Origin: Pisolithus tinctorius
Taxonomy: Eukaryota > Basidiomycota > Agaricomycetes > Boletales > Pisolithaceae
Direction: 5' to 3'
NCBI GenBank assembly: GCA_024663395.1
Contig: JANFAH010000101.1
Coordinates: 1 to 64,000, forward strand
DNA: 64,000 bases
Positions 1 to 64,000 of the stretch are shown here, in pieces. Position numbers and translations under genes: made by a program. The first letter of the stretch is position 1, and each line of letters begins with the position of its first letter. The notes under the pieces were generated by a model that saw nothing but the letters and a program-made list of their open reading frames with translations, made no database searches and had not been told where the DNA came from.

Positions 1-1676
1 CATTCCACCACATATGTCATGCGTTGACATATAGAAGGAAGGTAGAGAAGGCTCGCCCAATACGGAATCCACTTGGAAGTTAACGCTATTCCCGCGAGTC
101 TTGAACTTCGGGGTTCCTTCTGACGGCCCCTGTGTGAAATGATGGGTGCCAGTTGCACTAGCATCCGGGGCAATACAAGGCGGAATGGCAGGGCACGCTC
201 CAGAGAAATACCTAGAAGATGTTGGTCGCGGCGCGGAGACACCGGCTGGTCCCTCAAGTGAGTGCCGCTGATGATACTCGGTCTGAGACGCGGAATGAGA
301 AGGGTGGAGCAAAGAACTCTCCCTGTCATGCAGGAAGACAGGGTCGGCCTCACCGCTCTCCACAGCGCATGGAACGGGCCCCCTCTTGGTTGGTGTGGAT
401 TCGGGGGGCTTGGACATTACTTCTGGCTGATCGGTGACTTTACCCGTATCCACGGGTGCAAACCAGCGACTAGTGCGTACGTTCAGAACGACCGAAGCGG
501 ATGCCTTTGCGACAGAACCAGTAGGAGAGCCCTGAGTGGCTGATGAGCATCCATTCCGAGACTCGGTGTCCCAGACTATCGACTGATGTTCCTCTGGCAG
601 TTCTTGTGTCTGCAGTTGATCACCTACCAGTTTCTCACTTCTATCGTCTTTGTCGGGTGTGGAACAATGATTCGGAGTGTTATCACTGTCAGAGGGGGGA
701 TGACTGCACTGGTGGGATACAGAGGATGACCCTTCAGAGTCCGCAACGTCTTTACTGCTGGTTGCCTTCGCCTTACTGAGAAAAGCACGCTCCGAAAATG
801 AATCAGTGCAAGGAGCTGCCAAATTCAGCGTAAGCACGTTGGGAGTTGTGAAACTCTTACCTTGTTTTTTGGACAAAGCAGCTTTTGTCTTGGCAGACGC
901 CTTGCCCTTGAAGAAGAGGCCTGGAAGATGAAGGCTGGGCTTCAGCTACATCTAAATGTCAGAACAGTCGGGTGCTGACGGCCTGGAAGATCAACTACAA
1001 ACAGTCAATCTATCCTTTTTAACGTTGGTGGCCGAAAACCCGTGTAAGAGTGCAAAGGAAGCAAGCGTCGAAGCACGCCCTTTGTTCTTCGAGGGTGTAG
1101 TCTTGAGTTTTCCGCGTGGCTTATTGGACCGGCGGCCGCAGCCATCACCATCATCATCGGGAGACCTCACGATCTCACGTTTCTGTCTTTTCCGCTCTCG
1201 ACGCTCCGCAAGTCCTAGTGAGAGTTTGAAAGATTAAGAGGTGGCAGAATGCACGTCGACTTACGAGCTACATGTTCGCGATCGCTGGATGGTGTCCTCG
1301 TCTTCTTTGATTCGTTCGAGCATCTCTTTCTCGTCGGGAGCTTTTCATTCTCTTTGTCAGCATCGTTCGCCGCTACTGTCCGTTGGGGACTGGAACGAGA
1401 CAGTTCCTTTTCGACAGGGGATTTGGCTCGATGAGAACACTTTTCCGCCTGAAGACGCTGCCCGCTGTGCAACTGTTCAGGAGGACCTGAACGGAGTGTT
1501 CGTGGCCGAAGAATTGGCGTATCGAACCCCAGGGCACTACTGTTCGGGACCTTTTGCGGTGACCCTGACCGGTGGAGGTCAGCATCGCCAATGAGACCAT
1601 CTTTGCAGTAAGCAGAGAGATAGACCCTCTGTTGTTCGATGTAATTTCGTATAAAGTTCTCCTTCTCTCGTTCCAT
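1..1676 (-). CDS. Basic, disordered protein of unknown function (3' end beyond window)
   Basis: I do not recognise this protein. Reading leftwards from an ATG at 1676, three exons join cleanly: 1676-1265, 1214-1003, and 945 to the window edge, which stays open for all 945 bases. The introns are 50 and 57 bases; the first has a perfect GTAAGT donor. The N-terminal third is rich in Ser, Pro, Lys and Glu. It leads into a strongly basic stretch (ARRLAERRERKRQKREI) and then the most protein-like core, about 35 residues containing SFALLHGFSATNVKKDRLTL and, after the second intron, LFFKGKASAKT. The rest is low-complexity Ser/Thr/Pro. Composition suggests a nuclear or chromatin protein, which is inference only. 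Another intron could start at the GTAAGAG near 862. The C-terminus lies outside the window. The gene is divergent from the chromodomain gene at 1868. Confidence 0.6.
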
Positions 1677-1867
1677 AATGTACTTATCTCGGCCTCTTAG
1701 AGTCCACCAAGGATACGGGGGGTGTAAGGCGTGAAAGAAACTAACAAAGAGCTATTACGTAGTAAGGAGCGGTCGCGTCGGACTCCTCTCTCAGTAAGTA
1801 CGCGTTTCCCGACTGAACTGTCCGCACTACGCATAGCTGACGATCTCAACGCGCGCTATACGCTGTT
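1677..1867. promoter_or_regulatory. Divergent promoter region
   Basis: This 191-base gap separates two divergently transcribed start codons (1676 minus, 1868 plus). No convincing TATA box or named operator is visible. It must contain both 5' UTRs, so the two genes probably share regulatory DNA. That is inferred from geometry only. Confidence 0.35.
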
Positions 1868-3196
1868 ATGGGTAACCTAAAACGCAAATCCACCGGGGGC
1901 GACGCTCGGAGTCGCGGCACCAAACGTTCTCGACTGCATTCCGACGGTGCACCTATTCCCCCGTTGGACGTAGTCGTGCGAGGCAAATCTTTTGAGCCTA
2001 CGCCTGCGTTCGACACCTTCTGGAAGTTAGCTGCTGAGAGGCACGCAATCGAAGAACGACGCCGCTCCGGCCAACCACCACCGTGAGTATTAATTACGCG
2101 TTAGTTGGTGGTCGCCTGGTGTTTGACATTCTCGAAAAAATACATATACAGGTGGACAAAAGATCCGGTGCTACAGAACCACAAATTTTGCAACACCTTC
2201 AGAATTCTGGATCGCGGTTCCCAGTATCTCGTCACCGAGGTCATCGAAAAGGGCCCTCAGGACCTTGAGGAAGTGACCTTTCGCGTCTTGCTCTTCAGCC
2301 TGTATACCAACATCAGCACGTACGAGACGCTGCGCAAGAAGATCAGGCCCTTCACCTGGTCGGAGTACAGGCGAGAAAACTATGAAAAAGTTCTGCGCGG
2401 GCTCTATGCTAGGGGCGTTGCCATTTATACCGGTGCATATCAGAAGCCAGCTCCCGATTTGGGATTCGCCGAGGCCTTCATGAACCACCTGGCGTTGATG
2501 GAAGTCCTCATGCAGGAGATGCCAGACGTCCTCTCCAAGGCAGAATACATGGCCGACGTCTTTGAGTGGTTGCAGACCTTCAAAAGTATGGGCGACTTCA
2601 CGGCCTACCAACTGCTCCTGAACTTGTCTTACTCCAACGTTATGAGCTTTTCCGACCATGACTTCGTTGTCATGTGTGTCGGGTCTCGCAGAGGGCTTCG
2701 GAGGTGCTTCAAACAAGATATCCCCCGCTCCATGGAAGTGGACCTCGTTCGGTGGATACAATCGAGCCAAGACGATCACTTCGCTCGTCTGCGGCTAAAC
2801 TTCAATGGCCTCGGAGACCAACATCGCCCCATGATGCTTTGCGATATCGAACACACGTTATGCGAGCTTGACAAGTACATCCGCAAGTGCGGACAGTCAT
2901 CAAAGGGCCGTCTGTTTGTGGGTACTGGCGAGCTGGGAGAAATCCGACTGCCGAAGGCGTGGTCCGATAAGGCTAGACAAATCGTACGCATCAAGAACGA
3001 GGAGGAGGCAGAGCCGGACATTATCGAGAAATTCGTTGTTCAGTCGATCGCAGCTCACCGGGTGGTGGACGGGATGATGGAATTCCTGGTTTTCTGGGAG
3101 GGTTATGACCCCGATGAGGCGACCTGGGAGCCAAAGGACTCCCTCATGGAAGATGCGCCAACCATGGTCAAAGCTTACCTGAAGACCATAACTTAG
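1868..3196 (+). CDS. 5-hmdU DNA kinase helical-domain protein with C-terminal chromodomain
   Basis: Two exons, 1868-2082 and 2152-3196 (69-base intron, GTGAGT donor), give 419 residues. Residues 1-72 are a basic N-terminal tail (KRKSTGG, TKRSR). Residues 73 to about 335 match the helical domain first named in phage 5-hydroxymethyl-dU DNA kinases. Family hallmarks seen are a NTFRILDRGSQYL block (residues 86-98), FTAYQLLLNLSYS, and DIEHTLCELDKY. This fold was predicted to act on hypermodified thymine bases and is known in basidiomycetes (aGPT-PPlase family). Residues about 362-419 are a chromodomain with EFLVFWEGYDPDEATWEP, the usual aromatic methyl-lysine reader pattern. No P-loop kinase domain is present, so the protein is unlikely to be a kinase by itself. 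The inferred role is a chromatin-bound factor that reads or processes a modified base. No TET/JBP gene lies in this window. Confidence 0.85.
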
Positions 3197-5386
3197 TCCG
3201 TCTGGTATGCTGGATACCATAAGCTGGTCAGTGGAGGGGTCGAGGTCGCAAAATTGTGTGGACAGGTGCTCAATTTCTCACACGAAGTCGCGTAATGAAT
3301 TTTCCGGGACCCTCAAATGATCTAGTGTTGCTGTCGAACCGAACTCAGTTCAAGGTGGATCGAAGTGACTTCCCGAAGTGGCAACTCCGGCCCACTTTGA
3401 TACATCCGAACTGGGACGAACTGCACTTCGTTCACGTCGCGAGGTTTGTCTGGAGTGTGCATGATAACTTACTCTAAATTAGTATATATGTCTCCTGTGT
3501 GTAAATGAATAGATATCCATCTGCAGTTATAACTTACAAGCCTCAAGCAAAGCAATTTTTTGGGTGTTTGCTATCTCCAACAACTTGAACATATGTCCTC
3601 AGTTGTGAACAGACTTTGACTTCGCAGGTGGAGACGCATGAATTTTCCATTGCTTTACCATGTTACCGTTTGATATCGTTGTCTTATGTAGCGTAATCCT
3701 AGCTGCATAACGCTTATCAGAAGTGTATCGCTCACAATAAGGATGTGTAAACGTAGACCGGGTCTCTAAATGGTGCGGAGCAGACTGTCAACATCCCATT
3801 ACCCACTTAGTACAGAGCGAGCCATTCACTCGTGCCGTTCTTGTTCTCATCGAACACCTTTGTTCGTCCACTCGTGGTGCTCCTTCTCTGCAGCCAGTTT
3901 GACCCGGCGCTGGTTGTTCAGGCAGATGGTGATCTTGCTGGCAGTGTATGCAGGAGCGTCCTTCGGTTGAAAAATATCGGTCCCGATTATTTTCCGAGAC
4001 TGAAAGTTGCCGTAGTCATCGCATCGATAGTAACCTGTCGTTTCGTCAGAAATCAAAGGTATACCCAGTCCCGCTGCCTCCTACAATTAGTATCTCTGTG
4101 TGCCTACTAGCCTAGCGTTGCTAGCATTGTAGGCGTAAATCGTCGACAAAGCGCTACCGAACGAACCAATCAGGTACGTGGCTGTCAAGCATTCTTGTCA
4201 CAGAGGCATTGGAAAGGCAAAGCTAATCAACCGTACCGAAAAGAAGGCCTTCTTTGTATCGAACTCCACTGAGTCCCATCGTAACAGCCAGAAAGAGCAT
4301 TAGGCCGCGTTATGGGACATGTGAAGACCACGGTTTTCATCTGCACCGATAATCGTAGGCGCCAAAGCAAACACCACTGGGATGACTAGTGTAGTGTGAG
4401 ATTACACACAGAAACGAGGCTGACCACGTACATGACTAACAAATGGTTTCATAAGCCGGTTTTCACAGCGAGTATTCGGCAGAATACTCGTTATATTAAT
4501 GAGGGGTGAATGCAGTTTTTGTCGAAAGAGGGGAGGGTTCCCAGCTTACTTAGAACTGTCGACAGGGCGATGAGCCACCTCAGAATGTCGAGTGAAGCTT
4601 CATTGACTTGTTCCTTCTTGAACATCTTGTTATGTCCCGCCCTGGTCATTGAGGACAGGCTCCAATACTTACAGCGCTACGTTCTTCCTTTGAGCATTCG
4701 AGCGCGAACGGGGGAATCAGAGACCAAATCAAAACGACAGTCCCCACAGCGATCGCAAGCTGCCCAGTAAGAGATAAACTATCCTGTAGGGGGTGATTGC
4801 ATGCCATTTACGATGCGAGATTCCCTAGGGCAGTAGTGTTGTTCACAAGGGGTCCAGTCAGAAGTTTTCTGTTATACCCTCTTTGCCCGAGTCCCCACTG
4901 GCTGCAAGGCTTTATCACCGTCTGCCGTGTCAATAGGAACCAGGAGGTCGCCGAAATACTGCTTAGGTCCCAAGTACTTTTCAACGCCGTTGAAGTTCCT
5001 CACTATACCAGAGCCAGCTAACGTCCAATGGATGGGACCATAATTATGTCCCACAACCGTGCACGAGGACACTACACCCGTAGTGACAGGCGAACGCCGT
5101 GTTCCTAAAGATAAGATATAAACCGTAGTCGTCTCGTGTGTTCTAGTGTGAAAAGATAAGCCCCACTGAGGATACGGTGCCTATGCAGAGATTAGCGGCG
5201 TGAGTGATTGTCGTAGGCATGAGAGACAGTGACTGTTTCGATTAATCCCTTGCAGTGGGTTCGGTAACTGCTTCTCATGCACTTCTCCGCACAGAAAGTA
5301 AGACCCCAAATGTTCTATCGATAGCAGACCCAAGTGCGATTGACAAATGATCCTCATACACATTGTACACGACATCCTCGAGCTCA
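3197..5386. other. About 2.2 kb without a supportable gene
   Basis: No exon chain with a recognisable domain was found on either strand. Two minus-strand fragments have protein-like composition: 5051-4872 (GHNYGPIHWTLAGSGIVRNF, YFGDLLVPIDTADGD) and 4026-3847 (GYYRCDDYGNF, SKITICLNNQRR). They could be remnants or exons of an unrecognised small secreted-protein gene, but I could not join them. The left part must include the 3' UTR of the chromodomain gene. No terminal repeats, transposase fragment or tRNA was noticed. Confidence 0.4.
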
Positions 5387-6822
<1,436 letters not shown>

Positions 6823-7122
6823 TGTGCGAGAAGTGGACGAGAAAAAGGAACGAAAGGAGGAACGGGAAACGGACACGAGCCGAGTTACGAGCATCGCATG
6901 TGGTCCCTTTATCAGTCCTTGATCTCGGGTCAAGCCGACTTACGGGTGATCGTACGATTAAAGAGAGAGCGCGGATAAAATCTGGGCACTGGTTAACGGA
7001 ACGTAGTTGGTCGGTCGCACCATAGGTTTAAATACGAGGAACCTCAACTTAGATCCGGGACGCGGCTACGGCACTGTGTCATGTGAATCTCTCTCTAAGG
7101 GCACTTTGTAAGGTGTCCGTAG

Positions 7123-7872
7123 TTATCCGCGCAAGTCTAGCAGCGAACTAAGCAATGTAAACCACGCCTCTAACCACCTCAAGTGACGCTGTTCTTCGTC
7201 TACATCGGCTGCATCTAGAATTTCTTCCACGGCAGCGCTGGTCCCACAAGGGTGCAAGTACCAGCAGTGCACATTGAGGGCGGGGTGGTCGCCAAAGGAA
7301 AGTAAGGGAAAACTCGCACTCGACTGTTGGACAGAGAAAGTTGTCACTTGCGCCCCTTCGAACGCGTCTCTACGAAACAGGGGTAGCTGCAGCACCTCTG
7401 TCAAAGTGAGTGGTGCACCGCCTGGCCACCATATTTTGCATCAGGGCGACCAAAACGACACCTCGAGAACTTACTGAAGTCATGCACAGAAAAGTAGAAT
7501 GTAGGTACTTTGAATGTCGGTGACAACACAACGTATTGGTGGCAAAGGACTTCACCAGCCAATGTCGTGGCAGCAGCGCTAGCATTGTCAACGGCTTCCA
7601 ACGAACTTTCTTCCATATTGTCCGGAACCATTCCAACGTCAATTCCAGTCGCACATCGGTGCCTGCGGAGGGATATGACACGTTCCATGTACCCGAATCC
7701 TGGCATATACTATCTACGGGTGGGAAGACGGTCTTTAAGTAAAACAGGCTGAGATGCGCACATCGTGTTCTCTCCATGACCAGCCAAGCTTCCCTTTGTC
7801 CAGCGTATGGTGGCCACGATTTTGTATGAATTTCTTGCAAGCCTCATCGAACTGTGAGCGTGTAAAAGTCAT
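7123..7872 (-). CDS. ATG10: Autophagy E2-like enzyme Atg10
   Basis: Atg10 is the E2-like enzyme that conjugates Atg12 to Atg5 in autophagosome formation. Three exons (7872-7762, 7709-7475, 7397-7123; introns 52 and 77 bases) give about 206 residues. Visible family features are WSWREHDYMPGFGYMERV, a central TTLAGEVLCHQYVVLSP strand, VPTFYFSVHD, and the active-site block CWYLHPCGTSAAVEEIL. The catalytic cysteine sits in HPC, the signature that separates Atg10 from Atg3. Acidic residues after it and the WLEAWF stretch fit the C-terminal helix. It starts 145 bases from RPS1 on the other strand, so the two share an upstream region. Confidence 0.88.
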
Positions 7873-8017
7873 GATGAAGGTGGCGTGGGAATGGGATATA
7901 ACAGTAGCACAGTTTAAGGTTTCAGCCACAACTCCTACCAAGACACAAGAAATCCCAAGTACTAGCCCACCTCAAGCTGCGGTCGCTTCGACACCGTTAT
8001 CCTACCCTCAACTCACC

Positions 8018-9012
8018 ATGGCCGTAGGAAAAGTAAGCACTTCCCCCAATCCTCGGACGGTTATTCGTCTGACCTGCGTGAACTCGTGCAGAACAAACGT
8101 CTCTCCAAGGGTAAGAAGGGAATCAAGAAGAAGGTCGTAGACCCCTTCTCGCGTAAAGGTATGGAGAGTATGTCTTTTCAGACGTCGTCCGCTCACCGTT
8201 TTCCTCAGAATGGTACGACATTAAGGCACCTTCCATCTTCGAAGTAAGAAATGTCGGAAAGACATTGGTCAACCGATCACAGGGTCTCAGTAAGCATCAT
8301 CCCCACACATGCGACATTAGTCCCTTCAATAATGCGTTTCCATCCAGAGAACGCCAATGATTCACTCAAAGGCCGCATAATCGAGGTTTCCCTCGCTGAT
8401 TTGCAGAAGGACGAGGAGCAGTCGTTCCGCAAAATTAAGCTACGGGTTGATGAGGTTCAAGGAAAGAACTGCCTCACCAACTTCCATGGAATGGACTTCA
8501 CGTCCGACAAACTTCGTTCGCTGGTCCGCAAATGGCAGACCCTCATCGAGGCTCGCGTCGACGTCAAGACGACTGATGGTTACCTCCTCCGTCTCTTCGC
8601 TATTGCTTTCACGAAGCGTCGGCCAAACCAAGTTCGCAAAACCACTTACGCTCAAACCAGTCAAATTCGGGAAATCCGGAAGAAGATGTTTGAGATCATG
8701 ACCCGCGAAGCATCCAGCTGTGATTTGAAGGAGTTGGTTCAGAAGTTTGTGCCAGAAGCCATTGGGCGGGAGATTGAGAAGCACACGCGTAACATCTTCC
8801 CCCTACAAAACGTCTACGTGCGGAAGGCAAAAATTTTGAAGGCACCGAAGTTCGATGTCTCAAAACTGCTCGAGCTCCACGGTGAAACAACTGACGTACG
8901 TAACACGCTTGTTCATGTGATTTCGTGCCAGTTTGACTGATCGGTCTTTTAGGAGACGGGCACTCGGGTAGTGAAGGACTTCAAGGAACCTGAGATTCTT
9001 GAGTCTGTATAA
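8018..9012 (+). CDS. RPS1: 40S ribosomal protein eS1 (Rps1/S3a)
   Basis: Structural protein of the small ribosomal subunit. Five exons (8018-8032, 8092-8158, 8209-8289, 8348-8895, 8953-9012) sum to 771 bases and 256 residues, matching the family length. It begins [20 protein letters not shown] and contains [33 protein letters not shown] and [18 protein letters not shown]. It ends EPEILESV. The first exon is only 15 bases, a common layout for fungal ribosomal protein genes. ATG10 lies divergently upstream and APRT follows on the same strand. Confidence 0.97.
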
Positions 9013-9484
9013 AACCCTTTGTTATCTACTACTGCATTCCCTATGATTTCCGTTTACATGTCACACGGGTACTACCAATATGAGCACCATGGCCCAAAAT
9101 GTCTGAATCAGTTCGCAGAGAAGCGAATTCGGAGTCAGAGGCGAGCTGATCGCGGGTTTTTTTAGATACGCGCGGGATCATTCCGTATCACCGTGACCAT
9201 GTAAGAAACATACACAGTTGATAGTAAATGTGTATCAGCCGGAACATATCCTGCGTTCAATATCATCAAGTACCTGTCTTTTTTTGTTATCTTTTTAGTT
9301 GTGGCGGGCCGTGGGCGCACCCACCATCATAGGCAGCACCATGCACCCGATTTTTTTTTGATGGTCGTTGAGATGCGTGCATGGCGACAAGGCGCCTACG
9401 TATTATGTACTTCAGCAGAAATGATGATGGATTCCTTGTTGAAGATCCATCAGCATCCTTTTGACCTCCCTCCTCGACTCAACG
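9013..9484. other. Intergenic between RPS1 and APRT
   Basis: These 472 bases hold the RPS1 3' UTR and the APRT promoter. There are short T-runs near 9156-9164 and 9350-9358. No coding exon or RNA gene was recognised. Confidence 0.4.
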
Positions 9485-10197
9485 ATGTCTGACGTCGAAT
9501 ACCTGCGAAGCTTACTCACAGAATACATGGACTTTCCAAAGCCAGTATGTCTTCGTGTCCAATGCTCGACAAAATCACCCGAACAACTGAACAACTGCCA
9601 CGTAGGGCATCAGCTTCGTAGATATTTTCCCCATTCTGCGCAACCCCTTGGCCTTCGAGACCCTCATCACGCACTTCGTGCATCATATCCTGTCTCAAAC
9701 GATACCGAAGTCCTTGCTGAAGAAGGTGGACGTCGTCGTTGCTCTGGACGCCCGAGGCTTCCTACTGGGACCAACCATCGCCTTGCGGTTAGGCGCGGCT
9801 TTTGTCCCGGTTAGGAAGAAGGGTAAACTTCCGGGACCTTGCGTTTCGGCTTCGTACGAGAAAGAATACGGCGTTGTGAGTTCCATTGCTTCAGTCGTCA
9901 ACGCCGCAAACTAAGCTTCGTGATAGGATGTATTTGAAATGCAAACGGGTGTTATTCAGCGCGGTCAGAACGTCATCGTCGTCGATGACCTCATTGCAAC
10001 CGGTAAATCATTCTTTCCCTAACACCCTCCGACCCTATAACTGTGTGGCGTCAGGTGGATCGGCCAAAGCTGCCGGTCAACTAGTTGAAATGCAAGGCGG
10101 TACAGTTCTGGAGTACTTGTTCATTGTCGAAATAGTGATGGCTCGTGACTGGCAGTACGACAAATCACCAATTTATTCCATCGTTCAGTACAGCTAA
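9485..10197 (+). CDS. APT1: Adenine phosphoribosyltransferase
   Basis: Salvages adenine to AMP using PRPP. Four exons (9485-9544, 9606-9875, 9927-10002, 10055-10197) give 549 bases and 182 residues, standard length. It reads GISFVDIFPILRNPLAFETL near the N-terminus and VVVALDARGFLLGP. The PRPP-binding loop is VVDDLIATGGSAKAAG, with its GG split by the third intron. The tail DKSPIYSIVQYS matches the family's C-terminal strand. An upstream in-frame extension exists but the ATG at 9485 gives the conserved N-terminus. Confidence 0.95.
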
Positions 10198-10367
10198 TTC
10201 ATCTACTTGAATACCTTATGTTTATTGTTATGGGCTTGTTCAGAGTTGTAGTGCGAATCTAGGTGTATCGGTTGAACGTGGGGGCGCGCAGAAGCAATGG
10301 AATTGGTGCTTGAAGTTTTGCGACTTGGCTAGTAATGATCGTCCACGACCCACGTACTATTACGTCG

Positions 10368-13300
10368 TTACACCAGTAATCGGGTGTTAAGGACTGGGTG
10401 ACCGTTGACATACAAAACGTGCATATTCTCGACATCCCCGTCTCTCCGTGTCGCAGGCGGCACTCCTTCGAAATCGACGGAGAATAACACGTTACCATAA
10501 CCCAGGACACCAGCTCCTTCTACCATTGCGGCAAGCCCCTTGCCGGGCGTAAGGGGCAACAGTACGAGTGCCACGTCATCTAAATCTCCCGCGGCTGCAA
10601 TTTCCTCCGCCGTAGCGGACGGATTGACTGCCTCGTCATCGTCACTGATCACGATAACTCCCGATGCGTCGGCCTTCTGAGCCTGGACTAGTTTCTCTAG
10701 GAAGGTGCATTCGCCTCTCCACACCAGGACCGTATCGCCGCCAAATTTTTTATCATACTCCCGGCAGCCGAGTGGGTTAGACTCGTCTCTCCGAACCCGG
10801 ACACCGCCTTCATGGCCAAATGTCATGGCCTTTCTTGTTGGGTCTGCGCCGAATTGTGCGGTTTGGGCAGTAATGTAAATATTTGCGTCCATCTCCACTG
10901 TTCCCACCTGGGTAACGAGCAGAGGATCCATGGTGTCAAGAAAAATACGCAAGCGGACAGTGGGTCGGCGTTGCAACCTGGCAAGACTTTCGGAAGAAGA
11001 CCGTAGCTCAGTGTCGTTGACATAAACCACTTGCCCCGAGCGGACAGCATGAGGTCCGACTAGAATGGGAATTACTTGAGTGAACTCCACATCAAGGTAA
11101 CATACTCACGTCGAGTAATGTCGTACCCCCTTCCATCCAGGCGACTAACTATGTGGGCCCGTATACCAGTAACGTTCTGAATGACGAAACCATCCCCAAC
11201 AGGCCATAGTTTATCAATAGCAGGATTAAAATCTTCTGCGACTTCATAACCATTCGTAGACATGACGAAGTTGTAAGACTAGCAAAAAAATGTCAACGAC
11301 AAAACACCACGAGACCCCTGATAAGGTGCCTTACATATAAATCGGTGTAAGGTACTGCACACCATCCGTCAGGGGACCAGTAGTGTTCATCGGAGGATTG
11401 GGGGATCAAGCCAATTAGGTGCCTCGCATACTCAGCGTCGTGTCGCGAGCCCACTCCACTGATCAGGCCGTTTGCTTTCTGAGACGGCTGGGATATCTGG
11501 AACGGTTCGTATGCTGGGCATTGATGACTTTCTTCACGACGCATCCGCCGACGCGCAGATGACATAGGTCTGAGTGCATGTTTTGGCAACGTGAGTATGT
11601 GCCCCTCCGTAGTGAACACGTAATGTGAATCATCACTGTGAAGTCGGTTGTTTTCGTCAAAAAGCAAAAAAAGGTACTGAATGCTTGTAAGGCTGGTGTT
11701 TCCCCACTGACATAAGTCTTACCTTCAGAGTCTCGGACAGTGCAAATGACTCCATCCTGTCATCTCGTGCATTATTCCGTAAGTCCCGAATACCGGAGAG
11801 CCCACACTCCACCTTCGATCTGGCAGTGATGTCTCTCAAGATACGTTCCCCAACATCGAGGTAAAAAGGATCTTTAGTAGCCTAGATCATTCATCAGCTA
11901 ATAGGTACTGGAGATTTGCAACAACTCACTCGATACAAATACCACGTTGACTCAACAAACTCTGGTCGAAGAGGATATTGGAAAGAGGTGGCTTGCATGA
12001 AATGGGCATCCCAAACTTCAGGCATACCGGAATGGCGCCTCCAAATATTCCAGTCTAGTGTAATCTTCAAAGACGTTCTGTCACGACTAATTTTCACACT
12101 TACACGTTAGGTGGGACTTTATGGCATTTTGCACGTCCCCAGCAAGTACTTGCAAACCGGGCCAAAATGCGGATAGTGAATCAATTGTGCTGTATGCCTG
12201 GTTACCAGTGTGTATGTTAACATGACGGAACTGAAGTCGAGTCAGCTGAAGTATAAAAGCTCTGAAAGCAAGTATTGACCCAATAACCATCCGGAGACCG
12301 AGTGTAACGCATGACAGTTGCATAAACTTCGTTCCATACGTCTAGGAACTCGACCTCACCTAATGCGAAACTTTGAGCGCGTTCGATATGCCACGAGACA
12401 TCTCACCTACCGCTCAGAATATACCACTTCAATGCATATTCGTAGAACGAGTCTATACCAGCCCCAACACTGGTCACTTCAGGATGTGTCCAAGCCTACC
12501 AAACTTTAAATCTGCTGCACAGTTGGGCAAAGAGGAGACCTACGCCTGTCCATATATTGATGGTGTTCCCCACTAGCCCAATCTCGGACTTACGATTCCA
12601 CAACGCGAAGTAAGCTTTATAAGCGGCTTTCTCAAAGCGTTCGTCACCAGTAAGACGACTCAGAGTAGCGAACTCCAGGATCAGGGAACCCGCCCCAGCA
12701 GTGCCTGTAAAATAGTATGAATAGGAAGAACAGATACACGCCGGAAGCAACAGACAGGTGCTCAACTGATTCCCCATTTTCGACACCATAGCGCAAATTA
12801 AGCTGAACCAAACCCTCTATTAGCTGCTCCGACCACTTGCAAAGAAACTCCTCACCCTCGCGTACGGAAGGCCGGTCGGCGTCGCGAATGCGGGCAAGAG
12901 CCGCGTGCCAAGATCATATGCCAGATCAAGTAACTGACCGCGATACCAGGATAGATTAAAAGGTTGTCCTGGTGTGCTAGCAAACAGATGTCCAGACAAC
13001 AATCCACCCATTACGCGTATTGTGGTTTCGAAAACTTGCGGTTTCGTATCGACGTCAAATGAGACTTGGTCAATTACATTTGAACAGCACGCTGGAAACC
13101 TGGTGGGTCATCAAGTACAACCAACGTGTCCAGCACATCTATCAGGGTAAGTGAGAAATTTCCGGTGACATCGTTAAACGCTATATTGGCCCTATTAAGT
13201 GGACATTAGCTTAGCCGTGAAGCGCGTGGGACGACCCTACGGATTCTCCCAATCTGGGCCCCTCCCCTTGCAGGACAGAGGAGAGAAGCTAACCTTGTTC

Positions 13301-13639
13301 AAGCCGCCACGCTGCAAGCAGGAGACAGGAGCGCATACCTCGTCAAAGGGAAATGCTGAAAGAACACGGTAAGGCCAGGTAACACAAGAATGATCCAGGA
13401 CGAACCTCTTGACATGTAATTATCAAAGCCATGGTACCAAAGCTCTCGAGTGGCATCTCTGAAATAGTCAAAATACGCATCTTTAAAATGGAAAATATCA
13501 TACCGAAGAGAATGCTTCCGCTCCGTTGTACCAAACAGTCTCTACTAGCAGTCACGGCGGTGGGTCGGTCTCCGGGGGTATAGAGGACCAATAGAACGTA
13601 AGTTAGCAGAGAACACGGCCATAGCTTGCGCCATCTCAT
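10368..13639 (-). CDS. EDEM-type GH47 alpha-mannosidase-like protein with PA domain; reading frame interrupted
   Basis: Relative of yeast Mnl1/Htm1 and mammalian EDEM, which trim mannose from misfolded glycoproteins for ER-associated degradation. About ten exons carry GH47 blocks in order: [88 protein letters not shown], and GLSGIRDL followed by [17 protein letters not shown] domain follows ([34 protein letters not shown]). The likely start is the ATG at 13639, which opens a hydrophobic signal-like stretch, but its splice to the ETVWYNG exon is uncertain. Near 13076-13083 the conserved frame breaks: FQRAVQ and [17 protein letters not shown] are out of phase by one base. A second phase problem lies at about 12745-12775. 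It may be a pseudogene or carry base-calling errors. Confidence 0.85.
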
Positions 13640-14100
13640 TGCACGAGAAATGGCCTTCACACTTTACAATTAAAATGGCCAACCTAGTTCTTCGGGGGCA
13701 AGTGTGCACCACAAGAAACAACTTGTCGACATCTAAGCATTTGTCTATCACGTGACTCGCTGTGGTTGTGCATAGCATAGCAGTACGAGGCAGTACTGCA
13801 GGACAGTGTAACTAATACGAGTTCTTTTCAACGCTCGTAGGCAACAGCCAGAATGACGGACGTCCCCAGCAAGCTCGGAGAATTGATGCTTCAAGGATGG
13901 GTGAGGGCCTTTGCATGCGTGGAACAATATTGACTTCAACCATTCGTACACTAAGGTCCTGACTGATAATCCTTGCCCTGCATCCGGCTGCAGGGGAGTA
14001 CCACTGCTGAGATCCCCTAAGGGGCAAGAGCCCAGTGGTTCAGCACTGTGTTAGTTGCGATAGGTCTCCCACTGGTGAGTTCTCTCATGAGCTTCATTAC
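13640..14100. other. Intergenic, divergent EDEM-like and SSSCA1-like genes
   Basis: No coding exon was recognised. The stretch presumably holds both promoters and the 5' UTRs. It could also hide an upstream exon of the EDEM-like gene. Confidence 0.35.
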
Positions 14101-15110
14101 ATGTCCGCAGCAACAACTTCGTCGACCGTAGATGTCAGTCAGACACAATCGCAGGCTTCATCTATTGTCTCGTCAGAATCGTATGCCTCACGCCCGTCGA
14201 CTCCACCCACAGAGATATTCAGCAATTTGAGTTCCCCCACATTTGCCCCTCCCTGCTGAAACGGAAGAGACCAGACGTCGCCGTCAGCAGTCGGACAATG
14301 CGTCCACGGAAATTGGCAAACGGCTGTTGAAAGGATGGACTATGCTAGGTGAGGAGTGCCCAAACTCCAGATGTTACGGCATCCCTCTCGTTAGGCCCCC
14401 AACAAAAAATGGAGTTAAAGACACTCGCAAGGTATACTTGTTTTTGTTATCATCTATTGGATACTGTACCGATGACTTTCAGGAATGCGTGGCGTGTGAG
14501 ACCGTGTACATGAATGAAAGCGATGCTGAGGCATTGCAGCGTCTTACTCCCACATCTTCGTCTGCCGAACACGCCTCTGCTCATTTGACGGGCGGTCCCG
14601 GGCTGTCGATCATTGCTTCAGCTGTCGCACCCATCAGTCCGGAGGTTTGTGTATTTGCGGACTGCTTTTCGCCCATGGTTCTGAACATGCCTTCAGCCTT
14701 TACAGCTTCCTACGCTCGATCCCACCCCACAAATACAGGTACACGACGTGCTTCGTATTGAAGCAGAATTACTCATTATTAGAAGCTAGCCATAGGAAAC
14801 CCTAATCGACTTCCTGACGCACGAAACAGTCGTTTGGTACGACTACACTTCGTTCATGCCTCTCGCGCTCACATAACTTTCCAAGGTTCCGAGGCATGGT
14901 GTTGCCACACCTGATACAGCGGCTCAAGCTCTGCAACTTGCTCTTGGAGTACTCTCAGAAAAGCTTACCCTGGCATGTACAGCCCCTAGCCTAGTGGATC
15001 TTTCATCTGTTGCTGCAACTTCCGACGCGATCAACAAAGTTGCTCAAGCATTGGGACAAGTGAATCGCCTCCGACAGCAGGATTACGGTCGGAGCAGCTC
15101 ATTATCGTAG
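14101..15110 (+). CDS. SSSCA1/autoantigen p27-type zinc-ribbon protein
   Basis: Matches the small Auto_anti-p27 family (ZNRD2/SSSCA1), whose cellular role is poorly defined. The hallmark is GKRLLKGWTMLGEECPNSRCYGIPLVRPP followed, after a 51-base intron, by ECVACETVYM; the four cysteines form the zinc ribbon. Reliable exons are up to 14431, 14483-14738, 14790-14836 (47 bases) and 14886-15110, ending DYGRSSSLS. Downstream of the ribbon lies an Ala/Ser-rich helix-prone tail (TPDTAAQALQLALGVLSEKL, SDAINKVAQALGQVNRL). The start ATG at 14101 gives a Ser/Thr-rich N-terminus. Its link to the zinc-ribbon exon needs an intron within about 14180-14275 that I could not fix, because several donor/acceptor pairs compete. 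Confidence 0.8.
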
Positions 15111-15420
15111 TGTCACAGTGGGCAAACAAGGCATCATTAATGATGACTGACATCTGTAGCGATGCGAAAAATGATGTATGATAGGTGGGGATGGATTATT
15201 TCCGAGTCCTGCGATGCGTCTGTAGGACCGACTCATGGCCTGACTTGCTACAGCGAGTAGCATGAAGTAAGTTTGGATTTGGGGCCTTGAATTTAATGAG
15301 ATGTGGTGGTGTGGTCAAACCCTAATCGTAGTTGGTGCATGGTTGCCTCGTGTTCTCCTGCCATCATACATATATTCTGAGGTCAGCTGGTAGTCAACAT
15401 CCATCGTCATCGCCTGCGAT
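15111..15420. other. Intergenic, nothing recognised
   Basis: The stretch sits between two plus-strand genes. It holds a 3' UTR and a promoter at most; no motif stands out. Confidence 0.3.
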
Positions 15421-17229
15421 GCCTTTCGATATGTTTAAGCTGTTTCGAAACCGGAGTCACCGCGGGGAAGTCCTAGCGTTGGAAGATAATGATGGTGAAC
15501 GAGGTCGACGATACCTTTTGAAAAGGTCCAGCAAGGTCAGTGTACTGATTGCGCATTGGAGCTTCTCCCTGATCTCATTTCCTCAGAGGAAGGAACCTGT
15601 GAGGGATTATCGAGTGTGGACTCCGCGTGTTATATAACGCCTGCTTTGCAGATTTTTACCCCATTGCCATCTCGTGCCCCGACGGACCCGGAGGAGTATC
15701 GAGATGGGTATGTACAAGTTCATAGCCCATCCACAGTAATGGGCGGAACCCTCAATGCTCGACCAACAACACTAGAAGACCCCCCCATGTCGCCTTCACC
15801 ACGCGACCTCTCCCATAGGTTGGAATACCCAAGGCTGCCTCATGACGACATTCCGTATGCAGAGACATATCACGAGGGGATCACTCAACGAGGGAATCCG
15901 GACGATCCTATCGTTATCAATCACTCGTCGAGGAGTATGTCCACGACGTCAAGCGACCGTACTCTCGGACACCACCGACCGAGAGCCTCGGAATACCCAG
16001 GGACAAGGATTGTAAGCAAATGGCATCGTCGTCACCGGAGTGGAGTCTGAGAAATTTCATCATAGATCCCTCCACCTCCACGTCACCGCCCAAGAGATTA
16101 TGTAGTGCAAGAAGTTGCCCCAGCCAATATCTACGGTAGTCGTCACTATGATGCTCACCCCGAGGTATAGTGATGTAGTTTTGGCAATGGATCTCTCCTT
16201 ACCCTACTAAAGGCTCGTGGTATCCATCTCGCGGAGAGTTACCGAGCGCGGGCATGCTCGGCATCATCCTAAAGGACGTCCTCCGATTTACTATATTGTT
16301 CCTGGTGGAATGAATGTCGTATTTCAAGATGAGCGAGGACGTGAACTAACTAGGTGGGTCTGTGCATGGTAACGCGGCGCGATATTGACCCTCATGAAGA
16401 GTTGGAGATTCCAGTGGGCGGCGAAGGCCTGCGCCTCCGGCGCCATTCATCGTGCAAGACCCAAGTGGGCGAGAATTATACAGGTAAAGGAGTGCTGCAA
16501 TGTCCTTGAGCGTGTGTTCACTTCGCCGCAGGTACGATGGCAGTCCAAATCGAGATCCTAAAGTATTACAAATTCACACGGGCCCCACTCGGTATCCGTT
16601 TACACTTTCCTCAGTTCCTTCGTCTCATTCTCACATATCCGATATCAGCAGCCGCGGGAGAAGCTATTCTTCTCCGACGTATCACTTGGAGTCGTACAAA
16701 GGGTATAATGACCCTCGGTATGACCCTCGGCATAGCGTAGATCGCAGAGGCTATGGAAGATACGAGGGTTACGAGAACCACAGGAATCACCTCGGCCACA
16801 GAGCTCACATGGACCCAAGGGAATACGATGATCATAGAGATCGTGGAGACTACAGAAGGCATGGTGACTACAGTAGGCGCGTGGTCCACGAAATACCCCG
16901 TAACCACGGAGAGCATGAGGACCATCGGGACTATGAAGCCTATAGCAGTCACGACCGGCCTGAGCTTGACTCTCCTCTAGCACCGCAGGGGCTTCATAGA
17001 ACACACAGCCATTCTAGCCATCGGCCTTTTGGGGGGGAGCCACGAAGATTTAATGGAGTAAGTGGCCTTTTTAGACGTCAACTTGTGCGCTTATTTCTTT
17101 AGGCCCCCTATCGACGACAGGAGGTCTGTAGCGACCAGAGTCTACGAGGGATCGGTTCACGGTAGTACGCATCCGGAACCGTTTGACGAAGAGATCACCG
17201 ATAGGCTGGATTCTCTCCATATGACTTGA
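15421..17229 (+). CDS. Unknown Tyr/Arg/Asp/His-rich low-complexity protein
   Basis: I do not recognise a named family. Exons start at ATG 15421 (MPFDMFKLFRNRSHRGEV) and run through Pro/Ser-rich text. Two related blocks follow: YYIVPGGMNVVFQDERGREL and, in the next exon, APFIVQDPSGRELYR. A large exon to about 17056 is built from repeats of R, Y, D, H and G (for example DRGDYRRHGDYSRR). Intron phases are secure around 16015-16070, 16355-16420 and 16485-16530. They are unclear near 15610-15650, where an intron of only 38 bases would be needed, near 16170-16270, and in the last exon. One frame of the last exon stops near 17164; another reads acidic text to a stop at about 17229. The protein is probably intrinsically disordered. 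Function is unknown. Confidence 0.55.
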
Positions 17230-17361
17230 TGTTACGATGTTATCCTTCTAAGGAATTTTTAGGTACCGCCGCCTGATGTTCCCAAGTCATACGTGGCGCG
17301 ACCTTTGCGAGGTGACATACCCTGGTTGAACCTAGGGTTACATATGTTGAAGTTTCCTGAT

Positions 17362-18477
17362 TCAACCACGTTTCCGCTTTTTATCCGGTCCAGTTACAGT
17401 ACTGATTTCCTCTCTGCTGAGCTTCAATACTCCGTCCTTGAACCGTCCAACACCCATCCGTAGACCCCTTTCGTGTTTCCGCTTTGAGGACTTGACTGAG
17501 TGCGGTCCATACGTTTTCTTTAGGATAGGGTGATAATTCCCCAGATTTTTAGCCTGAATGAAGGTTGTGTGTAGGTTGAGTATGCTCTAGGAGTACACAA
17601 TGAACGGAAAACGATCTTACCTCCTCCAACTGCTTCCGCGAACGGTCCTCTCTTTTTCGCAAAAGTCCATCTCGCACGCGTTTCGATGCCTTATTGTGTT
17701 CCTCCCCACGAACCAAACTTTCTCCCTTCCCCAGCTTACACTGGCCTGAGAGCTCCAAAACCCTCCCTGATAATGCCTTCTCCTTCTGCGCATGAGAAAG
17801 GCCCAATTCGTCCCTGAGCGACCCAGACAATAACTTTGTGTGTAGTAGACGGTATAGTAGGGCGTCGTTTTGTGCATTTGTCCTAGGTGTACGATGGGCA
17901 CGCTTTCCACGGCAATTGTAATGCAGACAACAAACCGTTCATCCTCTGAGTGCTCTCCAGACGCCTCTTCTGGGGGTGAGACATCTCGCTTCATATCGAC
18001 AACCTTAGATGACTTCACAGAGCCGGTGATGGAAGTGAGTTACGTGCTAAGAAATATGTCCAGACCAACCATAAATGATTTTCGTGACGCTTTGTGGGTG
18101 TGTTTGTCCTTCACATGCTTGATAGCAGAATCCGTAAATACTGTCACATCTGGGGTGTGGGGCGAGCTGGCAGCGGGTCCGCCGTCATGTTCGAAGCCTG
18201 AATAATCAATGAGATGGAGATGCACGTGTGTAGCCTACAAACCTTCTTCCGGACCGCGGTGGAGGAACGAGCCTCCACGACTTTCTGACCCGTAAGAGGC
18301 ATTCTGCTCTCCTGAGCGGACTGCAGGGTTTATGGTCTGGCAGCGTTCGCTATTTTTCTTCCGTTTCTTGAGCGGAGGGTTAGGAAGTTCAAACGAATTC
18401 ATGAATTCTTGGCCATGAGCTTCTAACAAGCGCAAGAGCCTGTTCCTGTCGTCGTCTGAGGCCTGCGGCTTGGACAT
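17362..18477 (-). CDS. FSAF1/DUF4602-like small-subunit processome protein
   Basis: Five exons (18477-18243, 18197-18070, 18012-17936, 17882-17621, 17553-17362) sum to 894 bases and 297 residues. The C-terminal half matches the DUF4602 family (human C1orf131/FSAF1, a 40S processome assembly factor). The blocks are TNAQNDALLYRLLHTKLLSG, LGKGESLVRGEEHNKASKRV, RKQLEEAKNLGNYHP and the basic tail GPDKKRKRG. The N-terminal half is polar and basic (LKKRKKNS). The ATG at 18477 gives MSKPQASDDD; an upstream in-frame ATG at 18516 exists but would add a poorly conserved leader. A role in pre-rRNA processing is inferred from the family. It is divergent from the membrane-protein gene at 18607, with 129 bases between them. 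Confidence 0.72.
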
Positions 18478-18606
18478 CTTGTTCGCTGCCAACCGTCTAT
18501 ACCAGCAACACGGCACAACCTTCGACTGCAGACCAGCTGCAGACCCGTGATTACATCATCACCCAAGACGGAGGCGTCCCGCTTCCAAGTTCACTGGACA
18601 CAGCTA

Positions 18607-19412
18607 ATGGCGAGCCGCAGGAACGCAGTTAAAGCCTCTCCAGCATCCTCTTCAAACATCGTCATTACTGAGGAAGAACAGTGGCGTCTAGTTCGCGAAA
18701 GTGGTGTGCTGAGCAAGGTCAAGAAAGACCAAGACTCGGAAAGGTCAGCGACGGAGGAGCCTGATGATGACGGACCAAGTGCACTGGTTGAAGAAATCTT
18801 TGATGCATCAGTTTTCATAATGCCCATGACGTTCTTTCTTGTCATGATGGAGATGTACGTCTGTCAACCGCCCTCTCCTTATCTACTCTAGAGCTCATAA
18901 TGATGCTACGAAGCCTGATTCATCGTCAGTATGGGAAACAACCGAGTTTCGGTGACGTTGCGCAGAAGTTATTGAGTACCCTCCCAAGTCCGTGTTGTTC
19001 ACAATATGTTGTAGCCTCTATTTGACTTGAAGTCATAGTCATGTCTATTTTCATGTTTTACAGTAAGTCGAGTGCCCCTACTGAATGAGGGAATCTTTGA
19101 CCACTCGACCAGCTATTCGCCATAAGAACTCGGTTCGTACACAGGCTGCCTTGTTCATGTTGTCCCTTGGTGTTGGACCAAGGATGATCTGGCTCGTCAA
19201 CCGGGGTTCCTGGCTAACCAACATTGCTCAGGTTTGTGGGGAGCATTCGACGTTGCCGCAGATCGTTTCGCTTACCATTTGGCACCCAGTGTCCGCAATT
19301 TGCAACTATTTGGCTTTACACCGTCCTTCAATTGAATCTGCCCCTTGCCGTTCTCAGCCTCACATTGATAGGGGTATGGACATGGTGGATGGGCTTAAAA
19401 TTACTGCTATGA
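18607..19412 (+). CDS. Conserved fungal multi-pass membrane protein (DUF7719-like)
   Basis: Five exons (18607-18854, 18914-18987, 19039-19062, 19113-19231, 19290-19412) total 588 bases and 195 residues. One exon is only 24 bases and encodes part of a transmembrane helix. An acidic, polar N-terminus leads to a hydrophobic segment PMTFFLVMMEILIHRQYG, then SIFMFYTIRHKNSVRTQAAL, RMIWLVNRGSWLTNIAQC, and a last helix pair ending IGVWTWWMGLKLLL. The pattern fits a conserved fungal family that I recall as DUF7719; that name is from memory. There is no known function. Confidence 0.7.
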
Positions 19413-20023
19413 ACTCTATTTTTCAATCATCATAATTTTTTAATTTTCCTGGCTGAACATCTGCATCGTTAAATGTCCTGCAACTTCACTACATATGTAT
19501 CCCGAAATGCTCATGTCACCGGGACGGGCAGACCATGCCTGTCCTCGAATAATCTGCCCAATCCAAATTCATGGGATGATGTTACTTTTTGCTCGATAAT
19601 ACGCCCCATGTCGGATGTGATTTTGAATCCGCAGGGCACCTTCTACGAGCAGGCGGACACAGGTGGTCTCACCCTGAGTGCGTGAAAAGAAAAGCTGTCT
19701 TCATTTTAGGTACAGGGAAACATACACATCAGATGCCATCACCCTCATCCAACTCATGCATCAATATTTCAACCTTTGCCTAGACAGTAATGAGTTCTCG
19801 GTTGTTCTCACGCGAGGCGGTGCACGCACCCGATACGTTATGTTACGATCTTCAAGTACTTGCCTGAGCAGTCGCAGCTGCCACTTCAACCTGCGACTAA
19901 TATTACGATGTATCGCACTCTGATGTAGCTCCAGTCGATCTGTGAATGCCCTGAAAACCCTGTCATCCCGCGCAAAATAATAAAGCTATCGGCTATCAGG
20001 TGAAGGTCATTGTAGTGGTCATG
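19413..20023. other. Convergent intergenic region, possible small open frame
   Basis: An open frame 19473-19682 (MSCNFTTYVSRNAHVTG, TFYEQADTGG) is followed by another at 19678-19923. They could be spliced through an intron at about 19668-19708. Neither resembles a family I know, and 3' UTRs of the two flanking convergent genes must lie here. I do not call a gene. Confidence 0.25.
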
Positions 20024-21210
20024 TCAGTTACCGACCGGTATCGGTTCGCCGCCAATGGACTCCAATGCCATCGACCAAGCACTTATTAGCAAGAGATCGA
20101 CGGTCGCGTTCGCTACGCTAGAAACAGAGGTTTTCCTGGGTCAACAAAACGAGTAAATAAATGGACTCACTAATCTTCAAGCGCCGCGATTGCATCGGCC
20201 TTACTAAGTTCTTTCGTAGCAAACTTGCGTACTGCTGCTTGTGCGGTACTCACGGGCTTACCGGCATTTCCTGTTCGAAGTGCGATTGAAACGGTGTGGA
20301 CCTGGGCCCTAACCCATTTATCGCCTTCGCTCATCACAAGAGTCTGAAGGAACGAGGCAATGAGATCGCTCTGGGACTTGTGTAGTCCGTAGTCGATTGC
20401 GAGCTTCAAGTTGATTCCTAGACGTACATGAGTTTCCGGCGGCTGAGATCAAGAACAACATACGTAGAGCTTTGAGAATAACTCTGGTCTTAGGCAATTG
20501 CATTTCACTATCCTCCAAGTGATTGATCCACCTTGAAAATGCACCTAAGAGAAGAATGGCAACATCCCGATGTGACTGGCCGATCCGCATTGCGTGAAGA
20601 AGGGGTGTGGCGTCACCAGTTTTGTGCAGCAGGAGCTGCCGTTACGTCAGCTTAACGTTTGGCCCGCTTGCCAAGGTCTGCACTCACTTGGAATGCACGA
20701 TCGCGGACTTCCATAAGGAACATGATGTCTTTGCGTTCGACGGCCCGAAAGATCTCGAATGGCTAGGGTGTAATTAGTAGTTGCCATGCAAATATATGGG
20801 AAAGAATACCTGAGGGTCTTTCCAAGTTTTCGAGGGTGTGACAAACTTTGCGAAGGAGCTTGAAGGCGAAGAAGGTGACGCCAATGAAGAAATGCTGGTT
20901 CTCCGAGTGTGGCCACCTTGTTCTTCGGATTCCGACTGAAAGGCAGACGTGGGACTGGAGGTTGGTGTTCGATTATCACGAAGCTGACGCGAGAAGGCTT
21001 TGGGAGCAGCGTGCTCAGCTTCACGCTGTAAGAAAGCTTGAGAAAAATCGGATACAGTACACTTGGATTGAAAAACAGCGGACCTGTAGACGGCAGACGA
21101 GTAGGCAAGCATGGTTCGAGACTTGGTCGAGATCTCGGTGTAGGCTTTGCTACGGAGGAGCCAAGGTCGCGCTCCATAAGGAATTGAATCATTGGTGCAT
21201 TGTTCACCAT
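20024..21210 (-). CDS. Conserved protein of unknown function
   Basis: Secure exons are 20117-20024, 20417-20171, 20635-20464, 20762-20688, and 20810 up to at least 21112. The introns are 46-53 bases and all phases agree. The C-terminal two thirds look folded and helical: FEIFRAVERKDIMFLMEVRD, LLLHKTGDATPLLHAMRIGQ, SHRDVAILLLGAFSRWINHL, LKLAIDYGLHKSQSDLIASF, and FATKELSKADAIAALEDYVA. The end is SIGGEPIPVGN. The N-terminal part is Ser/Pro-rich. I recognise the pattern as a conserved basidiomycete protein but know no domain name. A helical-repeat fold is a guess. The true start is unresolved: the frame reads back past 21112 to about 21200 (WLLRSKAYTEISTKSRTM), so an upstream exon is likely. Confidence 0.65.
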
Positions 21211-21429
21211 GTCAGTTGACCTCTGAGTCCTGTGAATAATAGCCCGACAACAGGCCGCACAGCAAGCTGAACCCCTCAGCGGGACAGCGCGTCAGTCATG
21301 ATTAGGAAGGAACCCAGGACTACCTGCTGTGGCCAGCACTGCCACTGCTCTGTGTATTATGTAATAACCCCTTTGCTAGTGAAAAACCATGCAAATTGTT
21401 AACTAACAGACCACTCGATCTTGCACTCG

Positions 21430-24400
21430 ATGCTCAGGGCTTGGAAAGACGCGTCACAGGGGCAACCCCAGCAGCCCCGTGTGAAAGAGCAGGCCAGCTA
21501 TCAGGATACCCAGTCGCGAAGAACCTGCAGTGGCGAGCCATCTTTGGTCACCGCCGATGTAGCTTCCTCTAATAGTGGTGCCGTCCTGGATAGCGTGCAT
21601 GCTCTCGCCTCGGGTGTAACCAAACGCGCGAGGGATAGTGAAGATGGTGTCGAGAACGCAAAAAAGAGGAAATGCATCTCCGAAGAGTCGATGCACCCTG
21701 GCTCATCCTCCTCACTAGTATCCCTCACGCCAAGTAAGAAGGACACACACGAACAAACCCAGACACGAAACTGTAAGTTTTAGTCCACTGGAAAGGCTCA
21801 CTTTAACGGACGAGTCCCACACCAGCGATTGTTATACTGGATTCCTTCGATGGTATGCCGGAACCTCACTTGCTCCATTCTACTCACAGCTTGATCTCGT
21901 AGACGCTATTGCGTATGCTTCTCGCTTCCTTGAATCGGCTATCGTCCGGGCTACGGTGTCCCCCAAGGTCATTTCCTCTGCTGGGAGAGTTTCTTTGTTC
22001 ATAGTCGAGTATGTTGCAGTCGAATTCATTCGGAGTCCACTAACCACACGAAAGTGAGAGCGTCTCACCCGAGAGTATCACGCGAAGATTAGCAAGCGAA
22101 ACACGTCTCAAGGTGGCTTGCTGCACACCGTCAATAAGTCCCGCCAGGTGGTCGACGTTGATGGAATATCAAGTTGCGGTGTCTTCGATTAAAGTTGGCG
22201 GTATCGTAGTAGCTCTTTGGCATGCACTGACAACAACAACTTAGGCATTATCGGAGCTCCTCACGAAGGGCATTATAAACATGTCGCAATTGCGTGCTCT
22301 CGTGGTATTCGATATGACAACGTCGATTTGCACAAGCTCGACATTGATGAAAGTAATGGAAACTTTCTACCGGCCTGAGAACGCAGATGCACGACCGATC
22401 CTTCTGGTATTATGTTCTTCTGCACGAACCGCCGATATCAGCCAACTCGAGAAATCACTTGACGCCAAAGTTGCATCCAAGTCGGTCATGTCAAGCCTCA
22501 ATAGGCTTCGACCCGTCGAGGTTGTCGTCCAATATGAGCCCCCTTCGGCTTTGCGGGATACCTGGCTCACAGAACGGATTCGTGCCATTCAATTCTGTGA
22601 ACCATTACTCTCCAGGGCATTCTCAGCGGCACGCTGTGTCATGAAAGAACTTGGACCTTGCGCTAGCGACCTCATGTGGCGTCGAGGCATAAAGGGGGAT
22701 GCACTGGTTGTCGGGGACGGTGGCGGCGAGATGGCCAAGGTCACGTCTGAACTGCACAATTTAGTCAAGGGCTGGGCCTTTTCCACGCCAAACATTAACC
22801 CATCCTCCGGAGGTTTTAACGTATCTCCGAAGTTTGCACGACTGGTTCAAATTTTAAAGGCGTGCGAGCTTTACGGCAACAAATTCCGTGGTATTATATT
22901 CGGTGGGGCTCTCTTCCTTCCATTCTTTTGCAACTGACGACGAGGTGATTGCAGTCCAAGAACGAGAGGTAGCAGCTGTTATGGTTGATATGTTGTGTAT
23001 GGCCGCGCACGATTTGGGATTCTTGAGCCCTCTCGCCCTAACAGAGGAATTCCCACTAGATAACTATCATGTTGAGGTATGTCTCCTGACACTCGTAATG
23101 GGGATGCGGTGGTAACTCTCCGACAGGATGTGTGTCACAGTTTTACTGCTGGGAAGTACAACTTGCTTGTTATTCCGAAATCTCTTGAGGACTTGGACAT
23201 CCCACCCGCCTTGGTTGTGGTAAGGTGCGTTGTATACATGACTGTCAGCTTGCAACTACTAACCATGAAAAAGATATGAAGTGCACGAGAGCCAGCTCTC
23301 CTATGCCTACTCATGTGCACGTACGGCCAGAGCTTTCGGTTCTCTGGTGCACATGGTGGAACGCGACAATGATGTCGAGCGCCGCGTGTTGTCACACTAC
23401 CAACATGAGACATTCAATGAGCAGTGGATCGAGGTGGTCGCGACTGGAGGCAGTTCCTTAATTCCGCCACAGTCTTTGATAGAGAATTGTAAGCTGCCTG
23501 ATGGACCGGACGAGAGCGTGGGTCCTTGCATTGAAGACCCTACAACCTCTGGTCGGTTATACGAACGGGACGCTGTCTGTGCTCTCTATCAACTTGTATC
23601 GAGCATGCCCCACCTGTCGAAGGCCTCCCCCCAGCCCCTCTTCGTTGTTAGGGGGAGTACTTGTGACGGGCATTCCGACGAGTGGATATGTGATGTCCGA
23701 TTGCCTTCGGAATTGCTCGCAGAACAAATATCCGGGCCACCTCGTCCCACCCCAGCTCATGCTCGCCGTGCTGCTGCCTTCATCACTTGTGTGCGGTTGT
23801 ATGAGCATGGTACATTCGATCACCGTCTCTTTCTTTATCCACGGTTACCCAGGAAGACACGGGAACTCGCAGAGGTGGAAAAAATTTCCGGGAATCGTTT
23901 CTACCCTCGCAAACGAACACGATTCTGGTCGAATTCGCTTCGCCTTTTCTCTCACATATGGTTTCCTGTGATTTTTCATGTTCTGGGCCATGAAAAACAC
24001 GCTCCAATGTTGTTGTTGACGCGGCAACCTCTCCCGCGCATGCCTTCCTGCCGTCTTTTCATTGAAGGGGTGCCCACTGTGGTCCAAAACGTCCGGGCCG
24101 CACCTGTTGAAATCAGTGAGAATCATCTTCACGCACTTCATTTGTTTACCGTTCGTATCTGTCGTGCGATCTTAAACAAGCCGTTCGCATGTTCCGCCGA
24201 TGATATGGCATACCTGTTTGCACCTCTCCGTTCGTGTGTGACAGAAGACCTCGAGTCGGCGGAATTCCGGCGGATCTTGGATTATGTGCCGTGGGACGTT
24301 GTTTTTCTGGCCGGCAAGGAGTGGGCTGTGAGGCTTGATCCAGATTTCGGCTCGTTGCAGGGTGTAGAAGACATGGTCGTACAGGATCGGATGGTGGAAT

Positions 24401-26839
24401 TTACACGGCGATATTACGCGTCGTGTCTGCGGCGAGACCTGACACCACTAAGCAAACCTGAGGATAGTCCGGTGCGTAAAGATGTGTTAACGTTGCCGTT
24501 CATCGACTGAAAGGCGTATTTGTGTCCAAGCGCGAAGCCGGTTACAGTAACTTTGTAGACTACTGCAAGGCGCGGAGAAAGGGATTTAAAGGCCTGCAGG
24601 ATTACCAACAACCCATGATCGAAGTCACCAAAATCACTGGTGTTTCAAATCATTTGAACCCGGTTTTCAAACCCTTGGCAGAACCTGCGAGGGCTGTGCC
24701 AAAATGTAGGTCAGTTGGAGCACATCAACCTACCGGAATGCTGACATTCCGCAGATCTGATCCCGGAGTTGAGCGCGAAATTTACTATTCCAGCCAGGTG
24801 ATACATTGAGTTTTGTCACCCATGGCCCGATGCCGGGTGGCTAACGTTATGGATTTCAGCACTTTTCGCACAGCTCTTTTGCTCCCGTCTGTGATGAGAA
24901 GGATTGAAGACTTTCTCATCGTGCAAGAGCTTAATGCAGAATTTTTCAATCACTCCATCCACGAAGAGTACCTGTTTAGCGCCATATCCACCCCTTCGGC
25001 CGGGTATGAAGTGGATTATGAAAGACTGGAACTTTTTGGTTGGCAGTTTCGTTAATTTTTAGTCTTGCAAAGATGTTGACTGATTCGGAGGTGACGCCTT
25101 CTTAAAATATCTTGCCTCGATTTATGTCTTCGTTATCAACCCTTCACAGCATGGAGTCTTGCATGCCACACGACAACGTATTATCAGCAACAAAGTATTG
25201 ATGCAGAGCGCTGATCGCAGTGGGTTGCCGCAGTACATTCGAGGGAAACCGTTCAGCTACAAGCTGTGGCATCCACCGAATTTCACAATAGACCCTTTGA
25301 ACGTTGCAGAACGTGAAGTCGTCGGAGATGAAACCACCACTTCTGGGCGTGTGGACACAAATAACCCGGCTACTCGTACCGATGCGGAGGACCGAGCGGG
25401 TGTTTTCCCAAATGTTCAGGAAAGAAAGAAGAAATCCCATGACGAGAGTGCAACCCAGTGGTTGGGTAGCAAGGTATCGCATGCCTTCAATTTCAGGAGT
25501 CACCCTAACCAATTCTTATGCGTAGACCATTGCTGATGTAGTGGAAGCCATTATTGGCGCGGCATATCTGTCCGGCGGGCAGGAGGCTGCTCTCCAAGCT
25601 GCAAAAGCAATGCAGGTTCCGATTCCCAATATCGAGCAATGGGATGACTTCCGTAGGAAGGCATCTCCACCCCCTTCTAATCCAACTGCACTGCTGCGTG
25701 CGGGCTCGGTCGAAGCAGTCGAAGCGATCACTGGCCGAAAAATTTCCAACGTCCGCGTCTTGGGGTGGGCACTGGTGAGTCAACACTGAAGATCACCCTT
25801 GGACGACTCGCAGAGTGTGCTGCAGGTTCACCCTTCCATTGATGGTTGTGACACTGCATACCACGAACAACTGGAGTTCATTGGCGATGCCATTCTTGAC
25901 TTCAGTGAATGAGATGTCTGTCAACGTAAAGTCGGGGACGCTAACTGTTGTTTCAGTGGTTGTTCGATATATCGTCGATCGTTACGGAAAATTGTCTCCT
26001 GGTGCAATGACAATGCTGAAGGTTGGTCCATCCCATTCGCTTCCATTAGTCTGCGTCAACTGGAGTTTCAAGGTGGCCATGGTTTCCAACTCTGCACTAG
26101 CTGCACTTTGCGTATCGTCTGGATTGTACAAACACCTCCATTATGATTCATACTCCCTGGCATGCTCGTTCGAAGCATACGTAGAGAAGGTGGAAACCCG
26201 GCGAGTGCAAGAGACGGAACTAGCCACTCAGAACGGGAGGAGCCCTGGTCAATATTGGCTCGATACTGAATCGCCCAAGGTGCGATGTGCTTGGATAGTC
26301 ACTGCATTAATTGACGTGTCACAGGCTCTATCAGACCTCGTGGAATCCATTATCGGAGCGCTGTTCATCCAAGATGGCTACCAGCCGGTGGGCGCAGAAG
26401 CCTTTTTCGACGGAGTGTTGAGGCCATTCTACGACCGACACGTCACACTCAAGACCCTCTCTCATCATCCCACCAAAATTTTGTCCGACCTGCTGCAAAA
26501 ACACGGATGCCAGCACTTTGAATTAGTGAAGGAGACGTGTGATGCCAAACAAGAAACACGATGCGATGGTGAGCTACAGGCTCTCGTGTGCGTCACGTAA
26601 ATGAACTTAAAATACGATTTGCAGTGGTTGTCCACGAAATCATTCTAGCAAGCGCTATAGCGTCTACAGTGCACGCTGCTGGCCGTGCAGCCTCACTGGC
26701 TGCTTTGGATGCGCTTGAAGGAGATACCAATTTCATGAACGGAACATGCACTTGTAGATCCAGTTCGCGGGGAAAGGGGGCGCGCAAAATGCTCCTCGAC
26801 GAGATGATGGTAGGGATAGACGTTGAAACAGTATCCTGA
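21430..26839 (+). CDS. Dicer-like ribonuclease III with degenerate helicase domain
   Basis: Cuts double-stranded RNA into siRNAs in the RNAi pathway. In order: a Ser/Lys-rich N-terminus with a bipartite-type basic signal (TKRARDSED, AKKRKC), a helicase-like half (about 21.8-23.4 kb), the Dicer dimerisation fold (DAVCALYQLVSSMPHL), a platform/PAZ-like region, RNase IIIa, RNase IIIb and a weak dsRBD. The RNase IIIa signature ERLELFGDAFLKYLAS is joined over an intron ending at about 25090; its partner motif is TIADVVEAIIGA. RNase IIIb has YHEQLEFIGDAILDF and LSDLVESIIGA. All acidic catalytic residues appear present, so cleavage should work. The helicase half lacks a GKT loop, and the DECH position reads FDMTTS (about 22308-22325). 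The late helicase block is better kept (KSLEDLDIPPALVVVRYEVH). Splicing of the first 900 bases is unresolved. Confidence 0.9.
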
Positions 26840-26960
26840 TGCTCTCCTTGCGATTAGAATATTCGCATTTAAATTTTTAGCTTGGAGGCTTTGACACAGT
26901 GTGGCAGAATATAAGTGAAATTTCCAGACGGCTACACAACCCAACTGTAACTTCAAGAGG

Positions 26961-27295
26961 TTAAGCAGCTCCAGCTTTCTTCCTGCAAAATTTCAGTATG
27001 CGGACCGACCACATGTTTCAAAACTCTCACAATTGGAAAGCAGCAGCCAAGAACGGAATGCTGAAGCCGGATATGAGGAAAGCCGAAAGCTTGAACGCGA
27101 AAGCAGCGCGTTTGTTTCCCGGGAACTGGAAGGGGAGATGCTGTGGATTTGCAAACAATAGTGAGAAAGAAAGGAGAGCAGCAACAAGTAACATCATACG
27201 TGGTATTCACCGTGGCCATGAGCGTAACGAACGGGGGCGGTTGCACGTATGCGAGCAACTTGCGAACGCAAATTTTGTGGTGCACGTGCAAGCAT
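26961..27295 (-). CDS. COX8: Cytochrome c oxidase subunit VIIc/Cox8
   Basis: Small nuclear-encoded subunit of mitochondrial complex IV. Three exons (27295-27200, 27140-27031, 26982-26961) give 228 bases and 75 residues. The N-terminus MLARAPQNLRSQVARIRATA is a typical mitochondrial presequence (Arg-rich, no acidic residues). The mature part has HLPFQFPGNKRAAF, a single transmembrane helix (SAFLISGFSIPFLAAAFQL) and the tail KKAGAA. It converges with the Dicer gene, leaving only 121 bases between stop codons. Confidence 0.88.
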
Positions 27296-27665
27296 GGTCG
27301 GTGCGCTGATACAGTACGCTAGTGGAAGTGGCAAATGGGCTGAAGGAGAGTATCGGATTACCCCGTGGGAAGGGTGTAGCGACACCACACCACGTGATCC
27401 CACTTCTGTCTCAAACTTGCTGCCAAGTTTTTGACATTGCACCAACATTGGGCAGTAGCATACCGTATACGTGCTGAGAACGCAATATGGCTTCGATTCA
27501 GGAGGCGCACGGGCCTACAATGTTCCGTGCGCGCCAGTGATGCATTGGTATCTTATCTAGGCGCTCAAGTCATAATAGAATTGGCTTCTCCCGCTGCTGC
27601 GGACGGTTAAGAAGGCGGGCGCGACCGAAGTGCCCACCTTTCCACTCCCAATCCCTTCACAATAG
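27296..27665. promoter_or_regulatory. Divergent promoter region, COX8 and aldehyde dehydrogenase
   Basis: These 370 bases separate two divergent start codons. No defined element was recognised. Confidence 0.3.
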
Positions 27666-29975
27666 ATGGCTCAGACTGTACGCATCGAGATCCCCGCCAC
27701 CGGGCGGGTCGTCGAAATCCCAACAGGGCTTTTCATCAACAATGAGTTTGTGTCGTCTGTGGACTCGCAGGAGCGCATCGAGTTTGTACACTTCCACCTG
27801 ATTCGTTCCCCCCTATCTTATCTCCATGGCAGAGTCATTAACCCAGCAACGGAAGAAACCATTTGTTCTGTCGTCGCCGGTGAGTGCAATCCGCAGCATC
27901 GTCGTCAAATCTGAGTAGTCCCCAGGGTCCAAGGAGGATATTGATGTCGCCGTCGCCGCTGCGCGCGCCGCTTATTCCACCACCTGGGGCAAGAATGTTA
28001 CGGGTTTTGAGAGATCTCGCCTGCTGAACAAGCTCGCCGATCTTATGGAGCGCGACATGCAAGTGCTTGCAGAAGTAGAAAGTCTCAACAACGGAAAGCC
28101 TGTTAAAATTGCAAGGTAAAGTACGGTCACATCACCAAAATCACTCTTTTGACGCCTCCTCAGAGACTTCGACATTGGTGACAGCATTCAGTGTCTACGG
28201 TACTATGCCGGGTGGGCAGACAAAATCGTGGGCCAAGTGAGTGTGTTTCATGAAGTTTTGTGAGAAGTTCACGCGCCACTGTTAGACTATCGAAGTGGAT
28301 AACAGAACCAAGATGGCTTTCACAAGGCACGAGCCAATCGGCGTTTGCGGCCAGATGTGAGTGGTTTTAGTTTTGCCGTTGTAGTTCGGCTCATCTTGTC
28401 GTACAGCATTCCTTGGAATTACCCCATCAACATGTGGTAAGGGCTTCTCGGTGTTTCATTTAACAGCATTGCGTCACTAACGCGAGAATAGGGCGTGGAA
28501 AGTCGCTCCCGCCCTTGCATGCGGGTGTACCATTGTCATGAAACCTTCTGAATTAACCCCTCTGACGGCCCTCATGTTGTCCAAGTTGATCGCCGAAGCT
28601 GGGTGAAGCGCCTGGTCTCGTTTCTTTATTACGTAGCTCATACAGCATTATAAGGTTTCCCCCAGGTGTGGTGAATACCGTACCCTCGCTGGGACCTATC
28701 GGTGGCGCAGCCCTTTCACATCACATGGATGTTGACAAAGTGGCGTTCACCGGATCGACTCTAACGGGTCGTAAAATTATGGAGGCTGCAGCCAAAAGTA
28801 ACTTGAAAAAGGCATGCCATATTCGCGAGGTGGCCAACGTTGAAGTGGTGTGTTAACACTTATTCCTTGCACAGGTATCACTGGAGCTGGGTGGCAAATC
28901 TCCCCATATCATTTTTGAGTCGGCAAATCTCGACCAAGCGGCCAATTGGGCATGTCTTGGTATCCTATACAATACTGGCCAGGACTGCACAGCTGGTTCT
29001 AGGCTATACGTCCAAGACACCATATACGATAAATTCTTGGCCCTTTTGGTGGACAAGGCAAAGCAACTTGTGATTGGTGACGGTTTTGATGAGAAGAGCG
29101 GAGGTGGCCCCGTGGTGAGTTTATTAACAATAACACACGTATGCGACAGTTGATCATGTCCAACCTCACGTTAGGTATCCAAAGCGCAATATGACAAGAT
29201 ATGGAGCTACATTGAGAGTGGGAAGTCACATGGGGCAAGACTGGTGCTTGGTGGCGAAAAGCGCCGTGGAAAAGGTTTCTTTGTGGATCCGACTAGTGAG
29301 TGTGTTCGATTTCCGCGCCTCCTGCGGATGCTCATTGGGATCCAGTTTTCACGGACGTGACGCCGGATATGAGGATAGTATGGCCGTTTCACTCCTAGCC
29401 GATGATGTCCACGTTAATATGGACCCACATAGGTTCGAGATGAGGTAAACCTTGAGGAATTGGCCCGCATTCTAGGTGACGCTCTGTTCCATAGATTTTT
29501 GGGCCCGTTTTGTCAGTTGGCCGATTCAAAACCGAAGAAGAAGCGATCTCCCTTGCGAACGATACAAGCTATGGTCTTGGCGCCGGTCTCCATTCAAGTA
29601 TGTCAGCAGCAATGTCGTAGCGGCTTGCGCTCACCCGTGCAATGTTGGAACTCCAGCGGATGCTAACCAATGCATGAGAGTTTCCTCCGCGTTGGAAGCG
29701 GGAACTGTAAGCGAGGATTCTGGGCACGCACTAACAGAATTAGTTTAACGACCCAACAACCCTAGGTTTGGATCAATCAGTATAATATCCTGGGCAACAA
29801 TATCCCATTTGGCGGGAAAAAACAAAGTGGAATTGGTAAAACACTTCCGGTCTTTCCCATTACATGCTGAATAATGAAAACAGGTCGCGAGCTCGGCAGC
29901 TATGCGCTCAAAGAGTATACAGAAGTTAAGGCCGTACACTGGAACTTTGGCGAGCAAGCAGACTGGCCGTTGTGA
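27666..29975 (+). CDS. Aldehyde dehydrogenase (NAD(P)-dependent)
   Basis: Oxidises aldehydes to acids. Sixteen exons sum to 1515 bases and 504 residues, the usual family length. Motifs are [34 protein letters not shown], the general-base LELGGKSP (glutamate) and the nucleophile [14 protein letters not shown] (cysteine). Later come [11 protein letters not shown] and [16 protein letters not shown]. There is no targeting signal, so cytosolic ALDH is likely. Splicing features: a 12-base exon at 29433-29444 encodes VRDE, and the intron 28812-28874 uses a GC donor (AAG then GCATGC), needed to give SNLKKVSLELGG. If a GT donor eight codons later were used instead, a short peptide would be inserted before VSLELGG. 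Substrate preference cannot be read from the sequence. Confidence 0.93.
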
Positions 29976-31640
29976 TTCAGAAATTGTTTGGTTTTCTAGG
30001 ACATGAACGGAAGCGTGTAGGTTGTCTTGTGTTCGACTGTGTAAACTAGTATGGTGTAAATCGACGAGTTACCAAACTGCGAACTTGTGGATCTCATCCC
30101 TCTAAATCAGGTGTTTTTCCGTCTTGGGAATGGTCGATCATGCCCAACACCTGTATTATATGCCCACCTCGAGGATTACTCCCGTTTACACAGGAATGTG
30201 GGCTGGGAGTAATAAATGATGTGCTCCATGAGTAGACGCATGTTGTCTGTGGGGGCTAGGGTTGTGCCATCCAAGTTTGATGCAACTCACAGGACAGGGA
30301 TATTGTATACGCATGGAAGCTATCTTTCTGCCTACATGGAGGCTGCACGTCCGAAGCACGGGCGGGCACTTGGAAGCCTAAATATGCTAGTTATGGGTTT
30401 CAGCAATCACGGAGAGAACGGAATCAGTAATTCTTCAGTTACGCCAGCACAAAGAATCTTCCTAATACTTAAAGGTTGAGGGGACACCGATTTTCAGTCC
30501 TGTGGTGCATCCCACCCAGAACTACGGGCTAGGCCAAGGCAGGAGGGCCATAATGGAACAGCCGATCGCTCAGCAAGGATCCACTGCATTGCATCCGTTA
30601 TCCTGAAACAAACAATTAGGATCGCGTGGGCAGAAGGAGACGTTTCATACCATCCAGGAAAAGTACACGAAGCTGCCGCGAATAAGTTGTTTCCGTGTCG
30701 TGAATCATCCGCGAGTGACTTTATTGGTGTTAGAGGAAACGTGTCCGTATGAGTGAGGAAAAGACGTCTGGAACCAACGTGTGGCTTGAGGAAGAAGGGA
30801 GGGGGAAAAGTACAGGAGCACAAATCGATTAAACACGTTTCAAATTTCCGCGTAGCGAGGGCAATACTCGCATGATCCGTAATCTAGATACATGAGGGCA
30901 GGCGATCGTATAGCGCGACTGACATAGAACACGTCCTCAGAGTCAGGATAGCTGAGGATAGCTAACCCACAAACGCAACCGCTGGCAAAGTCGCGAATTC
31001 CACTGGTGGTAGTCGGCGCTGACGCCACAACAAATGTTTCGGTGCCGCCCTTCCTTAGCCTTTTATGCCGAAGGGTTCGGACGGACCACGAATGGAGGGG
31101 GGGACATCACCTGACAGCTCAGAAGGGAAGAGTATGCTGGACCATATTCGCAACCAGAACCTCTTGCATGGTACACCAGTGGAAAGGGAGGGTATGACAC
31201 TCTGGGCACCAAGGGACCGACGGCGACTAACTTAACTTAGGGCGTAGGAATGGTATAGCCACGCCTTCATGTACCTGAATTGCCGGCGGTACAAAGCTCA
31301 AGCGCTCATTCCGGACTCTGTTTCGCGCAGGAACATTGATTAAAAGAAAACATTGTATGTACGCTACGTATCAACGAACTACAGTCGAGAGTCCAGAAGA
31401 AATAAAATTAAGAGAGGCGAAAAAAAATGTCCGCCATGTCCCAGGGCGCTATAGTAATTCAAAGCACAGGTCCTGCGGACCTACATGAAAATCAGGTGGA
31501 TGGGAAATGCATGGGATAAGCGTGGTCCCCTCTGAGTTCGCTGAATTAGGCAAAGTACTGTCCTGCAGTGGCGAGGGAAGCGTCAGCGCCGAACACTATC
31601 ACCTGTATGATGGTGTCAAAAGCCACGAACATTGCCTAAA
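29976..31640. other. 1.7 kb without a supportable gene
   Basis: This follows the aldehyde dehydrogenase and lies downstream of the Zn2Cys6 gene, so the two converge. Short open frames occur, but none has intron-consistent extension or a known motif. A poly-A-like run at 31421-31428 may belong to the 3' region of the Zn2Cys6 gene. Confidence 0.35.
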
Positions 31641-32461
31641 TCAAAGAACTGACGCTTCTGGGAGAGATGAGGGGTCAGTTTGAGAGGCCCATTGCTCAGC
31701 ATATCCGATTTCGTATTGGCCGTCGTCTGGAGGGTTCACACCCCACGGGATGGGAGTTACGTAGCTGCGTCATCGTTTCAATAAAGTGCCACAAGCATTT
31801 CGCTGGTGCATGGACTTACTAGCCTGAGGGAAGCGAGGGGTCATACTGAGGAACAGTCCCATACAACAGCATGTCTTGAGGATTGGCAACCGGGGAACTT
31901 TGAGGCGTCAGACCATTCAGATGGTCGAAGGGCAAGTACCTGCACGATTAATCTTCATTTAACTAGAAGTCATCTCAGGAGAATAGTTATTTACCATCCT
32001 AATTGGTCGTCCGCGACAACGCGAGCATCCTGATGGAAGCGGTGCTGGACGTCAGCGTATTCGGTAATGCCGCGCGGTTGGCCGGCCTGCATATCTTGCG
32101 ATACAGGTCGAACACCAGTACTAGCTCCAAGTTGCGTCTGGTGCATCGAGGCATTTTCGGTAGGTCGGGATGCCGGGGACGCAGAAGCTTCCGCATCCGC
32201 CGGCTGATGTGTACCTGACCGACTACACCTGAGAGCTCTAGTTGAACAGCGGTGACAAGACTGTTGCCCCTCATCATAAACACACTAAGACAGCGAAGAC
32301 GTTACACACTAGTAAAGGAAGATCACAGGCTACCTTACTTTGATGTGTGCTTTCTTGCATGCAGAGCAAGCGTTACGACATTTGTGTCGCATCTGAATTG
32401 GAGGAGAGAATGGGAAGTGCTTGTCGAGTTTGTGAGCGGCGGGCTGACGGGGATGATGCAT
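31641..32461 (-). CDS. Small Zn(II)2Cys6 DNA-binding protein
   Basis: Fungal-specific transcription-factor class. Four exons (32461-32339, 32284-31995, 31939-31820, 31764-31641; introns 54, 55 and 55 bases) total 657 bases and 218 residues. The zinc cluster is split by the first intron and fully conserved: Cys at positions of CSAC, KKAHIK, C, then eight residues, CHRC, STRALR, C, i.e. CX2CX6CX8CX2CX6C. It starts MHHPRQPAAHKLDKHFPFSP. The rest is polar, Gln/Pro/Ser-rich, with GWYLPFDHLNGLTPQSSP and a Tyr/Pro-rich end, and finishes LPEASVL. There is no fungal-specific middle homology domain, so it is far shorter than classical Gal4-type activators. It likely binds CGG-type half sites; targets are unknown. 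Confidence 0.82.
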
Positions 32462-32995
32462 CGGCGCAGTGGTCGAGAAATCTGAGGGGAAAGCGGCGGC
32501 AGACAGTCGTAGCTATATAGGAGATGAAAAATCCTGGATTTTACAGGTCAGTACTAGGTCAGTGCAAAACCACCCAGCGAGCGGCGCGGTACGACAGCAC
32601 GACGAACACGATCACTTGATCGAGATCGTCTCAAAATGTGATTTGGGAGGCCATTCTGATTTGTGACAATCTGAGCGTAGGGAGCAGCACATTAATGAAG
32701 TATTGTGTGAGTGAGTGTTGGCCTGCGCTCCACAATACTCGTCACCGGAGGGGAACGATAAATGTTTTCTTCCGATGGCAAGGCTTCGGTCATTGTCAGC
32801 CCTTCCCAGCAAATGTCACACGAGCACGTTGAAAGCATCAACTACATCATCACTTCACTTACGAAGACATCGACATTGTAGCACAAACACACCGCCCTTT
32901 GTAGTTCGTCTGCCGAAATGTGGAAAGAGCACTTAGCAAAGCAGCTGCCAGAACGAGGAAGTGAAACACGACGCACGTAAAAATACATATCATAT
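32462..32995. other. Gap between PRE8 and the Zn2Cys6 gene
   Basis: Contains the promoter of the Zn2Cys6 gene and the 3' end of PRE8, both on the minus strand. No other feature was recognised. Confidence 0.35.
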
Positions 32996-33978
32996 TCACA
33001 GCGCCAAATAATCTTTGACTTCCTCTTCACTCAACTTACGGAAAGTAGGTCTTGGCCGCCCAGTCCCTCCACCACGTGTTTCCGCCTGGAGTTCTTCCAC
33101 GGTGGGAACCGTGACTACGCCAATCTCTATCGTCTTCTCGGTCATCTGCCCTTCAAAACCTTCCTTCAACGTGAGGAGGGCGGTGTGGATTGCATCCTCC
33201 AAGCTGATATCATCATTGTATCTTTACGTCAAAAAGTAAGCGTTGACATGCATGTGATCGGCGCTGGATAAGACGTACCGCTTTTCCAAGAACGTCTTCG
33301 CATTTACCATATTTTTACCTATGGCACTTGCCTTCCACGCCCAGAAAGATCCTGATGGATCAACTTGGTATAGACTAGGACCGCGATGGATGTCCCATCC
33401 CGCGACAAGTAATGACACGCCGAATGGCCGCACGCCACTATGAAAAAAATGTGTTCGCCTGAGCGTGCAACGCGTGTAGGGACATGCCAACCATACCCAG
33501 ACTGCGTGGCTTGCTGCATAACCGTGGCTATTTCCTGCGTCAAAACTTTCGTGGGCGGATATTCACCATACACCTTCCAATATGCCTGAGCGCTTTTTCG
33601 TGCACGAGCAATTAATATACGAAAATCGGGACCCATGCCAGAGTACACGATTCCAATGTTCGGGCATACCACCGCCACCTTCTCGATCATGGAATCGTCT
33701 ATAAGTATGGACGAAGATTTCTTCTCCGTGGCAATAACAATCCCGTTGGATGCTATGTGAGATAAGAACTGTGTTGAGGCGGGACATTACAAAAATTGGA
33801 TACCTTTGATTCCAAGGCTTGTGGTACCCTGCGACACAGCAGCCAGGGCATGTTCGATCTGCACCAACTTCCCGCTCGGTGAGAAGACAGTAAGGGAATA
33901 ACTGAAGAGGATTGAGAACAGCATCAAAGATAAGACGTATTAGTGCTACCTATATGCGCCGCCCTCTGCGCTGGCCAT
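32996..33978 (-). CDS. PRE8: 20S proteasome subunit alpha 2
   Basis: Outer-ring structural subunit of the 20S proteasome. Five exons (33978-33950, 33901-33804, 33752-33497, 33437-33279, 33221-32996) total 768 bases and 255 residues. It begins [20 protein letters not shown], with the alpha-type motif [19 protein letters not shown]. Then come [47 protein letters not shown] and [17 protein letters not shown]. The C-terminus has a short acidic tail ending KDYLAL. The 29-base first exon and its GT-AG intron reconstruct the conserved N-terminus that gates the pore. Confidence 0.96.
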
Positions 33979-34507
33979 CGTCGAAAGGTTCGCGTGAAGA
34001 ACTACTGATAGTACAAGACGTGATTATGGTGCTAAGTCGAACGCGCGTTCCATTACGCGTCCGTGTTGACATTTGTTTTGCAAGCGCCTTTAAATCAAAT
34101 AGTAGCAAACAAAAAACATTGCTTCCTGTTACGAATCGCCGTCCGCCCGATGACCTACGCTCGCTGCCATTGTTATGCTTAAAAATTCCAGAAACATGAT
34201 GTTATGCCACAAAGTTTGATGCATGTGGGCTCCTTCAGTTCTTTTCTTCTCTTTTGTTTCTGTTGTAGTCTTAGACGTGCTTCTCTGACAAAAAGAACAC
34301 ATCGGATTCATCACGCCTTGCGAATATGTACCAGATCATATAAAAATGCGCGAGAGGCTCGTAACTTCAGCGACACAACTCATGTGCAATACCGGATACT
34401 GTACATCTCCATGATCGTTCCTTCAGCCTTTTCTCAATCCATCACTGCGTAGGGAAAGGGGTTGTTCTCAGATACGGCTGCTCGACGAGACGTTATTCGT
34501 AGCAATC
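33979..34507. other. Gap upstream of PRE8
   Basis: Promoter of PRE8 and 3' region of the peroxiredoxin gene. No proteasome-associated control element (GGTGGCAAA) was seen in a quick scan of both strands. Confidence 0.3.
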
Positions 34508-35429
34508 CTAGTTTTGTGCAGAACCACGCACCTTATGGACCGTCACTTGAGGGAATAACACCTTGGCCTGCTCGGTAGAGACAGCCGGGTGAACGATAAC
34601 ATCATCACCCTTCTTCCAGTTCACCGGTGTAGTTATCCGGTACTTGTCACCAAGTTGCAATGCTAATGAATAGTCATGTAAGGTTACATGATGATTGCAA
34701 CGAGCAAATGCTTACAGTCAACGACGCTGATCACCATAAAGTTAACATCCTTTCTAACAAGGCACCGGATCACTTACCGCAAAACCTCGTCAAAGTTGCG
34801 GCCGGTAGAAGCAGGGTAAGAAATCGTGAGCCGGATGACCTTCTTGGGGTCGATCACGAAGACTGTGCGAATCTATTGCGGATGAGCGCTGATTGTAATC
34901 GACACCTCCGATGTGTAAACGAACCGTGAAAGGAAGGCCCTTTGCATCACGGTTGGTAGCATCCTGTTCATCAAGCATGTCATAAAGCGTCGAAATTCTC
35001 CTATCCTCGTCGGCGATCTACATTAGATAGCATCATGAAACAGCGCTGGGTTAGGGAAGGGCGTTGAACACGCACAATAGGGAACTGGACGTCGGTTGGA
35101 CCAAATTTAGCACCGTATTCATTGATGTCCTGAATCCAACTGTTGTGGTCTTGAAGGTTATTAGCGGAGATTCCGATGACCCTGACGTTCCGCTTTGCAA
35201 AGTCATCTGCGCGACGGGCGACCTCACCGAGTTCGGTGGTGCAGACAGGAGTAAAGTCGCCAGGGTGCGAGAACAAGATAACCTTATAGAAGTTGTTAAT
35301 GAAGTACTCGAGGGCTAACGCGTACACACATACCCATGAATCCCCAATAAACTCGTGGAACTTGATAGGACCTGCAGTTGTTTCTGCCTCAAAGTCAGGG
35401 GCGATACTTCCGAGACGGAGGGAAGGCAT
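34508..35429 (-). CDS. PRX1: 1-Cys peroxiredoxin (Prx6 type)
   Basis: Reduces hydrogen and lipid peroxides. Six exons (35429-35334, 35282-35076, 35017-34925, 34872-34778, 34726-34716, 34662-34508) total 657 bases and 218 residues. The peroxidatic cysteine lies in [16 protein letters not shown]. Later motifs are [20 protein letters not shown] and [20 protein letters not shown], typical of the Prx6/Prx1p C-terminal domain. There is no resolving cysteine of the 2-Cys type. The 11-base exon encodes RVVDS with its flanks and restores the conserved join between EVLR and LQLGDKYR. The N-terminus [13 protein letters not shown] shows no clear presequence, so a cytosolic form is more likely than the mitochondrial one of yeast. 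Confidence 0.94.
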
Positions 35430-35713
35430 GGTACGGGCGTTATCTGTGAGAAAGAAAGAAAAAGAACAAGATTCCAAGTTGTGACACTTGAATTACCCCG
35501 CACCCCTTTATACTCTTGGGCGCAAACGATTAGAGGGGCATCAAACAAGAATGGTTAACTATTGCGCCTTCCTTTCTCACGTGCAACTCATGTCCAGTGT
35601 TATCGCTTGCAACGAAAAATTGTGTTATTCTGAGGTGATATTTAAAAAAATAACAAAATGTCAGAAGCCGGCAGATATTCTGCGTGGGATGATGTTGCCA
35701 TCCGGAAGCATTT

Positions 35714-36788
35714 CTAGTAAAACGCTACCGCATGCAGGATACTGTGTGGATGTCGTTCTTGTTGCGTCTGCAGTATCTTATCAATGTCCTCATCCAAATC
35801 TTGGCATGCCTCTATCTGCATATTTTCTCATCAGCATTTTAGTCTTGAAGTAGTGAACACTACCGACCGCGGCTGCCAAATCCAACATCGCCTTTCCAGC
35901 AATCAGTGCCTCCTCATGGTTATCCTTGATTTCTATGTTGATGATATGCACCGGCCTGTTGAAATCGCCTCCACGATTCAGAAGATCTTCCTGATTGTCA
36001 GCACGTTCAAACTATGTCGTAATTTGCACCAACTCACCATCACATACAGCGTCAAAACAACGCTCCTCGCACGTGATTACCACATCCGCTATGGCTCTGC
36101 TATCTTGCCAGCGCTCTGGAGCGAGCTTTATTTTGCGGTTGCGATCTAGCATTTGAAGGAGCCCATTTGCCGTATACCTTGTTTCCAGCTGACTTAAATT
36201 ATTCAAGGTACACTCTGCAAACTCCACTCACAGACGCGGGTCCTTTGCTTGTAGTTCTTCAAATATCGAGTTGTACGGCGTTCCAAAAGCGTATATGTTG
36301 GGTTTGTCTATCGATGGTCCAGGAAGGCGGACAGCAGAACCCGTGCCGAATGAAATGACACGATAGCCTGCTTTTCTAGAGTGAAGTCAGCCTAATCCTA
36401 GGTCGCAAAACGCAGACCATCACACACTGTAAGACATGATGTCCCTCCATAGAACGGTTCTAAAGAGTGTAGAAGTACCTCTGCCAAACATCTAGTAGCG
36501 GCATACCTGATTGCTTGCACAGACCACACAGAACAGTGTGCGAGGTTTGTAAATGGACAGCGGAGGCTTGTCGACACCGGATATTGTCACTGTACTGCTC
36601 CCTGTACTTGATGTTGCTTGTCGGCTAGACGGCCGCGAGACTTGTTGGGCTGACGCATATGATCCCGAGGGCGGCCATGGCACTGAGGGTTGTGCCTGCT
36701 GTGGCGGTACGGGCGACCCCGACGCTAGCCGTTGGATGCGTGGGTCAGCGCGTGCAAGACGAGGATCACGGGCTCTACGTGGATCCAT
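35714..36788 (-). CDS. SSU72: RNA polymerase II CTD phosphatase Ssu72
   Basis: Removes phosphate from Ser5/Ser7 of the Pol II C-terminal repeat in mRNA 3' end processing. Six exons (36788-36507, 36459-36428, 36375-36232, 36177-36048, 35990-35868, 35815-35714) give 813 bases and 270 residues. The CX5RS loop is VCASNQNRS and is interrupted by the first intron. Other blocks are [66 protein letters not shown], and [15 protein letters not shown] 75-residue Arg/Pro/Ser/Gln-rich N-terminal extension (start [17 protein letters not shown]) precedes the catalytic domain and is longer than in yeast. The segment after CEERCFDA is shorter than usual by a few residues if the GTATGT donor is used. Confidence 0.92.
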
Positions 36789-37277
36789 GAAATTCTACGA
36801 AAAGGATACCAGAGCAGTCAATAAACGCCCGGGTCTAACGGTAGGACAGGTTGAAAAATCAGAAGTATCTAGAACATTGTGGTCATCAACCCAACCCAGC
36901 CATGCCCAAGTTCGCAAAGCGAGTCGATACAGCTTCCACTCTGAATCATCACAGGAGATGTTATGGCTATGATAGGCTCACCTCAATGGTTGTGGAATGG
37001 GCGACACTAGTAAGAAATTTGCTCCTGGGACGATTTACAACAGAAGCCTCAGTTTGTATACGAAGAGCACTTGGATGGTGGGCAAAACTAAAAGCCCACA
37101 GCAACTGGCTATTATTGAAGGCGCCCGTCTCTTCTGGTCTGCCTGATCCCAGCTCTCGGTGTCACTGAAAAAATATAAAGGATATGCGGTTCGGCGTGCT
37201 TGCACTAAAGCACGTTTCGGTCACATGACCTGGAATCCAGTCCACTTCGCCTTGAAGTTCCATACCTATTCTTCAAG
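36789..37277. promoter_or_regulatory. Divergent promoter region, SSU72 and UFE1
   Basis: 489 bases separate two divergent start codons. No exon or defined element was recognised. Confidence 0.3.
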
Positions 37278-38543
37278 ATGGGATATACGGACCGCACTGA
37301 AGACTTTCGGGGTGCCTTGGCGCTGCAAAGGAGTCTTACGCCTTCCAAGCGGCGGAAGGTGTCTACTGAGGACACCAAATCTGTCTTTGGCGCAGAATAC
37401 CTCCGCGAGGCTTACACCATTGTACGTTGCTGTTGGTTCCCACTAATTTCTGTCTCAGGACGTCTTCCTCAGCTGAATCATATTAATACACTGGCCCGAA
37501 TGTTGGCTCTCATCCGCAAGCCGTATCTTAGCGTGGACTCACATTCCAGCCCTTTGGGCTGGCGAGGCCCTCGGAATCTTAACCTTGACGACCTGGATGG
37601 AACGTGGTCAGAAATTCGATATCTTACGAATGAAGAACGGGATCAGATTGATCTCCAAGCTCGCGTGATATTTGCACGCTGTGCGGACAGAATCAAAGCC
37701 ATGGAAGCGCTAGAAAAGCGTGCGGTTTGTTTTCGTGCTTTTACAAGTGATTCCCAATGACACTCCAACTCACCAGGGCGTGCTGAGTTGACGGCACGCG
37801 AAATCAACCCAATCACAAGGTTCCTACCAGCGAAATTCCGGCATGACGATTCAACCATAGCATCCGAGTATACCGCAGCCCACCATTCCAGCATTACGTG
37901 GTACCTCAATCGTCGTCTGACTGAGGCAAGCCAAACCCAGAAGTCCATGCAAGAGGAACGTGTGAAGCGCCAATTGGAGAGGTCACGCACCCTAGGATCT
38001 AGTGCTGCGCGTGAAGCTATGACCATCGGGACAAAGGTTTCCCCGCCAGAAAAGCGGGAGACGAGTTCCGATAGGTGGCTGGAGGGTGCTTCCTCTGCAC
38101 TGGTTTCTGGCATAGCGGCGACCATTGGTGTCGCGTCCTACCGCCATAAGGACAGCACCCAAGGCTTTATTAGCACTACATCATCGACAGATGACGACAC
38201 GGATAACGAGGACATTGAATTGACTCAATCGCAGATCCTCCAATTCGAGGCAGAAAATACGACTCTCTTGCGGTCCGCCCAGGATACACTGGAGTCTGTG
38301 CAACAAGCGGAGGCACGACTAATGGATATTAGTAACCTACAAATGGAGCTTGTCGCCCACCTAACCCGCCAGACGGAGCTAACAGATCAACTGTACGAGG
38401 ATGCGATGGCTATAACATCCACAGTTGAGAAGGGAAATTCACAACTTAGAGAGGCCAGACGCCGGGCCAAGGACAGTAGAATTTTTATCCTCGTGTTCCT
38501 CGTTGGGGCCAGCCTATCGCTACTCTTCCTGCATTTTTATTGA
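37278..38543 (+). CDS. UFE1: ER t-SNARE syntaxin-18 (Ufe1)
   Basis: Receptor SNARE for Golgi-to-ER retrograde vesicles and ER fusion. Three exons (37278-37421, 37473-37719, 37777-38543) total 1158 bases and 385 residues. The N-terminal syntaxin-18 domain shows FGAEYLREAYTI, HINTLARMLALIRKPYL and YLTNEERDQIDLQARVIFAR. The SNARE helix runs through FEAENTTLLRSAQDTLESVQ, QMELVAHLTRQTELTDQLYE, with the central glutamine in the last stretch. A single C-terminal transmembrane segment IFILVFLVGASLSLLFLHFY anchors it. Confidence 0.9.
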
Positions 38544-38832
38544 TCACTCTTCATGTTTGGTACTTATCTACTGCCTGACTGCATTACAGCAGGTCGTAAT
38601 GCAAGCTATCGTTACATATCGTTCAAAGGGGAGAGGAATATGTTTCACGCGGTACATAACAACTTGGTGATGGGAAAAGACATTTCACATGATACATTTG
38701 AATGCACACATAAGTCAGGTGACTAATATAACATAACACATCCACGTCTGGCGCGGCCTCCGACCCGAGAAGCTGAATGTTGATCGCTGCCTTTGACCTC
38801 TGAATTCGAATACTGGTGCCAAGTCGCTAACC

Positions 38833-40258
38833 ATGGAGAAATTCTCTGCGTTTAGGGTGAGGTTTTGAGTTGTGTTGAGTCTGTTTTTCCACTTTCTTAC
38901 TCCAGTTTAGGACCCTGGCACAGGGATTCAGGTCAGTCTCTCAGTCCTCGCGCTTCGCACTGTCATATTTAATGTGACATAGCCATTTCTTCTCCCTGTT
39001 TCACCCTCAGATAACGGTTCATTTGCGACACTGTTACTCCCAATTCGCGGCGCCGCACTGATATTGAGGACTATTCTGATCGCCGCAATATTTCTGTTGT
39101 ACTGTGGCTTGCATTACGGATTATGCACCTTACTCGTGAGTGCAAACCCTGGTGCACTGAGTGTTGCCTCACAATACCCAGGTACCGATACCTCTACTCC
39201 GTCGTTCTCTGTCACGACTTGCAACACGACTTGCGGCTCGTCTGGCTCTTTATGTATTAGGTTTCATGCAGATACAGGAAGAAATTGCTGCTAGGAAACG
39301 GTCAGTACATCAATTATTTTATTCAGTTGGCAATTTTCGTGAATTAATCTTGGCAGGAAACTGCATGAGATTCCATGGTGTCCACAGGCTGGTGATATCA
39401 TCGTATCTAACTGGAGTTCGTGGATAGACCTGCTGTGGATGGTGTACAGGTGAAGGATTATTTCAATTTAAACAGTCACACGCGTATAAGCTAACGGATC
39501 ATATAGATTTGATCCTATATTTGTGATGCCTTTCTTTGAGGAGCGCAAGTCATCCGTCGTAAATTCTGATTCGTCCCCCATCACTTATAGACCAGGGCGT
39601 AGTAAAGATTCTGGAGTATCCTCACCTTCAAGTTTGCAGACCATAACTTCTCGCTCGGCGATTAGGGGTTTCCGCCGAGTGTCGTTATTTTCGATGATAC
39701 GGACTACAGGACATACTCCAGATCGGTTGACCTCCAACACTGTATCACAGCTAAAGGAGCTGAAACAGTCCGCGGAACGACCGGTTGTTGTGTTTCCTGA
39801 GTGCACCACTAGCAATGGCCGCGGATTGCTTCGCTTTGTCGATGTCTTTGAAGGTACCCATGTCCCTACAAAACAATTTAAAGTTTTTATCATGTGTATC
39901 AGGTAATGATGCTAGTTGGGTATCTCTCTTTTTATCTGATCGGTACCTTAGATATGATCCTCCTACTCCCCGAAGACCGTCCCCCTCACATCCAATACCG
40001 TCATATTCACTAAATCCTCTCCGCCACCTCTTTACGCTCTTGACATCCCTGTCCTCTCAACCCATGTCTGTTCGCATGCTCCCCCCCTCAGAGTCTCCTA
40101 GTTCTGACCTATTCATGGCGAGCGAAGTCGCACCAGTAGATTCACTTTCGGAGGCTTGTGCTGTTCTGGTGGAGAGAATCGGTAAAATGAAGCGAGTTCG
40201 CTTTGGTTGGGAGGACAAAGCTACCTTCTTGGATTTCTATTGGAGTCGGCGCCGGTAG
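38833..40258 (+). CDS. LOA1: LOA1-like lysophosphatidate acyltransferase
   Basis: PlsC-family acyltransferase resembling yeast Loa1/Vps66, which acylates lysophosphatidic acid with oleoyl-CoA in ER and lipid droplets. Exons include 38833-38856, 38911-38931, 39011-39135, 39182-39300, 39357-39449, 39507-39902 and 39952-40258. It starts MEKFSAFRDPGTGIQ, followed by a membrane helix (TILIAAIFLLYCGLHYGLCT). The acyl-acceptor region reads CPQAGDIIVSNWSSWIDLLW, replacing the HX4D box by NWSSWID as is usual in this subfamily. Another motif is VVVFPECTTSNGRGLLRF. The C-terminus ends GWEDKATFLDFYWSRRR. The join of the second and third exons has a phase conflict unless a weak donor is used. Confidence 0.82.
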
Positions 40259-40873
40259 ATGGCCTAGGACGCTGGTGGAAGCCGTATCTCGCTTGGTGAC
40301 CCTGGTATGGCTTTGAGTTGCGAAACCACACCCTGGATATTGATATGAACGTTGATGGTTTCCACACGGGCTCGCTGATGCAACTGCTGTGAGCAAGGGC
40401 AAATTGCGAGATGAATTAAATTGTGGTCGACTACATCCTCGTAAGGCTCGGGAGGCAAGCGCAAGCACGCAAGCAGGAAAAGGCAGTTACACGATCGGAG
40501 ATGCGAAACCATGTCAACGGATCTGAAATTTCATATGGTTGTAGACGTCACATCTTCATCAGCCTAGGTCCCGAAGTTGGTAGTTGTAATGGAGCGTGAC
40601 TTGCGCGTTCTCACTAGTTGCATCACGCGTAAATTGAGGAACAAATAGTATTGTATTCAATTGCTAATGTACGAGGGCTGACTCGCAACGTCACTTGAAC
40701 GACCAAAAGTTGAGCGAGAATGGAACCTTGCCCACTGCTGGGGGATGACGAAGAAACGACTTTTATCGGGTATAACGGAAGGTAAAGAATGTCTCCAAAA
40801 CAACAGAACTGAGAATGTGTATGACATGGGTCCCATCGCAAGGACGTTGATTGCCTTTCCAATGATAGCATCC
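40259..40873. other. Convergent intergenic region
   Basis: 3' regions of LOA1 and the aminopeptidase gene. Several open frames exist on the minus strand but none has family resemblance. Confidence 0.35.
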
Positions 40874-42634
40874 TCAATCGATTAAAAGATCTCCATCCAA
40901 CTCTGCAAAGCCATCAAAGAGAGAACTAAAAGCGTCAATAGCATGTTGAACATCATGAGAGCCACCAGTCTCTCGAATGGAATGCATTGAGAGCATAGCA
41001 TTGCCAACATCCACGGTGCGAAGGCCAATCTTCGAAAGCATGGGCCCAACGGTTGAACCGCATGCCCTATAAATTGGTTTGTGAATATGTAGGTGAGATA
41101 TAGTGAACGATGAAGGGAGACTTACATGTCGTTCCGCACCTCGAATTCTTGCACTTTTCCTCCTTTCCGTTCGACAAGCTTTCTGAATAGAAAAGTACTA
41201 ATGGCATCACTGGCATATCTCTGCTTCGCGTTCGTCTTTATGATCATACCACCGTTTATGATAGGTCTATGATTCTCCTCGTGCTTTGTACTGTAATTGG
41301 GATGAACAGCATGGCCCATATCCGCAGAAACAACGAAGGACCGCGAAACCGACTGTGAATACAAAGCTGGTTCGGGTGAGAGTCGTTGTAGAAGAGATGG
41401 AATCAGGGACGATTCTGCCCCAGTTGTAGATACACTGCCGATTTCTTCGTGGTTGAAAAGAGCGACACAGTTTACATTCCCAACAAACTCATTGAAGCTA
41501 GGGTTTTCCGCGTGGGTGGCAATAGCCTCCACAGCACAGTATCTGTGAAGATAATCAACATTGGAATCTTTACAGCGGAACTTTCATTACTCACGAAGAA
41601 AACTGGTTATCTAAGCGTGGGCTAAAGATGAATTCATTGCCGATGCCTCCTAGAACAGAAGGTTGTGTGTCGTAGAGGTGGCTAAAGTCGAATTCTCGAT
41701 TGAGATCGACTGTGGGGACTACTAGATACTCGGGGACATACAGTTCGAAGTCATGGATTTCTTCCGGTGCAACGGAAAGCTCTTCTGCCAGGACCAGGAG
41801 AAGAGCCGGGTGATGCCTGATCTGAATACTTGATGCAGAAGCGCCTTGGATTTTCACATCGTTCAGTTCGCCCTCTACAAGTCCAAAAATAGGGATGAAT
41901 TCGGACTCCTGGTTGAACTTGAACGAATCGTTGACATTTCTGTCCACTTAAAACTCTGGTCAAGAACTGCAATGACTTGTACAAATATGCTTACAGTGTA
42001 TGGCAAGCGACGGGATTCGCAAAAGAGGTCGGTGGATTTTGACGAGTTTGGAACGAAAAGTTCCACCATGCTGTACCACTATCACCCTTCCCGCCAAAGA
42101 CAGATCGCGATCGAACCACGAGTGCCAGATGCCCCCTCCATATGTCTCGATGCCAACTTGGAGGTAACCCAAATTGTTCTTCTTGGAAACTGGGCGTACC
42201 TACGCCGAACAGCCATTTATCGTCAATCAAATCACAAGTAACAAACTCTTACTCACCCTCAGATTCGGACTATCGACGTGAGTTGCTACTATGGAGACAC
42301 CTGTTCCGGGCCTCCAGTTCGAAGGCGTTGTAAATGCGATTAAAGAAGTTTGATTTCTGATCGATGTTCACGATATCGATGGGTTAAAGAACAGCCACAA
42401 CTCTGACGAACCTTGTGTAGTAATACTTTCCCTGAGGCTGAAGATCCCAATCATCAGTCTCTCTGATCTATAACACAGGGTGAGTACGTGCACAAAGACG
42501 AATACCCGAATCACCACCTTTCGAAAGCCTGCGGCCTCTAAGCGTATTGCTGCATTTTGAACGGCGTGGAAAGGTGTTGGTGAAGCGTTGATGAAAGTCA
42601 ACAGCCGCTTCGCTGCTTCTGGGTAGATGGACAT
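40874..42634 (-). CDS. APE4: Aspartyl aminopeptidase (M18 family)
   Basis: Zinc aminopeptidase that removes N-terminal Asp/Glu. It starts MSIYPEAAKRLLTFINASPT and continues FHAVQNAAIRLEAAGF. Family blocks are GYLQVGIETYGGGIWHSWFD, RDLSLAGRV, IFSPRLDNQF, CVALFNHEEIGSVSTTGAES, SADMGHAVHPNY, GMIIKTNAKQRYA and ACGSTVGPML. The end is HSIRETGGSHDVQHAIDAFS then a tail ending in GDLLID. Metal ligands fall in the HSWFD, NHEEIGS and ADMGHAVHPN motifs. The introns are short; the first splice after GFRK is not certain. It is divergent from UTP12 with 180 bases between start codons. Confidence 0.92.
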
Positions 42635-42814
42635 TTGATTTGCTTGGAGCGAATATCACGAACGACACGATGTAAGGTTGTACTGAACTTTCTGTAAACG
42701 GGCATGGACGACTCGCATGACGTACTAATATGTGACATGTGAAGGGACTGCCCGATCTAGCAATCGTGAAGAAAAGGATTGCTGGGAACTCAAAATCTTC
42801 TGGAGTCAATTGTC

Positions 42815-45800
42815 ATGGTCCACAGTTACTTGAGGCATGGACCCACGCAGGTAGGCAAATGAACCGAGGGATTCCTACCGGAACCTAATCCGAATTTTGC
42901 AGGCGTTTGGGTTGATATGTAGCAATTCTTCAAATTCTAAATATGGTGACAAGGTTGCTTATGTGCCAGCACTGGAGGATGTCCTGGTCTGGGATGTAAA
43001 GAAAGGTCAACTGGTGCGAAATATCTCCGTAACGAGTGCAGGCTTCTCAGTGATTCTGCCAGCTTGCTATGTGGCATGAAACAGGACACCGTTCCGAAGT
43101 GACCCGCATCGAACGTTCTCCGCAAGAAAACGTCTTCGGGGTAGGCTATGCTGACGGCTCCATTCGTCTATGGGACAGTGGTTCCTCTTCTGTCATTGCG
43201 ACTTTTAATGGACACAAAAAAGCAGTCACGGCACTGGCATTCGATAACGAAGGAACCAGGTTAGCATCCGGATCACAGGACACGGACCTCATTATATGGG
43301 ATATTGTAGCGGAAGCTGGTCTCTATCGGTAGCCATTTTTTCTCATGGTTGATGCCATACTTTACTCACCTCTCAAAGTTTGCGCGGACACCGCAACGAG
43401 GTGACTGGCGTACGTTTCCTTGTCCCTCAAGCAACTCGATCAACCTCTGCGGACTCTCCGTCATCCATTTTGTTGACAGTTTCGAAGGACACATTGATGA
43501 AAGTGTGGGACCTTAGTACCCAACATTGTATGCAAACGGTTGTTGCCCACCGCGCTGAAATTTGGAGCATGGACATTAGTTCAGATCAGAAATACATATT
43601 CACTGGAAGCAATGACGGGGATCTAAAGGCGTGGAAGATAAACTATGAAGCAGTGGTGGACGGGCTACGAGAATCTGAATCCGGAGAGGTATGCAAGGTC
43701 GTACAACTGATATCTGGCCTCACGTCAGAAATGTCTAGATCGACAAGATCATCCATTTCACTGCTTCCTTCCCTTTGGCGCTTCACCACCGCGTATCCCG
43801 TGTTCTATTTCACCCCTATCAACCGTATCTTGCTGTGCAGTCGCACGAACGCTCCGTTGAAGTGTTTCGAATCCGCACTGAGGAAGAGGTCAGAAAAAAA
43901 GAATTGCGACGACGTAAGCGGGAAAAGGAGAAGAAGGGGAAGGAGAAAGTAGGATCCACGGTAACCGAAACCAAAAAAACGTTAGATGAGGGTGATCCTA
44001 AGCCGGATGAAGTCATCCTGCCTGACTTCTTTGCACCGCTTTTGGTCGTCCGGGCGAGCGGGAAGGTTCGATCATTCGACTTCGGCACTAAAGATACTGG
44101 GAAAGCGAAATCGAGCGTCCAGGTGGGCTTTGTAAACGAGAAAAATCCAACTTTGATTGAGGTCTTGTTGAAAGATCTTTGTGGCTCTCACTTCTAATGC
44201 CCTTGAAGTGTATGACATCCCCCCTCCCACGACATCAAAGGGTGAAACCCTTGAAGCAACTCGTGCATACGTTCTCGATCTCCCAGGTCATCGCAACAAT
44301 GTCCGAACTTTATGTTTGAGCTCGGACGACCAAATCTTGGTTTCGGGTTCCAACGGTTAGTGGCTGCATTGGTTTCGGGCTGGGATTCGCCCGTTGAAGC
44401 CTTTCTAGGGTCCTTGAAAGTATGGAATATGAAGACCACTGCGTGCATCCGCACCATGGACTGCGGCCACGCCATATGTAGCTGCTTCCTTCCAGGTGAT
44501 CAACACGTCCGTTGAGAATATCCCTTCGCTTGCGTTACACTCACGCCTTCCCCACAGGTCGCGGTCGGAACTAAGTCGGGCGAGATATTGATTTACGATC
44601 TGGCTTCCTCAACTCTCGTTGATTCAATTAAAGCTCACGGCGCAACCGTGTGGTCGCTACACGTTCGACCGGACGGGCAAGCGCTTGTTAGTGGCAGTGC
44701 TGATAAAGAAGTGAAGTTCTGGGAGTTCCGGCAAGAAACCGCAGTAAGTATAGTATAATCGACGATGTCTTTTATTAACATCGCTCGTAGGCTCATCTCA
44801 AGAAATCATTGTCGCTAGGGCACGTACGGACGCTCAAAATGTCCGACGATGTACTATCCGTGAGGTATAGCCCAAATGGAAAACTTCTGGCGGTGTCACT
44901 ACTAGACGCTACGGTAAAAATTTTCTACCAAGATAGTCTGAAGTTCTTCCTCTCGCTATACGGACACAAGGTCAGAAGCACACGAAATCTCTCGCTTCTA
45001 CCAGAATTAATTCTGTCGTAGTTGCCGGTCTCCTGCATGGATATATCCGACGATTCAAAGCTGATAGTTACAGGTTCTGCTGACAAAAACGTTAAGATCT
45101 GGGGTCTTGACTTTGGCGATTGTCACAAATCGATATTTGCTCATGAAGAGAGTGTGACGCAGGTCTTCTTTGAAAAAAAATCACATTATTTCTGGACTGT
45201 AGGCAAAGACAGATTGTTGAAGTATTGGGATGGTGATAAGGTTGGTTTGGTTATTGATTGATATTTATTCAGCCATATTGATGGTTAGCTTAGTTCGAGA
45301 ACATTCAGAAGTTAGACGGACACCATAACGAGATTTGGGCATTAGCAGTCAGTAATCACGGAAATTTTGTCGTAACTGGTTCGCACGACAAATCCATTCG
45401 AGTTTGGGAGAAACTTGATGAACCTGTATGTGTTTTGGTTGTATGCACGTTCTCGGCTGAACTGCTTCCAGCTCTTCCTCGAGGAAGAACGCGAGCGCGA
45501 ACTAGAGAGTGTTTTTGAGCGCGGTCTTGTCGATTCTCTGAATCGCAGCGAACCTGGAGATGAAATTAATGGCCAATCGTCTACCGAGGTTACTACTGTA
45601 ACAAAGCAAACAACGGAGACTCTAGCTGCTGGTGAACGTATCATGGAAGCCCTGGATCTTGCAAATAGCGAACTTGAAGCCTTGCGGGAGTTTGAGGAGC
45701 AGAGGGGCCGTGAAAACATATCGGAGGCGTTCAATTTACAGCCTCCGCCTCGGAACCCCATATTAGCAGCCCTTGACCTGAAACCAGAAGCCTACGTGTT

Positions 45801-46257
45801 ACGAGTCGTCGAAAAAGTGCCGAGTACTGCCCTCCACGATGCACTGCTAGTGCTCCCATTTACCAAAGTTATATCCTTGATGCACTATCTGGATACGTGG
45901 GCACGAATGGTAGGATTTGGTAATAAAAATGCCAACGGCACTAAAGCGTTCAACTAGGGTTGGAACGTCACGCTTGTAGCCCGTATTGTATTCTTCTTGC
46001 TGAGAGTACATCACCACCAGATTGTCGCCAACAAGATCATGCGGACATCGTTGATTCCCATGCGCAATCACCTACGCGGCGCACTTCGGCAAGAGAAGGA
46101 CATAGTTGGATACAACTTGGCTGCCCTGCAGCACATGCGACAGAAACATGAAGCTGAGGGAATTGCACAATTCTTGGAGCAGAATCTTGATGAAGACAAT
46201 GCACAGGGACTTACTGGGGAAGGTAAAAAGAGGAAGAGGGTTAGCATTAGGTCGTGA
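42815..46257 (+). CDS. UTP12: U3 snoRNP WD-repeat protein Utp12 (Dip2/WDR3)
   Basis: Component of the UTP-B module of the small-subunit processome, needed for 18S rRNA maturation. It starts [12 protein letters not shown] in a 36-base exon (42815-42850) then [11 protein letters not shown], the conserved N-terminus. Two WD40 propellers are spread over many exons, with repeats such as [66 protein letters not shown] and [15 protein letters not shown] lysine-rich coiled stretch (about 43880-43980) sits between the propellers. The Utp12 C-terminal domain follows: [39 protein letters not shown] and [16 protein letters not shown]. The end is basic ([10 protein letters not shown]), fitting a nucleolar protein. 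Confidence 0.93.
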
Positions 46258-46468
46258 CGCGTTTGTTATATTCGGCTATGTACCATTAGTAAAATCTAAT
46301 GTGTCGGGCGAGACAATGTCAAGTCACCAATGAGCCACCCACAAGACACGGGACTTTTGCTGTGTTTGCAGCATCACAACATGGAGAGAAATAGGTGAGA
46401 TAAAATGAAATGAGAGATAACAAGTGATGGATATGTAACGATAGTCATAAGAATCTGGTCAACCTGGA

Positions 46469-48379
46469 CTAAAGAGCACGTCCATAATCATATCCATCTT
46501 GTCCCCCATGCCCCTGGTATTGGCCGTATGGATCCCCGTAATGGCCATAATCATGGACGTATTGCTGCGGCTGAGAGTGACTCGGACAGTCCTGCACATC
46601 GCGAGTCACTCCCCCTTCGCTTGGCAGTCGAGTGCCCGGGGAAGCTCTTCCCTGGTACAACTCGTGAATATCTGTGGGATATGTACTTGCCGCACCTACG
46701 ACACCGTAGGGATCATGTCGGTAAGTGGTGAGCGCTGGAGTTGACGAGTGACTGATTGGACCATCGTAGTTGTCCATATCACCAACGTGACTGGGAACCC
46801 CCTCCTCGAAGGCAGATGCAGAATTGTAGGTCGTGCTTGCCTGCTGGGAGTAGGGCACGCTGTAGGAGGGCATAGGGGGATAGTCCGCATAGTCGCCTCC
46901 ACCGGGATTCGTATGATAACTAGGTGCTATACTCTTGCTGTCAGAGCCGTAGTAGTAGTCCTGGGTGTGAGTACTGGGCAAACCACGCTTAGTAACCGAA
47001 ACGGTATCTGCGTCGTCATCAACTGAGAGATTCGGAAGTGTGGGTTGTGGCAGGGGCTTAGCGATCATCTCCCCCTTTTTGTTCATAAGGTGTGAATAGT
47101 CGCCCATGGCTTCTTTCCTGGCCAAGGCAGCAGCCTTTGCTAAACGCTCTTTATTCCGACGTTTGATGACCTCCGTGATGCGCTGCCAGGACAGTTGAGT
47201 ATAAAGCAAAATACTCCGATCGGTGGCCTCCTACCTTATCAACCTTGTGACAAACATATTCCTAGTGATGGGTTGAGTCATCAATGCAACGAGCGGCCAA
47301 GTGAATCTATTCACCTTCAAGTTTCCTTGGATGTAACAAAGAAGGGGGATGTAAAAGACACCGGCACAAATCAGTAAGAAGAGAGAGCCGGCGAAGATCA
47401 CAACGGTGAAAAATGTCGAGATCATCAAAGCAGAAGTTGAGAAGCTGTTTCCCGCAAAATACTTCGACACGTTGTACCAAGGACCATTACCCTTCTTTGC
47501 CAAGTAGATGCTATAGAGCGTGAGGGCATTGATCGTTTGACGAGGTCCATCAGACAGAAGCAGCCGCTTCCAGCCTGTGCAGCTCACGTTACCATTGCCA
47601 CTGTATGACGGCAACTCAGATACTCACTCTTGAAGGTGAAGAAAATGAAGAAAGCGAAATCATCCTTCTTCTTTGTAGAGTTACTGATATGGTCAAAGAA
47701 GCAGAAGTGGTTGTAGGAACCTAAAACGGCGCCGTGAGAAGTGCCATCCGATTGATGTTCAGAGGAACGTACGCAGTGAATAATAATGGTTTGCCATCAC
47801 ATTCGTGAAAGCATATGAGATGTCCCGACTTGCAATGATTTTCTTGGACTTGTGCGCCTCGTATGCCAACTGACAAGAATGAGTAATATCATACATGTTA
47901 CTACCAGCTTCACGTACCAAAAGAAAGCCAAATAAAATACACCCTACGAACAGCCACTTGCCAATGTCAAAGGGAATATAAAAGCACCCATCCTGATGTT
48001 GACAGTCATTGTAGATTTGATTTGACCATGACGATGTGGTCAACATAGTAGTTGCTGAGAAAATGTCGGATATGTATACAAGAAACGACTTGAGGATAAT
48101 GATATACAGCCATAGGTACCTTGAAACGCCACAGGATCAGCTAAAGCATCCTACACAGTGCGGCAGATACAGGAACTGCCTAGTGAAGCTACGCAGGTTG
48201 AGTGAACTAATATATGAACTCACTTGAGCCGCATGAGAAAGCCATTGTCGGTGAATTCTCGCGTGTCGATGAAGTCGAACTGTATACCACGAGATGTAGT
48301 AGACGATGGAGTGGATCGACGATAAACGCACCTTATGGTCGGGAACAATCTCTCTTTTCCAAGCCGGTCCGGAGCACAT
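46469..48379 (-). CDS. KCH-type fungal potassium-transport membrane protein
   Basis: Matches the Kch1/Prm6 family of fungal low-affinity K+ influx proteins. It starts MCSGPAWKREIVPDHK and continues FDFIDTREFTDNGFLMRLK after a 50-base intron. Membrane segments include LYIIILKSFLVYISDIFSA, GKWLFVGCILFGFLLLAYEA and MISTFFTVVIFAGSLFLLIC. Conserved blocks are ASRDISYAFTNVMANHYYSL, KKDDFAFFIFFTFK and SDGPRQTINALTLYSIYLAK. The C-terminal tail is cytosolic: KKEAMGDYSHL-type start, PLPQPTLPNLSVDDDADTVS, then about 120 residues rich in Tyr, Gly, Pro, Asp and Gln. Divergent from RBG1. Confidence 0.85.
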
Positions 48380-48677
48380 TGTTTTCTGGTAGTTGGGATA
48401 CGGTTGAGAGGTCGGGTTTCAAAGGGCGGTCGGGAGTCGCGTCAATGCGACGCAGTCGCAAGTGAAGTCAAACGAAGGGAGAGCAAAGAGTGGGAGATAA
48501 AGAGAGAGAATTCCCGACCAGCTCGCAGGAATTTGGGTTCACTGGTACTTGGAAGAGACTGGACAAGCTACTAAGTAGGAAACCAAGCGCAGCAACAAGG
48601 TATGCAAAATTACTAAATCCATAATTACCATAAACATTAACAAAAGACACCAAGGTTAACTGCATACCACTAGAGTA

Positions 48678-50475
48678 ATGGCTACAATTGTTCAGAAAAT
48701 CAAGGTATGTTGCTTGGTATGCCAGGCCGCGTCTATTTCCTGACGCAGCCATCCTCAAGGAAATCGAAGATGAGATGGTAATGTTTAGTGACGTCTCCTG
48801 AACACCGTCAGTTATTCACAGTTCATCCCCCAGGCCAAAAGTATGTTCTATATCAGTACTGTTTACACCATGTCGAATGGGTGATCTTTTGTAGCTCAAA
48901 AGAATAAGGCCACCAGCTATCATCTGGGCCAGCTAAAGGCCAAGCTCGCGAAACTTAGGCGAGATCTGATATCGCCATCAGGAGGGGGTGGTGGTGGCGG
49001 AGGTGGCATTGGATTTGATGTAGCTAGGACCGGTGTAGCGTCAGTGGGCTTCGTTGGGTTCCCTTCCGTCGGGAAGGTAAGACATCAAATGCATGCTGCT
49101 GTGCTCAGGAGGGACTTAAGAAAGTTTTCGAAGTCTACACTGATGTCCAAACTTACGGGTACTCATTCAGAGGTCTCCGAGATCGATTTCACAACCCTTA
49201 CCACCGTTCCTGGGACGCTCAAGGTGCATGGTGCACCCATCCAAATTTTGGACCTGCGTAAGTCTTCCGGGATAGTCCCTACTAGACACACCTAAACAAC
49301 CATAGCTGGTATTATTGAGGGTGCGAATGACGGTCGTGGTAGAGGTCGTCAAGGCAAGCACTCTCACCTTTGCATGACCTTCACTTTCTGACCAGAAATT
49401 GATTTCAGTCATTGCTGGTGATGATGATAAGTTTGGTGCCAAAAATATATGCTGAATTTTGTCAGTGGCCCGAACATGCAACCTCATCTTCATCGTGCTG
49501 GATGTTCTCAAGCCTCTTGGTGACAAGAAAATAATCGAGGTGGAGTTGGAAGCTTTTGGCATACGTCTCAACAAGAAGCCACCAGCGATCACCGTACGCA
49601 AAAAGGACAAGGGTGGAATCGCCGTCACGAACACTGTACCTCTCACGAACATTGACCACGACGAGATCAAGGCGATTCTCAGCGAGTACAAACTCAGCAA
49701 TGCAGATGTCACCATACGGGAACCAAACTGTACTTCTGATGACCTCGTCGATGTAATCGAAGGCAACAGGTCAGGTTTTGCGTCATGCATTCTTTGTATT
49801 TTCCCTCCGTCTGACTACTGCAGCAGAGTATACATCCCTGCAATCTTTGTAAGTTGATTCTTGCTTGCACCCTCGTCATGCGGTGTTCATTTACTTTTAC
49901 AGGTATTAAATAAAGTAAGGTCGTTCTCCTTATGAAATCCATGGTGTCTCATCCGGAGTTTAGATCGATGCCATATCAATCGAGGAGCTTGACTTATTGT
50001 GCGTAAAGTAAACGACGCTCGTGAGGTGCTGACACCGTGTGCGCTTTAGGTACAAAATTCCCAACAGCGTTCCAATATCATCCAAGGAGTGGCTAAATGT
50101 CGACGAGCTCATTGAGAAAATGTGGGAAGCATTACAGCTTGTTCGAGTCTACACCAAACCACGCGGTCAGTCGCCCGACTACTCTGCACCGGTCGTGCTC
50201 AGACACGGCAAATCCGCAATCGACGATTTCTGCAATGCAATCCACAAAGAAATAGCGAAGCAGATGAAATAGTATGATCAATAAATCTCATGCGCAATCT
50301 CCCGTATCCTTATGGTTCTTCAGCGCCGTTGTATGGGGATCCAGTGCTAAGCACGCAAGAGGGCAGAAGGTTGGCCTTGACCACGTTCTCGAGGATGAAG
50401 ATGGTGCGGGTGTTCATCACGCACAAGCTACTCGATCTAATGCTTTACTTAGTTGTTCACATTGTGAAGCGGTAG
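48678..50475 (+). CDS. RBG1: Developmentally regulated GTP-binding protein 1 (Rbg1/DRG1)
   Basis: Translation-associated GTPase. Fourteen exons sum to exactly 1113 bases and 370 residues, the family length. Exons: 48678-48704, 48760-48777, 48834-48840, 48895-49076, 49134-49257, 49306-49353, 49409-49417, 49466-49769, 49827-49848, 49903-49914, 49964-49998, 50050-50271, 50324-50403 and 50453-50475. Sizes of 7, 9, 12 and 18 bases are unusually small. The G1 motif GFPSVGKS, G3 DLPG and G4 NKID are each split by an intron. A glycine run precedes G1. The C-terminal TGS domain reads [17 protein letters not shown] and ends DEDVVHIVKR. The intron 49354-49408 has a GC donor with good context (AAG then GCAAGC). 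Confidence 0.95.
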
Positions 50476-50503
50476 ATGCGATGACTATATATCCTGGGAC
50501 AGG

Positions 50504-52598
50504 TTACTGTGGACTCGCCTCGAAGGCATTACTAAAATACAAAATACTCAGTCTCGTAAATGCCCACACCATTCCAATAGCACAGTAGACGCTTGTGGCC
50601 ATAAGGGGCAGAAATTGAATGTCAGGGCTTTTCCCCGCTATCATTGGGAATACCACGAAGAAAACCTGGAGGGGCATGAAGCCTATGACATAGGCATATT
50701 CTAGTTGATCTAAGAGTGCCAGAGGCCACGAAGGAGGGAACCTAAAACCATTTAGACGAGAACTAAGAATAGTCATGCAACTCACTCGTAAACTTGTTTG
50801 TAAAGAGGGCAAATTGTCATCATACCCCAAGCGAGGGAGTAGATTATCTTGATTGGCGCTTCTGTCCTCCCATCGGTAAGAATAATGGTGCTAGCAGAAA
50901 TTTTGCATACCTGCAGAGGTGAAGAGAAGCGGGAGCAGTGAAAATATCCCTGCAGTGCCGGCGATCATCCATGTTTTGAAGTACGCATAATTATCTGCTG
51001 CGAGAAGACTGCACTCGATGAACGTTTACAACGGCTCGACAATGCCTAACGAAGTACGAAACTTTACCTAAGCGGAACGAGGACAAGAAGGATGGCTTTC
51101 TCGTGTACATGCCACCCGAACAAGAACGAAGTAAATCCACATAGCGCGAGGGCATTTAAGAACGACTCATACGATGGTGTTCTCCATAACTTGATCATGT
51201 ACATCTTATGGGATATGTCAGCGCCTATTGGTCCTTCTACGACGGGTTGCCATACCATTTGGATACAGGCGGTTATCAGAAATGTGTGGAAAGGTTTGAC
51301 GTGAGGAATAACAGTAAACACGGTATCACCGACAAGACCTCGAGACGCCGAAGCTATTCCCTGTTCATTGATGGTGATCCCCAAGTTGAAACGGGTTACC
51401 ACTGTGACGCAACCTATCAGAAACCGGAAATAGGCTCTCTAACATGGCACGACATACATCGTAACAGGACGCGGTCTGCTGCTGTCACTAGTGCCCACAC
51501 ATTCGGCGCCCAGTATGCGTGGTTCAATCCGCGTGTGAAGGGAAAGAGTCGGGAGAACAGTTGGGGTAGTTGACCCATCCATATGAATGGTCCCAAGGAT
51601 GTTGTGAAAACCAAGATAACAGAACTGGCGAGAGCGACGAATCTCCCGCCGAGGATTTGTCCTGACTTTGACATACAGTACGATCGCAACAAGTAGATGA
51701 AGTAGGCAGGCTAACAACTGGACTCAGCAAAAAGACAGCGGTTTTGACAAGGACGTACCGCGAGATACATGTATATGTGCTTGAAATTGAGAAGAACAGC
51801 AAACAGCACTCCACTATAGAGGTTTCTGCCCTGGTTGGGAAGCTCGATGAGAATTCGACACAATCAGACCATCTTGGGAACCTACCGCGCGGGCCATCAG
51901 GATAGACCACAACAAGATGGCAAACAAGAACCCATTATATTGAAAATGGATATGATCTACGATCAGAAATCCGGGGTGGAAAAAGAGAGAACCTGAAATC
52001 AGACGCTGGCGCGCAGGATCAGCCGCTCCCTTGGTGAACCTGAAGCATGAGGGTTAAAATATAAGAGAAAGAGAGAGAGGAATGCTATCACAGACTAACC
52101 GGAGCAACACTACTCCAAGGAGAAGTTCGGTTAGAATCACTGTGCACCGTTGGTATGCGACCACGGTCCATGAACCATAACCAAGATTTTGAAGGTCTAC
52201 AATAGCAGGATCCACGTATGCAGCTGGAATAGACAAGACCTTCTCGAAGTAGGCAAAGAACGGCGGATAATCCAGCGCTGCAGGGCGTCGATGAGCACGA
52301 CAAGGTTTGGTTGCGTGGAAAGAATCTCACTCCACTCCGAGGTTGTCTGTAGGCCAGGTTAGACACGACGTTTTAAGTGCTGAGGCTGAGTATTCCCCTA
52401 CATCATAGTACCATTTGGAAACGGGAAGCGCATGAGTGATTGCAAGCCAATTGCGGTGTACTTCGAAGTCTGTCGAGCGACTGCAGAGCCGTGGATTCCT
52501 GGTTATGATTATTACACGACATCCACTTACTAGGATGGAAAGAGGAGCAGCTTGAGAGCGGTGGAGAAGAGTAACAAGTCAATTTCTGAACGTGTCAT
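50504..52598 (-). CDS. ALG8: Dolichyl-P-Glc:Glc1Man9GlcNAc2-PP-dolichol glucosyltransferase Alg8
   Basis: Adds the second glucose to the lipid-linked oligosaccharide in the ER lumen. It starts [20 protein letters not shown], then [40 protein letters not shown] and [18 protein letters not shown]8 rather than ALG6 is shown by [20 protein letters not shown] followed by NVWAL. Later blocks include [32 protein letters not shown] and [20 protein letters not shown]. It is a multi-pass membrane protein with many short introns. Its stop codon is only 28 bases from the RBG1 stop, so 3' UTRs overlap. It shares a 200-base divergent promoter with VMA21. Confidence 0.92.
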
Positions 52599-52798
52599 AT
52601 TCCAGACTGAACCCCAGCGACGTGGAGGCTCGTTCACCACCCCCTCTTCAGGTATGGGCGGCGGGGGATGCTGTGGAGAGCATGGTATAGCGGTGGACAT
52701 GAAAAATGCCAGTCGAGATCACTGAAAGGAGTAATAACGACACGAGCGCCCATCTCGGTGGCTGCCTCCACCGCAAACCCCTTGAAGCTTGAAGCATC

Positions 52799-53201
52799 AT
52801 GAGTGCACAGGTCTCAATTGCAAAGGCCACGGATCAGGCGACCGCAAGGTATGCAAAATATTTGATTCTTCGTTTCCGCCTGACGCATCCTTCGCCGTAT
52901 CGAATTTCCAGAGCGGCACTCATAAAGCTGCTTTTCTTCGCCGCTGCTCTCGCCGTTCTCCCTATTGCGTCATTTTTCCTCTCTTCAAAATACATCTGGG
53001 CCGGTACGCTATGCATATCTTCCCACTGTTCCTCCTCTTTCACACATGTCAGCAGGCAACGCGAACTATGCCGCCATCACCGCCATATGTGTTGCCAATA
53101 TTGTCCTTGTCGCTTACATCGTGCTATCTGTATTGGAAGATAGGCAATCGTTAGCAGGAGCAGACGAAAGGCGAGAAATCGAACTGAAGAAGGACCGCTA
53201 A
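52799..53201 (+). CDS. VMA21: V-ATPase assembly factor Vma21
   Basis: ER membrane chaperone for assembly of the V-ATPase membrane sector. Three exons (52799-52848, 52912-53003, 53056-53201) give 288 bases and 95 residues. Two transmembrane helices are visible: LIKLLFFAAALAVLPIASFF and AITAICVANIVLVAYIVLSV, joined by LSSKYIWAGNANY. The C-terminus is acidic and basic, ending ELKKDR, compatible with a dilysine-type ER retrieval signal though not canonical. Confidence 0.92.
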
Positions 53202-53992
53202 CTAGTGAGGTTGACATCCTTATATCTACTCAGAGCTATGAATCTGTGCGGTGCCGTTTTATGCCGACACAAACTCTCACTGATTCTAGGCAGTCCCTTG
53301 GTGTTGAATGTCTTAGTTTGGCCACTGCACTGAAGTCTACTCCTCCTGATCCATGGTTCCCCCTGTAAGGAGACGCCAGACTTGCACCAAATTGGCTGTA
53401 CATATGGTCTAGATGAGTCTGACCGGAATGCGCAGGCCCGTTGACAGAGCACCTAAATCCCAGAGTCCATCTACTCGCCACGTCTCTTCCCGGGATGCTT
53501 CAGAGTTCCGGCAAGCTTGAATGCCTACCTTTCCCAGAGCCTCGCTTGCGTGAACGACGAGAATCTGGTTGGGTATTATAAGGTTAGGCAGCTTTACGCA
53601 GGAGAGTGCAATGATAATGTTCGTGCCCGCGAAGTCCGGATAAGCATGTGCGTTCATAGTTCGGGTTGGTGTCAAGGCTACGACTGATGTCACGTAAGCT
53701 TTAACTTAAAGTTGGGCTGGCCGATCTGACCCTTGCAGCGATCCCAACCACACGTGTATACATAGCAGGCCCGTGAAGTGCAAACAGTTGGAGATCAATT
53801 GCCATATGAATATCATACCAACAGGTATTGAAGAGAATGTACAAAGTAACCCGGTCCCAGCGAATGTCATGCTATAACAATGCTATTAGTAATGTCATGG
53901 TCGTACAGAGTTCTGAAGGACGATCTATGTGTAGATGCAGGCATACAGAGGTGATATGAACATAACTTGCAGATAGACGTTAACCGCCAGCA
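53202..53992. other. Convergent intergenic region
   Basis: An open minus-strand frame (53693-53409, including PDFAGTNIIIALSCVKLPN) is protein-like but isolated and without a family match. The region is otherwise 3' flank of VMA21 and RNR2. Confidence 0.3.
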
Positions 53993-55467
53993 CTAGAAAT
54001 CCTCGTCTAGCGAGCTACAAAGAAAGTAATCATTAGAACTATTCGGCACGACAAAGAAAAAACTCACAAAGCCTTTGAAGCAGCTGTCTCAGACTTCTGA
54101 TTTGAGTGAGCGACATTAGCCTTCGAATAGTCGGAGACTCGCTTCTCGAAGAAGTTGGTCTTCCCCTGGAGCGAGATCATGTCCATGAAGTCGAACGGGT
54201 TGGCGACGTTGTACACTTTATCGTTGCCAAGAGATACAAGTAGACGGTCAGCGACGAACTCGATGTACTGGCACATGAGTTTGGCGTTCATGCCGATCAG
54301 CCCAACCGGCAACGCGTCTGGAAATAGATGAGGACTTCTCGCGCAATGTGATAACCATAACGTACCCGTTAAGAATTCTTGTTCGATTTTGACGGCCTCC
54401 TTAATGATGTGCTCTATTGTGTTCGGGTGGGGACGACGCTTGAGGTGGCTGAATAGGAGACATGCGAAGTCGGTGTGCATCCCCTCGTCACGGCTGATGA
54501 GTTCGTTAGAAAACGTGAGACCAGGCATGAGACCGCGTTTCTTCAACCAAAAGATGGAAGCAAACGATCCGGAGAAGAAGATACCCTCGACGGCGGCGAA
54601 GGCGACGAGCCGCTCTGCGAACGTTGAACGTTCGTCTGAGATCCACCTCAAGGCCCAGTCGGCCTTCCGCTTGACGCAAGGGATGGTCTCAATGGCATCG
54701 AAAAGGTATTCGCGCTGAGCAGCATCCTTAATGTACGTGTCGATGAGCAAAGAGTACGTCTCCGAGTGAATGTTTTCCATCATGATCTGGAATCCATAGA
54801 AGCAGCGTGCTTCGGCGACTTGTACCTCGTTCGAAAAGCGCTCGACGAGATTCTCGTTAACAATCCCGTCCGAGGCCGCAAAGAAAGCCAGTACATGGGA
54901 GATAAAGTGACGTTCATTGTCATTCAACCGGTTGTTCCAGTCGTGAATGTCCTTCGAAAGGTCCATCTCTTCTGCAGTCCAAAATGATGCCTCTGCCTTC
55001 TTGTACATCTGCCAAATCTAAGACATGATTAGTGGGGACTATGGTCAATAACTATCCAACATACCTCATGGTATTGGATGGGGAAGAGTACAAACCGACG
55101 CCGTGACTCTTTCAAAAGCGGCTCTTCGCCTGTTGTACGTGTCAGTAGGGAAAGAAACGAGAATGCCACGCGCACTCACATTCTGGGAGGTCAATCTCGC
55201 CAACGAACTTCTGCCGGAGGGTGTCAAGGTCGTCTTCATCAGATACGTTGTCAGCCAGCGTGTCGGGTGACTCCGACCGCTTCTTGTCATCGATAATATG
55301 TTTTGTTGGAGTGCGTAGCGAGAAGGCTTCGAGGGCAGCAGCAGCCTAACAGGGAAGCACAAATTATTAAACAGTGGACATTGACCGCGCCGCCGTGTGC
55401 CTACCTTCTTGGAGGGGGTTATAGACACGGGGGAGGGTGCACGGTCAACGGTAAGAGAGGAAGACAT
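53993..55467 (-). CDS. RNR2: Ribonucleotide reductase small subunit
   Basis: Carries the diiron-tyrosyl radical for dNTP synthesis. Six exons (55467-55405, 55345-55180, 55129-55065, 55017-54366, 54317-54068, 54014-53993) give 1218 bases and 405 residues. Ligand and radical region motifs are [57 protein letters not shown] and [13 protein letters not shown]. The last exon of 22 bases encodes FSLDEDF, the conserved tail that docks on the large subunit. The intron 54318-54365 is 48 bases and in frame, so unspliced reading would insert 16 residues between FLT and DALPVGL. The N-terminus has the usual Ser/Pro-rich regulatory leader ([21 protein letters not shown] region). Confidence 0.96.
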
Positions 55468-56011
55468 GGTAAGAATATTTACGCGACTCGGTGTAACAGC
55501 ACAAAGCTACGTTTTGGTACGCGAACAGGTGGCCCAATTTATGTGTTCGACACGTTGGTATATGTTTGGTAGTCTCAACGCGTTACCGCGCCTGTCACGT
55601 GACTTGTTTGAGTGGCAAGGTAATACGTTCCACGCGACTTGGCCAGGAAATTTCCTATTGACAAATGCTAAATGTTACATTTGCGAACGCCGCTTATAAG
55701 ATTATCCACAATACAAGAAATGTCGGGCCCGTGCGGGTGGGGGGGGAAAACAGTTGTGGAAATGGAACCAGATGTCGGCCCGACTACGGACTGTCGCACG
55801 AGGTCACCATCAAAAGTACGGCTTAGGTGGCAGATGCTATCAAAAACCGTTCAGAACCATCGTTACAGTGATTTAGAATAAGGTAGGTCTCCCTTCACGA
55901 CCCTTAGTAGTCTAAATTGAAGAAAGCGGGAAACGTAAACCCCACAATGGTATGTGGGACAATAAATAGGGATCCCCGACCGACAATATCCACACGTAGA
56001 ACGGCGTCAAC
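55468..56011. other. Gap upstream of RNR2
   Basis: Promoter of RNR2 and 3' flank of VTI1, both on the minus strand. MCB-like ACGCGA/ACGCGT pentamers occur near 55491-55496 and 55632-55637 (ACGCGA), compatible with cell-cycle control, which is inference. No gene was recognised. Confidence 0.35.
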
Positions 56012-56918
56012 CTATCCAAATAGTTTCTCGTAAATGATAATGCCGATGAGCAAGACAAGCACAATGATGATGGCTACAGTAACAACACGTTGTTGCTTCA
56101 TCCTGTATACATAGTGAGAGATACATATTTCCAAAGGGACGACGCTTGGGAATAACCTACCGCCGGATCATCTTCTTCAGAGTTCCAGCCGCACGGTCTA
56201 TCGAAGTGTCGGCGGTGTGGAGCTAAGAGGATATCAGTAACAGGATATTTCATACACGTCGTCGAACAACGTACGGTATCTCTCGCATTCTCAATCTGCT
56301 CTCTTTGAGCACGTAGATTCAACAAAATCTCGGCACCCTGGTCCTCCGTCTCTAGAGCAATGCGATGAGATTCCTGCAGGCGTCTAGTCCCATCTTCCAA
56401 GGTTGCGGTCCCAGCAAGCAACCGTGTTCTATCACTTGTTGATCCGTAAGGCTCGTCAGACGATGGTGTACCAATTCTCCCTGACGAAGCAAGCAATTCT
56501 GTCCGTGAAAACTGGGAGTGGAAATCTTTGGAAAGCTTCTTAAACCGTGTTAGATCGGCCTTGGCCGCTTTCAAACGTGTCTGGTACTGTGGTTTGATAG
56601 ACTGCGGTATCCCCTGAATCTCAATCTCCATTTGCGACACCTGTGTATGTTTTTACATCAGACTTCCGAGTCCAAGAAATTGTATTGTAAAGTACCATTT
56701 CGTCCGCTTCTTCTAGCTCCATATCCGCCCTCCTTAAGGCAGCTTTCCTCTGTTCTGCACAAGCCACCGCGTCAGCTGGTTGGGCAATTCATTGTCTCGT
56801 GTCACTAACCTCCGCGTTCATCCTTGGTGTCCCCGTCGAGTTTGGTCCGTACACTTTCAATAGTCTGCCGGAAGTCCTGTTCGTAAGAATCGAATAGCGC
56901 GGTTGGTGAGTTATCCAT
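56012..56918 (-). CDS. VTI1: Golgi/endosomal Q-SNARE Vti1
   Basis: SNARE for Golgi, endosome and vacuole fusion. Five exons (56918-56810, 56754-56696, 56640-56275, 56222-56161, 56102-56012) total 687 bases and 228 residues. The N-terminal three-helix domain begins MDNSPTALFDSYEQDFRQTI. SNARE motif text includes ETEDQGAEILLNLRAQREQI, ENARDTLHTADTSIDRAAGT and LKKMIRRMKQQR. A C-terminal anchor VVTVAIIIVLVLLIGIIIYE ends the protein. The start is 137 bases from the EMC3 start on the opposite strand. Confidence 0.92.
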
Positions 56919-57055
56919 GGCTTGAACGACGGGGACAGTGTGAGTTGGTCCGATGGAGCGAACGTGCTGGCTGCGCAACACATCGGACCCGTCAATATTG
57001 TCCAAAAAAGGCAACCAACTCCTCCGAGTCCTACGCTGAAGGTGTGGTCATCGTC

Positions 57056-58161
57056 ATGTCTGCTGACGCCCCGTAAGCCTTCTTTTTGACTGCCCGTGTC
57101 ATTGCTTTTACTGAGGGTTCTACTTGAATGGCAGCGCATCGCTGTATCTTGACCCTCAGATACGTGATTGGGTTCTTTTCCCAATCACACTGGTTATGGT
57201 AGCCGTGAAACATTACTATCTCTCAAGTTCTGTTGAGAACATGTCGCGTTACAGATCCTTGTCGGCGTGCTACGGCATTATGTAGTTTTCCTTCTTCAGC
57301 CGCCACCAAAGAAACTTTCAAGGGCGGGCGTCCGTGAACAGTACGTTGCCTCGCGTCCCCTCGTTTTGCTCCCAGCTCACTAGGTTCATTCAGGCGTGCA
57401 CTAGCCCGTTCCCAAATCCTGCGAGCCACATCTTCCAAGTCTCTAATTCCCCCAGCTTATCACAAAGCCCTGTCCCAATACCTTTCAGACGCGTTCAAGG
57501 ATGGCGTATACCTCAAAGATGGTCCACCAAACGGTGATGCAGCGTCGTCCGCCGCGAACGCGCTGACAGATCCAGCGGCTATGGATGGCATGATGGCAGG
57601 GATGAAAACCCAAATGGTCATGATGGTGCCACAGATGATCATAATGGGCTGGATTAATTTTTTCTTCCAAGGCTTCGTACTGAGTAGGTGATTTCTTATA
57701 TCTCAGACGTGACTGAGATATTTGCAGTCAAACTCCCATTCCCATTGACTTTTGGATTCAAGTCGATGCTTCAACGTGACATTGAAGCCCCAGATATGGA
57801 CGTCAAATGGGTATCGTCACTATCATGGTATTTTCTCAATCTCTTCGGGTTGAATGGCTTCTACCGGCTTTTTCTTGGCGGTGATAATTGTAAGTCCCTT
57901 CCTAAAATTAATGACACACTTCCAATGGCAACATCTGATGTCAATCTATTCTCAGCCGCTGATTCTTCCCGCGATATGACGATGTCTCCATTTGCTTCCG
58001 CGGGTACAACCCAATTAAGCCAACCACAAGACTTTGCCAAACTCTTCAAGGCCGAGCGTGACAATCTAGAACTTTCGGAAGGACAATATACCTGGGTCGG
58101 CGAAGACTTAGATTTAAAGGTACTCCGAAAATATGGAAAGCTGCCTCCAAAATTGGATTAG
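57056..58161 (+). CDS. EMC3: ER membrane complex subunit 3
   Basis: Oxa1-type insertase subunit of the ER membrane complex. Six exons (57056-57072, 57135-57198, 57255-57340, 57394-57683, 57728-57889, 57956-58161) give 825 bases and 274 residues. It reads MSADAPASLYLDPQIRDWVL then FPITLVMILVGVLRHYVVFL, LQPPPKKLSRAGVREQRALA, SQILRATSSK, and MVMMVPQMIIMGWINFFFQG. After that come PFPLTFGFKSMLQRDIEAPD and SLSWYFLNLFGLNGFYRLFL. The end is KVLRKYGKLPPKLD. The 17-base first exon was chosen because it is the only way to give an ATG in frame with LYLDPQIRDW. Confidence 0.94.
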
Positions 58162-58417
58162 ATAGTGTTACCTTGTGGTCATCGGGGTGTCTGTCAAGAC
58201 AATATTACTAAGTACGAGGACAGTGAGATACAGCTACACCACTGGAGAGGTACAAATTTGGGCGAAAATTGATGGACGTGACAAGTTCCGAAAGCGCAGT
58301 CACAGTCCGATGGATTACAAATGTAGATGCGGCAGGCGGTTCTTCGTGAACGTCGTTACCGATAAGGTGCAAGCGCCTGCGCGGCGCAAAGGGGAAGAAC
58401 CATGATCAGGCAATTTG

Positions 58418-59268
58418 CTATACCAAACCGTCGTATAGCGATAATGCCTTGTGCGACGAGAAATAGGGTCGGTCTGATTGGTCTTCAGACGAGGAACCAC
58501 GACTAACCTGTACTATGGTGGGGTCTTGTTTACTGCCTTCGACAAACTCATCATATGTGAGCTTCGCATCCTTGTCCCTATCCATGTTCCTGAAAATCTT
58601 GTCCACTCGCTAAGACACGGGTCCTTCAGACAGTGGATGGGGAAGGTGGTGAATGTCAGGTTACCTTTTCAGGGGTATCTTCGTCAACTGGTAGTTTTAC
58701 CATTTGGCCTGTCATCTTATATATGGAGGACACGATCTGCAGCATCTCTGCGTATGTGATGAAACCGTCTTTATCTATGTCATACAGCTGGAATGCCCCT
58801 GTAAAGTAGTTCACGGACGCGACTGAGCATTGTCGAGAGACGGAGGGTGCGTACATTTGAGCTTCTCATCTAGTCGTCCACGACTTGTGATGCTGAGTGC
58901 GCAGATGAATTCCTTGAAATCGATGGTGCCGTTTTTGTTCTCGTCGAAGACATTGAAGACATAGTCTGCGAATTCGCCGGGATCCCCAAAGGGAAAGAAT
59001 TGCTTGTATATTCGACCGAACTCTGATTTCCCCAGCTGGCCAGAGGGACAGTCCTTGAGAAAGCCCTTATACCTGAAGGGGATGAGGGAGATGAGAGACA
59101 GGCTAATGATCAGACAACACACCATTGTTGGAGTTCTTTCTTGTCAACTATACAGGCGAAATGAAGGCGATTGAGCGACGGTTGTGATGAAAGATGGGAC
59201 TTACAATATGTGTTCTTCTGTAGATCGGCGAGCTGTTCTGGGGAAAGCTTGCTCTTTGACTGGCCCAT
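58418..59268 (-). CDS. NCS1: Neuronal calcium sensor 1/frequenin
   Basis: EF-hand calcium sensor that activates phosphatidylinositol 4-kinase. It starts [20 protein letters not shown], giving an N-myristoylation site at Gly2. Next is [20 protein letters not shown] (with a 25-base exon), then [17 protein letters not shown]. Functional EF-hand loops are [26 protein letters not shown] and [13 protein letters not shown]; the first hand is degenerate as in all NCS proteins. The last exon ends ALSLYDGLV. It converges with EMC3, leaving 256 bases. Confidence 0.94.
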
Positions 59269-59738
59269 ATGTGTAGGCAAAGGGCGACGGGGAGCTGCTG
59301 GCAGGGGGGGGCCAAGGGTTTAAGATGCTCACGGCCCTCTGCTGAGCATTCTGTGGAGAATATCTAGCCGAAGGATTAACACGGTTCCCACGGGGAGTTA
59401 TCAGAAATCTACGTGAGAAAAGAAATAGAATATTATGTAATTATCGGGTTTTCACGTTGTCGAGAAAACGAGGACGAGCGAACTTAGGGTTGGCGAACTC
59501 GTGTTCAGAGGAGGCGTCTCATCCCTGTAACTAGTCCAGTCGGTCGGTCGGTCGTCGCAGCTTCGATGCTCTCGCTCAGGAATCAGCCGACAGCTGGCTC
59601 ATGGAACTGGTCTCTCGACGCGGGCGGCTGGTCCGGACGGTCGCACCTGGCTCCCTTTTATAGCATCACGCCTCGTATTCCGTATAAAGAATAATATATC
59701 GTCCCGCATCTCCCTCTGAGCCAGCTCAGTCCATCAGC
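59269..59738. promoter_or_regulatory. Divergent promoter region with TATA-like element
   Basis: 470 bases between divergent starts (59268 minus, 59739 plus). A TATA-like TTTTATAG lies at about 59657-59664, some 75 bases before the plus start. A short GGTC tandem run lies at about 59536-59549. Functions are inferred. Confidence 0.35.
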
Positions 59739-61211
59739 ATGTGCTACCCCGTAGAGCTCACCAATGTCCCCTGTCCAATGTGCAAGGTCTTCAAGCCAAC
59801 CGGCGCAAGGTACCTTTCACCTCCTTCCCATATTTTTCACCCTCAAGTTAGTCCCTTTCATCTCAAGGTGTCCTCACATCAAAGACATCTGCTCGAATAG
59901 GGCCCTTCACCCCCGCCATGACGTAGTCCATCTGAGGAATGCAGAGGGTGTGTCCTTTTCTCTGACCAGGCTTTTTGATCACCGTTCTGATCCCTCCTGC
60001 CAATAGTCAAGTCTTTCAATGGCTGTGGCTACTGCAAGGTCCCCTCGTCTCCAATCTTATATCTGCCATTTCTGCTCACTCTTCGATCATAGTGGGCTCG
60101 TTCCAACCCTCCTGCCAAGCTTTCTGGTCACTACAACCCTGGTTGGCCTGGTTGTTGTCGACCCCCCACTTCCAGCGAACAGCGCCTCATACAGGCTGCT
60201 GATTGGCCAACTGTCAGCATCGTTCATAATATACCCATGCCTCCCGAGATCAAATCTATTCTGGAAAATCTGGCATCGAGAGGTAGCCCGTTACCCGGTA
60301 TGACATCTTCTAGCCGTAGCCAAGGTCCCCAAGCTATCGTGCCTTCTTTGGATCGTCGGAACAGCGGAAATAGTCCGACGATCCGGGCCAGCCCGTCGCC
60401 CGCGAAAACGCAGCCTGTCTCGATTCCCGCCAGGGGGACACGTCCTGGTGGAAGTCCCGTCCAACAGAATTCCTCCCTCGCCGGCACTACACCCCGTGCA
60501 GCAGGCCCTTTGTCATCAAGCACCAACACCCATCTTGATCATTCTTCGATTTCTCGTCGCCAAACTTACACTGAAGGATCAGCAGATAAGTCGCGGGCCC
60601 CTTCGGTCCGGAGGGCCACGGATGCAGATGGGACCTTGTCCAGGCGCTCTGCTAGTGTCCGCCCATCCTTGTCAGCAGTTGCACCATCATTTAACTCTTC
60701 GAAGAGTTTCGGTGATTATTCCCCCCAACACCATCCATTGCCATATCCGCCAGTGCCACACCCGTCACCTGTAGAGTCAAATACTCTGTCCTCACAAGAG
60801 GCCCCTTCTGATCGCACCCCATTTTCGAGAAGACCGGCCCTGGAAAGCGTGATGGCTGCACTAGACATTGGCAATTCTTCAGAAAGTAGCAGCGATAGTG
60901 GTAGTTCGCGAGGCTCGGGATCGGATGCGACCGTCATCTCTGATGGAGCATTTACGGACTACCTGTCGGACGAGTCCGAAGCAGAACTTCAGAGACAAGC
61001 GGAGGCCAAGGCCGCCCTGGTCGCCCAGAATCAAGCGGAGGAACAAGAGTTCAAAGCTGCGAGGCAACAACTTGTAGGAGTTGGCCTGCGACCACCGAAG
61101 TCATGGAATGATACTAACGACAATTTGCTTCGCACTTCTTCTCATACGCATTATTCGGCCTATGGCTCCGCCCCTTACGCGCCTACCCCTGTTGCACATC
61201 ATGCGCGTTGA
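59739..61211 (+). CDS. Unknown protein, Cys-rich N-terminus and Ser/Pro-rich disordered tail
   Basis: I do not know a function. Spliced N-terminal text has many cysteines in pairs: MCYPVELTNVPCPMCKVFKP, TGARCPHIKDICSNRALHPR, NGCGYCKWARSNPPAK and YNPGWPGCCRPP. The spacing suggests bound zinc. The exon from about 60092 continues without stop to 61211. It is dominated by Ser/Pro/Arg text, an acidic patch (FTDYLSDESEAELQRQAEAK) and ends PYAPTPVAHHAR. The NPGWPGCCRPP block looks like a recurring basidiomycete motif, from memory and without a name. The first introns are short (59811 onwards); a possible intron at 60281 is in frame and not required. Confidence 0.65.
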
Positions 61212-61443
61212 TGGTGTTACAGTTTGCTGTTGTGGACTGCTCTATGAGGTGTTTCCTCTGTGTTTATACATATAACAGCTATGGGTCTCTCGTATATACG
61301 ATGTATGAATATTGGGTGTAGAGATTGTAGACTTGCTAGTGTGTCATTCGGCGTCCCCTGTCTTGACCAAGTATGGCAATGACGCTGGTACTGGCTGTAC
61401 TGGCGTTGGTCACCACACCTCTGCCCGCAACTTCAAGCTCTCC

Positions 61444-62985
61444 ATGAACCTAGCCCGGCATTCCATCACACAGACAAATCCGGTCCAGATATTTAACACT
61501 CAGTTTGACGCAAATTGTCAGATATTCACGACAGTGACCCCAGTCGGCTTCGCAGTTTATCAGGCATGGCCATTGAAACTACTTCGTAAGAGAGGTACGT
61601 TGCGGCGTCTGTCGTGTGGTTAATTCGATTCAAAACGGTTTACAGAGTTCAGCGGGGGTACTCTGGCCGCAGCCGTGCCATGTCACACGTCATCGTTGCT
61701 CTTCCTCCTTGGTGGAGGCCGTAGCCCCTTGTATCCGCCGAATAAGGTCATTTTGTGGGACGACAGTGCTGGGGCTGAGGTTGCCGAGCTTGAGTTCAGG
61801 GAGAAAGTTGGAGGCCTTGCGTGTAGAAGAGGGTGGCTGGCTGTGGCTTTGCGTAGAAGAGTCGTCGTTTTCGAAGTGCACGAGACTGTGGTCAGGAGAG
61901 GAGAGTATGACACCTGCGATAATCCTCGAGGTGCGCTGCTACACTCATACTCATCCTTGTTCGCAAGCCATTCAAGGAACGGTTGAAGGCGTCCTTGCCA
62001 TGGCTACGGGGTCCTACACCACATTATTGGCTATTCCAGGCCGGCAGATGGGACATGTACAGTTAATCCAGTTGCCACCATGCAGACCTCCTGAACCACT
62101 TGGCCCGCCACTACCTGTTCGTCTCGCTAAACCCCCAACATCCACGGTCAGACACCCTGTTTCGATTATTGCTGCACACGAATCACCCCTAACAACACTC
62201 TCCGTTACTTCCTCTGGTCGACTAGTCGCAACGACGTCATTGAGAGGGACACTGGTGAGAATATGGGAGACTTCGAACGGCAAGCTTATGAAAGAGTTTC
62301 GGAGAGGGTCAGACAAAGCGGAAATTTACGGAGTCGCATTTCGTCCGGATGAGAAGGAGGTTGCTGTGTGGAGTGATAAAGGAACCATCCATGTTTTCTC
62401 TCTGGCACCAGCAGGTGGATCGTAAGTTGTTTCGCCCAGCATCCTCCAGTGTGCGACCCGCAGATTTTTAATTCAGACGACAGAAACCGGCAGTCTTCCC
62501 TGTCACCTCTAGCCCCTTTCCTTCCGTTGCCCAAGTATTTCGATTCACAGTGGTCGTATGCGCAATACCGCATTCCAGCACAAGCTGCTCATATATCTCT
62601 GTCGTCCACTTCATCTGTTCGCTCGCCTGCCACGGACCTTGCAGCGGATGAAAAATGCGTTGTGGGATGGATCAAAATACCTTCAGAAACAGAAGAGCCA
62701 CTGCAGGAGTACCAGCTGATCACTCTGACCTACAGCGGAGGGTGGTATCGTCTTTCTCTTCCTCTAAAGGGTCCGCTGGCCGATCATTCTGACCTCAGTG
62801 GCACTTTGCAAGACCCGTCTCATAGGGCCTCTCCAGTCCCTCGTCAACGGACGTTCAGTGTTTCATCCATCAGTTCGGCACCGGAGAAAGGTAAAGGGAA
62901 AGAACGGGAGAAAGAACGAAGGGACGGTCATGATCTGATACTTGAGGAGTACCGCAAGTATGGTCGGTGGGATGGCTGGGGATGA
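61444..62985 (+). CDS. HSV2: PROPPIN phosphoinositide-binding WD protein (Hsv2/WIPI3-4 type)
   Basis: Beta-propeller that binds PI3P and PI(3,5)P2 in autophagy. It begins MNLARHSITQTNPVQIFNTQ, then FDANCQIFTTVTPVGFAVYQ. The lipid-binding signature is FRRGSDKAEIYGVAF, an F/LRRG motif. Other blade text: LLGGGRSPLYPPNKVILWDD, GHVQLIQLPPCRPPEP, ISIIAAHESPLTTLSVTSSG and ATTSLRGTLVRIWETSNG. Exon joins are at about 61594/61646, 61930/61990 and 62423/62475. A long insertion before the last blades and a Ser-rich, Lys/Glu-rich segment (KGKGKEREKERRDG) precede the end GRWDGWG. Hsv2 rather than Atg18 is a judgement from length and the short FRRG context. Confidence 0.88.
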
Positions 62986-63126
62986 GGTCGCTGTCTTCAC
63001 TGCATACATATATCGTTGTACTCTATAATACTACTGTTCCCAATTTATGTCCTCCTGCTTGAGGATTATGTAATCCACTTGACGAGAATTCTATCATTGA
63101 TCTTACCCCCACTAGTGTAAAGCGGC

Positions 63127-64000
<874 letters not shown>

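Follow-up and report, generated by a model that had tools for sequence, protein, structure and literature searches.

The window, that is, the whole stretch of 64,000 bases analysed here (bases 1-64000 of the 138.8-kb contig C101), encodes on its forward strand a protein of 419 amino acids in which a PF18723 domain is fused to a C-terminal chromodomain. Tentatively, with a confidence that falls a little short of an even chance, we read this protein as a chromatin-targeted reader of 5-hydroxymethyl-pyrimidines at methylated-histone DNA. The N-terminal domain, predicted to be of the HhH-glycosylase type, would bind DNA and accept a flipped 5-hydroxymethyl-pyrimidine (5-hmU, or 5-hmC in the host). 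In the viral relatives, the same recognition step would serve a partner kinase or glycosyltransferase. The chromodomain would dock on a methylated histone tail, and the protein may mark or hold DNA in which an oxidised pyrimidine meets a silencing histone mark; the likeliest such DNA is transposon chromatin. The oxidised base could be supplied by the many TET/JBP dioxygenases of the genome. If this reading is correct, a eukaryote has put the base-recognising component of a base-modification toolkit known from phages and bacteria to new use in its chromatin, and genomes rich in TET/JBP genes have a candidate reader of oxidised pyrimidines.

The gene starts at 1868 and stops at 3194-3196, the limits already given in the preliminary description, which did not name the 69-nt intron that they enclose. 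Exon 1 (1868..2082, + strand) encodes a basic N-terminus with an NLS-like stretch (KRKS...TKRSR, by eye) and the beginning of the PF18723 domain. Of three GT..AG choices tested that leave a spliced length divisible by three, the one adopted here is the sole one without an internal stop. The intron (2083..2151, +) is bounded by GT..AG and has the same length in a second copy of the gene; the unspliced frame contains stops there. The shortness of the intron, together with the abundance of TET/JBP matches in the genome, suggests that the host is a fungus, probably a basidiomycete. Exon 2 (2152..3196, +, including the stop codon) holds the bulk of PF18723 and the entire chromodomain in one open frame.

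A PF18723 search of the 92.5-Mb genome returned two matches, the window copy and a copy on contig C4. Their DNA is 98% identical, and the C4 protein shows two amino acid differences, no stop and an intact fusion. The fusion is thus not an artefact of joined genes, as both domains share one open exon and are joined in the C4 copy as well. Six codons differ silently between the copies and two change the residue (dN 0.0021, dS 0.0217). Coding differences (8/1257 sites) are fewer than those in the flanks (30/1167 and 23/1100), which, for a small sample, suggests constraint. The two copies are most simply explained as two alleles.

The neighbourhood consists of ordinary host genes: Pfam scans of 10 of the 12 long frames listed identified a ribosomal S3Ae protein, Dicer-like domains and a ribonucleotide reductase small chain, and revealed neither MazG_C nor thymidylate-synthase-like partners by the gene. 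The product is probably a single-copy nuclear host protein. A thiolase was identified by eye elsewhere in the window. The Dicer-like domains, Dicer_dimer and RNase III, belong to frames of a gene at 23269-26597 (+), at a distance of some 20 kb from that for PF18723. Open frames at 1-1751 (-) apparently belong, as judged by eye, to a divergent upstream gene for a basic low-complexity protein, which may share its promoter region with the PF18723 gene.

Membership in both families was established with curated profiles. PF18723 (HMUDK_hel) matched residues 45-323 in hmmscan against Pfam (E 9.1e-111, 370.2 bits, cut-off 25), covering positions 1-280 of the 281 in the profile, and PF00385 (Chromo) matched residues 366-416 (E 1.2e-12, 47.9 bits, cut-off 25.1). 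The domain assignments of the preliminary description therefore stand. On the DNA, the PF18723 domain extends across the intron from 2000 to 2905 (+), the exon-2 part being returned as 2150-2905 by the genome search. At E ≤ 0.1, the Pfam scan of the 419-aa protein gave no third family, neither a kinase or P-loop family nor PF00730, in agreement with the described lack of a kinase P-loop; NCBIfam gave no family for the PF18723 frame of the window.

All three motifs quoted earlier, including LCELDKY, are present in the translation. The latter belongs to LCELDKYIR (residues 308-316, 2858..2884, +), in which C309, E310 and K313 are invariant across 138 aligned rows (64 viral, 74 bacterial). The motif N86-x-x-R89-x-x-D92-R93-x-S95-Q96 is encoded at 2192..2224 (+), and its N86, R89 and D92 are likewise invariant in 64/64 viral and 74/74 bacterial rows. 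An HhH-like stretch, KSMGDFTAYQ (residues 216-225, 2582..2611, +), corresponds to the family motif GxGxFxAYQ. It is also supported by the fold match, and a weak hhalign match to E. coli AlkA (E 0.0074, probability 5%) ends in the GIGRWTAN of that enzyme.

A structure predicted from a 65-row alignment reached a mean pLDDT of 82.2, compared to 39.0 for the single-sequence model. The structure prediction proposed earlier gave a DNA-glycosylase-type HhH fold. Among the 50 matches listed in the fold search, 44 were HhH-GPD glycosylases or their homologues, two were PUGT (5-PmdU glycinyltransferase) and two Qng1; models of the phage SP10 and PhiW-14 proteins were matched as well. PF18723 is accordingly predicted to be closest in fold to these three groups. 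The likeness to PUGT (gp46 of phage PaMx11, PDB 8z2n and 8z2m) goes along with a sequence identity of 9%, and the likeness to Qng1/DUF2419 and the HhH-GPD glycosylases (Ogg, AlkA, EndoIII, MutY) is one of predicted fold, the window protein having no PF00730 match. The superfamily assignment rests on the predicted fold. Profile comparisons by hhalign returned no match for E. coli Nth or MutY, and reached a probability of 5% for AlkA and of 8% (E 0.0045) for an amino acid:DNA transferase from a phage.

The predicted HhH-GPD-type fold would also suit an eraser, in particular a DNA glycosylase, by which oxidised pyrimidines are taken out of silenced chromatin, and by residue spacing the acid D240 (E in 74/74 bacterial rows) falls where the catalytic Asp of HhH-GPD enzymes lies. 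We consider this explanation rather improbable. Position 240 varies among viruses (E in 18/64, I in 18/64 rows), and position 221, presumably the lyase Lys site of HhH-GPD enzymes, is F in the window protein as in 64/64 viral and 74/74 bacterial rows. The lack of a PF00730 match at E ≤ 0.1 also argues against it; nine other PF00730 matches in the genome could account for such work, and a phage with modified DNA would not be expected to cut out its own bases.

The reader function that we prefer draws on the viral relatives, for which the best 80 of at least 481 from IMG/VR were analysed. In 77/80 the protein has a length of 270-423 aa. The remaining three are longer and carry a fused partner, which is a PF18748 kinase in two of them and a glycosyltransferase in the third. 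Flanks of up to 3 kb per side were searched by phmmer (E ≤ 1e-4) with three kinase and four glycosyltransferase queries. A kinase-like gene was adjacent or fused in 18 of the 80 loci, a glycosyltransferase-like gene in 22, neither in 40 and both in none, compared to about 5 loci with both that would be expected if the partners were independent (18 x 22 / 80, relatedness ignored). The two kinds of partner therefore look interchangeable. A thymidylate-synthase-family gene occurs in 47/80 loci. The fusion of a group 1 glycosyltransferase to PF18723 (L022:1372-3882) suggests glycosylated 5-hmU DNA.

Named phages show a comparable arrangement. In Stenotrophomonas phage Sonora, a single gene cluster encodes PF18723, the PF18748 kinase and the PF18724 amino acid:DNA transferase as separate proteins, along with a thymidylate synthase, and Vi01_130c of phage ViI has PF18723 as its sole Pfam match. 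Some phage PF18723 genes adjoin genes for a kinase, a glycosyltransferase or an amino acid:DNA transferase. Phages with hypermodified thymine (ViI Vi01_130c, with its PF18723 match; the SP10 5-hmdU DNA kinase F8WQ30; PhiW-14 C9DG43) have invariant residues in common with the window protein, to which six named phage proteins are 21-29% identical. PF18723 remains constant across two chemistries that presumably act on the same hydroxymethyl group, which suggests that it recognises and presents 5-hmU in DNA; the thymidylate-synthase-family genes of viral and bacterial loci fit such a substrate. More specifically, it may be a module that recognises and flips 5-hydroxymethyl-pyrimidines.

The earlier characterisation as the helical domain of phage 5-hmdU DNA kinases is therefore correct as to the family. 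The domain itself can stand apart from the kinase, however, and in viral loci it is found next to either a kinase or a glycosyltransferase gene. The Pfam label "5-hmdU DNA kinase, helical domain" is misleading, as the domain is not a piece of a kinase. PF18723 looks like a shared substrate-recognition module of 5-hmU-modifying systems, and we question the family name. Identity of the window protein as a 5-hmdU DNA kinase was rejected, based on the lack of a P-loop family in it and of a PF18748 match in the genome. The PF18748 profile search had no positive control and gave no match in any control genome either, which also applies to the search for MazG_C, likewise without a match in the genome.

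A scan of prokaryote contigs gave at least 527 relatives among 588 candidate stretches, the best 80 of which were kept. Six loci without an intact-frame match (L100, L120, L122, L135, L152, L155) were excluded, so that 74/80 were counted. Identity to the window protein ranges from 34 to 42% (median 37) for these 74 among the best 80 of at least 527, compared to 23-32% (median 26) for the best 80 of at least 481 viral relatives, all of which align over at least 200 aa. The closest relatives found among the matches listed are thus, judged by sequence identity, bacterial chromosomal proteins and not phage ones. The phage connection drawn earlier holds insofar as phages have the same family, but phages are not favoured as the nearest source.

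A thymidylate-synthase-family gene lies within 3 kb in 45/74 bacterial loci; its larger group is named from one representative, which matches TIGR03283 at E 2.3e-8, below the curated cut-off, and has no Pfam match. Anywhere in the locus, MazG/MazG_C-type genes occur in 42/74, IrrE-like in 32, HTH in 27, dUTPase/dCTP-deaminase-like in 22, TIR in 18 and Nmad2 in 15, as counted with profiles from neighbour clusters that were each named by one or two representatives. A thymidylate-kinase-like domain was found in 9/74 proteins (Pfam-checked in L116), and the fusions among those scanned with Pfam comprise two to MazG_C and one to MazG alone. These operon-like clusters, with their TS-like, MazG/MazG_C, dUTPase-like, IrrE/HTH, TIR and Nmad2 genes, encode PF18723 proteins that share the RxSQ, C257 and PxxW features with the window protein. 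Neither six bacterial nor ten viral PF18723 proteins scanned with Pfam contain a chromodomain.

In the loci L099-L178, the widespread bacterial PF18723 clusters with a very divergent thymidylate-synthase homologue, IrrE/HTH, MazG_C, TIR and Nmad2 form a candidate nucleotide-modification defence system; PADLOC and NCBIfam gave no family for the PF18723 protein of L105. PMC13092281 names a 5-hydroxymethyluracil kinase and a thymidylate synthase among the domains whose part in anti-phage defence has newly been validated; for aGPT-Pplase and MazG-C domains it predicts a defensive role. One PF18723-matching protein, from phage Morrigan, is annotated as "aGPT-Pplase1", which links it to that study by name. 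A radical SAM protein is encoded directly downstream of PF18723 at L109:6873-7958, and the same gene cluster lies downstream in 4/74 loci.

A quick tree of 82 rows, built without the three fusions and on alternate rows of the other viral and bacterial proteins, placed the window protein inside Actinomycetota (SH-aLRT 95), on a branch of 1.42 compared to a median end branch of 0.34. In a careful tree of 47 rows, a position outside the bacterial rows was not rejected (AU p 0.60), the tree constrained to it being 4.8 log units better. The origin inside Actinomycetota suggested by the first tree was dropped, as the outside placement was not rejected in the second. We make no claim on donor or direction.

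Residues were compared in an alignment of 74 bacterial and 64 viral rows, 16 of the 80 viral proteins having been left out (three fusions, 13 by eye). Of the 42 columns that are invariant in 74/74 bacterial proteins, the window protein keeps 31, including the polar N86, R89, D92, R93, S95, Q96, C309, E310, K313 and R316. It differs at 11: Y123, T124, A180, F181, N229, D240, C247, V248, M299, E305 and Q320 replace bacterial F, N, K, H, D, E, G, P, L, Q and P, respectively. D229 and G247 are invariant in all 138 rows, and K180 occurs in 58/64 viral rows; the two invariant columns are features of these alignments and not Pfam criteria, so that the PF18723 membership by profile is unaffected. Such a pattern would be expected if enzyme activity had been lost while the binding site was preserved, but a new substrate might produce it as well.

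These residues bear on two further explanations. The protein might be an active enzyme with a direct or an auxiliary part in placing a hypermodified pyrimidine at methylated-histone chromatin. This would agree with the many viral and bacterial relatives that adjoin nucleotide- or base-modification genes and with the six pan-family polar residues that are kept (N86, R89, D92, C309, E310, K313). We nevertheless regard it as unlikely, given that K180, H181, D229 and N124 are lost, that in viruses kinase and glycosyltransferase form domains of their own and that PF18748 was not found in the genome by a search without a positive control. A chromatin protein whose N-terminal domain has decayed to general DNA binding, with targeting left to the chromodomain, does not seem likely either: the long branch and the 11 lost invariants would suit it, but 31/42 invariants are kept and the differences between the two copies suggest constraint.

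A reader or recruiter is likelier than a maker of hypermodified bases, on account of the four lost polar invariants and the PF18748 result. Basidiomycetes had been said to make or read hypermodified thymine with such enzymes, a prediction that presumably goes back to Iyer et al. 2013. For the window protein, reading is compatible with the data, while making, given the changed invariants and the missing kinase match, finds no support in them. The proposed link to modified pyrimidines and silenced chromatin appears plausible for a protein with PF18723, a chromodomain and no kinase.

The chromodomain (3032..3184, +) is also matched by phmmer to CBX1 (1ap0, E 1.6e-7). F366, W387 and Y390 align to Y, W and F of CBX1 and occupy what we take, from HP1 work, to be the aromatic-cage positions, as had been described. 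HP1/CBX and retroelement chromodomains share these three aromatic residues, whereas that of the window is attached to a base-handling domain. At least 146 further chromodomain matches with 31-44% identity were found in the same genome (150 of 495 candidates scored), the best of those scored reaching 35.4 bits compared to 33.8 bits for CBX1. Four of these were inspected, and each is aromatic at all three cage positions. Some lie in open frames of 1,000-1,300 aa, which would represent retroelement polyproteins, and others in short frames. Since similar chromodomains with cage aromatics occur in retroelement-like frames, capture from a retroelement is possible.

Such a capture enters a more elaborate version, which is speculative and to which we give little probability. 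The protein would be a dual-key silencing reader or eraser, with a bacterial-type base domain and a possibly retroelement-derived chromodomain, acting only where an oxidised pyrimidine written by transposon TET/JBP enzymes meets a silencing mark, so that transposons would be recognised by their own escape chemistry.

Broad literature searches returned, among the titles listed, no report of a PF18723-chromodomain fusion, which is no proof of absence from print, and searches by family name or accession returned by title nothing on fungi. The main text of PMC10799480, a screen of transposable-element co-option in fungi, contains no occurrence of HMUDK or PF18723. PMC8889193 reports that transposable elements of Laccaria and Coprinopsis are enriched in 5hmC and 5fC; "5hmU" and "reader" have no occurrence in its main text. 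The bioinformatic study PMC12730594 describes transposon-carried fungal TET/JBP genes and cites Coprinopsis CcTET as a 5mC oxidiser; hydroxymethyluracil occurs in it solely in a reference title.

In the genome analysed here, three weak exon matches to the DNA cytosine methyltransferase family were found. TET/JBP (PF12851) gave at least 150 exon matches scored of 186 candidates, 149 of them above the curated cut-off, a count that may include both haplotypes. None of the matches listed lies on contig C101. This abundance is a possible source of substrate for the PF18723 protein. Several of the TET/JBP matches score identically, which agrees with repeated copies carried by transposons.
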